From positions 1-64,000 of the forward strand of contig SCUU01000125.1 in the NCBI GenBank assembly GCA_004297065.1: DNA of 64,000 nucleotides, read 5' to 3'. Both the position numbers and the translations under genes were made by a program. The notes beneath the pieces were generated by a model. It saw nothing but the letters and a program-made list of their open reading frames with translations. It did no database searches and had not been told where the DNA came from. Of the stretch, positions 1 to 64,000 are shown piece by piece (the first letter of the stretch is position 1; each line of letters starts with the position of its first letter). This DNA comes from Gallionellaceae bacterium (GTDB lineage: Bacteria > Pseudomonadota > Gammaproteobacteria > Burkholderiales > Gallionellaceae).

Positions 1-929
1 GGCGAGATGGCAAAGTTCTTCGCCAATTTGGAGCCGTGCCTGATTGGAATGGAAGCTTGCGGCAGCGCGGTGTCAATTCCGCCCAGCCGCAGGCTGGATG
101 CGGATTGCCTACCTTTGGTGCATTACTGGGCAAGGAAACTGAGCGAATACGGGCACACGGTGAAGCTGATGGCACCGCAGTTCGTCAAGCCATACGTAAA
201 GACGAACAAGAACGACATGGCGGATGCAGAGGCCATCTGCGAAGCGGTAGGGCGTCCCAACATGCGCTTCGTACCGATCAAGAACATCGAGCAACAAGCG
301 ATTCTGTCCGTACACCGGGCAAGACAAGGATTTGTAAAGGCCAGAACAGCGCAGGCAAACCAGATACGGGGATTGCTCTCGGAATTTGGCATCGTTATCC
401 CGCAAGGCGTCAAGTCGATTGCCAAACGAATGCCGGATATTCTGGAGGATGGCGAGAATGGCTTGCCGGGAACAATGCGCAAGCTGTTGGAGAGACTGAA
501 CGACAATCTCAAGGAAATGGACAGGCAGGTGGGCGGCTGGAATTGCAAATCAAACTGTGGCATGCAAATAACGAGGCCAGTCTCAAACTGGAAGCAATTC
601 CCGGCATCGGCCCGATCACCGCGAGCGCGGTTGTGGCAACGGTGGGGAACGCGACGGAATTCAAGAGCGGTAGGCATTTGGCCGCATGGCTGGGGCTGGT
701 ACCCAAGCAACACTCCAGCGGCGGTAAACAAACCCTGTTGGGTAAGCTCGTAATGGACATTGCACATCAGCTGCGTCGGATTGATAGAGCCTCGACCAGC
801 GTATTCCATCAGGGACAGAAGCAATGTGCTTCACATAAAGTCCGAATGTATGGCTGCAATCTTTACCTACTCTCAAAATCAGGAATTGAACGCCTGGCAA
901 AACAGTGGGCGTCCATGTATGTCCATTAG
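1..929 (+). pseudogene. IS110-family transposase remnant, frameshifted and cut by the window edge
   Basis: Frame 1 has IS110 N-terminal motifs (IGMEACG, HYWARKL, LMAPQFVKPYVKTNKNDMADAEAICEA); the C-terminal domain (EAIPGIGPITASAVVATVGNATEFKSGRHLAAWLGLVPKQHSSGGKQTLLG) continues in frame 3 after ~545; the C-terminus is further degraded. Confidence 0.85.
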
Positions 930-1072
930 AACCTAACCCCTCCCAACCTCCCCTTGTCAGTGGAGGAGCCGAACCTGCTCTCCCCCTGACTGCGGAAGGG
1001 TCGCTGAGAAGCAGCGGGGTACCCACCGGCGTACCCCTTGCGGGTGCAAGGGGGAGTTGGAGGGGGTTTTGA
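930..1072. repeat. C/G-rich palindromic intergenic repeat (CCCCTCCCAACCTCCCCTTGTCAG... type)
   Basis: CCCCTCCCAACCTCCCCTTGTCAG / GGGGGAGTTGGAGGGGG; the same motif recurs at 5998-6077, 22784-22900 and 59091-59134. Confidence 0.75.
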
Positions 1073-1104
1073 GCCCAATGGATTATCTGGATAAATATCG
1101 TAGT

Positions 1105-1132
1105 TTGCTTAAACAATGATAGTCGCTATAAT
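1105..1132 (+). promoter_or_regulatory. Predicted sigma70 promoter of tRNA-Phe
   Basis: TTGCTT - 16 nt - TATAAT, 18 nt upstream of the tRNA. Confidence 0.6.
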
Positions 1133-1150
1133 GCGCCCCTTCGTAAAGAG

Positions 1151-1226
1151 GGCTCGGTAGCTCAGTCGGTAGAGCAGAGGATTGAAAATCCTTGTGTCGG
1201 TGGTTCGATTCCGCCCCGAGCCACCA
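1151..1226 (+). tRNA. tRNA-Phe (GAA)
   Basis: 76 nt cloverleaf, GGCTCGG...CCGAGCC acceptor, GATTGAAAATC anticodon arm, GGTTCGATTCC T-arm, encoded CCA. Confidence 0.96.
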
Positions 1227-1327
1227 GTATTCATAAGGCTTGTAGAGATGCAGGTCTTTTTTGTTTCATAGTCACTGGGAATATATTCGCATGGCGTTTA
1301 AAGTTCTACACCTGCAAACTGCCAGGC

Positions 1328-1891
1328 TTAAAACCTGAAAAGCATCCCCACCGAGTCTACGTTGGTGTTGTTATTACCGGACAATCCCGGCGTCTTTGAA
1401 GATACAAAGTAAGTATTGGCAGAAACGCGGAAGGCAATATCGGGATTTACTTCAAATTGCAGGCCTATCCCAAATGTTGGGGCTATTTTATACGGGAACC
1501 AGGTCGAATTTGATGTCGTCGCATCAGAGGCGCTTGTAGTGGCGATGCCCATTTTCAGATATATGGAAAAATCATTTTTCAGCGGCACTATTGCAACGCC
1601 TGACATTCCTATTCCCGCAAATGTAACGCCCACGGTGGAAAAGTTGGACTTTTTTCCAAAATCTACGGCTTCCGCCTCTACGGCAAATATTTTGCTGATT
1701 TTGTTGCCCCATAAAAGACGATAGCCTGAGCCGACTTGCCGGGTAACAGTTCCGGTTGCCGGACCGGGTATGTTTTTGGAAAAAGAAGCCACGTCAACAC
1801 CAAAATAGGTTGCAGACGCGTCTGCAAATACGGCGGTGGAAAAGGTGATTCCAATGATCGCGACAAGCAATCCTATTTGGGGTTTGTTCAT
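1328..1891 (-). CDS. Outer-membrane beta-barrel family protein
   Basis: MNKPQIGLLVAIIGITFSTAVFADA signal peptide, alternating beta-strand pattern, C-terminal aromatic (MLFRF); start moved in from ORF-track start 1960. Confidence 0.6.
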   Translation of the reverse strand: MNKPQIGLLVAIIGITFSTAVFADASATYFGVDVASFSKNIPGPATGTVTRQVGSGYRLLWGNKISKIFAVEAEAVDFGKKSNFSTVGVTFAGIGMSGVAIVPLKNDFSIYLKMGIATTSASDATTSNSTWFPYKIAPTFGIGLQFEVNPDIAFRVSANTYFVSSKTPGLSGNNNTNVDSVGMLFRF

Positions 1892-2044
1892 TTCGAAACA
1901 CCAATAAACCAATCTTTGGAAGAGGTTTTGCGAAGTACAAATCCTGAAAAGTAACGTCATGTACTACGGAGAGCAAATTACGCGTCATTACCCAAACGGT
2001 CAATATGCCGGCATTGGGGCAATTCTGCTGCTGGGGTAGTCAAA

Positions 2045-2060
2045 GAAAGACCAATCAATT
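2045..2060 (-). terminator. Terminator-like hairpin after tRNA-Pro
   Basis: On the minus strand: GACCAATTGATTGGTC followed by TTTCTTT. Confidence 0.5.
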
Positions 2061-2136
2061 GGTCGGAGTGAGAGGATTCGAACCTCCGGCCCCTGCGTCC
2101 CGAACGCAGTGCTCTACCAGGCTGAGCTACACTCCG
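2060..2136 (-). tRNA. tRNA-Pro (CGG)
   Basis: 77 nt, reverse complement CGGAGTG...CACTCCGACCA with CTGCG-TTCGGGA-CGCAG anticodon arm. Confidence 0.95.
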
Positions 2137-2159
2137 GATAAGGCGGCAAGCCTTAAAAA

Positions 2160-3128
2160 CTAAGCTTGCCGCGAAGCGGCAAGCTCAGTCAATTTTAACA
2201 AAGAATGTTTGTATTGAGTATCCGGCATTATGGAGAGTTGTGCGTGGGCCAAGTCTGCTTCGCGTTGTGCTTGATGCCGCGTGTAGTTCAATGCACCGGT
2301 CTGCTGCACGATCTGCAACACTTCAGCGAAACGATGGATATCGCCTTGCTCGATAGCCGCGCGAATTACCGCTGCTTGCGCCGGCGTGCCGTGTTGCATG
2401 GCGTAGATGAGGGGTAAAGTCGGTTTGCCTTCGGCCAAGTCGCCGCCAAGATTTTTGCCGATTTCTTGCGCATCGCCGGAATAATCCAGCACATCGTCCA
2501 CCAGTTGGAATGCCGTTCCCAAATGCATGCCATAACGCGCGGCGGCCTCTTCGGTGGCTGTGTCCTGCTTGCCGAGAATGGCGCCGAGGCGCATGGCCGC
2601 CTCGAATAATTTGGCGGTTTTGCGATGGATCACGCCCAGATAATTGTCCGCATCCACATCGGCATTATTGCAGTTGAGCAATTGCAGCACTTCGCCCTCG
2701 GCGATAACGTTGGTGGCATCAGCCAGCGTTATCATCACGCGCATATCGTTGGCTTCCACCATCATTTGGAAAGCACGCGAATACAAGAAATCGCCGACCA
2801 GCACGCTGGCGGCATTGCCAAACATGGCGTTTGCAGTTTCGCGCCCACGGCGCAATTCGGACTCGTCCACTACGTCGTCATGCAGCAAGGTTGCGGTGTG
2901 AATGAATTCGACCACGGCAGCAAGGTCGTGATGGCGCTTGCCTTGGTAACCGAAAGCCTGTGCCGACAAAATAACCAGTGCCGGGCGCAAACGTTTGCCC
3001 CCGCTATTGATGATGTATTCGCCGACTTGGCTGACCAGCGCCACCTCGGAGTGCAAACGGGAGCGTATGACCTGATCCACGGCGGCCATATCTGCCGCGA
3101 GCAGTTGATTGATATTTTTTAGAGACAC
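2160..3128 (-). CDS. ispB: Octaprenyl-diphosphate synthase
   Basis: Polyprenyl synthase motifs GGKRLRP, LLHDDVVD, FQLVDDVLDY. Confidence 0.93.
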   Translation of the reverse strand: MSLKNINQLLAADMAAVDQVIRSRLHSEVALVSQVGEYIINSGGKRLRPALVILSAQAFGYQGKRHHDLAAVVEFIHTATLLHDDVVDESELRRGRETANAMFGNAASVLVGDFLYSRAFQMMVEANDMRVMITLADATNVIAEGEVLQLLNCNNADVDADNYLGVIHRKTAKLFEAAMRLGAILGKQDTATEEAAARYGMHLGTAFQLVDDVLDYSGDAQEIGKNLGGDLAEGKPTLPLIYAMQHGTPAQAAVIRAAIEQGDIHRFAEVLQIVQQTGALNYTRHQAQREADLAHAQLSIMPDTQYKHSLLKLTELAASRQA

Positions 3129-3216
3129 TGACTATCCTGAGCATTCGTAGTGCATTAAAAAGCGAAGGCGTGTTAACCACGCTCTTATCGATTCGCGTAT
3201 TGTCGCATAAACCCAG

Positions 3217-4497
3217 TTAGAGGATTACCCCCTCGATGCGCGCTTTACCTTTCCGCCAAGAATACAGCCCGATAGAGATGCCCAGCACGCTCAACACTGC
3301 CACATAATGTGCCGGAGCCAGCTTGTCCAACGGCAGCAACAGGCTTACCAGCACGGGGGTCAGGCCACCGAATACCGCGTAAGCTACATTATACGAAAAC
3401 GACAGACCGGAAAAACGCACTGCAGGCGGAAAGGCTTGGACGGCCATGCCGGGAATCACACCGATCACGCCGACAAAGAATCCGCACAAGGCATACAGGG
3501 TATTGATATTCTCCGGCATGATTGCCATCTGCTGATAAAACAACACCGACGTCACCCCCAGCATCGCGCATCCCGCCATCAACACCTTGCCCGCACCGAA
3601 GCGATCCGCCGCCGCGCCGAACAGGATGCAACCGATACTCAGGAACACCGTCGCGAGACTGTTCGCCTGCAAAGCAACGGCAGCGGGGATGGCGTAAAGC
3701 TTCTGCACCAGTGTCGGCGTCATCAGAATCATCACCACGATGGCGGCGGACAACAGCCACGTCATCAGCATCGTGAGGATCACCGCCGGGCGATGCTCGC
3801 GCACCACCTTGCGCAAGGGCAGCTCGTTCGCCAGTTCCTGCTTGGCCTGCATCTCCTTGAACACCGGCGTCTCGTGCAGCCACTGGCGCAACCACACCGA
3901 CACCAGGCCGAACACCCCGCCGATGATGAAAGGAACGCGCCAACCTTCCGCCAGCACCTCTGCGGGCGTGTACATCTTATTGATAGCCATCGCCACCAGC
4001 GAGCCCAGCAAGATGCCGCCGGTCAGCCCCGCCGTGAGCGTGCCGCAGGCGAAACCCACATGCCGCGGCGGCACATGCTCCGACACGAACACCCACGCCC
4101 CCGGCACCTCGCCGCCGATGGCCGCGCCCTGCAACACGCGCAAGCCCAGCAGCAACAGCGGTGCCCAGATGCCGATGCTCGAATAGATCGGCAACAGACC
4201 GATCGCCAGCGTCGGGACCGACATCAAAAAGATGCTCAACATGAACATGCGCTTGCGCCCCAGCAGATCGCCGAAATGCGCCATCACGATCCCGCCCAGC
4301 GGACGCGCCAGATACCCCGCCGCAAAAATGCCGAAGGTCTGCACCTGCCGCAGCCAGTCCGGCATATCGGGCGGAAAGAACAACTGCCCGATCACCACCG
4401 CGAAGAAAACGAAGATGATGAAATCGTAAAACTCCAGCGCCCCGCCGAGGGCGGAGAGCACAAGCGTCTTGTAGTCTTGGCGGGAAAGGGTGCGCAT
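3217..4497 (-). CDS. MFS transporter, metabolite:H+ symporter type
   Basis: ALGGALEFYDFIIFVFF, GDLLGRKRMF, ~12 hydrophobic segments, IGGEVPGAWVFVSEH. Confidence 0.85.
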   Translation of the reverse strand: MRTLSRQDYKTLVLSALGGALEFYDFIIFVFFAVVIGQLFFPPDMPDWLRQVQTFGIFAAGYLARPLGGIVMAHFGDLLGRKRMFMLSIFLMSVPTLAIGLLPIYSSIGIWAPLLLLGLRVLQGAAIGGEVPGAWVFVSEHVPPRHVGFACGTLTAGLTGGILLGSLVAMAINKMYTPAEVLAEGWRVPFIIGGVFGLVSVWLRQWLHETPVFKEMQAKQELANELPLRKVVREHRPAVILTMLMTWLLSAAIVVMILMTPTLVQKLYAIPAAVALQANSLATVFLSIGCILFGAAADRFGAGKVLMAGCAMLGVTSVLFYQQMAIMPENINTLYALCGFFVGVIGVIPGMAVQAFPPAVRFSGLSFSYNVAYAVFGGLTPVLVSLLLPLDKLAPAHYVAVLSVLGISIGLYSWRKGKARIEGVIL

Positions 4498-4683
4498 CTA
4501 ATTGCTTTCAAAATTTGATCGGGGGGCGGATTGTAACGCGAACTTTTTTGCGAATGCATATTGGGCTGCATCGGCTGTCGGCTTATGGCAACATCCAGCC
4601 CTAATATAAAGTGAAATTTTCTTCGGTGCGAGCCACAAAGAAAACCAAATGACCATTTTCCAAAATCAGAGACAGAGAAAAAC

Positions 4684-5370
4684 ATGACAGACCTCATCAA
4701 AACCGACACCAAACTAGGCGAAGGTGCCGAAGCACAAGCCGGACAGATCGTCATCGTGCATTACACCGGCTGGCTGTATGAAGAGAGCGCACCGGACAAC
4801 AAGGGCGCGAAGTTCGACAGTTCGCTCGACCGCAACGACCCTTTTGACTTTCCGCTCGGGGCGGGGCATGTGATCCAGGGTTGGGACGAAGGGGTGCAAG
4901 GGATGAAGGAAGGCGGACACCGTACGCTCATCATCCCGTCGGATATGGGTTATGGTGAAAGCGGTGCGGGCGATGATATCCCGCCGAATGCGACATTGGT
5001 GTTCGACGTGAAACTGCTCAAGGTCATCAAGACCGACATCACCGATACCAAGCTGGGGGAAGGCGAAGAAGCCCAGGCCGGACAATATGTGACCGTGCAT
5101 TACACCGGCTGGTTGTTCGACAAGAATGCAGAGAACAACAAGGGCACGAAGTTCGATAGTTCGCGCGACCGCCACGAACCGTTCGATTTCCCGCTCGGCA
5201 TGGGTCGCGTCATCAAGGGCTGGGACGAAGGCGTGCAAGGCATGAAGGTGGGCGGTCAACGCACACTGGTTATCCCGCCCGCGATGGGCTACGGCAAGCG
5301 CGGCGCGGGCAAGGTGATCCCGCCGAATGCGACGCTGGTGTTCGATGTGGAGTTGCTTGCTGTGAAGTAA
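4684..5370 (+). CDS. FKBP-type peptidyl-prolyl isomerase with two tandem FKBP domains
   Basis: Two copies of VxVHYTGWL...GTKFDSS...[29 protein letters not shown]...[14 protein letters not shown]. Confidence 0.92.
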
Positions 5371-5432
5371 TTTTTCCGCACCGAGCTGGCGTAGAATTCA
5401 GTGACGAAGACAAAAATAACGAGGGGGAGCAG

Positions 5433-6095
5433 ATGTTCCAGATACGGGTTCATGGCCGCGGCGGTCAGGGGGTGGTCACCGCCACCGAGATGCTGTCGGT
5501 CGCGGCGTTCGAGGAAGGGTGCCACGCGCAGGCTTTCCCCAGTTTCGGTTCGGAGCGCACGGGGGCCCCGGTGGTGGCGTTCTGCCGCATCGACGACAAA
5601 GATATCCGCCTGCGCGAGCCCATCATGCAGCCGGACGCGCTTATCATCCAGGACCCTACCCTGCTGCACCAGATCGACGTGTTCGCCGGATTGAAGCAGG
5701 ACGGCTACGTGCTGCTCAACACGCATCACACTTTCGAATCGCTCGGCCTGGGCGACATTCTCAAAGACCGCAAGGCGGAACGCTTCTGCACTTTACCCGC
5801 GACCGAGCTGGGTCTTAAACATGTCGGCCGCCCCATTCCCAATGTACCGTTGCTGGCGGGCTTCGCCGCGCTGTCCGGCCTCATCAGACTGGAGTCGGTC
5901 ATCAAGGCGATCAACGAAAAGTTTTCCGGCAAAGTGGCCGAGGGCAACATCGCCGCAGCGACGGAAGCCTATGCACTGGTGAAAGAAAAAATGCAACCCA
6001 TCCCCACCCCAGCCCTCCCCTTGAAGGGGAGGGAGCAGAAGCTCCCCCCTTCAAGGGGGGAGTTGGAGGGGGGATGGGTCACACAAGGCAAGTAA
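5433..6095 (+). CDS. porG: 2-oxoacid:ferredoxin (pyruvate) oxidoreductase gamma subunit
   Basis: RVHGRGGQGVVTATEMLSVAAFEEG...FPSFGSERTGAPV; C-terminus encoded by a palindromic repeat. Confidence 0.87.
   Translation: MFQIRVHGRGGQGVVTATEMLSVAAFEEGCHAQAFPSFGSERTGAPVVAFCRIDDKDIRLREPIMQPDALIIQDPTLLHQIDVFAGLKQDGYVLLNTHHTFESLGLGDILKDRKAERFCTLPATELGLKHVGRPIPNVPLLAGFAALSGLIRLESVIKAINEKFSGKVAEGNIAAATEAYALVKEKMQPIPTPALPLKGREQKLPPSRGELEGGWVTQGK
5998..6077. repeat. Palindromic C/G-rich repeat overlapping the 3' end of porG
   Basis: CCCATCCCC...CCCTCCCCTTGAAGGGGAGGG...CCCCCTTCAAGGGGGG...GGGGGGATGGG. Confidence 0.8.
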
Positions 6096-6106
6096 AGGGG
6101 GCGCCC

Positions 6107-7363
6107 ATGCTTAAACAGACCGAAGGCTCCAAAGCCGTTGCCGAGGCCGTGGCGCTGTGCCGCCCCGAGGTGATCTGCGCCTATCCGATCTCGCCGCAGA
6201 CGCACATCGTCGAGGCGCTGGGCGAGATGGTGAAATCGGGCGAGTTGACCAAGTGCGAATTCATCAACGTGGAGAGCGAGTTCGCCGCGATGTCGGTGGC
6301 TATTGGCTCCTCCGCTGCGGGTGCGCGCTCATACACCGCCACGGCATCGCAGGGGCTGCTGTTCATGGTGGAGGCGGTGTACAACGCTTCCGGCTTGGGT
6401 CTGCCCATCGTGATGACGGTGGCCAACCGCGCCATCGGCGCGCCGATCAACATCTGGAACGACCACTCCGACTCGCTCTCGCAGCGCGATTCCGGCTGGA
6501 TGCAGTTGTTCGCCGAGACCAATCAGGAAGCGGTCGATCTGCACATCCAGGCGTTCCGTCTCGCGGAAGAACTCTCCATGCCCATCATGGTATGCATGGA
6601 CGGCTTCATCCTCACCCACGCCTTCGAGCGCGTGGACATCCCCTCGCAGGAACAGGTGGATGCCTATCTGCCGCCGTTCGATCCGCGCCAGATGCTCGAC
6701 CCGGCAGAGCCCATCTCCATCGGCGCGATGGTCGGCCCCGAAGCATTCATGGAAGTGAAGTATCTGGCGCACGCGAAGCAGATGCAGGCACTGGAACTCA
6801 TTCCGCAGTTGTCGGCAGAGTTCAAAAAAGTATTCGGGCGCGACAGCGGCGGTCTGGTGCGTACCTACCGCACCGACGGCGCCGAAACCATCATCGTGGC
6901 GATGGGTTCGGTGCTCGGCACCGTCAAGGATGTGGTGGACGACATGCGCGCGCAGGGTCACAAGATCGGCGTGCTCGGCATCGTGAGCTACCGTCCCTTT
7001 CCGCTGGCGCAGGTGCGCGAAGTGCTGGTGCATTGCAAACGTTTTGTGGTGCTGGAAAAAAGCCTTGCGGTGGGCATGGGCGGCATCGTCGCTACCGACG
7101 TGCGCATGGCGGTGACCGGAACGGGCATCAAAGGCTTCACCGCCATCGCGGGACTCGGAGGCCGCCCCATCCCCAAGGCATCGCTGCACAAGCTGTTTCT
7201 CGACGCGGAGCAAGAGGCGCTGCAACCTGTCACCTTCGTCGATCTGGATTGGGGCGTGGTCAACAAACAATTGGAGCGCGAGCGGCAGAACCGCCACTCC
7301 GGCCCCATCGCCGAGAACATCCTGCACGATAAAGGCATGTCCACTTCGGCGAAGTTCGGTTAA
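6107..7363 (+). CDS. porA: 2-oxoacid:ferredoxin (pyruvate) oxidoreductase alpha subunit
   Basis: TEGSKAVAEAVALCRPEVICAYPISPQTHIVEAL, SEFAAMSVAIGSSAAGARSYTATASQGLL; start refined to ATG 6107. Confidence 0.9.
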   Translation: MLKQTEGSKAVAEAVALCRPEVICAYPISPQTHIVEALGEMVKSGELTKCEFINVESEFAAMSVAIGSSAAGARSYTATASQGLLFMVEAVYNASGLGLPIVMTVANRAIGAPINIWNDHSDSLSQRDSGWMQLFAETNQEAVDLHIQAFRLAEELSMPIMVCMDGFILTHAFERVDIPSQEQVDAYLPPFDPRQMLDPAEPISIGAMVGPEAFMEVKYLAHAKQMQALELIPQLSAEFKKVFGRDSGGLVRTYRTDGAETIIVAMGSVLGTVKDVVDDMRAQGHKIGVLGIVSYRPFPLAQVREVLVHCKRFVVLEKSLAVGMGGIVATDVRMAVTGTGIKGFTAIAGLGGRPIPKASLHKLFLDAEQEALQPVTFVDLDWGVVNKQLERERQNRHSGPIAENILHDKGMSTSAKFG

Positions 7364-7405
7364 ATATTTCTCGCACAGCGAGACTAAGGCCCTCTCGCCC
7401 GCAGG

Positions 7406-7606
7406 GATTGAAGATTGCTTTTACGAGCATCCGCTTCGCGGATTGCCTGCTTGACCCGCTTCTCGTTCGCCTCCTCCTCCGAGGATTCAAGATTGCCTTT
7501 CTCGTTTGTCCTTTCTCCCGCTTGCGGGAGAGAGTTAGAGAGAGGGGGATTCTGCGGGAGAGGATTGAGGGGAGGGCATCGGGAGAGAGTTAGGAGAGAG
7601 GGAAAA
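7406..7606. repeat. Composite palindromic repeat between porA and porB
   Basis: 7406-7473 closely matches 27930-27998 (inside amgK); 7510-7606 holds CTCCCGCTTGCGGGAGAG-type units. Confidence 0.8.
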
Positions 7607-7618
7607 GGAGAGATCACC

Positions 7619-8620
7619 ATGGGATACCAAACCGTCAAATTCTACCAGACCGGCACCTACACCGTCGGCAACCGTCTGCTCGCGCCCGATGAGCGCAGCG
7701 TGCAAGCGGGCGAGATGCGCAGCAACTCGATCAATTCCGGCCACCGTGCCTGCCAGGGCTGCGGCGAAGCACTCGGCGCGCGTTACGCCATCGACGCGGC
7801 GATGGCCGAGAGCAACGGGCAGCTGATCGCGGTGAACGCCACCGGCTGTCTCGAAGTGTTCTCCACGCCGTATCCCGAATCGTCATGGCAAGTGCCGTGG
7901 ATACATTCGCTGTTCGGCAATGCTCCGGCGGTCGCCACCGGCGTTGCGGCAGCGATGAAAGTGAAAGGCAAACATGACGCGCGCATCGTCGCGCAAGGCG
8001 GCGACGGCGGCACCACCGACATCGGCTTCGGCTGTCTCTCCGGCATGTTCGAGCGCAACGACGATGTGCTCTACATCTGCTACGACAACGAGGCCTACAT
8101 GAACACTGGCGTGCAGCGCTCATCGGCTACGCCCCCGGCAGCGCGTACCGCGACCACCATGCCGGTCGGCCCCGAGCCGGGCAACGTGTTCGGCCAGGGC
8201 AAGAACGTGCCCGAGATCGCCATGGCGCACGGCATCCCCTACGTCGCTACGGCGACGGTGGCCGATCTGCGCGACCTCGAATACAAGGTGCGCAAGGCGA
8301 TGAACATCCGCGGTGCGCGCTACCTCCAGATATTCGTGCCTTGCCCGCTGGGCTGGGGCACCGCCCCGCACGACACCATCCGCATGGCGCGGCTCGCCAA
8401 AGAGACCGGCATGTTCCCGGTGTTCGAGGCCGGGTATGGCGAAGTGACGGGTGTATTGAAGATACGCAACAAGACCCCGGTGGAGGACTATTTGAAACCG
8501 CAGAAACGTTTCGCGCACCTGTTCGGCAAGCACGCGCATCCCGATATGGTCGCACGGCTGCAAGCCATCGCCGACCGCAACATCCGCAAGTATGGCTTGC
8601 TGGACGACGGGGGCAATTAA
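7619..8620 (+). CDS. porB: 2-oxoacid:ferredoxin (pyruvate) oxidoreductase beta subunit (TPP-binding)
   Basis: GHRACQGCGEALGARYAIDAA, GGDGGTTDIGFGCLSGMFERNDDVLYICYDNEAYMNTGVQRS; start ATG 7619. Confidence 0.9.
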   Translation: MGYQTVKFYQTGTYTVGNRLLAPDERSVQAGEMRSNSINSGHRACQGCGEALGARYAIDAAMAESNGQLIAVNATGCLEVFSTPYPESSWQVPWIHSLFGNAPAVATGVAAAMKVKGKHDARIVAQGGDGGTTDIGFGCLSGMFERNDDVLYICYDNEAYMNTGVQRSSATPPAARTATTMPVGPEPGNVFGQGKNVPEIAMAHGIPYVATATVADLRDLEYKVRKAMNIRGARYLQIFVPCPLGWGTAPHDTIRMARLAKETGMFPVFEAGYGEVTGVLKIRNKTPVEDYLKPQKRFAHLFGKHAHPDMVARLQAIADRNIRKYGLLDDGGN

Positions 8621-8621
8621 G

Positions 8622-10247
8622 ATGTCCAACAAACCTTTTGCCATCACATTGAAGCCCGGCACATCGCTGAACAACCTCACTGGCAGTTGGCGCACTTCGC
8701 GTCCGGTGTATCTCGATCGTCTGCCGCCGTGCAACGACGCCTGCCCTGCGGGCGAGAACATCCAGGGCTGGTTGTTTCATGCCGAGTCCGGCGATTACGA
8801 ACAAGCGTGGCGCGTGCTGGTGGAGAATAACCCGCTGCCCGCCGTGATGGGGCGCGTGTGTTATCACCCCTGCGAGAGCGCCTGCAATCGCGGCCTGCTC
8901 GACTCATCCGTCGGCATCAACTCGGTGGAGCGCTTCCTCGGCGACGAGGCCATCAAGCGCGGCTGGAAGTTCGGCGCACCCGCCACCTCCTCCGGTAAAA
9001 AAGTCCTGGTCGTGGGCGCGGGGCCTTCGGGTCTGTCTGCCGCGTATCACTTGGCGCGCATGGGGCACAAGGTCGAGATACAGGAAGCCGGCCCGCTCGC
9101 GGGCGGCATGATGCGCTTCGGCATCCCCAAGTATCGCTTGCCGCGCGAGGTGCTGGACGTCGAGGTGCAGCGCATCCTCGATCTGGGCGTGACGCTCAAG
9201 CTGAACACCAAGGTCGCACATATCGAGCAGAGCATGAAGGACGGCGGCTTCGATGCCGCGTTCCTCGCGGTCGGCGCGCACATCGGCAAGCGCGCCATGA
9301 TCCCCGCCGGAGATGCGGCGCACATCGTGGATGCGGTGTCGGTACTGCGCTCGATGGAAGGCGAAGACAAGCCGATGCTGGGGCGCAAGGTGGTGGTGTA
9401 CGGCGGCGGCAACACCGCAGTGGATGTGGCGCGCACCGTCAAACGCATGGGCGCCGAGCCCATCATCGTCTACCGCCGCACACGCGACAAAGCGCCCGCG
9501 CACGATTTCGAGATCGAAGAGGCGTTGCAGGAAGGCGTGATGATCAAGTGGCTCTCCACCATCAAGCAGGCGGGTGACAGCAGCATCACCATCGAAAAGA
9601 TGGCGCTGGATGACAAGGGCTTCCCGCAACCCACCGGCGAGTTCGAGACACTGGAAGCGGATTCCGTGGTGCTCGCGCTGGGGCAGGATGTCGATCTGTC
9701 GTTGCTGGACGGCGTACCCGGATTGGAGATCAAGGGCGGCACCGTGCAAGTGTCGCCCAACATGATGACCGGACATGCGGGCATCTTCGCGGGCGGCGAC
9801 ATGGTGCCGTCGGAACGCACCGTGACGGTGGCCGTGGGTCACGGCAAAAAAGCCGCGCGCAACATCGACGCATGGCTACGTGGCACGACTTACGAACCCG
9901 TCCCCAAACACGAACTGGCTGAGTTCAAGAACATCAACACCTGGTACTACTCCGATGCGCACAAGACCGTGCGCCCCGTGCTGGACATCATCCGCCGTCA
10001 ATCCACGTTCGAAGAGGTGCAAGGCGGACTGGACGAGACCACGGCCCTGTTCGAAGCGCGGCGCTGCCTCTCCTGCGGCAACTGCTTCGAGTGCGACAAC
10101 TGCTATGGTGTGTGCCCCGACAACGCCGTGATAAAACTCGGCCCCGGCAAACGCTTCGAGTTCAAATACGACTACTGCAAAGGTTGCGGGCTATGCGTGG
10201 AAGAATGCCCGTGCGGGGCGATCAAGATGGTGACGGAAGAGACGTAG
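8622..10247 (+). CDS. GltD-like NAD(P)H/FAD oxidoreductase fused to a 2x[4Fe-4S] ferredoxin-type (delta-like) C-terminus
   Basis: GAGPSGLSAAYHLARMGHKVEIQEAG, GGGNTAVDVARTVKRMGA, CLSCGNCFECDNCYGVCPDNAV and CKGCGLCVEECPCGAI. Confidence 0.88.
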   Translation: MSNKPFAITLKPGTSLNNLTGSWRTSRPVYLDRLPPCNDACPAGENIQGWLFHAESGDYEQAWRVLVENNPLPAVMGRVCYHPCESACNRGLLDSSVGINSVERFLGDEAIKRGWKFGAPATSSGKKVLVVGAGPSGLSAAYHLARMGHKVEIQEAGPLAGGMMRFGIPKYRLPREVLDVEVQRILDLGVTLKLNTKVAHIEQSMKDGGFDAAFLAVGAHIGKRAMIPAGDAAHIVDAVSVLRSMEGEDKPMLGRKVVVYGGGNTAVDVARTVKRMGAEPIIVYRRTRDKAPAHDFEIEEALQEGVMIKWLSTIKQAGDSSITIEKMALDDKGFPQPTGEFETLEADSVVLALGQDVDLSLLDGVPGLEIKGGTVQVSPNMMTGHAGIFAGGDMVPSERTVTVAVGHGKKAARNIDAWLRGTTYEPVPKHELAEFKNINTWYYSDAHKTVRPVLDIIRRQSTFEEVQGGLDETTALFEARRCLSCGNCFECDNCYGVCPDNAVIKLGPGKRFEFKYDYCKGCGLCVEECPCGAIKMVTEET

Positions 10248-10320
10248 CCGTGAGTTTTGGAGCACAAAAGTACAGCAAAAATTTGCACAACCAGTCTGCG
10301 TTTTATGACAAACTGATTCA

Positions 10321-11688
10321 ATGAATGTTGATTGGAATAAATTCTCGGTAGTGGTCTTCATCGACTCTAACGTGGTGCTTGAATGCCTCGCGCTAGAACA
10401 ACTCCCTTGGCGCGAAGTTCATAACACCGGCTCCATCCTTGTACTAATCACCCCTACAGTACTCCAGGAAGTGGACTCAAAGAAGAATCACCCACGCCTT
10501 GGCGATCACGCAAGGCGCTTTAATCGCAGTATGCGCCCATTGCTCGGCAAACAAGCTACCGTGGTCATTAGGCAATCCCCAACCCCACAGGTTGAGTTGG
10601 CTCTCGCCGATTGCGATAGAGTTGCTTGGGAGCAATACCCCAATCTTGACTCAGATGAGCCGGACTCAAGGGTTGTCGCGCAGGCATTAACCGCACGAGG
10701 TCCTTCACAGGAAAGCCGGGTAATTGTGAGCCACGATATTCGCCCGCTAAATTTGGCTCGGCAACACGGGCTAAACATCTTTCATATAGGCGAAAACTGG
10801 TTACGCCCCAAGGAGAAATCTGAGGCTGAAAAGCGGGCTGACTCTCTAAAGCGTGAAATTGACGCGATAAAGAGCCGACAACCAAAGCTGGCACTTTCGT
10901 TTAGAGCCAGCAAGGATACTGTCTCGGTGCATCGCATTCACGACCTATCTTCTCAGGAACGAAAAGAAATCCAAGACACGATCATTCGGCTACACCCAAT
11001 GCCGGAACAAAAACGGGATTTTACCGGTAACTACGACCTACTAAACCAGTATGACCACACGCTTTCCGATCGTTACAAACGATGGAAGGAGAAAGTCATT
11101 CCGCAGTTCATGCGCGAATACGAACGCAAATTGGAACTCAATTTTGGCCACATAGAAATCGTCTTTCGTATCGAGAATGTTGGGCAGGTTCCTGCGGAGT
11201 CGTTGCTGATTCATCTGTCCACAAAAGGCGGCTGGCTCAATGACCGCTACGTCATAGCCTCTCCCGTAGGGCCAAGTGCTCCTAGCGTTCGAAATCCGCT
11301 TTTCTCTCCGCCTCTTTTACACCACCGATATCAGCCAGACGTGCAACTTGGGAAACATGAGTTCGTCGTGCGGGATGTACCAAGACGTTCCACTGAAATT
11401 CAAATCTCTTGCGCTGATTTTAGACATGGATACGACTATGAGTACCGCATGATCGGTTGGGTAGACCCTCATGCTGACGAGTTCCATGTGAAAGCATCTG
11501 TCACCGCAGCTAACTTATATGGTGAAATAAAAGAGGTGAGTATCGTTGGAAAAACGGTCTTAGATAGCTCGGTCTTCGATCTTGTCGATCCTGAGACTCT
11601 GAAGTTTCGCCAACCGCCTGAAATAGTTGGGGTGCTAAGCACTGCGAATTTAGCCTTTGAATTCGATGGGGGGGTCTGGGACAAATAG
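10321..11688 (+). CDS. PIN-domain-like protein with a large uncharacterised C-terminal region
   Basis: FIDSNVVLECLAL, TPTVLQEVDSKK, LDSDEPDSRVVAQAL, VSHDIRPLNLARQHGL acidic PIN pattern. Confidence 0.65.
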   Translation: MNVDWNKFSVVVFIDSNVVLECLALEQLPWREVHNTGSILVLITPTVLQEVDSKKNHPRLGDHARRFNRSMRPLLGKQATVVIRQSPTPQVELALADCDRVAWEQYPNLDSDEPDSRVVAQALTARGPSQESRVIVSHDIRPLNLARQHGLNIFHIGENWLRPKEKSEAEKRADSLKREIDAIKSRQPKLALSFRASKDTVSVHRIHDLSSQERKEIQDTIIRLHPMPEQKRDFTGNYDLLNQYDHTLSDRYKRWKEKVIPQFMREYERKLELNFGHIEIVFRIENVGQVPAESLLIHLSTKGGWLNDRYVIASPVGPSAPSVRNPLFSPPLLHHRYQPDVQLGKHEFVVRDVPRRSTEIQISCADFRHGYDYEYRMIGWVDPHADEFHVKASVTAANLYGEIKEVSIVGKTVLDSSVFDLVDPETLKFRQPPEIVGVLSTANLAFEFDGGVWDK

Positions 11689-11769
11689 CGATGTGGGTTT
11701 GATATCGGACGAAGCTCTTCGACCGATACAATCTGACTCCGATCAACACCCCTTGCAGCTCTTGGTATT

Positions 11770-13050
11770 TCAACGTGTTGTTAATTCGCCCGCCACTTCC
11801 AAAGCAACAGCCTCGTTCCACCACCCACCACCCAGCGCATGGTAGAGCGCGACGGCATTGCCGAGATGTTGGGTGTGCGCCTGCACCGAGCGCAACGCGG
11901 AGAGTTGCGCGCTTTGCTCGGCAACCAGCACATCCAGATAGTCCTCTTGTTTCGCCGCATACTGTTTGCGCGTCATTTCTAGCTCGGTCACATTTTCCTG
12001 CTCCGCAACGAGCGCGGCTTTGAGCGCGATGCCGTCGTTGTGGATGGAGAACAGAGTCTCTTCGATGTTTTTCAACGCCGCGCTCGCGGTGCTTTCATGG
12101 CTTTCTCCCGTCGTCTGAGATGCGCGCACATCGGGACGCTGTTCGATGAGTGACACGGGTAATTCCAGCGGCAATTCTTCGGTGAGCTGCAGCGCTGCCA
12201 GCTCGAATGTCTCGGGCAATTCTGCGCCGGGCGGAACACCCAGCAAAAGCCGCAGCAGTTCGCGCGTCTGCTCGAAGCGCTGTTTGACGCGCTGCAACGC
12301 CTGTTCGGAACTGGCGGCCGATGCCTGTTGCAGTGTCACGATCTCTTGTGCGACCAGCCCGGCCTTTTGGCGCTTGCGCAAGATGGATAGCAGGCTCTGG
12401 TCGATGGCGACGATCTTTCTGACGAGTGCCATCTGCGCGTGCAGCGATGCCTCTTGCACGGCACAGGCGATGAGGTTGTCCGCCAATGTGCGGTAGGTCG
12501 CATCCAATTGCAGGCGTTGCCGCTCTGCGTCGGCTTTGAAGACTGGCTGTTCCGGTATGCGCAACATTTCGGGCAGGTAGCCGACCGTATAGCGATGCGC
12601 ATGCAAGCCGTAATATGAATTCCCGATGAACTGGGCATCCATCGGATCGCCGGCTGCTTGCGGGAGCAACAGTCTGCTCTTGTCGTTCGCCGCGTCGCTC
12701 ACGCCGGCGGGCGCACGGAAGTATCCCGCACGGACGAGTTCGCTCTGCTGTGCCTTGAGCAGGGTGTCTTGTGCGCTGGCAACGGTGGGATAGGCGTTGA
12801 ACGCTTGCTCGATGAGCATGTTGAGCGGCGGCGATTGCAGCAACTTCCACCAGTCGAACTGTACGTTCAGTTTGGTATCCAGTCGCTCGGCATTGAACGG
12901 GACGGACGTTGGAGCCGTCGCCTGGGCAACGGGTTCGGCCACTTTCGCTTTGCCGGATGCAGCGCAACCGGACAATAGCGTCACCACCACCAAGGCAAGC
13001 AGCCATGGATGTCGTTCAGCGCTAGATGTATCGGTCGGGATATGCGGCAC
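11770..13050 (-). CDS. TolC/NodT-family outer-membrane efflux lipoprotein, shortened
   Basis: Lipobox LLSGCAAS, FDWWKLLQSPPLNMLIEQAF, LEQRPDVRA-like LIEQRPDVRASQ followed by apparent loss of the mid-domain. Confidence 0.7.
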   Translation of the reverse strand: MPHIPTDTSSAERHPWLLALVVVTLLSGCAASGKAKVAEPVAQATAPTSVPFNAERLDTKLNVQFDWWKLLQSPPLNMLIEQAFNAYPTVASAQDTLLKAQQSELVRAGYFRAPAGVSDAANDKSRLLLPQAAGDPMDAQFIGNSYYGLHAHRYTVGYLPEMLRIPEQPVFKADAERQRLQLDATYRTLADNLIACAVQEASLHAQMALVRKIVAIDQSLLSILRKRQKAGLVAQEIVTLQQASAASSEQALQRVKQRFEQTRELLRLLLGVPPGAELPETFELAALQLTEELPLELPVSLIEQRPDVRASQTTGESHESTASAALKNIEETLFSIHNDGIALKAALVAEQENVTELEMTRKQYAAKQEDYLDVLVAEQSAQLSALRSVQAHTQHLGNAVALYHALGGGWWNEAVALEVAGELTTR

Positions 13051-13182
13051 GGCTCTTTACGGGAAAGTGTCTCGGCGACGGGATTCTACTTTAATTCGCG
13101 CCACAAACCATGTGCGGAACTGGCACGGCGTACCAAATCCCATTACCATTCGCCGCCGTTGATATTGGACTGGAGGATACGC

Positions 13183-13536
13183 ATGGGCATGATCTCGCAA
13201 CCGCTGCTGGTGACCGCGCTGATGCTCATCGTCTCCAACCTGTTCATGACCTTCGCGTGGTACGGCCATCTCAAGAACTTCGCGACCTCGCCGTGGTATG
13301 TGGCGGCGCTGGTGAGCTGGGGCATCGCGCTGTTCGAGTATCTGCTGCAAGTGCCGGCGAACCGCATCGGCTACACCGCGATGGATATCGGGCAACTGAA
13401 GATATTGCAGGAGGTCATCACCCTGTCGGTGTTCGTGCCGTTCGCGGTGCTGTACATGGGGCAACCGCTGAAGATGGATTATCTGTACGCGGCGCTGTGC
13501 ATGATGGGCGCGGTGTATTTTATTTTTAGAGTTTAA
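13183..13536 (+). CDS. DUF486/DMT-family small membrane protein
   Basis: LMLIVSNLFMTFAWYGHLKN...SWGIALFEYLLQVPANRIGY...LKILQEVITLSVFVPFAVLYMGQPLK. Confidence 0.85.
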   Translation: MGMISQPLLVTALMLIVSNLFMTFAWYGHLKNFATSPWYVAALVSWGIALFEYLLQVPANRIGYTAMDIGQLKILQEVITLSVFVPFAVLYMGQPLKMDYLYAALCMMGAVYFIFRV

Positions 13537-13542
13537 ATCCTT

Positions 13543-13601
13543 CCCTCTCCCGCCCTGTCGGGCACCCTCTCCCGCTTGCGGGAGAGGGGAAGGGGAGAGG
13601 A
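13543..13601. repeat. Palindromic repeat (CCCTCTCCCGC...GCGGGAGAGGG)
   Basis: CCCTCTCCCGCTTGCGGGAGAGGG. Confidence 0.75.
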
Positions 13602-13623
13602 TGTTGTAGAAATGGAGCAAGAA

Positions 13624-15063
13624 ATGCACATCCACATCCTCGGCATCTGCGGCACCTTCATGGGTGGCATCGCGGCCATCGCCAAACAGTCCGGTTATCG
13701 CGTCACCGGCTGCGACGCCAATGTCTATCCGCCGATGAGCACGCAGCTCGAAGCGCAGGGCATCGAGCTCATCGAAGGTTTCGGCGTGGAGCAGCTCGAA
13801 CTTAAGCCGGATGTGTTCGTCATCGGCAACGTGGTATCGCGCGGCAATCCGCTCATGGAAGAGATACTCAACCGCAATCTGCCTTATGCCTCCGGCCCGC
13901 AATGGCTGGCGGAAAACATCCTGCGGGGGCGGGATGTTTCGGCGGAGACTCATGCGCCGCAAGGCGCGTTACGTCGTAGCCAAACGCTTGTTGGCGACAA
14001 GTGGGTGCTGGGCGTGGCGGGTACACACGGCAAGACCACGACGACTTCGATGCTGGCGTGGATACTGGAACACGCGGGATTGAATCCCGGTTTCCTGATC
14101 GGCGGCGTGCCGCAGAATTTCGGCATCTCCGCGCGCATCACCGAGTCGCCGTTCTTCGTGATCGAGGCCGACGAATACGATACCGCGTTCTTCGACAAGC
14201 GCTCCAAGTTCGTGCACTACCATCCGCGCACAGCGATTTTGAACAACCTCGAATTCGACCACGCCGACATCTTCCCCGACCTCGCCGCCATCGAGACGCA
14301 GTTCCACCATCTGGTGCGCACCGTGCCGGGCAACGGGTTGGTGGTGAGCAATGGGCGCGAAGAATCGCTGGCGCGCGTCATCCAGCGCGGCTGCTGGTCG
14401 CCGGTGGAGTTTTTTGGTATCACAGCTTCAACTCCCTCTCCCTCCGGGGGAGGGTTGGGGTGGGGGAACGGCTGGCAGATCGACACTGATGACAATGTTT
14501 ACTTCGATGGCAAGGTGCAAGGCACGTTGCAATGGGAGCTGATGGGCGAACACAACCGCATGAACGCACTGGCCGCGCTGGCTGCGGCACGCCATGCCGG
14601 AGTGCCCGTCGCGCAAGGCTTGGCGGCTTTGTCCGCATTCAAAAACGTGAAGCGCCGCATGGAAGTGCGCGGCACGGTCAACGGCATCACCGTGTACGAC
14701 GACTTCGCGCACCACCCCACCGCCATAGCCACCACCGTCGCGGGGTTGCGCCGCAAGGTGGGCAAAGCGCGCATCCTCGCCGTGCTGGAGCCGCGTTCCA
14801 ACACCATGAAACTCGGCGTGATGAAAGACGCGCTGCCCGGCAGCCTCGAAGAGGCCGACCTGACTTTCTGCTACGCCGGCAACCTGGGCTGGGATGCGCG
14901 CGGCGCACTCGCCCCGCTGGGCGACAAAGCGGTAGTGAAAGACGACCTGAATGAATTGGTCGATGTCATCGCCGCTGCGGCGAAATCAGGCGACCAGATA
15001 CTGGTGATGAGCAACGGCGGTTTCGGCGGGATACACGAAAAGCTGTTGGAGCGGCTGGGGTAA
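13624..15063 (+). CDS. mpl: UDP-N-acetylmuramate:L-Ala-gamma-D-Glu-meso-DAP ligase, with two in-frame insertions
   Basis: MHIHILGICGTFMGG, VAGTHGKTTTTSMLAWIL, FFVIEADEYDTAFFDKRSKFVHY, VYDDFAHHPTAI, LEPRSNTMK. Confidence 0.95.
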   Translation: MHIHILGICGTFMGGIAAIAKQSGYRVTGCDANVYPPMSTQLEAQGIELIEGFGVEQLELKPDVFVIGNVVSRGNPLMEEILNRNLPYASGPQWLAENILRGRDVSAETHAPQGALRRSQTLVGDKWVLGVAGTHGKTTTTSMLAWILEHAGLNPGFLIGGVPQNFGISARITESPFFVIEADEYDTAFFDKRSKFVHYHPRTAILNNLEFDHADIFPDLAAIETQFHHLVRTVPGNGLVVSNGREESLARVIQRGCWSPVEFFGITASTPSPSGGGLGWGNGWQIDTDDNVYFDGKVQGTLQWELMGEHNRMNALAALAAARHAGVPVAQGLAALSAFKNVKRRMEVRGTVNGITVYDDFAHHPTAIATTVAGLRRKVGKARILAVLEPRSNTMKLGVMKDALPGSLEEADLTFCYAGNLGWDARGALAPLGDKAVVKDDLNELVDVIAAAAKSGDQILVMSNGGFGGIHEKLLERLG

Positions 15064-15087
15064 GCCCGCTTGACGCATGAACGGTCC

Positions 15088-17901
15088 TCAGGCCGTTCTG
15101 TTTTCGCGGATCAGGAATTGTTGCGCCTCATGCTCGGGAAGCGGACGGCTGAATAGATAGCCCTGGTACTCTTCGCATTGCAAATCGCGCAGGAAGTCGA
15201 GTTGTTCCCGAGTTTCCACGCCCTCGGCGATCACGCGCATTTCCATCGCATGCGCCAACACCACGGTTGCGCTGACTATGCTTTCGTCGTTTTCATCGGT
15301 AGTGATGTCGCGCACAAACGATTGATCGATCTTCAGCGCCTTCATGGGCAACAGTTTCAAACGGCTGAGCGAGGAATAGCCGGTGCCGAAATCGTCCAGT
15401 GCCATATCGAACCCGGCTTCACTGAGCTGATTTATCAGGGTCAGGCTGTTGCCGCCATGATCCATCAGCATGCTTTCGGTCAGTTCCAGTTCGATGAAAT
15501 GCGCCGGAATGCCGGCATCGCGCACGATGGATTTGATTTTTTCCACCAGGTTTTTTTGCCCGAACTGGCGCACTGACAGATTTACCGCAACAGGCACGAT
15601 GCGGTAGCCCAGCGATTGCCAGATACGTTGCTGCATTGCCGTCTGACGCAATACCCAATCGCCGATTTCGTTGATTAACCCGCTTTCCTCGGCTACCGGG
15701 ATGAATTGCGCCGGGGATATAAATCCCATCTGCGGATGTTGCCAGCGCAACAGGGCCTCCATGCCGACCACTTCGCCGCTAAGAATATTCACCTTGGGCT
15801 GGAAATGCAGCATGAGTTGTCCCATGGCGATAGCGACGCGCAGGTCGTTTTCGAGTTGCAAACGCTGCACTGCCTTGGTGTTCATCTCCGGCTTGTAATA
15901 CTCGAAGCGGTTGCGTCCCGCATCTTTGGCGCGATACATCGCCAGGTCGGCATTGCGCAGCAACTGCACGGACGTCTCGCCGTCGTCAGGATAGACGCTC
16001 ACGCCGATGCTGGGGGTGACCGACAATTTGTACTCGTTCACGGTGAATTGTTCGAGCAGGGAATCGATCATTTTCTCGGCGACGAAAGTGGCTTCATCTT
16101 CCGAGTTCAGGTCGCCCAGCAGGGCCACGAACTCGTCCCCACCCTGGCGCGCGATGGTGTCGGAACGGCGCAGGCAAGCCTTCAGCCGTTGCGATACCAT
16201 TTTCAGCAACTCGTCCCCGATATCGTGGCCCAGCGAATCGTTGATGTTTTTGAAGTGATCGAGATCGATGAACATCACGGCCATCTTGGTGTGATGGCGC
16301 TGTGCCAATGTAAGCGATTGTTCCAGACGGTCGTTCAACAGATAGCGGTTGGGCAATCCGGTCAACACATCGTAATTGGCCAGATACTGGATGCGCTCTT
16401 CTTCTTTTTTGCGTTCCGTGATGTCCAGATAAACGGCAATGTAATTGGTGATTGCGCCCCGCTCGTCGCGCAATACGCTCACGGTTACCCATTCCGGGAA
16501 GACCTCGCCGTTTTTGCGCCGGTTCCAGACTTCGCCGCGCCATTGATCTTTATTGTTCAGTGCCGCATAGAACGAACGGTAAAATTCCTTGTTGTGTCTG
16601 CCGGAACTGAGGATGCGCGGATTCCGGCCCAGCACCTCATCTTCCGCATAACCGGTGATCCCGATAAACGCACGGTTGATCGACACGATGTTGTGGGCGG
16701 CATCGGTGATCATGATCGCCTCGGAATTGTTTTCGAACACCTTGGCTGAAAGACGCAGGCCTTGTTCAGCCTTTCTGCGCTGCGCAATTTCGCGGGTCAG
16801 CTTTTCCACCATGTCGTGGATGGCGGTCGAAAGATGCGCGACCTCGCCGTCGCCCTGCTGCGCCGGCACGTCATACACCAGATCGCCGGCTGCGATTTTG
16901 TCTGCCGCCCGGCTGATGCGCGTGATCGGGCGCGCGATGCGGCCAGCCAGCAACCAGCCCAGCCAGGAAAACAGCAGGCCCAATCCGATACCCATCATCA
17001 GGATGCGCTGGCGCAGCTGACGTGCAGGTGCAAATGCCTGCGTTACGTCTTCGCGCATCAACGACACCCAACCCAAACCGGGATAATCGCGATAGCCGGA
17101 AGATTTGGCATAACCGACCAGATAGGTTTTGCCGTTGCTCCATTTCTCCAGCAGATAACCGCTGTCCTGTCCGGCCTGCCGAATAGCATGCATGGTTTGC
17201 GGGGCCAGCTTGGACAATTCGCTGCGCGCTGCCTCCGGGCCCGACAACACCAGGCCGTCTTTGCTGAGCAGGAAGATGTCTTTGCCGGGCGTCTTCTTGC
17301 TGTCCAGCACCTCTTCGGCCCATTTCCAGAAGATGTGGCCGCACAAAACACCTTGCAGCACGCCTTTTTTGTCAATCACGGGTGCCGCAACGTCAACCAG
17401 ATAGAACATCTCGCCGCTGGGATTGGGCAGCAGCTTGGAGAGCAGCAATGCGTCATGCATGTCGCCGATGAAATAACTGTCGCGCCCCTTGATGCACCAT
17501 GGGCGCTTCGACAGGTCTTTGCCTTCCAGATACTTTCCGGTACCTACCAATCCGTTGCCTTTGGCGTCGCAGATTCCGATCCACGCATAGGCATTGAAGG
17601 TGTTTTGCAGACGTTCCAATATCTCGCGTTTGCGCTCGATGGGGACGCGCGGATCGCGAATTTCATCGAGGATGACGGCATTTTGAATTTCGCGACTGCG
17701 CTCGAACATGCCACGATCCAGCACATCCAGAACGCTTTTCGCACGCCGCACGAAGGATTCGCCTTCGCTTTTTTCGATATGCTCCTGGCTGTTTTTCGCC
17801 GCGTAATAGCCAAGCACCAGCGATAACAGCAATGCGATCACTCCGCTGGCCAGGCTGATCTGCGAGCGTAAGCTATTCTTCGGATTTATTTTATTCAGCA
17901 T
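15088..17901 (-). CDS. Cache-HAMP-PAS-GGDEF-EAL signalling protein (c-di-GMP)
   Basis: N-terminal TM and extracytoplasmic domain, HAMP, PAS, RQGGDEFVALLG, GMEALLRWQHP, DDFGTGYSS. Confidence 0.93.
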   Translation of the reverse strand: MLNKINPKNSLRSQISLASGVIALLLSLVLGYYAAKNSQEHIEKSEGESFVRRAKSVLDVLDRGMFERSREIQNAVILDEIRDPRVPIERKREILERLQNTFNAYAWIGICDAKGNGLVGTGKYLEGKDLSKRPWCIKGRDSYFIGDMHDALLLSKLLPNPSGEMFYLVDVAAPVIDKKGVLQGVLCGHIFWKWAEEVLDSKKTPGKDIFLLSKDGLVLSGPEAARSELSKLAPQTMHAIRQAGQDSGYLLEKWSNGKTYLVGYAKSSGYRDYPGLGWVSLMREDVTQAFAPARQLRQRILMMGIGLGLLFSWLGWLLAGRIARPITRISRAADKIAAGDLVYDVPAQQGDGEVAHLSTAIHDMVEKLTREIAQRRKAEQGLRLSAKVFENNSEAIMITDAAHNIVSINRAFIGITGYAEDEVLGRNPRILSSGRHNKEFYRSFYAALNNKDQWRGEVWNRRKNGEVFPEWVTVSVLRDERGAITNYIAVYLDITERKKEEERIQYLANYDVLTGLPNRYLLNDRLEQSLTLAQRHHTKMAVMFIDLDHFKNINDSLGHDIGDELLKMVSQRLKACLRRSDTIARQGGDEFVALLGDLNSEDEATFVAEKMIDSLLEQFTVNEYKLSVTPSIGVSVYPDDGETSVQLLRNADLAMYRAKDAGRNRFEYYKPEMNTKAVQRLQLENDLRVAIAMGQLMLHFQPKVNILSGEVVGMEALLRWQHPQMGFISPAQFIPVAEESGLINEIGDWVLRQTAMQQRIWQSLGYRIVPVAVNLSVRQFGQKNLVEKIKSIVRDAGIPAHFIELELTESMLMDHGGNSLTLINQLSEAGFDMALDDFGTGYSSLSRLKLLPMKALKIDQSFVRDITTDENDESIVSATVVLAHAMEMRVIAEGVETREQLDFLRDLQCEEYQGYLFSRPLPEHEAQQFLIRENRTA

Positions 17902-18082
17902 ATTCGGTTGCCTGTCGGTGAAGCTTGCGCTCTTAAAGCCGGCTAGCCGGCATACTAGACAGAAGAAGATATCTACTCAAGCGGCTTAGTCTTACTGTGT
18001 CACAAAACAGAGTGCACTCCCTCGGCCTTTGTATGCAATAGGGAGGGGATACCGCATCTGTGTTATCAGTCCGCAGGATTGT

Positions 18083-18156
18083 TGTGGGAGCGACCTCCCG
18101 GTCGCGACAGGTTTGGAGGTTTTCACCGGATCGCGACCGGGAGGTCGCTCCCACAT
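18083..18156. repeat. Perfect 25-bp inverted repeat
   Basis: TGTGGGAGCGACCTCCCGGTCGCGA ... TCGCGACCGGGAGGTCGCTCCCACA, 24-nt loop. Confidence 0.95.
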
Positions 18157-18186
18157 AGCCAGCGTCTTTTGCTGGCTTATAACCAA

Positions 18187-18219
18187 CCACTTGGCAACCG
18201 TCTTGTGGTTGCCAAGTGG
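18187..18219. repeat. Perfect 13-bp inverted repeat
   Basis: CCACTTGGCAACC-gtcttgt-GGTTGCCAAGTGG. Confidence 0.95.
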
Positions 18220-18350
18220 GATGGCTAGTTGCTCCATCAGTAGTTCCATCAAGGGCAAAGTGGCAATAGGATAATTGGTGATTTGAACTATTTTGCTTTG
18301 TGACACAGCAAGATTAGGGCACCGCGCTTTTATGCATAAGAGACCGCCGG

Positions 18351-19247
18351 TCATTGCACCAGATACTCGATCACCTCTGTCGGCCATTCGCTGAACGGCT
18401 GCCCCAGGCTGATCGCGCCCGTGCCGTGCAGCATGATTTCCTGATGCGCGAGATGGATGATCTGGTGGTCGCTGAAACGGATGTAGGTGCCGTTGGCGCT
18501 GTGGTCGGCGATGACGAATTTGCCGAAGCTGAATTCGATGCGCGCGTGCTGGCGCGAGGCGTAGCTGCTCTGGATGACGACATCGCAGGTGTCGCCGCGC
18601 CCGAGCACGATGCTTTTGTGCTGTTCGCCGATGGTGGTGATTTGCTGGCGGTAGCGCAGCATCAGTTCGTGGCGTGCCTCGGTCGGTTTGCGGAACTGCG
18701 GCAGGCCGATGCGCGTGCTCAGAGTGTCGTCCTGCTCCCAGTTGACCTGGAACACATCCATCGCTTCCTCTTTGCCGCGGAATTCCGCGCGCGATACTTG
18801 GCGCACTTTGCCGCGCAAATCCGCGGGCAACGCGTCGGCCACGGCGCGGGTGGTCATGATTTGGCGCGCGCGCGTAATCGCCGTCACGCGCGCGGCGACA
18901 TTAACGGCATCGCCGAACATATCGTTGGCTGCGCGGATGACCTCGCCATAGTGCAGTCCGATGCGGATGTAGATGGGGCGTTCGCCGCCGGGGCGTTGCC
19001 GCTCGACTGCCGTTTGCATGGCGCAGGCCGCACGCAGCGCTTCCGCCGGGGAGGAAAAGGCGCACATGATCTCGTCGCCTATGGTTTTGACCAGCGCGCC
19101 TTGGTGCGGCGGCAATTCGGCGATCATGATGTCCAGACAGTTGGTCACCAGTTTGAGCGCTTCCGCGTCGCCCAGTTTGTCGTACAGGGCAGTGCTGCCG
19201 CTGATGTCGGCGAACAGGATGGCGAGTTGTTGTTGCGGCGCGCTCAT
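18351..19247 (-). CDS. Class III adenylate/guanylate cyclase with C-terminal FHA domain
   Basis: ILFADISGSTALYDKLGD, VKTIGDEIMCAF, IGLHYGEVI, GDAVNVAARV; FHA pattern VLGRGDTCDVVIQSSYASRQHARIEF, DHSANGTYI. Confidence 0.9.
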   Translation of the reverse strand: MSAPQQQLAILFADISGSTALYDKLGDAEALKLVTNCLDIMIAELPPHQGALVKTIGDEIMCAFSSPAEALRAACAMQTAVERQRPGGERPIYIRIGLHYGEVIRAANDMFGDAVNVAARVTAITRARQIMTTRAVADALPADLRGKVRQVSRAEFRGKEEAMDVFQVNWEQDDTLSTRIGLPQFRKPTEARHELMLRYRQQITTIGEQHKSIVLGRGDTCDVVIQSSYASRQHARIEFSFGKFVIADHSANGTYIRFSDHQIIHLAHQEIMLHGTGAISLGQPFSEWPTEVIEYLVQ

Positions 19248-19248
19248 A

Positions 19249-20415
19249 TCAACCGTTCGCCCCGAACATCATGCGCTTCGCCACGAATTTTTTTGCCAAG
19301 GGCAGATGATCCAGCACGGACAGAGCCCAACCGCGCCCGCTGGAGAGCAAGGGCAAATCGTTGGAGAAGATACGCACGAGGCCGTCGGTGAAAACGATGC
19401 CCGCATTGCGGTCGAGGCGGCGCGATTTGCGGTACTCCTCCAGCATCGCGGCGGTGCCCAGCGCCGCAGGCTGGGCGCGCAGGATGATGCGCGCCAGTTC
19501 CCAGGCATCGCGCACGCCCATGTTGAACCCTTGCCCCGCGACCGGATGCAGCGTCTGCGCGGCATTGCCGATGAGCACGGTGTGCGGCAGCGTGGTGTCG
19601 GGCGCGCGCTTCAGCCGCAACGGGAAGCGGCTGCGTTTACCGACGCTGAGGAACTCGCCGACAGCATCGCCGAAGTGGCGATGCAGCCCGGCCAGGAAAG
19701 TCGCATCGTCCCATTGCAGCATGGCTTGCGCCTGTTCGTGCGAACCCGTCCACACGATTTCGTAACCGCCCCGGTACGGCAGCAGCGCCACCGGGCCTTG
19801 CGCGGTGAAGCGCTCGAATGCGGTATCGATTTTCGGAGCGGTGCAAGTGATGTGGGCGATGACAGCGCTCTGCCCGTATTCGCTGACTTTGGGCGGATGG
19901 CTCGCCTCCAGCAACTTGCCGCCATCCGCCACCACCGCGAGGCGCGCATCGAGGCGGTGCTCGCTCCCCTCATATTGATAGGTGAGCGCCGCCCCGTCTG
20001 CCGCATTCTCCAGACGGCGCACCGTGGCGCACTCCAGATAGGTGACATCTGTTTGTAGCAAAGCCTGATGCAGCGCGCGTTGCAATGCGGGATAGGGCAA
20101 CACGTAACCCAGCTCCGGCACTTTCATCTCTGCGGCGTGCAACAGCGTAGTGCCGGAAGAATCCTTCTGCGAAACATGGATGGTCTTGATACCGGAGACC
20201 TGCGGTATCTGTTTCCACACACCGAGCTTGTCGAGTAACAAGCGGCTGCCGTAGGACAATGCCAGCGCACGCGGGTCGGCATTCTGTTCCTCCGCTTTGC
20301 GCGCCTCCAACACCACGATGTTCAGCCCGCTTTCGCGCAAGGCCAATGCGAGCGCAGTTCCCACCGGGCCGCCGCCGATGATGGCGATGTCGCAACTGGA
20401 GAAATCAGTGTTCAT
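19249..20415 (-). CDS. UbiH/UbiF/COQ6-family FAD-dependent hydroxylase
   Basis: CDIAIIGGGPVGTALALALRESGLNIVVLEAR, LIGNAAQTLHPVAGQGFNMGVRDAWELA. Confidence 0.88.
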   Translation of the reverse strand: MNTDFSSCDIAIIGGGPVGTALALALRESGLNIVVLEARKAEEQNADPRALALSYGSRLLLDKLGVWKQIPQVSGIKTIHVSQKDSSGTTLLHAAEMKVPELGYVLPYPALQRALHQALLQTDVTYLECATVRRLENAADGAALTYQYEGSEHRLDARLAVVADGGKLLEASHPPKVSEYGQSAVIAHITCTAPKIDTAFERFTAQGPVALLPYRGGYEIVWTGSHEQAQAMLQWDDATFLAGLHRHFGDAVGEFLSVGKRSRFPLRLKRAPDTTLPHTVLIGNAAQTLHPVAGQGFNMGVRDAWELARIILRAQPAALGTAAMLEEYRKSRRLDRNAGIVFTDGLVRIFSNDLPLLSSGRGWALSVLDHLPLAKKFVAKRMMFGANG

Positions 20416-21322
20416 TTTTAGCAAACCTCGTTTTTTTGCTCACTTTGCGTTTGGCAACCTCTTGCACCGCGCCTACCCGCTTGATCTCGCTCACCGCCAA
20501 ATTATTTTCCTTGCTCACCACGAGCTTGCCGCTTTTGGCTTCCAGAGCCTTGCGCGCATCGCCTGCAATCGTGCCGCCTTGTTTGGCTGCCAAGGCGTTT
20601 TCGGCGAAACCTTGCGCATCTTTTTCGCGCGCAATTTCCGTGGTGCTGGCTTCACCCAACATGCTAAAAATCAGCTCCAAGTCGGTCATGTGATCGCGCA
20701 GATTGTTGCCGGTTTTCACCTTGTCTAAAGCTTTGAGTTTGCCATGTTCGGCAGGCGTTACGCCGAATGTGGCGCGAGCGATTTCGGCGGTGAGAATGGC
20801 GTATTCCTTACCCTCCTGCACGCCGCGCTGATGCCACTCTTCGGTCAACTCGCCGCGTATCGCAATCGAACGCAGCCGCTTTTCTATCCACGCCTGCGGA
20901 TAGCCTTTTGCCTGATACAAATCCCGCGCCCGCGCACTCGCCAGTTCAGGATTTTCAATCTCCTTCACCCGCTCATAACCCACCTGCGCCAGCCAGCGTT
21001 TGAACGGCTCGGCTTTGGGGGACGGGATGGATTGAATCAGGCGAAAAAGTCCTTCGGTGTTGGCGCAATTAAGCCGCTGCACACCGCCTTCAGTGTCAAT
21101 GCGAAGGGGGGTGACAATTTGTCCCCACCCTTGCGATAACACCTTGTCGCGCAATCGCATTTTTTTAATGTAATCGCTAGGATTGACGCTATCGGTAAGA
21201 ACAGCAATTACATCCGCAACGACAAACCACCACTCTTCGTTATGCCAAGTGCGGCGGATAGTGGTCTCTTGGAATACCGCAAGGTGATTTGAAGCATCGC
21301 TGGTTTGAACGGCTTTACTCAT
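20405..21322 (-). CDS. BRO-N domain protein (phage antirepressor/DinD-like)
   Basis: IRRTWHNEEWWFVVADVIAVLTDSVNPSDYIKKMRLRD...GLFRLIQSIPSPKAEPFKRWLAQVGYERVKEIENPE. Confidence 0.8.
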   Translation of the reverse strand: MSKAVQTSDASNHLAVFQETTIRRTWHNEEWWFVVADVIAVLTDSVNPSDYIKKMRLRDKVLSQGWGQIVTPLRIDTEGGVQRLNCANTEGLFRLIQSIPSPKAEPFKRWLAQVGYERVKEIENPELASARARDLYQAKGYPQAWIEKRLRSIAIRGELTEEWHQRGVQEGKEYAILTAEIARATFGVTPAEHGKLKALDKVKTGNNLRDHMTDLELIFSMLGEASTTEIAREKDAQGFAENALAAKQGGTIAGDARKALEAKSGKLVVSKENNLAVSEIKRVGAVQEVAKRKVSKKTRFAKNEH

Positions 21323-21544
21323 GGCTTCTCCTTACAAATACCGCTGCATGATGGCTTGTATTTTGGCGGCGACTAACTCGTGCCCGCGTTCTATGTCCAT
21401 AAAAGCGCCCGTCAATGGAGGGGAAGTTTAGCGTGAATGTTAGCCGAGCTTACAAGTCACTACAGCCTCTTCACCCAGCATGTCGATAATCTTCACCGCA
21501 ACCATAGCGCCCGCCGAACGACACCGAAAGATCTGACTCTTGGC

Positions 21545-24469
21545 TCACAGTTGCGGTCTTCTCTTTTGAACTTTGGCGGACTTATCCGTCGGCAACAAAC
21601 TGGTGAGCTGCTGATAGCGCTCGAACAGGAATTCAACTCTCTGCGCGTCGCTGGCGAAGGCGGCTTTAACAAAGTTACGCGATCCTCTACGAGCTAAAGC
21701 TCGTGAGGAATCGTCGGTGCGGTAGCAGGCATCCACGGCGCGGTCGAGAACCTGGTGGGCTTTGACCAGTACGGGCGGCATGGTGAGAGGGTCGTAGAGG
21801 TCGGCGAGCGAGCTTTGCGGGAACTGCGCGCGGGCGTCCAGCACGGTTTGGGCGGCGGTTTCTACGGTTGCGCGTTGTTTGTCGGTTGGTTCGTCAGGCC
21901 ACGGGTAGTTGTTGTAGACGATGGTAATGGAATATTGATAGTCGCTTTTCAAGCGTCCCGTAGTGTAACGAGTCCATGCCATGTGCATGGTGGAGGTCAG
22001 TATGCCGAAGTGATACAAGGTGGCGCGGGGAAGAATACGCACCTTGTTGCTAGACAAAGTATCGGGTTGAATAAAGCCAATGGGAATGAATCTGCGCCGT
22101 TCCGATGAAACTTCCGGGATCACCAGATAGGGTGCATCGGGAATATTTTCCACATGAAAACGTGTCGGCGTGTCGGCGAGCTTTTGTGTGGGTGGACTCT
22201 TGCTGGCAAGGCGAGATTCGCGCACCATTTCAACGCGTTTCATCGCTTCCGGCATCCTGCGCAATTCATCGGGCGGGCAGTCGCCCAGCCACAAGCACCA
22301 GCGCTCGTAGTTGTTGATGAATTCATCCGCGCCTATCCAGCGGCGCATCCATTTGGCGGCCTTGGGTTCGCGCGCGAGAAACTCGGCTTTCTCTTCCGGC
22401 GTGAACAGGTAATGGCCGCCATCAATCGGTTTGTTGCCGATACCAATTTCGGGCACTGCGCAAATCGGATGCTGGCGGTTGACCAGCACCACATCCGGCG
22501 CGTCCACCAGATAGGGGTTGATGTTGCGCACGGCGACGGCGTGCGCTTCGCCACGGATGTCCTCGTATTCGTAGATGGTTTTTTTCTCCACGTCGAACGC
22601 GCCGAAGCCGATGATGACGCAATGCACCGCCGCCATGCCTTTTGCCTCGTTGCTCCACGAGAAGGTGCGGTGGGCGAAGTGGATGTGGATGCCTTGCGCG
22701 AGCAGCCAGCCCCACAGCACACCGGCCTGTTCGCCTTGGGTGATGCTGTTGGTGGAGACAAAGGCGCAGCGAATTCCAGAAGCAAACCCCTCCCGGCCTC
22801 CCAACCCCTCCCAACCTCCCCTTGTCAGGGGAGGAGCGGGGGGAGGAGTGGATGCGCTGACTCCCTCCCTGACAAGGGAGGGTTGGGGTGGGTTTGGGGT
22901 TGCCTGGTAGTGCGCCGCTTTCACATACCACGCGGCGACGAAATCGAGCAGGCCTCCACTCTTGATGTCCGCGAACACACGTTGTGTGTCCTCACGTTGC
23001 GCATCGTCCATAAACTTCGCGCCCACGAACGGCGGATTTCCCAACACATAACTGCATTGCTCTGCTGGCAGCACATCATTCCATTCAATCGTCAGCGCAT
23101 TGCCATTAACAATATGCGGTGAGGTCTTGAGCGGGATGCGCGCGAAGTACATGCCGAATTCTTCCGAAACGCGCACGTTCATCTGGTGATCCATCAGCCA
23201 CATCGCGACTTGCGCGATCTGCGCCGGGAATTCTTCGATCTCGATGCCGTAGAACTGATCCACGTCCACGCTGATTTCCTGGTGGATGTCGAGGAAGCGC
23301 GAGCCTGTGCTTTCATGCACGCCGCGCAGCACGTCCAGTTCCAGCTTGCGCAGTTCGCGGTAGGCGATCACCAAGAAGTTGCCGCAGCCGCAGGCGGGGT
23401 CGAAGAAGGTGAGCGTGCGCAGCTTCTTGTGGAACTCGAACAGTTTGTTCTTATTGCCTTTGACGCGGTTGAATTCTTCCCATAGCGCGTCGAGGAACAG
23501 CGGCTGGATCAGCTTGAGGATGTTCTCCTCGGAGGTGTAGTGCGCGCCGATGTTGCGCCGCGCCTTGGCGTCCATGATGCTCTGGAACAGCGCGCCGAAA
23601 ATCGCGGGCGAGATGGCGCTCCAGTCCAGCGCGCAGCAGTCGAGCAGCGCCTCGCGCATGGCGAGGTCGAACGCGGCGATGGGCAGCATTTCCTCGAACA
23701 GCTTGCCGTTGACGTAGGGAAAGGCGGCACTCTGTTCGTCCAGCATTTTCGGGCGTTTGTTTTCCGGCGTATTGAGTACCTGGAATAATTGTGCGAGCTG
23801 CGGCCCGAGATCGGAGCCGTCGGGCGCGGTGCGCTCTTCTATCCAGGCGCGGAACGCACTGGCGGGCTGGAAGATGCCGGTGTCTTCGGCGAACAGGCAG
23901 AATAGCAGGCGCACCAGCAGCACTTCGAGCGGGTGACCTTCGTAGTCCGCCGCCTTGAGCGCGTCGTGCAGCTTGCCCATGCGTTCGGCGGCTTTGATAT
24001 TGACCGGGTTTTGCGGCGCGATGGTTTGTGTGCGGTAACCGGCGATAAAAGCGAAATGCTTGATGCGTTTGTGCAGATCGGCGAGCTTGAATTCTTGTTG
24101 CGTACCTTCTTCGAGGTCGTACAAACGGAAGCGCGCGAAGTCGGACACCAGCACATATTTCGGCAGATCGCGTTCCTTGATGCCGGGAAAATAATCGAGC
24201 GCCTGGGTATAGGCCTTGTCCAAATCCTTGCCGCGCGATTTGTGTTCGACCAGCAACATGCCTTTCCAGAACAGGTCGATGTAGCCCTGTTTGTCGCCGA
24301 GCTTCTTGACCGGCTCCTCGAAGCTGGCGACGCGCTTGCGGTCTATGCCGAAGACGTTGAGGAACTCGATCCAGAAAGGTTTGGCTTCGGCATCTTCCGA
24401 GGTTTCATTTTCCCAGCGCTTGGAGAATTCGTGGGCGCGGTTGCGGATTTCGTTCCAGCTTAATGGCAT
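21545..24469 (-). CDS. MmeI-type (type IIL-like) single-chain restriction-modification protein
   Basis: N-terminal D-X(n)-EHK nuclease pattern (GYIDLFWKGMLLVEHKSRG); DPACGCGNFLVIAYRELR; GNPPFVGAKFM. Confidence 0.82.
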   Translation of the reverse strand: MPLSWNEIRNRAHEFSKRWENETSEDAEAKPFWIEFLNVFGIDRKRVASFEEPVKKLGDKQGYIDLFWKGMLLVEHKSRGKDLDKAYTQALDYFPGIKERDLPKYVLVSDFARFRLYDLEEGTQQEFKLADLHKRIKHFAFIAGYRTQTIAPQNPVNIKAAERMGKLHDALKAADYEGHPLEVLLVRLLFCLFAEDTGIFQPASAFRAWIEERTAPDGSDLGPQLAQLFQVLNTPENKRPKMLDEQSAAFPYVNGKLFEEMLPIAAFDLAMREALLDCCALDWSAISPAIFGALFQSIMDAKARRNIGAHYTSEENILKLIQPLFLDALWEEFNRVKGNKNKLFEFHKKLRTLTFFDPACGCGNFLVIAYRELRKLELDVLRGVHESTGSRFLDIHQEISVDVDQFYGIEIEEFPAQIAQVAMWLMDHQMNVRVSEEFGMYFARIPLKTSPHIVNGNALTIEWNDVLPAEQCSYVLGNPPFVGAKFMDDAQREDTQRVFADIKSGGLLDFVAAWYVKAAHYQATPNPPQPSLVREGVSASTPPPAPPLTRGGWEGLGGREGFASGIRCAFVSTNSITQGEQAGVLWGWLLAQGIHIHFAHRTFSWSNEAKGMAAVHCVIIGFGAFDVEKKTIYEYEDIRGEAHAVAVRNINPYLVDAPDVVLVNRQHPICAVPEIGIGNKPIDGGHYLFTPEEKAEFLAREPKAAKWMRRWIGADEFINNYERWCLWLGDCPPDELRRMPEAMKRVEMVRESRLASKSPPTQKLADTPTRFHVENIPDAPYLVIPEVSSERRRFIPIGFIQPDTLSSNKVRILPRATLYHFGILTSTMHMAWTRYTTGRLKSDYQYSITIVYNNYPWPDEPTDKQRATVETAAQTVLDARAQFPQSSLADLYDPLTMPPVLVKAHQVLDRAVDACYRTDDSSRALARRGSRNFVKAAFASDAQRVEFLFERYQQLTSLLPTDKSAKVQKRRPQL
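21680..21713. repeat. Palindrome inserted in frame in the RM gene 3' part
   Basis: CGATCCTCTACGAGCTAAAGCTCGTGAGGAATCG. Confidence 0.7.
22784..22900. repeat. C/G-rich palindromic repeat inserted in frame in the RM gene
   Basis: CCCCTCCCAACCTCCCCTTGTCAGGGGAGGAGCGGGGGGAGG ... CTCCCTCCCTGACAAGGGAGGGTTGGGGTGGG. Confidence 0.85.
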
Positions 24470-24807
24470 GTGTTGGCCACCTTGAAAATTTGGGCAGGCG
24501 CATCGCCGTTCTGGGCGATTAAGTAGCAGGCGAAACGGGAGAGCTGGTAATCGTCAACGTTGCGTTCGCCCCCCTTGCCTACCCCGATCATTTTGCCGGC
24601 GCCGGCAAAATGATGTTCCGGGTTATTTCCCGATTGTTCGCAAGAGGTTATGGCGCGCTTGATGGCATCTTCAAAGCGCCGCCATTGGGAATAGCCGAGC
24701 AGCGGTTGCAGGTCGCGCGCGCTCCAGTATTCCGCGTCGTGCTCGTTGGATTGTTTCAGCTCCTCAAAGGATGCGCTGCCTATGGTCGGTGTGTTTTTCG
24801 AGTTCAT
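24460..24807 (-). pseudogene. Truncated DinD-like protein
   Basis: EYWSARDLQPLLGYSQWRRFEDAIKRAITSCEQSGNNPEHHF...VDDYQLSRFACYLIAQNGD is DinD-like, then ends abruptly at the RM start codon. Confidence 0.65.
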
Positions 24808-24865
24808 GTAGCCCTCCTTTGAGATATGGGATTCAAGTTCATCGCTGCCATGTTTGGCTCTGTAG

Positions 24866-24936
24866 GGTGGGCACGTTTTTTGTGCCCACGCTGTAGCGGA
24901 GAGCCTTTCCGCGTGGGCACAAAAAACGTGCCCACC
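24866..24936. repeat. Perfect 26-bp inverted repeat
   Basis: GGTGGGCACGTTTTTTGTGCCCACGC ... GCGTGGGCACAAAAAACGTGCCCACC. Confidence 0.95.
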
Positions 24937-24988
24937 TTACATTCGTTGATTTCAAACGCCATTTCTTTGAGAATAAATTTACCCTGAT

Positions 24989-26287
24989 TCATCGCAGCAT
25001 CAACGTTTCAATGTCCGCCACCGTCTTCGGCGCATCCTGTGTCAGCACTTCGTTGCCACCAGCGGTGATGAGCACATCGTCCTCGATGCGGATGCCGATG
25101 TTCCATAGTTCGCGCGGCACGTTGTCGGCGGGACGGATGTAGCAGCCGGGCTCGACGGTGAGCGTCATGCCGGGTTGTAGCGGTCGCCATTGTCCGCCGG
25201 TTTTGTATTCGCCCACGTCATGCACGTCCATGCCCAGCCAGTGGCCGGTGCGGTGCATGTAGAACTGTTTGTAGCTTTCGGTTTTCAGCACGGATTCCAG
25301 CGAGCCTTGGCACAGCTTGAGGTCGATGAAGCCTTGCGCCAATACGTTCAGCGCGGCATCGTGCGGCGCGTTCCAGGTGTTGCCGGGAAGGGCTGCGGCG
25401 ATGGCGGCCAGTTGCGCAGCCAGCACGATTTCATAAACATCACGTTGCGCGGGGCTGAACTTGCCGTTGACCGGGAAGGTGCGCGTGATGTCGGCGGCGT
25501 AGCTGTCGAGCTCGCAGCCCGCGTCGATGAGCAGCAGGTCGCCGTCGTTGAGCCGCGCATTGTTGCCGACGTAGTGCAGGGTGCAGGCATTGCCCCCGCC
25601 CGCGATGATGCTGGTGTACGAGGGCTGGCGCGCGCCCTGGCGGCAAAACTCGTGCAGGAATTCGGCTTCGATTTCGTATTCGAACTGGCCGGGGCGGGTG
25701 TGGCGCATGGCGCGGCGGTGCGCGGCGCAGGAGATGGCGGCGGCGCGGCGCATGATGTCCAGCTCGTGCGCGTCTTTGAGCAGGCGCATCTCGTCGAGCA
25801 ATTCGCGCACATCGCGGATTTCGCCGGGGGCGAGGATGCCGCTGCGCGCTTTGGCTTTGACCGCCCCGCGTAGTTTGATGATGCGCGCATCCCAGGCGGC
25901 ATCCGCGCCTAGCGGGTAAAACAGCGTCGTCCGGTCGCCCATCAGCTCGATGAGTTTTTCGTCCAGTTGCGTGATCGGGTAGGCGGCATCAAAACCGAAA
26001 TGCGCGCGCGCCGCTTCCGGGCCGTAACGGAAGCCGTCCCAGATTTCGCGCTCCGGATTTTTTTCGCGGCAGAACAAAATGCTTTGCGGTTTTTCTCCGC
26101 CGAGCAAGACCAGCACTGCCTCGGGTTCGGCAAAACCGGAGAGGTAATAGAAATAGCTGTCGTGGCGGTAGTCGTAATGCGTGTCGGCGTTGCGCGCCAC
26201 TTCCGGCGCGGTGGGGATGATGGCGATGCCTTGCCGCACCTGGGCTTGCAGGCGCTGGCGGCGTTCGGCGTAGGGCGTGTATGTCAT
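24989..26287 (-). CDS. pepP: Xaa-Pro aminopeptidase
   Basis: LLIDAGCELDSYAADITRTFPVNGKFS, HRTGHWLGMDVHDVG, GMTLTVEPGCYI; start refined to 26287. Confidence 0.93.
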   Translation of the reverse strand: MTYTPYAERRQRLQAQVRQGIAIIPTAPEVARNADTHYDYRHDSYFYYLSGFAEPEAVLVLLGGEKPQSILFCREKNPEREIWDGFRYGPEAARAHFGFDAAYPITQLDEKLIELMGDRTTLFYPLGADAAWDARIIKLRGAVKAKARSGILAPGEIRDVRELLDEMRLLKDAHELDIMRRAAAISCAAHRRAMRHTRPGQFEYEIEAEFLHEFCRQGARQPSYTSIIAGGGNACTLHYVGNNARLNDGDLLLIDAGCELDSYAADITRTFPVNGKFSPAQRDVYEIVLAAQLAAIAAALPGNTWNAPHDAALNVLAQGFIDLKLCQGSLESVLKTESYKQFYMHRTGHWLGMDVHDVGEYKTGGQWRPLQPGMTLTVEPGCYIRPADNVPRELWNIGIRIEDDVLITAGGNEVLTQDAPKTVADIETLMLR

Positions 26288-26324
26288 GGGAGGATGATAA
26301 ACCGATTCATGCGCGCCGAGGTCG

Positions 26325-26594
26325 TCACAGCCACCCGCCCGCCCGCAAGATGCCGATAACGCCGACCAATATCCAGAAGGTATTGAGCAGCGTGTAGGCG
26401 GCATCCTTCCTGAGCACGGCACACCAGGACAACATCACCGCGTCGACGGTGTTGAACACCCACACGAACATGAAAGGACTGGCTGGCCCCAGCCAACTCA
26501 CCAGGGAGAAGCTGAAGATGCGCATGAGTACGCCGATCATCTCGACGTGTTTGATGTTTTTCAAGACGAAACGGTTGGCTCGGGTGATGGGCAT
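26325..26594 (-). CDS. Small hypothetical membrane protein
   Basis: MPITRANRFVLKNIKHVEMIGVLMRIFSFSLVSWLG..., several hydrophobic segments. Confidence 0.5.
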   Translation of the reverse strand: MPITRANRFVLKNIKHVEMIGVLMRIFSFSLVSWLGPASPFMFVWVFNTVDAVMLSWCAVLRKDAAYTLLNTFWILVGVIGILRAGGWL

Positions 26595-26607
26595 GATGTC
26601 CTTTATC

Positions 26608-27412
<805 letters not shown>

Positions 27413-27527
27413 TTTCATAATTCATGACACGAGCGCTCCCTCATCCCAACCCTTCTCCCGGCGGGAGAAGGGTTTTGCATCCCTCTCCCTCCGGGAGATG
27501 GACTGAGGGTGAGGGGAATGTGCCGCA

Positions 27528-28640
27528 TCAGAAGGTATAACCTTCTTGCACTGCCTGCGGATGCAGCTCATCCAGCAGGTTGAGCAGCGGCTTGAGGTCG
27601 ATGTAGCGCGCGCAGGCACGGTGCAGGTATTCGAACACCAGCGGCATGTCTTTCAGGTAGCCGTCCTTGCCGTCGCGGTGATACAGGCGCGCGAAGATGC
27701 CCAGCACCTTGATGTGGCGCTGCACGCCCATCATCTCGTAGTCGCGGTAGAACTCGCCGAAATCCTCGCGCACTGGCAGCCCGGCTTTGCGCGCCTTTTC
27801 CCAGTAGCGGATGAGCCAGTCCATGATGTCTTCCTCTTCCCATTTGATGTAGGCGTCTTTGAACAGGGAGGCGAGATCGTAGGTGATGGGGCCGTACACG
27901 GCATCCTGGAAATCCAAAATCCCCGGAGAGAATTGAAAATTGCTTTTGCGAGCATCCGCTTCGCGGATTGCCTGCTTACCCCGCTTCTCGTTTGCCCCCT
28001 CTCCCTTTGGGAGAGGGTTGGGGTGAGGGAAATGGGCTTGCCCGTTGGGTTCGCTCACCATGAGGTTGCGCGAATGGTAGTCGCGGTGTACGTACACGCA
28101 CGGCTGCGCGAGGTTGTTGCGCAGGATGCGCTGGAAGCACTCTTCCAGTTTTGCACTTTGTTTTGCGCTGAGCGTCACGCCCAGATGTTTGGCGATGTAC
28201 CACTCGGGGAAGAGCTTGAGTTCGCGGTGCAGCAGCGCCTCGTCGTAGAGCGGCAGCTCATTCGGTTTTGAGGCGAGCTGTATCTTGAGGAGCGCATCGG
28301 TGGCCGCCTCGTAGAGCTTGCGCGCATTCTTGGCATCCAGCGCTTGCAGATACGTCGTGTTGCCGAGATCGGACAACAGCAGAAAACCTTGCGCGAGGTC
28401 TTGCGCGTAAACGTGAGGCACATGCGTTCCCGCGTCCTCGAACAGTTTTCCGATATGCAGGAAGGGCTCGCAGTTCTCATGCTGCGGGGGAGCGTCCATG
28501 ACGATCTTTGTGCTTCCATCGGCGGACGTGGCGCGGAAATAACGGCGAAAGCTGGCATCGGCAGATGCGGGGGCGAGGGTGAATTTTTCGTTTGGATACA
28601 GGCCGGAAAGCCACTCGGTAAGCTGTTGTTGACGTTGCAT
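27528..28640 (-). CDS. amgK: Sugar/aminoglycoside phosphotransferase-family kinase (AmgK-like), with in-frame repeat insertion
   Basis: CVYVHRDYHSRNLMV and GILDFQDAVYGPITYDLASLFKDAY motifs; paired with murU. Confidence 0.88.
   Translation of the reverse strand: MQRQQQLTEWLSGLYPNEKFTLAPASADASFRRYFRATSADGSTKIVMDAPPQHENCEPFLHIGKLFEDAGTHVPHVYAQDLAQGFLLLSDLGNTTYLQALDAKNARKLYEAATDALLKIQLASKPNELPLYDEALLHRELKLFPEWYIAKHLGVTLSAKQSAKLEECFQRILRNNLAQPCVYVHRDYHSRNLMVSEPNGQAHFPHPNPLPKGEGANEKRGKQAIREADARKSNFQFSPGILDFQDAVYGPITYDLASLFKDAYIKWEEEDIMDWLIRYWEKARKAGLPVREDFGEFYRDYEMMGVQRHIKVLGIFARLYHRDGKDGYLKDMPLVFEYLHRACARYIDLKPLLNLLDELHPQAVQEGYTF
27928..28036. repeat. Composite palindromic repeat inside amgK
   Basis: 27930-27998 closely matches 7406-7473; followed by CCCTCTCCCTTTGGGAGAGGG. 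Confidence 0.85.
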
Positions 28641-28700
28641 CGGTTTGCCTTAATGGTGTTTTTATGCGATTTTAACACCTTAATATATCCGCCCCGCATC

Positions 28701-30911
28701 ATGCGTTTCCGCTTTCTTTCCGTTTTTCTCGTCGGGCTCGGTTTGTTTTCGCCGCATTGTCATGCGGCGGAGTTGCCGGCGAGCGCCGTTGCTGTTGCCG
28801 GGCCGGAGTCCGAGAAAACTGTCTACATCGAGGCGGAGCAGATGACGGGGAGGAAAAACGAGCAGATGGAGGCGCACGGCAACGTCGAGTTGCAACAGGG
28901 CGACAAGAAAGTGTACGCCGAGCATTTGTACTACGAGCCCGGTACGCGCGAACTGACTGCCACCGGTTCGGTGCGTCTGGAACAGTCCAGCGGCTCGGTG
29001 TCCGGCCTCGATTTGAAGATGAATCTGGACAGCAACGTCAGCGAAATGAGCAAGCCGATATTCCGGTTGAATCAGCATAACGCGCGCGGTTCGGCAGAAA
29101 TCATGCGCAGCAGGGGAAAGTTGGACTATGTGTTCGACGGGGCCACCTATACGACTTGCCCTGCGGGTAACGACGATTGGCTCTTGAAGATGTCCCGCCT
29201 GGAGATCGACAAAAAAGCGCAGCTGGGAACGGCGCATAACGCTTGGGTCGAATTCAAGGGGGTGCCGCTGCTGTATACGCCTTGGATGGACTTTCCGCTG
29301 GATGACCGGCGGCGCTCGGGCTTGCTGGGGCCGGTTTTCGGCGTTACCACGCTGGGCGGTGCGGAAATTACCCTGCCCTTTTACTGGAATATTGCGCCGA
29401 ACCGCGATGCGACCATAGCGCCGCGCGTGATCGACAAGCGCGGTACCTTGTTCAACGACGAATTCCGCTATATGGGATCAAGTTATGTCGGCGAAATTCA
29501 TTACGATGTGCTGCAAAACGACCGTATCACCAATACCACGCGGACATATACGGCGCTCAAGCATTCGCAGAATCTGGGCGGCGGCTTCGGTGCGGCGGTG
29601 AACTTCAATCGGGTATCGGACGACGATTATTTCCGCGACTTGTCGAACACGGTAATAGGCGGAACCCAAACCCAACTGCTGAACGAGGGGGTGCTGTCTT
29701 ATGGCGCGGGCTGGTGGTCGGCTTCGATGCGGACGCAGACGTACCAAACCTTGCAGGATCCGCTGGCGCCGGTGGCGATCCCTTACCATCGCTTGCCGCA
29801 AATCAATCTGGCCGCGCAGCAGAGTGTGAATGACAATCTGCTGAACATGGTGAGCGAATACGTGGATTTCCGTCACCCCACCCAGGTGAACGGGCAACGC
29901 CTGGTGCTGTATCCCTCGGTTACCTATGCTTTATTGAACGATCCCGGGTTTTATCTCAAGCCCAAGCTGGGCGTACACCATACGCAATATGCCATGGGTG
30001 ACAACAACAGCACGAACATTCCGAACTCTTCCAGAACGTTGCCCATTTTCAGTCTGGACGGCGGTATGACGTTCGAGCGGGATTTGGCGCTGGGGGACGG
30101 CGAGTATGTACAGACGCTGGAGCCGCGCGTGTATTACGTGAAGATACCTTATAGGGACCAGAGCTTTTTGCCGAATTACGATACTTCGCAGGCGGTATTC
30201 AGCTTTGCCCAGATGTTTACGGAGAACCGTTTTTTCGGTAACGACCGCGTCGGCGACGCGAACATGGCAACGGCGGCATTCGCCACGCGCTTGATCGACA
30301 ACTCCAGCGGCGTCGAGCGCTTGCGCCTGACGCTGGGAGAGCGCTTCAGTTTTGAGGCACCGCTGGTGAATCTGGTGACACCAGACGCGAATAGCCGTTC
30401 CGATATATTGCTTGCGCTGGGAGGGCGGGTGACCGATGCGATGACGCTGGACGGCGTGCTGCAATACAACCCCAATGTCAAGCACACAGAATCTTCCAAC
30501 ATTACCGCCAGATATAAACCCGAAACGGGCAAAGTGCTGAATCTGGGTTACCGTTACACGCGCGGCGCTCTTCCCCGGAGCGACGTGCGCCAAGTCGATT
30601 TTTCCACGCAGTGGCCTTTGTTCTGGCACTGGTACGGGGTTTCGCGCTTGAGTTATTCGTTACAAGACCAGCGGATTTTGGAGGCATTGGCCGGGCTTGA
30701 GTATAATCAGTCGTGCTGGATGCTGCGCTTGGTGGCACAGAGATTCCCGACGGCCACAGAACAAGTTTCCACAGGGATATTCGTGCAACTGGAGCTGAAC
30801 GATCTTGTCGCCCTTGGGGCCGATCCGCTCAGTGCGTTGCGTTTGAGTATTCCCGGGTATTCCAAATTGAACACTCGCCCCGCCGGCTTGTCGGCGCAAG
30901 GCTTGAGGTGA
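28701..30911 (+). CDS. lptD: LPS-assembly protein LptD
   Basis: Signal peptide, VYIEAEQMTGRKNEQMEAHGNVELQQGDKKVYAEHLYY, PLLYTPWMDFPLDDRRRSGLL, YNQSCWMLRLVAQR. Confidence 0.95.
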   Translation: MRFRFLSVFLVGLGLFSPHCHAAELPASAVAVAGPESEKTVYIEAEQMTGRKNEQMEAHGNVELQQGDKKVYAEHLYYEPGTRELTATGSVRLEQSSGSVSGLDLKMNLDSNVSEMSKPIFRLNQHNARGSAEIMRSRGKLDYVFDGATYTTCPAGNDDWLLKMSRLEIDKKAQLGTAHNAWVEFKGVPLLYTPWMDFPLDDRRRSGLLGPVFGVTTLGGAEITLPFYWNIAPNRDATIAPRVIDKRGTLFNDEFRYMGSSYVGEIHYDVLQNDRITNTTRTYTALKHSQNLGGGFGAAVNFNRVSDDDYFRDLSNTVIGGTQTQLLNEGVLSYGAGWWSASMRTQTYQTLQDPLAPVAIPYHRLPQINLAAQQSVNDNLLNMVSEYVDFRHPTQVNGQRLVLYPSVTYALLNDPGFYLKPKLGVHHTQYAMGDNNSTNIPNSSRTLPIFSLDGGMTFERDLALGDGEYVQTLEPRVYYVKIPYRDQSFLPNYDTSQAVFSFAQMFTENRFFGNDRVGDANMATAAFATRLIDNSSGVERLRLTLGERFSFEAPLVNLVTPDANSRSDILLALGGRVTDAMTLDGVLQYNPNVKHTESSNITARYKPETGKVLNLGYRYTRGALPRSDVRQVDFSTQWPLFWHWYGVSRLSYSLQDQRILEALAGLEYNQSCWMLRLVAQRFPTATEQVSTGIFVQLELNDLVALGADPLSALRLSIPGYSKLNTRPAGLSAQGLR

Positions 30912-30973
30912 TACCAGACACCGGGCCATTGTTGTTTGATTGCCTGGTGGGTCGGCTAGCGGTTTCATCGGGG

Positions 30974-31020
30974 ACGGGCATACTGAGTTTTTATCAGGGG
31001 TGGCAATTTGTCATGCCCTT
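30974..31020. repeat. Palindromic element, copy 1 (ACGGGCAT...ATGCCC)
   Basis: ACGGGCATactgagtttttatcaggggtggcaatttgtcATGCCC; homologous to 35500-35548. Confidence 0.75.
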
Positions 31021-31042
31021 TAATTTTAGATTGAGAGAAGTC

Positions 31043-32347
31043 ATGTCGAGTAAGCGCGCGGGACAGGTTTTTTTGTGGATGTTTTTTGCATGGGCGGCGT
31101 GCGCCCATGCCGCCGAGGCGCCCAGGCAGGCGCAGCCCATAGATTGGATTATGGCAGTGGTGAACGATGATGTAATTACGCGGCACGAGTTGGATGTACG
31201 CCTTGCCGTGGTCGTGAACCAACTGAAGAAACAGGGCACGCCGTTGCCGGAAGCCGCCGTGCTGGAAAAGCAGATACTGGAACGTATGATCGGCGATATG
31301 CTGCAACTGCAATTCGCCAAGGAGACCGGCCTGCGCGTGGACGACGCCATGCTGGACAAGGCCTTGGGCCGGATTGCGCAGCAAAACAAACTTCCGTCGC
31401 TCGCGGCGTTTCGCGCCAAGGTGGAGCAGGAGGGCGTCGATTTCAATAAATTCCGCGAGGAGATCCGCACCGAAATTTTGACTACCCGCCTGCGCGAGCG
31501 CGAGGTCGACAGCAAACTGGTGGTGAGCGAAAACGAAATTGAAAACTATTTGGCGAACCAGTCCAAACAAGCGGGCAAAGGCGAAGAGCTGAAGCTGGCG
31601 CACATCATGGTGGTGGTGCCGGAACAGGCCAGCGCCGAAAAGATCGGCACCTATAAACAGCGCGCGGAAGAGGCGCTGGCGAAATTGCGTGGCGGCGCGC
31701 CGTTCGCGCAGGTGGCGGCGGGGTATTCCGATGCCGCCGATGCGTTGCAGGGCGGCAATCTGGGCTGGCGTCCCGCAGACCGCTTGCCGTCCATGTTTGC
31801 GGAAGCCCTCCAAAAACTGCAACCCGGCGAAGTGAGCGAAATCCTGCGCAGCCCGAACGGTTTCCACATCCTCAAGCTGGTGGAGCGGCGCAGCAAAGAC
31901 GCGCCGGTAGTCATCACGCAAACCCATGCGCGCCACATCCTGATTAAGACCAGCGAACTGGTGCCGGAGAATGAAGCGAAGAGCCGCCTGGCCGAGATCA
32001 AGCAGCGCATCGACAAAGGTGCCGATTTTGCCGAACAGGCGAAGTTGTATTCGGAAGACGGTAGCGCGACCCAAGGCGGCGATTTAGGCTGGCTTTCGCC
32101 CGGCGAAACCGTGCCGGAATTCGAAGGGCCGATGGACGCGCTCAAGGTCGGCCAGATCAGCGGCTTGGTGCAATCGGGCTTCGGTTGGCACCTGATCCAG
32201 GTTTTGGAACGCCGCAACACCGACGTGAGCGTGGAGCAGAAAAAACAGCAAGCGCGCAATTCCATCCGTGCGTTCAGATCGGACGAGGCATTTCAGGACT
32301 GGTTGCGCCAGTTGCGCGACCGTGCTTTCGTCGAATACCGCAAGTAA
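31043..32347 (+). CDS. surA: Periplasmic chaperone/peptidyl-prolyl isomerase SurA
   Basis: [22 protein letters not shown]; two parvulin domains ([36 protein letters not shown]). Confidence 0.95.
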
Positions 32348-32348
32348 T

Positions 32349-33365
32349 GTGAATATCGCGCAGCGATATCCATTGGCTTCCCCCCACTGGGAGGGGTTTA
32401 AGCCCCTTGCCATTACCGCGGGCGAACCGGCAGGTATCGGCCCCGACCTGTGTCTGCAATTGCAGCGGCAAGCGCAAGCACTGGTGGTAATTGCCGACCG
32501 ATCGCTGCTGCTGCTGCGCGCCGCGCAACTCGGCCTAGACCTTGAGTTGCATCATTACACCCCCGCCGCCCCTTTTATCCCCGGCAAGTTGAGCACGCTG
32601 CATGTGCCATTGGCGCGGCCCGCGCAAGCCGGGAAACTGGATATCGCCAATGCGCCCTACGTGCTGGAGACTTTGCGCCGCGCGCTGCAAGGCTGCGTGT
32701 CCGGCGAATTTTCCGGCATGGTCACCGCGCCGGTGCATAAGGGTATTATCAATGACGCCGGCATCCCGTTCACCGGACATACCGAATACCTCGCCGAACA
32801 AACGCAAACGCCGCAGGTGGTAATGATGCTGGCCGGTGGTGGCATGCGCGTGGCGCTCGCAACGACGCATCTGCCGTTGCGCGAGGTGGCGGATGCAATT
32901 ACGGCGCCTTTGCTGGAAAACGTGCTGCGCATCATGCAGCGCGACCTGCAACGCCGTTTCGGCATCGCCCGGCCGCGCATTCTGGTGGCCGGGCTCAACC
33001 CTCATGCCGGCGAAGGCGGATATCTCGGGCGCGAAGAAATCGAGGTGATGATTCCCGTGCTGGACAAGCTGCGCGCGGAGGGCGTGCAGGTGAGCGCGCC
33101 GCTACCCGCCGATACCCTGTTCGCCGCGCACCGGCTGCACGAATGCGACGCCGTGCTGGCGATGTACCACGATCAGGGGTTGCCGGTGTTGAAGCATGCC
33201 AGCTTCGGCGTGGGGGTGAACATCACACTGGGCCTGCCCTTCATCCGCACCTCGGTCGATCACGGTACCGCGCTGGAATTGGCGGGGACGGGCAAAGCCG
33301 ATGTGGGTAGCTTGTTAGAGGCGATCAAAATCGCAACTAAAATGGCAGAACATGAACGGGCATAA
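32349..33365 (+). CDS. pdxA: 4-hydroxythreonine-4-phosphate dehydrogenase
   Basis: [81 protein letters not shown] start inferred. Confidence 0.92.
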
Positions 33366-34143
33366 AGCCAAAAAATCCTTTGGCCAAAATTTTTTGGTCG
33401 ATCAGAACATCATCGCCGACATCGTGCGTGCGATCCGTCCCGAGGCCGCCGACAACATGGTGGAGATCGGCCCCGGTCTCGGCGCGCTGACGCGCCCGCT
33501 GTTGCACCGCCTGGACAAACTGCATGTGGTGGAAATAGACCGCGACATCATCGCGCGCCTGAAGACAGACTACCCGCAAGACAAAATCGTCATCCACGAA
33601 GGCGATGCGCTCAAATTCGATTTCGCCACGCTGGGCGCTCCCTTGCGCATCGTCGGCAACCTGCCCTACAACATTTCCTCGCCGCTGCTGTTCCACTTCG
33701 CCGACTATGCCGCGCGCATCACCGACATGCATTTCATGTTGCAGAACGAAGTGGTGGAACGCATGGTGGCCGAGCCTTCCACGCCGGAATACGGGCGCTT
33801 GTCGGTGATGCTGCAATACCGCTTTTACATGGAAAAATTGCTCGACGTGCCGCCGCAGTCGTTCCGCCCCGCGCCCAAAGTAGATTCGGCCATTGTGCGC
33901 TTGATCCCGATCCCGGCCGACAAGATCGGGGTAAAGGACGAAACACTGTTCGCCCAAGTGGTGTCTGCTGCTTTCGGCCAACGCCGCAAGACGTTGCGCA
34001 ATACGCTCAAAGCCTATCTGACGGAAAGCGGTTTCGCGCAACTCGGCATCGACCCACAGTTGCGCGCCGAGAATCTCGGATATTTGGATTTCGCCCGGAT
34101 CGCGAACCGGATAACCGCAGAACGCCGCATTCGGCCAAGCTGA
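33352..34143 (+). CDS. rsmA: 16S rRNA (A1518/A1519) dimethyltransferase
   Basis: [45 protein letters not shown]. Confidence 0.95.
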
Positions 34144-34213
34144 TTGCAAAACAAGTGGTTTGGTCATAAAGTACGCGCCCTGACCGTTACAACAAAAATC
34201 TTGGAGGATAGCT

Positions 34214-34393
34214 ATGGAAAACCGTGAAAAACGTGGCACAGTTCTGGTGTTCGTCGGGCTGGCACTGATTGTTTCTGCATTTATTGTAGGTGTCAGCGCT
34301 GCGGGCATTATCCTGATGAGTTTTGCTATTACGATTGCAGGATATGGCGCAGGTTGCATCATGGATTCGCCCTGTGGCATGGCTAAAAAATAA
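34214..34393 (+). CDS. Small (59 aa) membrane protein, absent from the ORF track
   Basis: GGAGGA 7-8 nt before ATG; MENREKRGTVLVFVGLALIVSAFIVGVSAAGIILMSFAITIAGYGAGCIMDSPCGMAKK. Confidence 0.6.
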   Translation: MENREKRGTVLVFVGLALIVSAFIVGVSAAGIILMSFAITIAGYGAGCIMDSPCGMAKK

Positions 34394-34507
34394 CTCGCCG
34401 CAACCCCGCTACAATTGCAGATATCTGGTCGCTCTCCATCCCGTGCATCGGGGTGGGGGGCGATTTCAGTTAGACTCACGCTACATACCTAACTTAAGCC
34501 TATCTCT

Positions 34508-35344
34508 ATGTCCGATATACCCCCTATTGTCATGACCTTTGCGGCGACCGACCCGAGTGGCGGTGCCGGTTTGCAGGCCGACATTCTGACCATCGCCAGC
34601 ATGGGTTGCCATCCGCTGTCGGTGGTGACCGCTATCACGGTGCAAGATACCAGCGGGGTGGATGATGTGCAGCCGATGGATGCCGAATGGGTGGTGGATC
34701 AGGCGCGCACCGTGCTGGAAGACATGCCGGTCGCGGCGTTCAAGATCGGTTTGCTCGGCAGCGTGGATAACATCACCGCCATCGCCGAAGTGATCTCCGA
34801 TTATCCCGATGTGCCGCTGGTGTTCGATCCCGTGCTTGCATCCGGGCGCGGCGATGAGTTGGCGAACGAGGATATGTTGTCCGCTTTGCGCGAGTTGCTG
34901 TTGCCGCAGACGACCATCTTGACGCCGAACAGCATGGAGGCGCGCCGCCTGATCGTGGATGAAGATAACGAGCAGGATGATCCCAACCTGCACGAATGCG
35001 CCAAGCGCATTATCCGGTTGGGGTGCGAATATGTGCTGATTACCGGCACGCACGAACACACGCCCAAGGTCATTAACACGCTGTACGGCGAGCGCGGTCT
35101 GGTGCGCAGCGACAATTGGCCGCGCCTGCCGGGCATTTACCACGGCTCGGGCTGCACCTTGGCCTCGGCCATCGCGGCCTTGCTGGCCAACGGTTTGCCG
35201 GTGGAAGAGGCGGTGCGCGAGGCGCAAGAGTACACCTGGGAAGCATTGAAATACGGCTTCCGTCCCGGCATGGGACAGCACATTCCGGACCGCTTGTTCT
35301 GGGCGCGGGACGAAGACGAGGATGATGCGGAAACCCGCCATTGA
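34508..35344 (+). CDS. thiD: Hydroxymethylpyrimidine/phosphomethylpyrimidine kinase
   Basis: VMTFAATDPSGGAGLQADI, VFDPVLASGRGDEL, LTPNSMEARRL, GSGCTLASAIAA. Confidence 0.93.
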   Translation: MSDIPPIVMTFAATDPSGGAGLQADILTIASMGCHPLSVVTAITVQDTSGVDDVQPMDAEWVVDQARTVLEDMPVAAFKIGLLGSVDNITAIAEVISDYPDVPLVFDPVLASGRGDELANEDMLSALRELLLPQTTILTPNSMEARRLIVDEDNEQDDPNLHECAKRIIRLGCEYVLITGTHEHTPKVINTLYGERGLVRSDNWPRLPGIYHGSGCTLASAIAALLANGLPVEEAVREAQEYTWEALKYGFRPGMGQHIPDRLFWARDEDEDDAETRH

Positions 35345-35353
35345 GAGCTGGTT

Positions 35354-35499
35354 CAAAAATTGCCTTGCTCGTTTGCTTCCTCCCCCGCCAGGGGGGTAAC
35401 CAGCGACTTGCTGGCGGTGTTTGCCAGCTTAACGTGAAACTCGCGTAGCGATTCGTTTGCCCTTTCTCCCGCGTGCGGGGGAAAGTTGGATAGGGGGAA
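35354..35499. repeat. Mosaic of dispersed palindromic repeats between thiD and thiE
   Basis: AAAATTGCCTTGCTCGTTTGC..., TAACCAGCGACTTGCTGGCGGTGTTTGCCAGCTTA (also at 27371), CTTTCTCCCGCGTGCGGGGGAAAG. Confidence 0.75.
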
Positions 35500-35548
35500 A
35501 CGGGCATGGCGAGTTTCATTATCAGGGGTGACAGCTTGCCATGCCCGT
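35500..35548. repeat. Palindromic element, copy 2
   Basis: Perfect 11-bp arms ACGGGCATGGC / GCCATGCCCGT around gagtttcattatcaggggtgacagctt. Confidence 0.85.
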
Positions 35549-35598
35549 TAGTCGAATGGCTAGTTGTTTCACCCAGAGGATTGAGGAGAGGGTGACTC

Positions 35599-36282
35599 GT
35601 GAAAAGAATTGCGACGCATAGCATTTCTGAGAAACCAATTAGAGGCTTGTACGCGATCACGCCGGATAGCGCCGACACCCCGGAGTTGTTGCGCAAAGTC
35701 CGCTTGGCTTTGCAAGGCGGTGCGCGGGTGTTGCAATACCGTAACAAAGCTGCAGACGCAACTTTGCACTTGCAGCAGGCGCAGGCATTGCGCCAATTGA
35801 CGCGCGAATTCGACGCTACCTTTATCGTCAACGACGATGCGCAACTGGCGGCGCAGGTAGATGCGGACGGGGTGCATCTGGGCGGCGAAGACGGCAGCGT
35901 GGCGGCGGCGCGCAAGTTGCTCGGGCCACGCAAGCTCATTGGTGTGTCTTGTTATAATCGCAAGCAGTTGGCGCGAGAGGCGGTGCAGGCCGGAGCCGAC
36001 TACGTGGCATTCGGCGCATTTTTTCCTTCCGGTGTTAAACCCGCTGCGGTAAGGGCGGAGCCTGAGTTGTTGCAGTGGGCGCATCGGGAACTGGGCGTGT
36101 CGCTGGTGGCGATAGGCGGTATTACGCAAGCTAACGGCGCGGCGCTGGTGCGAGCGGGTGCCGATGCGCTGGCGGTGATTTCGGCAGTATTTGATGCGGC
36201 GGATATCCGGTCTGCCGCGCAAGAATTTTCAACACTTATCAGCAAGGTTCAGCATGACATCCCACAATCAAGAGCTTTTTGA
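35599..36282 (+). CDS. thiE: Thiamine-phosphate synthase
   Basis: [54 protein letters not shown]. Confidence 0.93.
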
Positions 36283-37537
36283 CCAGTCCCAGCGCATCAT
36301 CCCCGGCGGCGTGAATTCGCCGGTGCGCGCATTCAAATCGGTGGGCGGCACGCCGCTGTTTTTCAAGCGCGGACTAGGCGCATATGTGTGGGATGCCGAC
36401 GACAAGCGCTACATCGACTACGTGAATTCTTGGGGCCCGATGATCGTCGGCCATTGCCATCCCGAGGTGGTGCAAGCCGTGCAGGATGCCGCCGCGCAAG
36501 GCTTGGGTTTCGGCGCACCGACCGCGTCCGAACTGGAAATCGCCGAGCTGCTGTGCAAGATTTTGCCCAGTCTGGAAATGGTGCGCTTGGTCAGCTCCGG
36601 CACCGAAGCGACGATGACGGCGATCCGTTTAGCGCGCGGTTTTACCGGGCGTTCGCGCATCATCAAATTTGAGGGCTGCTACCACGGTCACTCCGATGGC
36701 TTGCTGGTCAAGGCCGGTTCGGGTGCGCTGACGTTCGGTCAGCCGAGTTCTTCCGGCGTCCCCGCCGAAATCGCCGCGCTCACCACGGTGCTGGACTACA
36801 ACGATGCCGCCGGGCTGGAAAAAGCGTTTGCCGAATACGGCAACGAGATCGCCGCAGTGATCGTCGAGCCGGTCGCGGGCAACATGAACCTGATTTTGCC
36901 CAAGCGCGAGTTTCTCGATGCGATGCGCAACTTGTGTACCCGGCACGGCGCGGTGCTGATTCTGGATGAGGTGATGTCCGGCTTCCGCGTCGGCCTGCAA
37001 GGCGCACACGGCCATTTCGGCATCAAGCCCGACCTCATCACGCTGGGCAAGGTGATGGGCGGCGGTTTGCCCGCAGCCGCCCTCGGTGGTCGCCGCGACA
37101 TCATGCAATGCCTCGCCCCATTGGGCGCGGTGTATCAGGCGGGCACACTGTCCGGCAATCCGGTGGCGGTGGCGGCGGGCTTGACCACATTGAAGCTGGT
37201 GCAAGCGCCGGGCTTCTACGAGCGCCTGACTAAACTCGCCCAACAGATGACCGAGGGATTGAGCGCCAGCGCCGCGAGACACGGCATCCCGTTCAGCGCG
37301 CAATCCATCGGCAGCATGTTTGGCCTGTATTTCAGCAGCAAAGTGCCGACCTCCTACGCCGAAGTGATGGCCAGCGACAAAGCCGCATTCAACCGTTTTT
37401 TCCATGCCATGCTGGATGAGGGCGTGTATCTCGCACCGTCGGCGTTCGAGGCGGGTTTCGTTTCCGCCGCGCACACCGAGGCCGACATCGCCGCAACCAT
37501 CGCCGCCGCCGACAAGATCTTCGCGGCCTGGAAATGA
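36254..37537 (+). CDS. hemL: Glutamate-1-semialdehyde 2,1-aminomutase
   Basis: [68 protein letters not shown]. Confidence 0.96.
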
Positions 37538-37681
37538 GCGCCCCAAGAAATTCAGAATTTTGGGATGCAGCGCAAGGCGCACGGCGCGCAGCGACCGAGA
37601 CATACCAGATAGGTAGGCGAGTGAGCGAGCACCGTGCAACGCCGCGATGCGCCCAAAAAATGAGTTTTTTTGGGCGCTCAT
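37534..37681. repeat. 148-bp structured junction element, copy A (hemL/engB)
   Basis: Terminal ATGAGCGCCC / GGGCGCTCAT; interior homologous, in inverted orientation, to 57480-57626. Confidence 0.85.
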
Positions 37682-37682
37682 A

Positions 37683-38282
37683 ATGGGACTGTTTTCGCAG
37701 GCGGCGTTCTTCACCACGGTCAATCACATAAAAGACTTGCCGTTGCACGGCGGCAAGGAAGTGGCTTTCGTCGGGCGCTCCAACGCGGGCAAGTCGAGCG
37801 CGATCAACACGCTCGCCAACCACACGCGGCTGGCCTTTACCAGTAAGACACCGGGGCGCACCCAGCACTTGAATTACTTTTCGCTGGGCGACAGCAAATT
37901 TCTGGTGGACTTGCCCGGTTACGGCTACGCCAAAGTGCCGCCCGATGTGCAGCAACACTGGGAAGCGCTGCTGAGTCAGTATTTGCAAACCCGTGAGGCT
38001 TTATGCGGCCTGGTGGTCATTATGGATTCCCGCCATCCTTTGACAGCGCTGGATGAGCAAATGCTGGACTGGTTCTCCGAAACCGGCAAGCCCGTGCATG
38101 TACTGCTGACCAAATCGGATAAGTTGAGCCGCCAGCAAGCCACGCAAACGTTGCGCGAAGTAAAGGCTTACCTGAGCGAGCATTTCCCGTTTTGCTCGGT
38201 GCAACTTTTCTCCAGCTTGAAGAAACAGGGGATGGAAGAAGCCGAAGCGCTGATTGCGGGTTGGTTGGCGCAAGCGCAATAG
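37683..38282 (+). CDS. engB: Ribosome biogenesis GTP-binding protein YihA/EngB
   Basis: [54 protein letters not shown]; start refined to 37683. Confidence 0.95.
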
Positions 38283-38283
38283 G

Positions 38284-38415
38284 AAAAAAAATGCCCCTGA
38301 ACCAAAGGGGGAGGTCAGGGGCATAAGTCTTAACGATTAGGGGTTAAGACACCCGCTCAGGGAGGAGAAACGGGAAGCAGCTTTCGCTACTCGCATGCTC
38401 TGACTGGACTATGCG
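38284..38415 (-). ncRNA. Predicted antisense-oriented sRNA upstream of hemB (anti-hemB-like); 5' end not defined
   Basis: Minus strand: AGTAGC-GAAA-GCTGCT, CCCG-TTTCTCCTCCCTGAG-CGGG, GTCTTAAC-cccctaatc-GTTAAGAC-type hairpin, then ATGCCCCTGA...TCAGGGGCAT + 7 T terminator. Confidence 0.65.
38291..38324 (-). terminator. Rho-independent terminator (minus strand) of the predicted sRNA
   Basis: ATGCCCCTGA ... TCAGGGGCAT followed by T7 on the minus strand. Confidence 0.75.
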
Positions 38416-38422
38416 AAAATAG

Positions 38423-39463
<1,041 letters not shown>

Positions 39464-39611
39464 CAGGTCTATGAGTTAACTGTTTTGGATTTCCGCCACT
39501 CTCCCCTGTTCCACCACCGAGCGGCGGAGCCAGGTTAGAGGTAGTCGGCGAGGACGGCCTGAACAGTCGAGCAACGCGGGGAACCTCGAAAATATCCGCT
39601 CAGCCCGTGCA

Positions 39612-40205
39612 TCACCCCGCCAACAACGTCTCCACCGCCGCAATATCCGCATGGGTTTCGGGATGGCGGCTGCCGCTGTGGCGCGCATTCTCCGGCAACA
39701 CGATGATGTGCATCTGGGTGCCGGATTCGCTGGTCATGGTGTAACTCGGCACACTCTCTTCGCGTCCGCCCACGCGCGCTTTCCATTCCCCGTCTTCGAA
39801 TTCAAGGTTGTGCTTGAGCAGAAATAGCAGCACGGCTTTGGCGTCGTCGCTAAACAGCATGAGGTTGATGTCGGAGCGTTCGCCCGCCGTGCCGCTCAAT
39901 ACCGAGCCCACGAGGTAGGGGTGAAACGGCTCCAGCAGATGCATGGCGGCGAGGGCTTCTTCACGCAGATGATAGAGGATGTCGGGGTGGCTATCCCGCT
40001 GGTAGAGGGCGCGATAACTGAGCAAGGCCTCTTCCACTTCCTGGTTGCTGGGCAGGTGTTGGGTGTCGGCTGCGCCGAGTTGGCGTGCGGCTTTACGCTT
40101 GGCGAAAGCGAAGTCGGTGATGCCGTCCTTGGCGATCATGCGGGCGGCGAGGTGCGCGAGTTGTTCGCGCATGAGGTCGCGCCGTTGCGGGTGGGGTTTG
40201 CCCAT
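39612..40205 (-). CDS. Conserved hypothetical, nucleotidyltransferase-like
   Basis: GSVLSGTAGERSDINLMLFSDDAKAVLLFLL resembles a GS..(G)..SDIxL minimal NTase pattern. Confidence 0.5.
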   Translation of the reverse strand: MGKPHPQRRDLMREQLAHLAARMIAKDGITDFAFAKRKAARQLGAADTQHLPSNQEVEEALLSYRALYQRDSHPDILYHLREEALAAMHLLEPFHPYLVGSVLSGTAGERSDINLMLFSDDAKAVLLFLLKHNLEFEDGEWKARVGGREESVPSYTMTSESGTQMHIIVLPENARHSGSRHPETHADIAAVETLLAG

Positions 40206-42514
40206 CAGAATAATTGGTCTTTCACCGAGTCGATGCGTTCGGAATTTTCGCCGGGTTGCGTTTCGCCAACTGCCGCCGGGACATTTTCCTGGTAGAAATA
40301 TTCCACCCTGCCGCCGTCCGGGTCGCGCAGGCCGCTGTCGTTGATGCGCGCGGCGACCATGTTTTCCGGCATGGTGTATTCGGCTTCCGGAACATCCTTG
40401 AGTACTTTCCCCATGTAGCTCATCCAGATGGGCAGCGCGGCACCGCCGCCGGTTTCCTTATCGCCCAGACTGCGCGGGGTATCGAAGCCTATCCACGATA
40501 TGCCCACGATGGTGGGTTGGAATCCGCAGAACCAGGCATCCATCGAATCGCTGGTGGTACCGGTTTTTCCGGCAAGATCCTGGCGCCCCAGCGACATGGC
40601 GCGGATGGCTGTGCCGTGGCGCACGACGTCCTGCATCATGCTGACCATGGTATAGGCGTTGCGCACGTCGATGACTTGTTCTGCGCCTTCACCGGCCACA
40701 ACGGAGGCGGCTTGGTTGATTAGTTTGCCTTGTGCGTCTTCGATGCGCTCGATGAAGTAAGGCATGATGCGGTAGCCACCGTTGGCAAAGACGGAATACC
40801 CGGTCAGCAGTTGCATCGGGGTGACGGAGCCGGCACCCAGTGCCATGGTGAGGTAAGGGCCATGTTTGTCTTTATCGAAGCCGAATTTGGTGATGTAGTC
40901 CTGCGCATATTCGGGGGTGATCGCCTGAAGAATACGAATGGAAACAAGGTTTTTTGATTTGATTAAGCCTTGGCGCATGCGCATGGGGCCGTCGAAATTG
41001 TCATCGAAATTTTTGGGTTGCCACGGCTGGTCGCCGGTTTGGGCGGCGTCAAACACCAGCGGCGCATCGTTGATGACGGAGGCAGGGGTAAAGCCTTTTT
41101 CCAACGCCGCAGAATAAATAAATGGTTTGAAGCTGGAGCCGGGTTGGCGCCAGGCTTGGGTAACGTGGTTGAATTGGTTGTGGTTGAAATCGAAGCCCCC
41201 TACCAAAGCATAAATTTGGCCGTTACGCGGGTTGGCGGAGACGAAGGCCGACTCGACTTGGGGAATTTGGGTAATTTGCCAGCCGCCTTTTTCATTCTGC
41301 TGGACGCGAATGAGCGAACCGACACGAATGCGCTGGTTGAGCGACAGCCTGTCGCCCAGTGTACGTTGGGCGAAGCGTAACCCTTCGCCGCCGATCTCGA
41401 CAACTTGTCCCCCCTTGCAATAAGCCTTGATGCTCTTGGTGCTGACCGATTCGACAACGGCCGGAATCAGGTCGTCGCTATCGGCCACCTCCTGCAAGGC
41501 CTCTTCCAGAAATTCCTCGCTTTTGTCATTGCGCAGATCGATAAAACCTTCCGGACCGCGATAGCCATGCCGGCTGTCGTATTCCAGAACGCCATTGCGC
41601 ACGGCCACATAAGCGGCAGCCTGATCTTGCTGGCGTATGGTGGTGTACACGTTATAGCCTTGGGTGTAAGCATCTTCCCGATAGCGTTCGTACATCATCT
41701 GACGCACCATTTCGGCGAGGTAGTCGGCCTTGACGGAAAACTCCTGATTCCCGTGTTTGGCTACGATGGGTTCGATTTGCGCCGCTTCAAGTTGGGTTGT
41801 AGTGATGAAACCCAGCTCGCGCATGCGGCGCAGCACATACATTTGGCGGAGTTTGGCGCGCTTGGGGTTTACTACCGGGTTATAAGCTGAGGGTGCCTTG
41901 GGCAGACCGGCGAGCATGGACATTTCCGCGATACTGATCTGACTCAGCGGCTTGCCGAAATAAACCTGTGCTGCGGCCGCAAAACCGTAAGAGCGCTGGC
42001 CCAAATAAATCTGGTTAATGTAGAGTTGCAGGATTTCATCTTTGCTCAAGTTGTGTTCGATCTTGAATGCCAGCAGCACTTCGTTAAATTTGCGCGTTAA
42101 TGTTTTTTCCTTGGATAAAAAGAAATTTCGCGCGACTTGCATGGTGATGGTACTGGCACCTTGTTTGGCACCGCCGGACACAAAGTTGGAATAAGCTGCG
42201 CGCAACACCCCGATGTAATCGACGCCGCCGTGCTCATAAAAACGGTCATCTTCCGCTGCCAGGATGGCTTTTTTCATGAGATCAGGGACGTCGTTGATCT
42301 TGATCAATTCGCGGCGTTCCTCACCAAATTCGCCAATCAACAGCCCCTCCGCGCTAAAAACACGTAGCGGCACTTTGGGCCGATAATCAGTCAGAGACTC
42401 CAGCGACGGCAGCGTAGGATAAGTCAGTACCGCCGCAAAAATAATCAGCAATAACGGCAATAACGGCAAAGCAAGGAGCGCGAGAGCGGGAAAGAACCAC
42501 CAACGAGAAGTCAT
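40205..42514 (-). CDS. ponA: Penicillin-binding protein 1A
   Basis: AILAAEDDRFYEHGGVDYIGVLRA, QGASTITMQVARNFFLSKEKTLTRK, RQPGSSFKPFIYSAALEKG, AGKTGTTSDSMDAWFCG. Confidence 0.94.
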   Translation of the reverse strand: MTSRWWFFPALALLALPLLPLLLIIFAAVLTYPTLPSLESLTDYRPKVPLRVFSAEGLLIGEFGEERRELIKINDVPDLMKKAILAAEDDRFYEHGGVDYIGVLRAAYSNFVSGGAKQGASTITMQVARNFFLSKEKTLTRKFNEVLLAFKIEHNLSKDEILQLYINQIYLGQRSYGFAAAAQVYFGKPLSQISIAEMSMLAGLPKAPSAYNPVVNPKRAKLRQMYVLRRMRELGFITTTQLEAAQIEPIVAKHGNQEFSVKADYLAEMVRQMMYERYREDAYTQGYNVYTTIRQQDQAAAYVAVRNGVLEYDSRHGYRGPEGFIDLRNDKSEEFLEEALQEVADSDDLIPAVVESVSTKSIKAYCKGGQVVEIGGEGLRFAQRTLGDRLSLNQRIRVGSLIRVQQNEKGGWQITQIPQVESAFVSANPRNGQIYALVGGFDFNHNQFNHVTQAWRQPGSSFKPFIYSAALEKGFTPASVINDAPLVFDAAQTGDQPWQPKNFDDNFDGPMRMRQGLIKSKNLVSIRILQAITPEYAQDYITKFGFDKDKHGPYLTMALGAGSVTPMQLLTGYSVFANGGYRIMPYFIERIEDAQGKLINQAASVVAGEGAEQVIDVRNAYTMVSMMQDVVRHGTAIRAMSLGRQDLAGKTGTTSDSMDAWFCGFQPTIVGISWIGFDTPRSLGDKETGGGAALPIWMSYMGKVLKDVPEAEYTMPENMVAARINDSGLRDPDGGRVEYFYQENVPAAVGETQPGENSERIDSVKDQLF

Positions 42515-42588
42515 GACTCAGCAATTTTATTTGTATAGTCTGATTATATTCGACTCTGGGTCGGCAAAATTGAGTCTGTAGAAAAAAC

Positions 42589-42617
42589 TTTACACAGTTG
42601 GGTGTTATTGCTAGGAT
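42589..42617 (+). promoter_or_regulatory. Predicted sigma70 promoter of pilMNOPQ
   Basis: TTTACA - 17 nt - TAGGAT, 37 nt upstream of the pilM ATG. Confidence 0.55.
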
Positions 42618-42653
42618 TTAAACCACTTTGTACGAAAAAGCTCTAACCAGCCT

Positions 42654-43754
42654 ATGATTAAAGGAAATTTTGATATCCAATTAGATTTCTTGAGTACGTC
42701 TACGCCACCCATGATTGGGGTGGATATTAGTTCGTCCTCGGTCAAAATGGTGGAATTGAGCGAAGCCCCAAAAAAATCTGGTTACATAGTAGAGCGTTAT
42801 ACGATCGAGGCTTTGCCGCAAGATGCAGTAACCGATGGCAATATCAATAATCTGGATGCCGTGTCCGAAGCGTTGCGCCGAGCCTGGAAGCGCATGGGGA
42901 CGCGTATCAAGAACGTCAGTCTGGCCTTGCCGGCAGCAGCAGTAATCAGCAAAAAAATATTGTTGCCCAGCGGCCTGCGCGAAAATGAACTGGAAAGTCA
43001 GGTTGAGGCGGAAGCCAACCAATACATTCCTTTTGCGCTCGAAGAGGTCAACTTGGATTTTCAAGTAATCGGGCCGTCGCAAGCCAATCCGGAAGAGATG
43101 GAAGTATTGCTGGCGGCATCGCGAAAAGCGAACGTGGATGATCGCGTGGCCACCGCACAGGCCGCTGGCTTAAAAACAATTGTCGTCGATGTGGAGCCTT
43201 ATGCTGCCGAAGCGGCATTCGAGCAAGTGCGGGTCCAATTGCCGGGTGGTGCCGCGGATCAGTGCATTGCGTTGGTAGATATCGGTGCAAATGTGATGAA
43301 CGTGAATGTCTTGCGGAATGGGCAATCGGTTTATATGCGTGATCAGCAAATCGGCGGGGCGCAATTGACCCGGCTCATTCAGAACGCTTTCGGCTTGTCT
43401 CCAGAAGATGCCGAGGCCGCCAAACGCAACGGCGGACTGCCGGATAATTACGAAAGCGATGTGTTAACGCCTTTCCGTGAGAACGTGGCAACGGAAGTGA
43501 CGCGGGCGTTGCAGTTTTTCTTCACTTCCACGCAATACAACGAAGTGAATTATGTCGTTTTGGCCGGAGGGTGCGCGGCGCTGTCGGGTCTGGACGACGC
43601 GGTTGCGACGCGTACGCAGGTCAGCACCTTAGTGGCCAACCCGTTTGCGCAAATGACATTGTCGGGCCGTATCAAGCCGCGGCAGCTACAAACGGATGCG
43701 CCGGCACTGATGATTGCCTGTGGCTTGGCGATGCGGAGGTTCGACCCATCATGA
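42654..43754 (+). CDS. pilM: Type IV pilus assembly protein PilM
   Basis: MIGVDISSSSVKMVELS, VEAEANQYIPFALEEVNLDFQVIG; first gene of pilMNOPQ. Confidence 0.94.
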   Translation: MIKGNFDIQLDFLSTSTPPMIGVDISSSSVKMVELSEAPKKSGYIVERYTIEALPQDAVTDGNINNLDAVSEALRRAWKRMGTRIKNVSLALPAAAVISKKILLPSGLRENELESQVEAEANQYIPFALEEVNLDFQVIGPSQANPEEMEVLLAASRKANVDDRVATAQAAGLKTIVVDVEPYAAEAAFEQVRVQLPGGAADQCIALVDIGANVMNVNVLRNGQSVYMRDQQIGGAQLTRLIQNAFGLSPEDAEAAKRNGGLPDNYESDVLTPFRENVATEVTRALQFFFTSTQYNEVNYVVLAGGCAALSGLDDAVATRTQVSTLVANPFAQMTLSGRIKPRQLQTDAPALMIACGLAMRRFDPS

Positions 43755-44338
43755 TACGTGTAAATTTACTCCCCCATCGCGCTGAGAAACGTCGTGCACG
43801 CCAGTTGCAATTCATCATTCTTGGGGGCATTTCCTTGGCGCTAGGGATTGTGGTTGTCGGTTTTGTGCATGTCGCGATTAGCACGCAAATTTCATATCAA
43901 GAGCGCCGCAACGAGTATCTGAAGCAAGAAATTGTCGAGCTCGATAAGCAGATCGCCGAAATTAAAAAATTGCGCGAGCAGACACAGTCCTTGTTGGCGC
44001 GCAAAACCGTTGTTGAAAATTTGCAAAGTACGCGTTCGAGCGTTGTTCATTTAATGGATCAAATGCTGCGCATATTGCCGGACGGCGTGTATTTGAAAGG
44101 TCTCAAACAGACCGGAAATAAGATTAGCCTCACCGGGTTTGCGCAGTCGAATGCAAGGGTTTCAACATTGATGCGTGCAATTGAAGACTCCCCATGGTTG
44201 GATTCCCCAACCTTGGTAGAGGTGCATGCCTCGACGGCCGCGGGGGCAAGGCTGAGCGAATTTTCTCTGAATTTCAACTTGACTGTGCAAGAGGCGCCAG
44301 CAAGCGCCCCGGTCAAGCAAGCCGGTACGAAAGGTTAA
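43751..44338 (+). CDS. pilN: Type IV pilus assembly protein PilN
   Basis: MIRVNLLPHRAEKRRARQLQF; start refined to 43751 (overlaps the pilM stop). Confidence 0.93.
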   Translation: MIRVNLLPHRAEKRRARQLQFIILGGISLALGIVVVGFVHVAISTQISYQERRNEYLKQEIVELDKQIAEIKKLREQTQSLLARKTVVENLQSTRSSVVHLMDQMLRILPDGVYLKGLKQTGNKISLTGFAQSNARVSTLMRAIEDSPWLDSPTLVEVHASTAAGARLSEFSLNFNLTVQEAPASAPVKQAGTKG

Positions 44339-44341
44339 GAG

Positions 44342-44977
44342 ATGGCGATGAGGCTGCTGGAAGAATTTAAAAATGTCGATCCCAAAACTCCAGGGAGCTG
44401 GCCGTGGCTTATCAAGATAGCCGCCTTTTTTGCGATATTTATTGCCGTGGTGGCAATCGGTGCGGTGGTCGACTGGCAAGGGCAATGGGAGAGCTTGCAG
44501 GGTATCAAGCATGAAGAGTCCCAATTGAGGGAGACTTTTTTGGTAAAAAAGAAAGAAGCCATCAATCTGGACATCATCAAAAAACAGCTGATAGAAACAC
44601 AACAATCGTTCGGTGCGTTGTTGAAACAATTGCCGAGCAAATCCGAAATGGATGCCTTGTTGACAGACATTAACCAAGCGGGTTTGGGGCGCGGTTTGCA
44701 GTTTGATTTGTTTCGTCCGGGGACGGAGGTGGCTACGGGGGTGTTCACCGAGCAACCGATTTCTATTCGGGTGACCGGCAACTATGACGACTTGGGAAAA
44801 TTCAGCAGCGACATCTCCCAGTTGCCGCGCATCGTTACTTTGAACGACATCAGCATCGCTCCGGGTTCCGGGGGGGTGTTAAGCATGGATGCGATCGCGA
44901 AAACCTATCGCTATCTGGATGAAGACGAATTGGCTGCGCAGAAGAAAGCAACGAAGCCCGCGGGAGCCAAGAAATGA
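44342..44977 (+). CDS. pilO: Type IV pilus assembly protein PilO
   Basis: Position in operon; LLKQLPSKSEMDALLTDINQAGLGRGLQFDLFRP. Confidence 0.93.
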   Translation: MAMRLLEEFKNVDPKTPGSWPWLIKIAAFFAIFIAVVAIGAVVDWQGQWESLQGIKHEESQLRETFLVKKKEAINLDIIKKQLIETQQSFGALLKQLPSKSEMDALLTDINQAGLGRGLQFDLFRPGTEVATGVFTEQPISIRVTGNYDDLGKFSSDISQLPRIVTLNDISIAPGSGGVLSMDAIAKTYRYLDEDELAAQKKATKPAGAKK

Positions 44978-45486
44978 GAGCCGTTTATGCAATGGTGCTG
45001 GCATCCATGGTCCTGGCAGGATGCGGTGGCGAGGAATTTCAGGATCTGAGAGATTTTGTAAAAAATGCCGGTGCGGACATGCGCGGAAAAGTTGACCCCC
45101 CCCCGGAAATCAAACCTTATGAGCCGTTCAGTTATGACAACGCTACGGCGATACAAGACCCCTTCAAACCGCGCAAGACGGATTTGAAAAATGCCGGCCA
45201 TGCGGGCCTCAATCAACCCAATTTGGAACGCCCGAAAGAAGAGTTGGAAGAGTTTCCTCTGGAAAGCCTGAAAATGGTTGGTTTCCTGCAGCAGGCGAAT
45301 GTTGAGTACGCAATCGTCAAATCTTCCGACGGCAAACTACATCGCGTCAAAGTGGGCAACTACGTCGGAATGAATTTCGGGCAGATCACCGCGGTGACCG
45401 ATACCGAAATGAAAATTAAAGAAATGGTGCAAGATGGTGCCGGCGATTGGTCGGAGCGCGAAAGCAGTTTGCAGTTGGTTGAGTGA
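44974..45486 (+). CDS. pilP: Type IV pilus assembly lipoprotein PilP
   Basis: Lipobox MVLAGCGG, EEFPLESLKMVGFLQQANVEYAIVKSSDGKLHRVKVGNYVGMNFGQI. Confidence 0.93.
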   Translation: MRAVYAMVLASMVLAGCGGEEFQDLRDFVKNAGADMRGKVDPPPEIKPYEPFSYDNATAIQDPFKPRKTDLKNAGHAGLNQPNLERPKEELEEFPLESLKMVGFLQQANVEYAIVKSSDGKLHRVKVGNYVGMNFGQITAVTDTEMKIKEMVQDGAGDWSERESSLQLVE

Positions 45487-45499
45487 TCAGGAGCAAATT

Positions 45500-47590
45500 A
45501 TGAGACAGTTTTTTAACCCCGTCCGAAGCATTCTTCGATTAGCTATCGTTGCCGTTTCAATATGGAGCGTCGGCGCAAATGCGGAAATTTCCGGGGGCGA
45601 TACGAATAGCATTCTGTCACTCAGCGCGGCTCCTGCTGCGGGCGGGAAGCTCGTGCTTAAAGTTGCGCTGAAAAATGCGCCGCTGAACCAGCCGGCGGCA
45701 TTCACGATTAACACGCCGCCACGCATCGCATTTGATTTCCCGAATACGGCTAACGGGCTGGGCAAATCCACTCAGGAATTTGGCGAAGGCGATTTGCGTG
45801 GCGTCAATATTGTTCAGGCAGGCAGCCGTACGCGATTGGTCGTAAACCTCAACCAGATGCTGAGTTACGATACCCGGATAGACGGAAACAACGTTCTCAT
45901 TACGTTACAGGGGAAAGTGGCGGCGGGTAATGTGGAGCCTGTAACAACCGCACGTTTCGCCGAAGCGAAACCGAGCATACAGGCGCACAGCCTGCGCGAT
46001 GTCGATTTTAGACGGGGCAAGAATGGCGAGGGGCGTGTGCAAGTCGACCTGTCCGACTCCAGCGTGGGTATTGACATCAAACAGCAGGGTAAAACGCTGG
46101 TGGTGGATTTCGCAAAAACCAGCCTGCCCAGAAATTTGCAGCGCAAATTGGATGTGGCGGATTTCGGCACACCCGTGCAATTGGTCGATGCTTTTGCGCA
46201 GGGGGAAACTGTCCGCCTGGTGATTGAGCCGAAAGGTGCCTGGGAATATGCGGCATACCAGACCGACAACAAATTCATCATTGAGGTCAAAACAGTGGTG
46301 GAATCGGTCAAAGGAAGCCGTTCAACTTATGCCGGTGAAAAGTTGAGCTTGAATTTCCAGAATATTGCGACCCGCGAAGCGTTGAACGTGATTGCCGATT
46401 TTACCAACCTGAATATGGTGATCAGCGATACGGTTAGCGGCAACCTGACTTTACGTTTGAAGGATGTGCCTTGGGACCAGGCGTTGCAAATCATTCTTGA
46501 TTCACGCGGATTGCTGCAGCAAAAAGAGGGCAATGTCATTATGGTTGCACCGCGTGACGAGATCGCCGCGCGCCAGAAAGATGCGTTGACGACGCAACGC
46601 GTGATCAGCCAACTCGAGCCTGTTCAGACTGAAGCTTACCCGCTGAGTTATGCCAAAGTGGCGGATGTGAAAGCGGTGTTGGCGGGTTACCAAAAACAGT
46701 CTGCGGCCAATGAGGGAGACGCCGATGCAAAGGGTGCGGGTGGCGAAAATATCGCTTTCGATACGCGCACTAACACTTTGTATATCACCGCAACACTTTC
46801 CCGTTTGTCGCAGATCCGCGAAATCATCAAGAAGTTGGATGTGCCTGTGCGGCAAGTGCTGATCGAAGCAAGATTTGTGGAAGCCACCAATTCGTATAAC
46901 CGGACACTGGGCGGGCGTTTGGGGTACCAAGGGCCTGCGGTGACAGCAGGTGGGGGTACGGCTATTGGCGGGACGGGAACGAGTGCGCAGATTACCAGCG
47001 CAAATGTCAATTTACCGGGTGCCGCATCGGGTATGGGGGGTTTGTCGTTATCGTTGTTCGACCAACTGGCTTCCAAAACGCTGAGCTTGGAGTTGACGGC
47101 ATCGGAGCTTGATGGAACAACCAAATCAATCGCTAGCCCGCGTGTGATGACCGGCGACTCTACACCGGCAACGATCAAATCCGGTGTGCAGATACCCTAC
47201 GCAGTGGCGGGCAGTTCGACTAGCGGCCCCTCGATTGCGTTCAAGGATGCAACGTTAAGTCTGGTGGTGACACCCAAAATCACACCGGATGACAAGGTGA
47301 CCATGCAATTGGACGTGACGCAGGATACAGTGGGTAACATGTATGGCGGCGTGCCAAGTATCAATAAGAAACAGGTCACGACTACCGTTCTGGTGGAGAA
47401 CGGGGGAACCGTAGTGATCGGCGGGGTGTATACCCAGGACACCACCGATTCAAGTTCGAAAGTACCGCTGTTGGGTGATATTCCCGTGCTCGGCTGGCTT
47501 TTCAAGAACAACACCAAAACCGATGCCAAAAAAGAACTGCTGATTTTCATTACGCCGAAGATTCTGAAAGAGAGCCTCAGCCTCAATTAA
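45500..47590 (+). CDS. pilQ: Type IV pilus secretin PilQ
   Basis: AMIN and secretin/STN domains: LNFQNIATREALNVIADFTNLNMVISDTVSGNLTLRLKDVPWDQAL, VLIEARFVEA, PLLGDIPVLGWLFKNN. Confidence 0.95.
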   Translation: MRQFFNPVRSILRLAIVAVSIWSVGANAEISGGDTNSILSLSAAPAAGGKLVLKVALKNAPLNQPAAFTINTPPRIAFDFPNTANGLGKSTQEFGEGDLRGVNIVQAGSRTRLVVNLNQMLSYDTRIDGNNVLITLQGKVAAGNVEPVTTARFAEAKPSIQAHSLRDVDFRRGKNGEGRVQVDLSDSSVGIDIKQQGKTLVVDFAKTSLPRNLQRKLDVADFGTPVQLVDAFAQGETVRLVIEPKGAWEYAAYQTDNKFIIEVKTVVESVKGSRSTYAGEKLSLNFQNIATREALNVIADFTNLNMVISDTVSGNLTLRLKDVPWDQALQIILDSRGLLQQKEGNVIMVAPRDEIAARQKDALTTQRVISQLEPVQTEAYPLSYAKVADVKAVLAGYQKQSAANEGDADAKGAGGENIAFDTRTNTLYITATLSRLSQIREIIKKLDVPVRQVLIEARFVEATNSYNRTLGGRLGYQGPAVTAGGGTAIGGTGTSAQITSANVNLPGAASGMGGLSLSLFDQLASKTLSLELTASELDGTTKSIASPRVMTGDSTPATIKSGVQIPYAVAGSSTSGPSIAFKDATLSLVVTPKITPDDKVTMQLDVTQDTVGNMYGGVPSINKKQVTTTVLVENGGTVVIGGVYTQDTTDSSSKVPLLGDIPVLGWLFKNNTKTDAKKELLIFITPKILKESLSLN

Positions 47591-47686
47591 AAAAGCGCAC
47601 TTGCTTGAATCAAGAGCCCGGTTTTCCCGGGCTTTTGGTTTTTTGGGAATGGCTCCAGGAAGCGTATTTCCGCTACAATCCAAACC

Positions 47687-49345
47687 ATGACAACCGCCAG
47701 CACAACACGAGATAAACGCCCGTCAGGAAACATTGTCCTGGTTGGCATGATGGGAGCGGGCAAAACAACGGTCGGTAAAATGCTGGCCAGGCAATTGGGC
47801 AAGACGTTTGTCGATAGCGATGAAGAAATACAGAAACGCACAGGCGTCAAAATATCCCATATATTCGATGTCGAGGGCGAAGAAGGGTTCCGCCAGCGCG
47901 AGAGTTACGTCATACAGGACTTGATTAAACTCGATAACATCGTATTGGCTACCGGCGGCGGTGCGGTGCTCAAAGCAGACAATTGCGAAGCGCTACAAAA
48001 GAACGGGGTCGTCATCTACTTGAAAAGCGGGGTACACGATTTGTGGCAACGCACCCGCCACGACCATAATCGTCCCTTGTTGCAAACAGCCAATCCGCGC
48101 GCCACGCTGCAAGAACTGTTCGAGCAACGCGACCCGATTTACACCGCTGTTGCCGATCACATCGTCCATACCGGCAAACAAAGCGTACAGACTCTTATCG
48201 CCCGGCTGATAAAGAAAATCGATTTCCAGGACAACCCCATACAAACACAGCAAAGCATGCAAACACTCAATGTTGGACTGGGCGAACGCAGTTATTCCAT
48301 CCATATCGGCAGCGATCTGCTCGGCCGGGCCGACTTGCTGTTATCCCACTTGCCGAATAAACGTGCGGCAGTGGTGACTAACACGACTGTCGCCCCGCTT
48401 TATCTGGAACAACTGCGCAACACGCTGCAAAGCCGTGGCGTGGATGTCATCGACATCATCTTGAAAGACGGCGAGCAATATAAAAATGCTGAAACGCTGG
48501 GGCTGATCTACGACGCCCTGCTGACGCATCGCTGCGAGCGCAACACACCGCTGATCGCATTGGGCGGAGGCGTTATTGGCGATATGACCGGTTATGCGGC
48601 GGCGACCTATTTGCGCGGCGTACCCTTTATCCAGATACCGACTACACTGCTGGCGCAGGTGGACTCCTCGGTCGGCGGCAAGACCGGCATCAACCACCCG
48701 CTGGGCAAGAATATGATAGGTGCGTTCTACCAGCCGCAAGTGGTGCTGGCCGACATTGCCACACTGAACACCTTGACGGATGAGCATCTGCGCGCGGGCA
48801 TTGCGGAAATCATCAAATACGGCCTGATCCGCGACGTGCCTTTTTTCGAATGGTTGGAACAGAATATTGAGAAGCTATTGCAGCGCGATGTGGACGCGCT
48901 GCAATACGCCATTGCGCGCAGTTGTCAGAACAAGGCTGCGGTGGTTGGTGCCGACGAGCGCGAGAGTGGCGAACGCGCCCTGCTCAACCTCGGCCACACC
49001 TTCGGCCATGCGATCGAAACTGGCTCGGGTTATGGGGCATGGTTGCATGGCGAGGCGGTGGCTGCGGGCACCATGATGGCTACCGACCTGTCGCAGCGTC
49101 TGGGCTGGATTGGCGCGGAGGAGGTCGCGCGCATTCGCCATTTGTTCGAGCGGACGGGTTTGCCCGTGCATGCCCCGCATCTGGGCGCGGAGACCTATCT
49201 GCGACTGATGGGGCTGGATAAAAAAGTGCTCGGCGGCAAAATTCGCTTCGTGCTGCTCAAGGCGATCGGTCATGCCGTGGTGGGTGGCGATGTGCCGGAA
49301 GAATTGTTGCGGCAAACGTTGCAGGCTTGCGTTAAACATGACTGA
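47687..49345 (+). CDS. aroKB: Shikimate kinase / 3-dehydroquinate synthase in a single ORF
   Basis: [36 protein letters not shown] (AroK), then [18 protein letters not shown]...[23 protein letters not shown]...[10 protein letters not shown] (AroB), no intervening stop. Confidence 0.93.
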
Positions 49346-50459
49346 GCTCGCGCCTTACGCGGCCAGTCCGCAGTGTTCGCGCGGGCGCAAAATCCATGAA
49401 GATGCCCCGCCGGGCAGAAGCGAGTTTCAGCGCGACCGCGACCGTATCATCCACTCCAGCGCTTTTCGCCGTCTGGAATACAAGACCCAGGTTTTCGTAA
49501 ATCACGAGGGTGACTTATTCCGCACCCGCTTGACCCACAGTATCGAAGTGGCGCAAATAGGCCGTTCCATCGCCAGAAGATTGCGCTTGAACGAGGATCT
49601 CGTTGAGGCGATTTCCCTGGCGCATGATTTGGGGCACACCCCGTTCGGCCATGCGGGGCAAGATGCGCTCAATACCTGTATGGAAGATTACGGCGGCTTC
49701 GAACACAACTTGCAATCGTTGCGTGTGGTCGATGTGCTGGAAGAGCGCTATGCCAATTTCGACGGATTGAACCTGTGCTTCGAAACACGCGAAGGCATAC
49801 TCAAACATTGTTCCCCGGAAAATGCCGCGAGGCTGGGCGATGTGGGCGCGCGCTTCCTCAACGACCAGCGCCCGACACTGGAAGCGCAAATCGCCAATCT
49901 GGCCGACGAGATCGCCTACAACAATCACGATGTGGACGACGGTCTGCGCTCAGGATTAATCACCCTGGAGCAACTCGCCTCGGTGCGCATGTTTTCCGGG
50001 CATCTGGGCGAGGTACGCAAAACGTATCCCGCACTGGCCGAGCGGCGCGTGGTACATGAAACCATACGCCGCATGATCAATACGCTGGTGAGCGATGTGA
50101 TCAGCCAGACCGAGAAAAATATCCGGGCACAACCGATAGTCGATGCGGATGATGTGCGCAATGCGCCTACTCTGCTGGCATTCGGTGCGCAAATGCTGGA
50201 ACTGAATCGCGAACTCAAAGCATTCTTGCGCACCCACCTGTACCGCCATTACCGCGTCATGCGCATGAGCGCCAAAGCACACAGAATTATCAGCGAGCTG
50301 TTTCAGGCATTCATGGAAGACCGCAGATTATTGCCGCCGCAATTTTTGCGTGCCGCCGAGATGGAACATGCGCGCTCGGTGGCCGACTACATTGCGGGCA
50401 TGACGGATCGCTATGCGATCAGGGAGCATCGGCGCCTGTTTGCGGTGGAAGAAAATTAA
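49338..50459 (+). CDS. dgt: dGTP triphosphohydrolase (HD domain)
   Basis: [70 protein letters not shown]. Confidence 0.93.
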
Positions 50460-50488
50460 AAAGGCGTCCACCGAGGACGCCTTTTTTA
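50459..50488 (+). terminator. Rho-independent terminator after dgt, possibly bidirectional
   Basis: AAAAAGGCGTCC-accga-GGACGCCTTTTTT. Confidence 0.8.
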
Positions 50489-50504
50489 CTGCATAAATGC
50501 AAGG

Positions 50505-52565
50505 TTAGAATTGGTATGGGCTATTCGGAAGAACGCAAGGGCCGACATCGGCTTTCAGGGCACCGAGCCTGAACTTGAGTTCGCTCATTGCTTCCGAACC
50601 CTGAACTACGGTTCGGGCGCGAATCCGGGTAATCGTCCAGATCGCGCTATTTTTTCCGTAGGTCAGATCGAAAGTGGCGAGCCCATTTGCATCGGTTGTA
50701 ACTGTGCCCGGTACGGTACCGCCGGCCGAGTTGACCGGAGTAATCAAGCCATCCTTCGTGGTGATTGCGCTTGAAGTGATTGCTCCGGTCGTGGTTGTAC
50801 CCGTCGCATAATACTTGCGCACCCCGTCCTCGCCGGGGTCAAGGAACAGGTTTTCATTTACATCCTCGTTGAGGAAAGTGCCCGCTGTGGCCGCATCCGC
50901 ATCAATTGTACAAGCGGATCCGGTACTCCAGCCGATGGGCCAGGCACTCAAATTGACCACGGTTCCGGCAGGGGCGGGATTACCGTTGGAGTCGGCCACC
51001 AGCACAGACATGGGGTAAATGTAACCGGTTTTATTGCTGTTCTCAGAAACGACAGTGGCGCTCCCGAAAGCAATCGAACCTGCCGAGCCGCCTATGACGA
51101 TGCTGGCATCGTTGCCTGAAGGGGAAACGTTCTGGACTGCGGGGAGGTTTGCCTCAGTGGCCACGCAAGTTGCCCCGGGGCATGCCCCGCCGACACCAAG
51201 CACTTGCGCGCGCACCTGAATGCCGGTCTGGGGGGATGAAAGCGAACCCGAAGTAAAGCTGGTGCTCGCTTGTCCAAGTCCGAGGCTGGCGGTAGTGGTC
51301 GAAGCAGAAAGCACGAAGGCCGGGGAAACGGTCTCGCCCCCCCCCGTTGGATTGACAATGCTGAAAGAAATGGGCGCATCGCCGACCGGCATTCCGTTGG
51401 CGTCGGTAACCGTGGCGACCAATGTTGAAACGCCTTTGGTTGTCCCTACGCTCTTGGACAGCAGGCTGGGCGTTGCCTGGAGCGTTATTTTATACGCCGT
51501 AGTGGCGGTCATCGCGACGGCAAGGCTGGCGTTCGTGCTCGGGGCAGCAGGGTTGTCGACGTAGACGTTTGCTATGCCGGCTTGCGTCGTGGATAACGTA
51601 GCGGTTGCAGTCCCGCCCGCAGCATTTACTATGGTCGCCCCCGGTGCCAGAGTTTGCGTGTTCCATGTGCCTAGCGAGGAGACGAAGCGCACTTGAGCAG
51701 CTCCAGCCGCATTTACCTTTACAGTAAGTGTGTCGCCTATTTTCATTGGTACTGGAGCCGTTCCCGGGGCGATAGCGGCTCCCGCGTTTAATGTGGTGCT
51801 GGCAATGCCGAACGTTGCGGCTGTCGGCGTCACGGTGAAACTGCTTGTTGCGGTTGCGCCCAGCGTTGTTGCCGTAACCGTGGTTGAGCCTTGTGTGCTG
51901 CCTTTGATCAGGCTCGTGAATAGGCCGCTTGCGTCAGTTACCCCGGAAGCCGGGGTGAACGTAACGACACCGGTGCCTGCTTGGGTCAGAGCTACGCTTG
52001 CATTCGGCACAATCGTCCCGGCTGAATCTTTGGCGGTAACCGTTAATGTCGCAGGAAGTGTAGCGTTATCGGGCAAGTTGTTTACGGTGGAAGTAACGGT
52101 TGCTGTCGAACCGACGATCTGTATCGGATAAGTTGCTGTGACCGTGCCCGCGGTGGCGGTAATAGTTGCGGTGCGATTGGAGCGGTTGGAGCCGGCCGCC
52201 CTGAACGTAAAGGTGCCCACGCCTGTGCCATCGGTCGTTACGGAATTTTTGTCCAACAGGCCTGTATCTACGGATAGAGCGACCGCAACATTCGATACGG
52301 CGGTATTGGAAGCGCTTATCGCGGTAAGAGAAACGGTCGCCGCTGTCGAATTGTCGGATTTAACCGTGGTGGGTGTGGCTGAAAGTGCGAGTAAAGCGGC
52401 GGTCGGTGCGGCAACAGTTGTGGTCGTTGTAGTCGTCGTGGTTGCGGTGGTTGTAGTCTTCGCGGTTGCGGGGGAGCCACCGCATCCAGACATGGAGACA
52501 ATGGCGGCGATCGCAATCACGCCAATCAAAATTTCCGCAGTGATTTGTTTAATCGAACGCATCAT
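50505..52565 (-). CDS. Surface lipoprotein with repeated Ig-like (Big_1/invasin-type) domains and poly-Thr linker
   Basis: Lipobox SMSGCGG; TTTTATTTTTTTTTV linker; repeated ATPTTVKSDNSTAATVSLTA / TDGTGVGTFTFRA / DASGLFTSLIKGSTQGSTTVTA modules. Confidence 0.75.
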   Translation of the reverse strand: MMRSIKQITAEILIGVIAIAAIVSMSGCGGSPATAKTTTTATTTTTTTTTVAAPTAALLALSATPTTVKSDNSTAATVSLTAISASNTAVSNVAVALSVDTGLLDKNSVTTDGTGVGTFTFRAAGSNRSNRTATITATAGTVTATYPIQIVGSTATVTSTVNNLPDNATLPATLTVTAKDSAGTIVPNASVALTQAGTGVVTFTPASGVTDASGLFTSLIKGSTQGSTTVTATTLGATATSSFTVTPTAATFGIASTTLNAGAAIAPGTAPVPMKIGDTLTVKVNAAGAAQVRFVSSLGTWNTQTLAPGATIVNAAGGTATATLSTTQAGIANVYVDNPAAPSTNASLAVAMTATTAYKITLQATPSLLSKSVGTTKGVSTLVATVTDANGMPVGDAPISFSIVNPTGGGETVSPAFVLSASTTTASLGLGQASTSFTSGSLSSPQTGIQVRAQVLGVGGACPGATCVATEANLPAVQNVSPSGNDASIVIGGSAGSIAFGSATVVSENSNKTGYIYPMSVLVADSNGNPAPAGTVVNLSAWPIGWSTGSACTIDADAATAGTFLNEDVNENLFLDPGEDGVRKYYATGTTTTGAITSSAITTKDGLITPVNSAGGTVPGTVTTDANGLATFDLTYGKNSAIWTITRIRARTVVQGSEAMSELKFRLGALKADVGPCVLPNSPYQF

Positions 52566-52779
52566 AAAAATTTCCCCTCCCGCGCTACGCGCAATTTTCA
52601 GAGCCTGCACACTACAGCAAAAGATTCTTTGACACAACATGTTAGCGGAGCTTGTTCACAGAGGTTCCCGCTACGATATTGCTGATAGGCGCGAGACAAG
52701 GTAACATTCGCGCCCTTTCGCTTTTAAAATTGAGACGTGGTGGCGTGTGCCGCTACATTTTGTCGTGTCGTAGAATTTG

Positions 52780-57479
<4,700 letters not shown>

Positions 57480-57483
<4 letters not shown>

Positions 57484-57626
57484 ACACCCTCGCAAATTCG
57501 TTTTGCGGGCGAATCGCTGCGTCGTGTGCTCGCTCGCTCCTCACCTACCAACGCGGTATGTCTCGTCGCTCGCTGCGCGACTCCTTGCGCTTCATCCCGC
57601 AAAATCAAATTTTCGAGGGTGTTCAT
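57480..57626. repeat. 147-bp structured junction element, copy B (gltB/gltD)
   Basis: Terminal ATGAACACCCTCG / CGAGGGTGTTCAT; interior homologous to 37534-37681 in inverted orientation. Confidence 0.85.
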
Positions 57627-57627
57627 C

Positions 57628-59091
57628 ATGGGTAAGCCAACCGGTTTCATGGAATTTGACCGCGTCGGCGAAGGCTACGCACCGGTCGAACAACGTCTGC
57701 AGCATTATCAGGAATTCGTCGCGCATCTGAGCGATGCCGAAGCCGGGCAACAGGGCGCACGCTGCATGGATTGCGGCATCCCGTTCTGCAACAACGGTTG
57801 CCCGGTCAACAACATCATCCCCGACTGGAACGACCTGGTGTACCGCGGCAACTGGAAACAGGCGCTGGAAGTGCTGCATTCCACCAACAACTTCCCCGAG
57901 GTGACCGGACGCATCTGCCCTGCCCCGTGCGAGGCGGCGTGTACGCTGAACATCAACAACGACGCGGTCGGCATCAAATCCATCGAGCACGCCATCATCG
58001 ACAAGGGCGGCGAGAACGGCTGGGTCGTACCGCAGCCCGCCAAAAAAAAGACCGGCAAGAAAATCGCCGTGGTCGGTTCCGGCCCCGCCGGATTGGCGGC
58101 GGCGCAGCAACTTGCGCGCGCGGGCCATGCGGTCAGCGTATTCGAGAAAAATAGCCGCATCGGCGGTCTGATGCGCTACGGTATTCCCGACTTCAAGCTG
58201 GACAAACGCCTGATCGATTGGCGCATGGCGCAATTGGCGGCAGAGGGTGTCGAGTTTCGCACCAGCACCTTTGTCGGTAAAGAGCTGCCGGGCAAGGGCA
58301 TTGCCAACGATGCCAGAACCAACATCAGCCCGAAAGAGTTGCAAAAGAAATTCGACGCAGTGATCCTTGCCGGTGGTTCCGAGCAGCCGCGCGACCTGCC
58401 CGTGCCGGGACGCGAGTTGAAGGGCGTGCATTACGCACTCGAATTCCTGATCCCGCAAAACAAAGAGAATGCAGGAGATGCGAGGAACCCGATCAGCGTG
58501 GCGGGCAAACATGTGGTCGTCATCGGCGGCGGCGATACCGGCTCCGACTGCGTGGGTACCTCCAACCGTCACGGCGCAGCCTCGGTGACGCAGATCGAAG
58601 TGATGCCGCGCGCGCCCGAGATGGAGAACAGACCGCTGACTTGGCCGTACTGGCCGCTCAAGCTGCGCACCTCCAGTTCGCACGAGGAAGGTTGCGCGCG
58701 CGATTGGGCCATTGCCACCAAGGAGTTTGTCGGCGAAAACGGCGTACTCAAAGCCATCAAGGCCGTGCACGTCGAGTTCAAGGACGGCAAGATGAGCGAA
58801 GTGCCGGGCAGCGAATTCGAGCTCAAGGCCGACTTCGTGCTCCTCGCCATGGGCTTCACCAACCCGCTGGCGCAAGTGCTGGATGCGTTCGGTGTGGAGA
58901 AGGATGGTCGCGGCAATGCCAAGGCAAGCACCGACGGCGACGGGTGCTACCACACCAACGTGAAAAAAGTTTTTGCAGCGGGTGACATGCGTCGCGGCCA
59001 GTCGCTGGTGGTGTGGGCGATCCGCGAAGGTCGCCAGGCGGCGCGCGCGGTGGATGAATTCTTGATGGGCAGTTCCGTTTTGCCGCGTTAA
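57628..59091 (+). CDS. gltD: Glutamate synthase small subunit
   Basis: [79 protein letters not shown]; start refined to 57628. Confidence 0.95.
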
Positions 59092-59134
59092 ACCCCTCCT
59101 AACCTCCCCTGATAAGGGGAGGTTAGGAGGGGTT
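59091..59134. repeat. Perfect 20-bp palindrome after gltD
   Basis: AACCCCTCCTAACCTCCCCT-gata-AGGGGAGGTTAGGAGGGGTT. Confidence 0.95.
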
Positions 59135-59178
59135 GCGGTACGGGGAGTGATCCAAAACAAATATAATTAGAGAGCGAA

Positions 59179-60243
59179 ATGAATTTCAAAGTAAAGAACG
59201 ATACCTTCCTGCGCGCATTGTTGCGTGAGCCTACCGATTACACACCGCTGTGGATGATGCGCCAGGCCGGTCGCTATCTGCCGGAATACTGCGCCACGCG
59301 CAAGCGTGCGGGCAGCTTCCTCAATCTGTGCAAGAGCCCGGATATGGCGACGGAAGTGACCTTGCAACCGCTGGAGCGTTTTCCGTTGGATGCGGCGATC
59401 CTGTTTTCCGACATCCTCACCGTGCCCGATGCGATGGGTCTGGGGCTGTATTTCTCCGAAGGCGAAGGCCCCAAGTTCGAACGTCCGCTGAAAACCGAAG
59501 CCGACATCAAAGCGTTGCGCGTGCCCGACATCGGCACCGATTTGAAATACGTGACCGATGCCGTGTCGCAGATCCGCAAAGCGTTGGGTGGCAGCGTGCC
59601 GCTGATCGGTTTCTCCGGTAGCCCGTGGACACTGTCTTGCTACATGGTCGAAGGCGGGGGCAGCGACGACTACGCCAAGGTGAAGACCTTGATGTACAAA
59701 GAGCCCAAGCTGATGCACCATATCCTCGGCGTGACCGCCGATGCGGTGATCGCCTACCTCAACGCGCAGATCGAAGCGGGCGCACAAGCCGTGATGATTT
59801 TCGATTCCTGGGGCGGTGCGTTGTCGCACGCGGCCTATCATGAATTTTCGCTGCCCTACATGCAGCGTATCGTGTCCGGACTTATCAAGGAAAAAGATGG
59901 CGTGCGTATCCCCTCCATCGTGTTTACCAAGGGCGGCGGTCTGTGGATCGAGAGCATCGCCGACATCGGCTGCGATGCGGTCGGTCTGGACTGGACCATG
60001 GACATCGGCGTGGCGCGGCAGAAGGTCGGCCACAAGGTCGCGCTGCAAGGCAATATCGACCCGACCGTGCTGTTCGCCACGCCGGACGTGATCCGCAACG
60101 AAGTGGAAAAAGTGCTCACCAGCTATGGCTACGGCAGCGGTCATGTGTTCAATCTGGGGCACGGTATTTCGCAATTTACCAATCCGGACAACGCCGCAGC
60201 GCTGGTTCAGGCCGTGCATGAGTTGAGTAAAAAATACCATTAA
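59179..60243 (+). CDS. hemE: Uroporphyrinogen decarboxylase
   Basis: [64 protein letters not shown]. Confidence 0.96.
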
Positions 60244-60265
60244 AACCGCTTGACAAGCGATGCGG

Positions 60266-60463
60266 TTATGCACACGGCATCGACTTTAGCAAAGGCCACG
60301 GCGTAATTTCCTGTGGCCTTTGTTGCTTTAAACTAACTTATTGATTTAAAACATATAATATACCGCCCTAAATTTAGGCAAAAGAAAAAAACCGTATATA
60401 TGATTAGCAGTTAGCCCCATTGTTGCGACGTTATGCACACAGTTATCCACAGGATTTGTGCAT
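60266..60463. promoter_or_regulatory. Cluster of four consensus DnaA boxes plus AT-rich stretch
   Basis: TTATGCACA at 60266 and 60429, TTATCCACA at 60441, TGTGCATAA (reverse TTATGCACA) at 60455; AT-rich 60320-60420. Confidence 0.6.
60291..60321 (+). terminator. Hairpin after hemE
   Basis: AAAGGCCAC ... GTGGCCTTT followed by gttgcttt. Confidence 0.6.
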
Positions 60464-60536
60464 AAGAAAAAATCTTTATATCCATCAAGCAGGTTGGCGA
60501 AATTTCGTAGAAATTACCGGAGAAATATTCATTAAC

Positions 60537-62717
60537 ATGCCCATCGTCCGCGTCGCGCTGGATGTGCCTTTGTCAACACTATTCGATTATTTAGTGGGGG
60601 CGGAGGTATCGGTCGAAATCGGCCAGCGTGTGCTCGTTCCGTTCGGGCGTAAACAAGTCGTCGGTATCGTCATGGAGTTGGCGGAAAACTCCGCCCTAGC
60701 GAGCGAACGTCTCAAACCTGTCGTGCAAGTGCTGGACGATGTGCCGCCTTTGCCTGCCGAATTGCTCGCGCTGCTATGTTTTTGTAGCGACTATTATCAT
60801 CACCCGCTGGGCATGACTGTTTTGGCGGCATTGCCGACGCGCCTGCGCGTGCCGGAGGCGGTCGCGATCAAACAAGAAACGAGTTATGCCTTGAGCGCGC
60901 AGGGCCGCACACTTGATCTGGAGCAGTTCCCCAAACGCCGTGCAGTGCAGCTACGCATTTTGCAGGCTTTGCAGTACGGGAGCTTGAGCGGTATGCAGCT
61001 ACGCGCCTTGTCGTCCAGTGTGCCCGTCAATTTGAAAGCCTTGCTGGACGCTGGCTGGGTGGAGACTTGCGCAACTGCGGAGGCCGCGCCTGCGGCGCAC
61101 CTCTTTAATGAAACTCACATCCTGACAGCAGCGCAACAGCAAGCAGTAGATACGGTCGCGCAAACGCAGGGTTACCGTTGCTTCCTGCTGCACGGCATCA
61201 CCGGCAGCGGCAAAACCGAGGTGTATGTGCACCTGATGCACCAGGTATTGCAGCGCGGCGGCCAGGTGTTGCTGCTGGTTCCCGAAATCAATCTCACGCC
61301 GCAACTGGAGAACTACTTTCACAGCCGTTTCCCGGATGCCGAGTTGGCCAGTCTGCACAGCGGCTTGAACGACGGCGAACGCGCGAAAAAATGGTTGCGC
61401 GCGCAATCGGGCCGGGCGCGTATCGTGCTGGGTACGCGCCTGTCCGTGTTCGCCCCGCTGCCGCAACTGGGTTTGATCCTGGTGGACGAGGAACACGATG
61501 CCTCGTTCAAACAGCAAGACGGCCTGCGCTACTCCGCGCGCGACGTCGCCATCTTCCGCGCCAATCAGCGCGGCGTACCCATTGTGCTGGGATCGGCTAC
61601 GCCGTCGTTGGAGAGTTATTACAACGCGCAGAACGGGCGTTACCAAATGCTCAAACTGTCGCAGCGCGCTGCCGAGCAGGCGCAATTGCCGCAAGTGCGC
61701 TGCCTCAACATCGGCAACATCCCGCTACAGGAAGGCATTAGTCCTGCGATGTTGACAGCTCTGGAAGAACGTTTGCGCCGCAAAGAACAAAGCCTGATCT
61801 TCATCAACCGGCGCGGTTACGCCCCGGTGCTGATGTGTACCGCCTGCGGCTGGCTGTCCGGCTGCCCGAACTGCGCGGGCAAACTGGTGCTGCACCTGCA
61901 AGACCGCCGTCTGCGCTGCCACCACTGCGGCCATCAGGAACGCGTGCCGCATGCCTGCCCCGGTTGCGGAAATACCGATTTGCAGCCCGTCGGTATCGGT
62001 ACCCAGCGCGTCGAGGAGGCGTTGCGGGCGCATTTCCCCGGGGCGCGCATCCTGCGCGTGGATAGGGACAGTACGCGCAACAAAGGCGCATGGAATGCCA
62101 TGCGTAAACAGATACACGATGGCGGAGCGGACATTCTGGTGGGCACGCAAATTCTGGCGAAGGGCCACGATTTCCCCAACCTCACGCTGGTCGGCGTGTT
62201 GAACCCGGACGGCGCTTTGTACAGCGCCGATTTCCGCGCTTCGGAAAAGCTTTTTGCCCAGCTTGCGCAAGTGGCGGGACGCGCCGGGCGTGCCGACAAG
62301 CCGGGCGAGGTGCTGGTGCAGACCGCCTTTCCCGACCATCCCCTGTTCCGCGCGTTGCGCGCACACGACTACGACGCATGGGCGCGTACCTTGCTGGTGG
62401 AGCGCGAGCAGGCAGGTTTTCCGCCGTTCGTTTTTCAAGTGCTGCTGCGCGCGGAAGGCAAACAGGAAAGCGAGGTGCATGCCTTCTTGAAACGCGCCCG
62501 CGAAGCGGCAATCGCCTTGTCGTTGCCGGTGGAGATTTATGGAGTCGTTGCGGCAGCGATGGCGAAACGCGCCAACCATAGCCGCGCGCAACTCCTGGTG
62601 CAGGGTGCCACACGAAAATCGTTACACCAATTTTTGCGCGCGTGGGATACGCTGCTAAACGGGTTGCCCGCGCAAAAACTGCGCTGGTCGCTGGACATTG
62701 ACCCGCTAGAGTTTTAG
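60537..62717 (+). CDS. priA: Primosomal protein N' (replication restart helicase PriA)
   Basis: LLHGITGSGKTEVYVHLMHQVL, LVDEEHDASFKQQDGLRYSARDVA, zinc-binding CTACGWLSGCPNC / CHHCGH / CPGCG; start refined to 60537. Confidence 0.95.
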   Translation: MPIVRVALDVPLSTLFDYLVGAEVSVEIGQRVLVPFGRKQVVGIVMELAENSALASERLKPVVQVLDDVPPLPAELLALLCFCSDYYHHPLGMTVLAALPTRLRVPEAVAIKQETSYALSAQGRTLDLEQFPKRRAVQLRILQALQYGSLSGMQLRALSSSVPVNLKALLDAGWVETCATAEAAPAAHLFNETHILTAAQQQAVDTVAQTQGYRCFLLHGITGSGKTEVYVHLMHQVLQRGGQVLLLVPEINLTPQLENYFHSRFPDAELASLHSGLNDGERAKKWLRAQSGRARIVLGTRLSVFAPLPQLGLILVDEEHDASFKQQDGLRYSARDVAIFRANQRGVPIVLGSATPSLESYYNAQNGRYQMLKLSQRAAEQAQLPQVRCLNIGNIPLQEGISPAMLTALEERLRRKEQSLIFINRRGYAPVLMCTACGWLSGCPNCAGKLVLHLQDRRLRCHHCGHQERVPHACPGCGNTDLQPVGIGTQRVEEALRAHFPGARILRVDRDSTRNKGAWNAMRKQIHDGGADILVGTQILAKGHDFPNLTLVGVLNPDGALYSADFRASEKLFAQLAQVAGRAGRADKPGEVLVQTAFPDHPLFRALRAHDYDAWARTLLVEREQAGFPPFVFQVLLRAEGKQESEVHAFLKRAREAAIALSLPVEIYGVVAAAMAKRANHSRAQLLVQGATRKSLHQFLRAWDTLLNGLPAQKLRWSLDIDPLEF

Positions 62718-62751
62718 AGTGCTGCGCACGTTTGAATAAAGGAAAGCATAA

Positions 62752-63498
62752 ATGTCGATTCACCGTTTTTATACCAAGACCGTCAGCGAAAAACTGCTCT
62801 ACACCTCCTTCCTGCTGTTGGTCGGCCTCGGTTACCTGATGGCGATTGCCTACCTGTATGTCACCCATGAAATGAACGATGGCAAACCGGGGCTATCCAT
62901 TACCGACGTGGCGAGCAGCTATTACGGCAACCGCAGCGGCACGCGTCTGGAAGCGGCCATTCGCGGCCCGATGGCCGGGTTCATCGAAGACGAAGACCGC
63001 ATGCGTATTGTCGCGTGGTTAAAGGACGGGGCGGAAGAAGATCACTACGAAAAAGACATCAAACCCATCCTTGCAAAAACGTGCCTGAACTGCCACGTCA
63101 AAGCGACTAGCCCGAACCTTCCGGATTTCTCCACCTACGCGGGGCTGCACGAAGTATCCAAAGTCGATACCGGCATGTCCATGGCGAGCTTGCTCAAGCT
63201 GTCGCACATCCACTTGCTCGGCATCAGCATGCTGTTGTTTGTGATCGGTTGGATATTTATCCAGTCGGAAGTGAATGTCTGGTTCAAACGCGCGCTGGTG
63301 GTCTCGCCGATGATCGCCGTGTTCGTGGACGTGTTGTCGTGGTACCTCACCAAGTGGGATTATCACTACGCCATCGTGGTGATCGTGGCCGGCGGTATAT
63401 TGGGCATGTCGATGGCGCTTCAGATACTGATTTCGCTGTATCAAATCTGGTTCTTGAAGCGCCCCGCGAATCCGGCAGACCATCCGCCGCTGACCTGA
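62752..63498 (+). CDS. Membrane protein with a single CXXCH heme-c motif
   Basis: ILAKTCLNCHVKATSPNLPDFSTYAGL flanked by predicted TM helices. Confidence 0.7.
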   Translation: MSIHRFYTKTVSEKLLYTSFLLLVGLGYLMAIAYLYVTHEMNDGKPGLSITDVASSYYGNRSGTRLEAAIRGPMAGFIEDEDRMRIVAWLKDGAEEDHYEKDIKPILAKTCLNCHVKATSPNLPDFSTYAGLHEVSKVDTGMSMASLLKLSHIHLLGISMLLFVIGWIFIQSEVNVWFKRALVVSPMIAVFVDVLSWYLTKWDYHYAIVVIVAGGILGMSMALQILISLYQIWFLKRPANPADHPPLT

Positions 63499-63595
63499 TG
63501 CGTGTCGCCTTGGCGGCCCCCGCTACGATTTGAAGTTGCATCATCTGCGCAAGAAGTAACTGGGTTTGTATAACGACAACACGGGGGGAGTAAAC

Positions 63596-63973
63596 ATGCA
63601 AAAGCAATCAATCGCGATCGTTGGGCTGGGTAGGGTGGGTTCGGTCTTTCTGGAGAAACTGCTGAAACAGGCCAACAAAGGCATCGCCATTGTTGCCGTG
63701 GCGGAAAAAGGGGAGACGGCGGGTACGGTACTTGCCAAGGCGAACGGCATCCAGAATCTGAGCCTCGACCAACTCATGGCCAAGAGCGACAGCATCGACA
63801 TCCTGTTCGACCTGACCGGCGCGCCCGCAGTGCGCAAAGAGCTGCGCGAGAAATTGATGGTCTCCGGTAACCGCCACACCGTCATTGCCACCGAAAGCGT
63901 TGCCAACCTGATCTGGGCGCTGGTTTCCGACGGCGACGCATTGCCCAACGTACATGCCAAGATTGGCTACTGA
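63596..63973 (+). CDS. Rossmann-fold NAD(P)-binding protein
   Basis: SIAIVGLGRVGSVFLEKLLKQ...ILFDLTGAPAVRKELREKL. Confidence 0.65.
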   Translation: MQKQSIAIVGLGRVGSVFLEKLLKQANKGIAIVAVAEKGETAGTVLAKANGIQNLSLDQLMAKSDSIDILFDLTGAPAVRKELREKLMVSGNRHTVIATESVANLIWALVSDGDALPNVHAKIGY

Positions 63974-64000
63974 TAGCCTGTTGATTCCGCCGGCATCGCC

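Follow-up and report, generated by a model that had tools for sequence, protein, structure and literature searches.

The locus and the architecture of the element

The window analysed here is a stretch of 64,000 nucleotides from a Gallionellaceae bacterium (contig SCUU01000125.1, positions 1 to 64,000), in which two genes encoded on the minus strand, a GGDEF-EAL gene (15088-17901) and a guanylate-cyclase-FHA gene (18351-19247), are separated by a region harbouring a 324-bp element (17990-18313). The element is located 88 bp upstream of the start of the GGDEF-EAL gene and on the downstream side of the cyclase-FHA gene, beyond its stop. An initial annotation, made from the sequence alone, had named the same neighbours and described a MITE-like element with TIRs and no recognisable transposase ORF; indeed, none was found within 17990-18313.

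The ends of the element are the inverted sequences TCTTACTGTGTCACAAAAC and TCTTGCTGTGTCACAAAGC, directly flanked by copies of TTAG at 17986-17989 and 18314-18317, in agreement with the duplication previously proposed. From left to right, the element comprises a left TIR (TCTTACTGTGTCACAAA, 17990-18006, plus strand), a left subterminal segment (18007-18082) with an imperfect GTGCAYTCCCTC/GGGAGGGG...GCATC hairpin, kept in the siblings as judged from 14 aligned copies of the same genome, the interior modules described below, a right subterminal segment (TAGTTCCATCAAGGGCAAAGTGG...GATTTGAACTATTTTGC, 18241-18296), the first part of which aligns with a second MITE family of this genome, and a right TIR (TCTTGCTGTGTCACAAA as read on the minus strand, 18297-18313). 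Folded as a single strand, the element reaches -94.7 kcal/mol, against -42.1 +/- 3.7 kcal/mol for shuffled sequences (z = -14), a degree of structure far beyond chance. The nested hairpins noticed earlier do exist as repeats, but they are not of the MITE's own design, and correspond instead to a REPIN and to another hairpin repeat that is present twice.

Dispersed copies and target site duplications

The source assembly comprises 3.1 Mb in 343 contigs, the present copy lying on contig C46. The TIRs can be written as TCTT(A/G)CTGTGTCACAAA, and the sequence CTGTGTCACAAA occurs nine times in this genome, compared with no occurrence of its reversed control, and relatives of the element found elsewhere in the genome are about 71-97% identical to it. 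A search for the TIR, run without imposing any flanking sequence, identified about 24 genuine ends, 23 of them flanked by YTAR (about 1 in 64 expected) and the remaining one by ATAG. Both ends are present in the element itself and in the copies on C3, C102, C324 and C41, all five with identical 4-bp repeats, and a sixth two-ended element on C336, 190 bp long and with a different interior, also carries an exact 4-bp duplication. When all loci are considered, exact 4-bp TSDs accompany 33 of 51 TIR pairs. The YTAR flanks and the exact TSDs of the sibling copies thus uphold the 4-bp YTAR-like duplication suggested in the initial annotation.

For the sibling on C3, a related empty site was found in the form of a paralogous repeat on C260, which has a single CTAA and aligns across the insertion point. 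At the locus of the 324-bp element itself, the empty-site comparison encountered broken synteny, the two flanking genes being located apart in relatives. Short, non-coding, bounded by TIRs, flanked by a target duplication and present in many dispersed copies, the element has the attributes of a MITE, a reading that the copy number, the TSDs and the related empty site of the sibling all bear out.

Of 150 genomes sampled from the same bacterial family, 29 carry this TIR family, one of them (G149) with 171 ends. Named records with the family include Gallionella, Gallionellales and Nitrosomonadales MAGs, and various Burkholderiales and Alphaproteobacteria. Other MITE subtypes with IS701 ends, 143 and about 190 bp long and with a different interior (GCGATCAAGGGATGCAGTGCAAGGC / GCGCTGAAGGGCGCATTGCGGCG), were observed at L060/L130 (C336) and, in relatives, at L100, L102, L124, L125 and L127.

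Derivation from the IS701 family

The initial annotation had proposed a search for other copies and for a parent IS with the same TIRs, which, besides the ends described above, yielded intact parents in relatives. Full-length elements with these TIRs are 1468-1532 bp long, and an IS701-type transposase was found in all 11 that could be read end to end. These 11 proteins are 57-100% identical to the transposase of L118 (G078:C52), which matches the IS701 model of NCBIfam (NF033540, E 1.6e-131) and the DDE_5 domain of Pfam (PF13546, E 4.4e-84); the association of TIR and IS701 transposase also holds for partial copies in G017, G021, G023, G066 and G152. According to a review of the IS4 and IS701 families (De Palmenaer et al. 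2008, PMC2266710), IS701 elements are 1400-1550 bp long, generate 4-bp repeats and have ends of the form ---YACT-Y--YR. The left TIR matches this consensus fully, the right TIR deviates from it at a single position (A to G, position 5), and the TTAG/TTAG duplication has the published length of 4 bp. Because same-ended full-length elements encode IS701 transposases and the left TIR fits the IS701 consensus, the IS5-type assignment put forward initially was dropped: the TIR family is IS701-derived, and the 324-bp element is almost certainly a non-autonomous IS701-family MITE.

Unlike IS701 insertion sequences as published (1.4-1.55 kb), the element carries no transposase gene, and its resemblance to the full-length ISs found stops at the 17-18 bp ends (25 bp at 84% at the very most). 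Since nothing but the ends is common to both, a simple internal deletion of any sampled IS is unsupported. No parent IS701 with these ends was found in the element's own assembly, the only IS701 transposase of which, encoded on the GC-richer contig C59, was rejected as a candidate, being 43% identical and devoid of such TIRs. The parent IS for this genome may be unassembled or lost. As a side observation, the GC-rich contig C59 (L137) may be a contaminant, the contamination of the assembly being 5.7%.

A MITE review that was searched does not mention IS701, and an IS701-derived MITE was not encountered in the available portions of the literature searched for IS701 together with MITE. The assignment gives a family to an otherwise orphan MITE, and indicates that IS701-type ends drive MITE bursts across Gallionellaceae. 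MITEs and REPINs are themselves known kinds of element, and the interest resides in the shared interior and in the hairpin family that forms part of it.

A REPIN within the element

The first interior module (18083-18155) is a REPIN, i.e. an inverted REP doublet (GTGGGAGCGACCTCCCGGTCGCGA) with two perfect 25-nt arms (18083-18107 and 18131-18155) and a 23-nt spacer. The perfect 25-bp inverted repeat reported initially is therefore present, although its end had been placed one base too far, at 18156 instead of 18155. The module also occurs outside the MITE, and elsewhere in the genome a RAYT (Y1_Tnp) ORF (C40:30064-30396) is flanked at either end by identical REP pairs, an arrangement described for REPINs (PMC3116915). 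The inverted doublet, the short spacer and the Y1/RAYT gene flanked on both sides are as in known REPIN/RAYT systems (Bertels and Rainey 2011, PMC3116915; Nunvar et al. 2010, PMC2817692), from which the present case differs in that the REPIN rides within a MITE having the ends of a DDE transposase.

A 62-nt hairpin repeat of Gallionellaceae

The initial annotation had also pointed to AGCCAGC-gtctttt-GCTGGCT and to a perfect 13-bp inverted repeat, and both are present, at 18157-18177 and 18187-18219 (arms 18187-18199 and 18207-18219) respectively. A 62-nt hairpin repeat (18179-18240, plus strand), supported as such by a covariance model, covariation and distribution, has the 13-bp inverted repeat as its core. 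The segment 18156-18178 (plus strand), with a partly deleted 5' arm, is the remnant of a host hairpin, presumably an earlier copy of this repeat, into which the 62-nt copy would have been inserted. Comparison with the siblings on C98, C3 and C324 and with other nested copies places the break in this host hairpin at ..GCTT. By means of a pattern requiring a ..CTT site in the 3' arm, six clear cases of such nesting were found, each with the insertion directly behind that site and in one and the same orientation; two of the six lie in related composite repeats.

The covariance model, built from 31 copies, scores 18179-18240 at 83.1 bits (E 1.2e-22), this copy being itself among the model sequences. 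In this genome it gives 97 hits. Among 36 family genomes, 31 yielded hits, compared with 1 of 24 outside the family. Another, diverged copy occurs in the window at 30911-30971 (37.8 bits, E 1e-8). Compensatory changes on both sides of the stem affect 7 of 15 pairs, with the proviso that the copies were gathered by a pattern fixing the ACT/AGT part of the stem, so that those three pairs carry no weight. Double-changed cells number 54, whereas shuffles gave 20.7 +/- 3.7 and slid controls 4-29. Beside the stem, a purine-purine mismatch (A1 columns 8 and 42) switches in concert, G.A in 18 copies and A.G in 13, with no other combination, which suggests a structural non-canonical pair.

RAYT was considered as a possible mobiliser of the 62-nt hairpin and rejected: copies lie within about 1.5 kb at only 2 of 32 Y1 loci, none of them flanking both sides. 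Genomes with 24-73 copies gave no PF01797 hit, some of these genomes being incomplete. Naive ORF calling around the copies was too noisy to define their ORF context. The repeat has no Rfam match at the gathering threshold, only sub-threshold hairpin look-alikes being obtained; Gallionella and Sideroxydans are not mentioned in the REP papers searched, and the element and repeat sequences were not found in the literature, with the exception of one unrelated short-string match. The closest comparison is with the GTAG/CGTC-tagged palindromic repeats (Di Nocera et al. 2013, PMC3733652), which are likewise short, abundant and palindromic; no dedicated transposase was found for the 62-nt hairpin, as for the CGTC repeats. 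CGTC is located in the loop of many 62-nt copies, and not at the end of the palindrome. In contrast to those repeats, the 62-nt hairpin has conserved flanks (ATAACCA and ATGGCTAGTTGTTYCATCAG) and the concerted purine-purine mismatch, is mainly limited to one bacterial family and nests in itself at one site. It appears to be an undescribed family, specific to the iron-oxidising Gallionellaceae. A covarying hairpin reaching about 100 copies per genome poses a clean question as to its mobiliser, and as to whether it moves as DNA or RNA.

Alternative explanations and proposed mechanism

Some IS5-like elements have targets of the 4-bp YTAR-like type, and the YTAR duplications would suit a MITE whose ends came from an IS5-family element. 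Such an origin is nevertheless very improbable, given that IS701 transposases, and none of the IS5 type, are encoded by all 11 full-length elements with the same TIR, which agrees with the published IS701 end consensus (PMC2266710). It is equally hard to credit that the locus represents a chance cluster of intergenic palindromes, namely a REPIN and terminator-like hairpins, around which the outer inverted repeat would be coincidental and no transposon unit would exist. The REPIN and the hairpin repeats of the interior do exist independently, and one terminator-like stem can be recognised on the minus strand; against this, the same TIRs, accompanied by YTAR duplications, are encountered at sites unrelated to one another and also bound full-length ISs, and a sibling copy has an empty site.

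A different possibility, which is compatible with a MITE origin, is that the cassette constitutes a structured RNA or regulatory element of the neighbouring genes (a terminator, or an mRNA-stabilising or processing site), kept for its function once mobility had become extinct. The very stable fold, the covarying hairpin, the position between two genes on the same strand, and a 13-bp stem that runs into a weak T-rich tail when read on the strand of those genes are all in line with this idea. We regard it as unlikely, the copies being located at unrelated loci with differing neighbours and nested in one another; a sigma-70-type promoter was looked for and none was found.

Under the preferred reading, that of an IS701-family MITE, we infer that an IS701-type DDE transposase acts in trans by recognising the 17-bp ends TCTTRCTGTGTCACAAA, and that insertion at YTAR would duplicate 4 bp. 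The interior would represent a cargo of other repeats, gathered by nested insertion and subsequently spread as one unit, in which a REPIN of the kind mobilised by Y1 (RAYT) transposases would have been joined by a Gallionellaceae 62-nt hairpin inserted into an older copy of itself. The internal hairpins would accordingly be passengers, and might serve as terminators or mRNA stabilisers for the genes beside which they have landed.

A second MITE family with the same interior

Several partial matches to the 324-bp element belong to a second MITE family of the same genome, with the unrelated TIR GGGTGCGATTCAAACTGATG (TIR2) and 9-bp duplications (ATCATAGGA, ATTGCGTAA and GGCTGTCTT). Its members were located at L011 (C186, 1244-1582), L014 (C164, 1441-1990), L020 (C268, 1006-1675), L021 (C170) and L022 (C3, 1410-1785), and no long TIR2 pair that might represent a parent was found among the loci examined. 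Their interior is the same REPIN-plus-hairpin cassette, at 71-86% identity, and homology to the IS701 MITE on C41 reaches, by eye, about 18 bp from the end of the latter. In the accessible parts of their descriptions, other mosaic MITEs (TIMEs, PMC4133298; a minisatellite-bearing MITE of P. gingivalis, PMC4596501) are similarly non-autonomous, and mosaic in structure or holding other repeats; as far as those parts extend, the present case differs in that a single genome holds one interior within two TIR/TSD systems that are unrelated to each other. The sharing of one hairpin cassette by two unrelated end systems, with 4-bp YTAR and 9-bp duplications respectively, opens end replacement or repeat capture to a direct comparative test.

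We tentatively propose, as a possibility that we rate somewhat below even, that the 62-nt hairpin, ATAACCA-[RCNACT stem-loop AGTNGR]-ATGGCTAGTTGTTYCATCAG, could be a new kind of minimal mobile element in Gallionellaceae, which some enzyme would move in the form of single-stranded DNA and which would insert into the 3' arm of other copies of itself, always at the same site. Together with the REPIN it could form a cassette hitch-hiking in two or more MITE families whose transposases are unrelated. At L014 (C164), around positions 1750-1880, the hairpin array is broken by a segment lying between the inverted repeats GTGTCGCAAACCAGAAATAACG and CGTTATTTCTGGTTTGCGACAC, which may represent a third small element inserted within the cassette.
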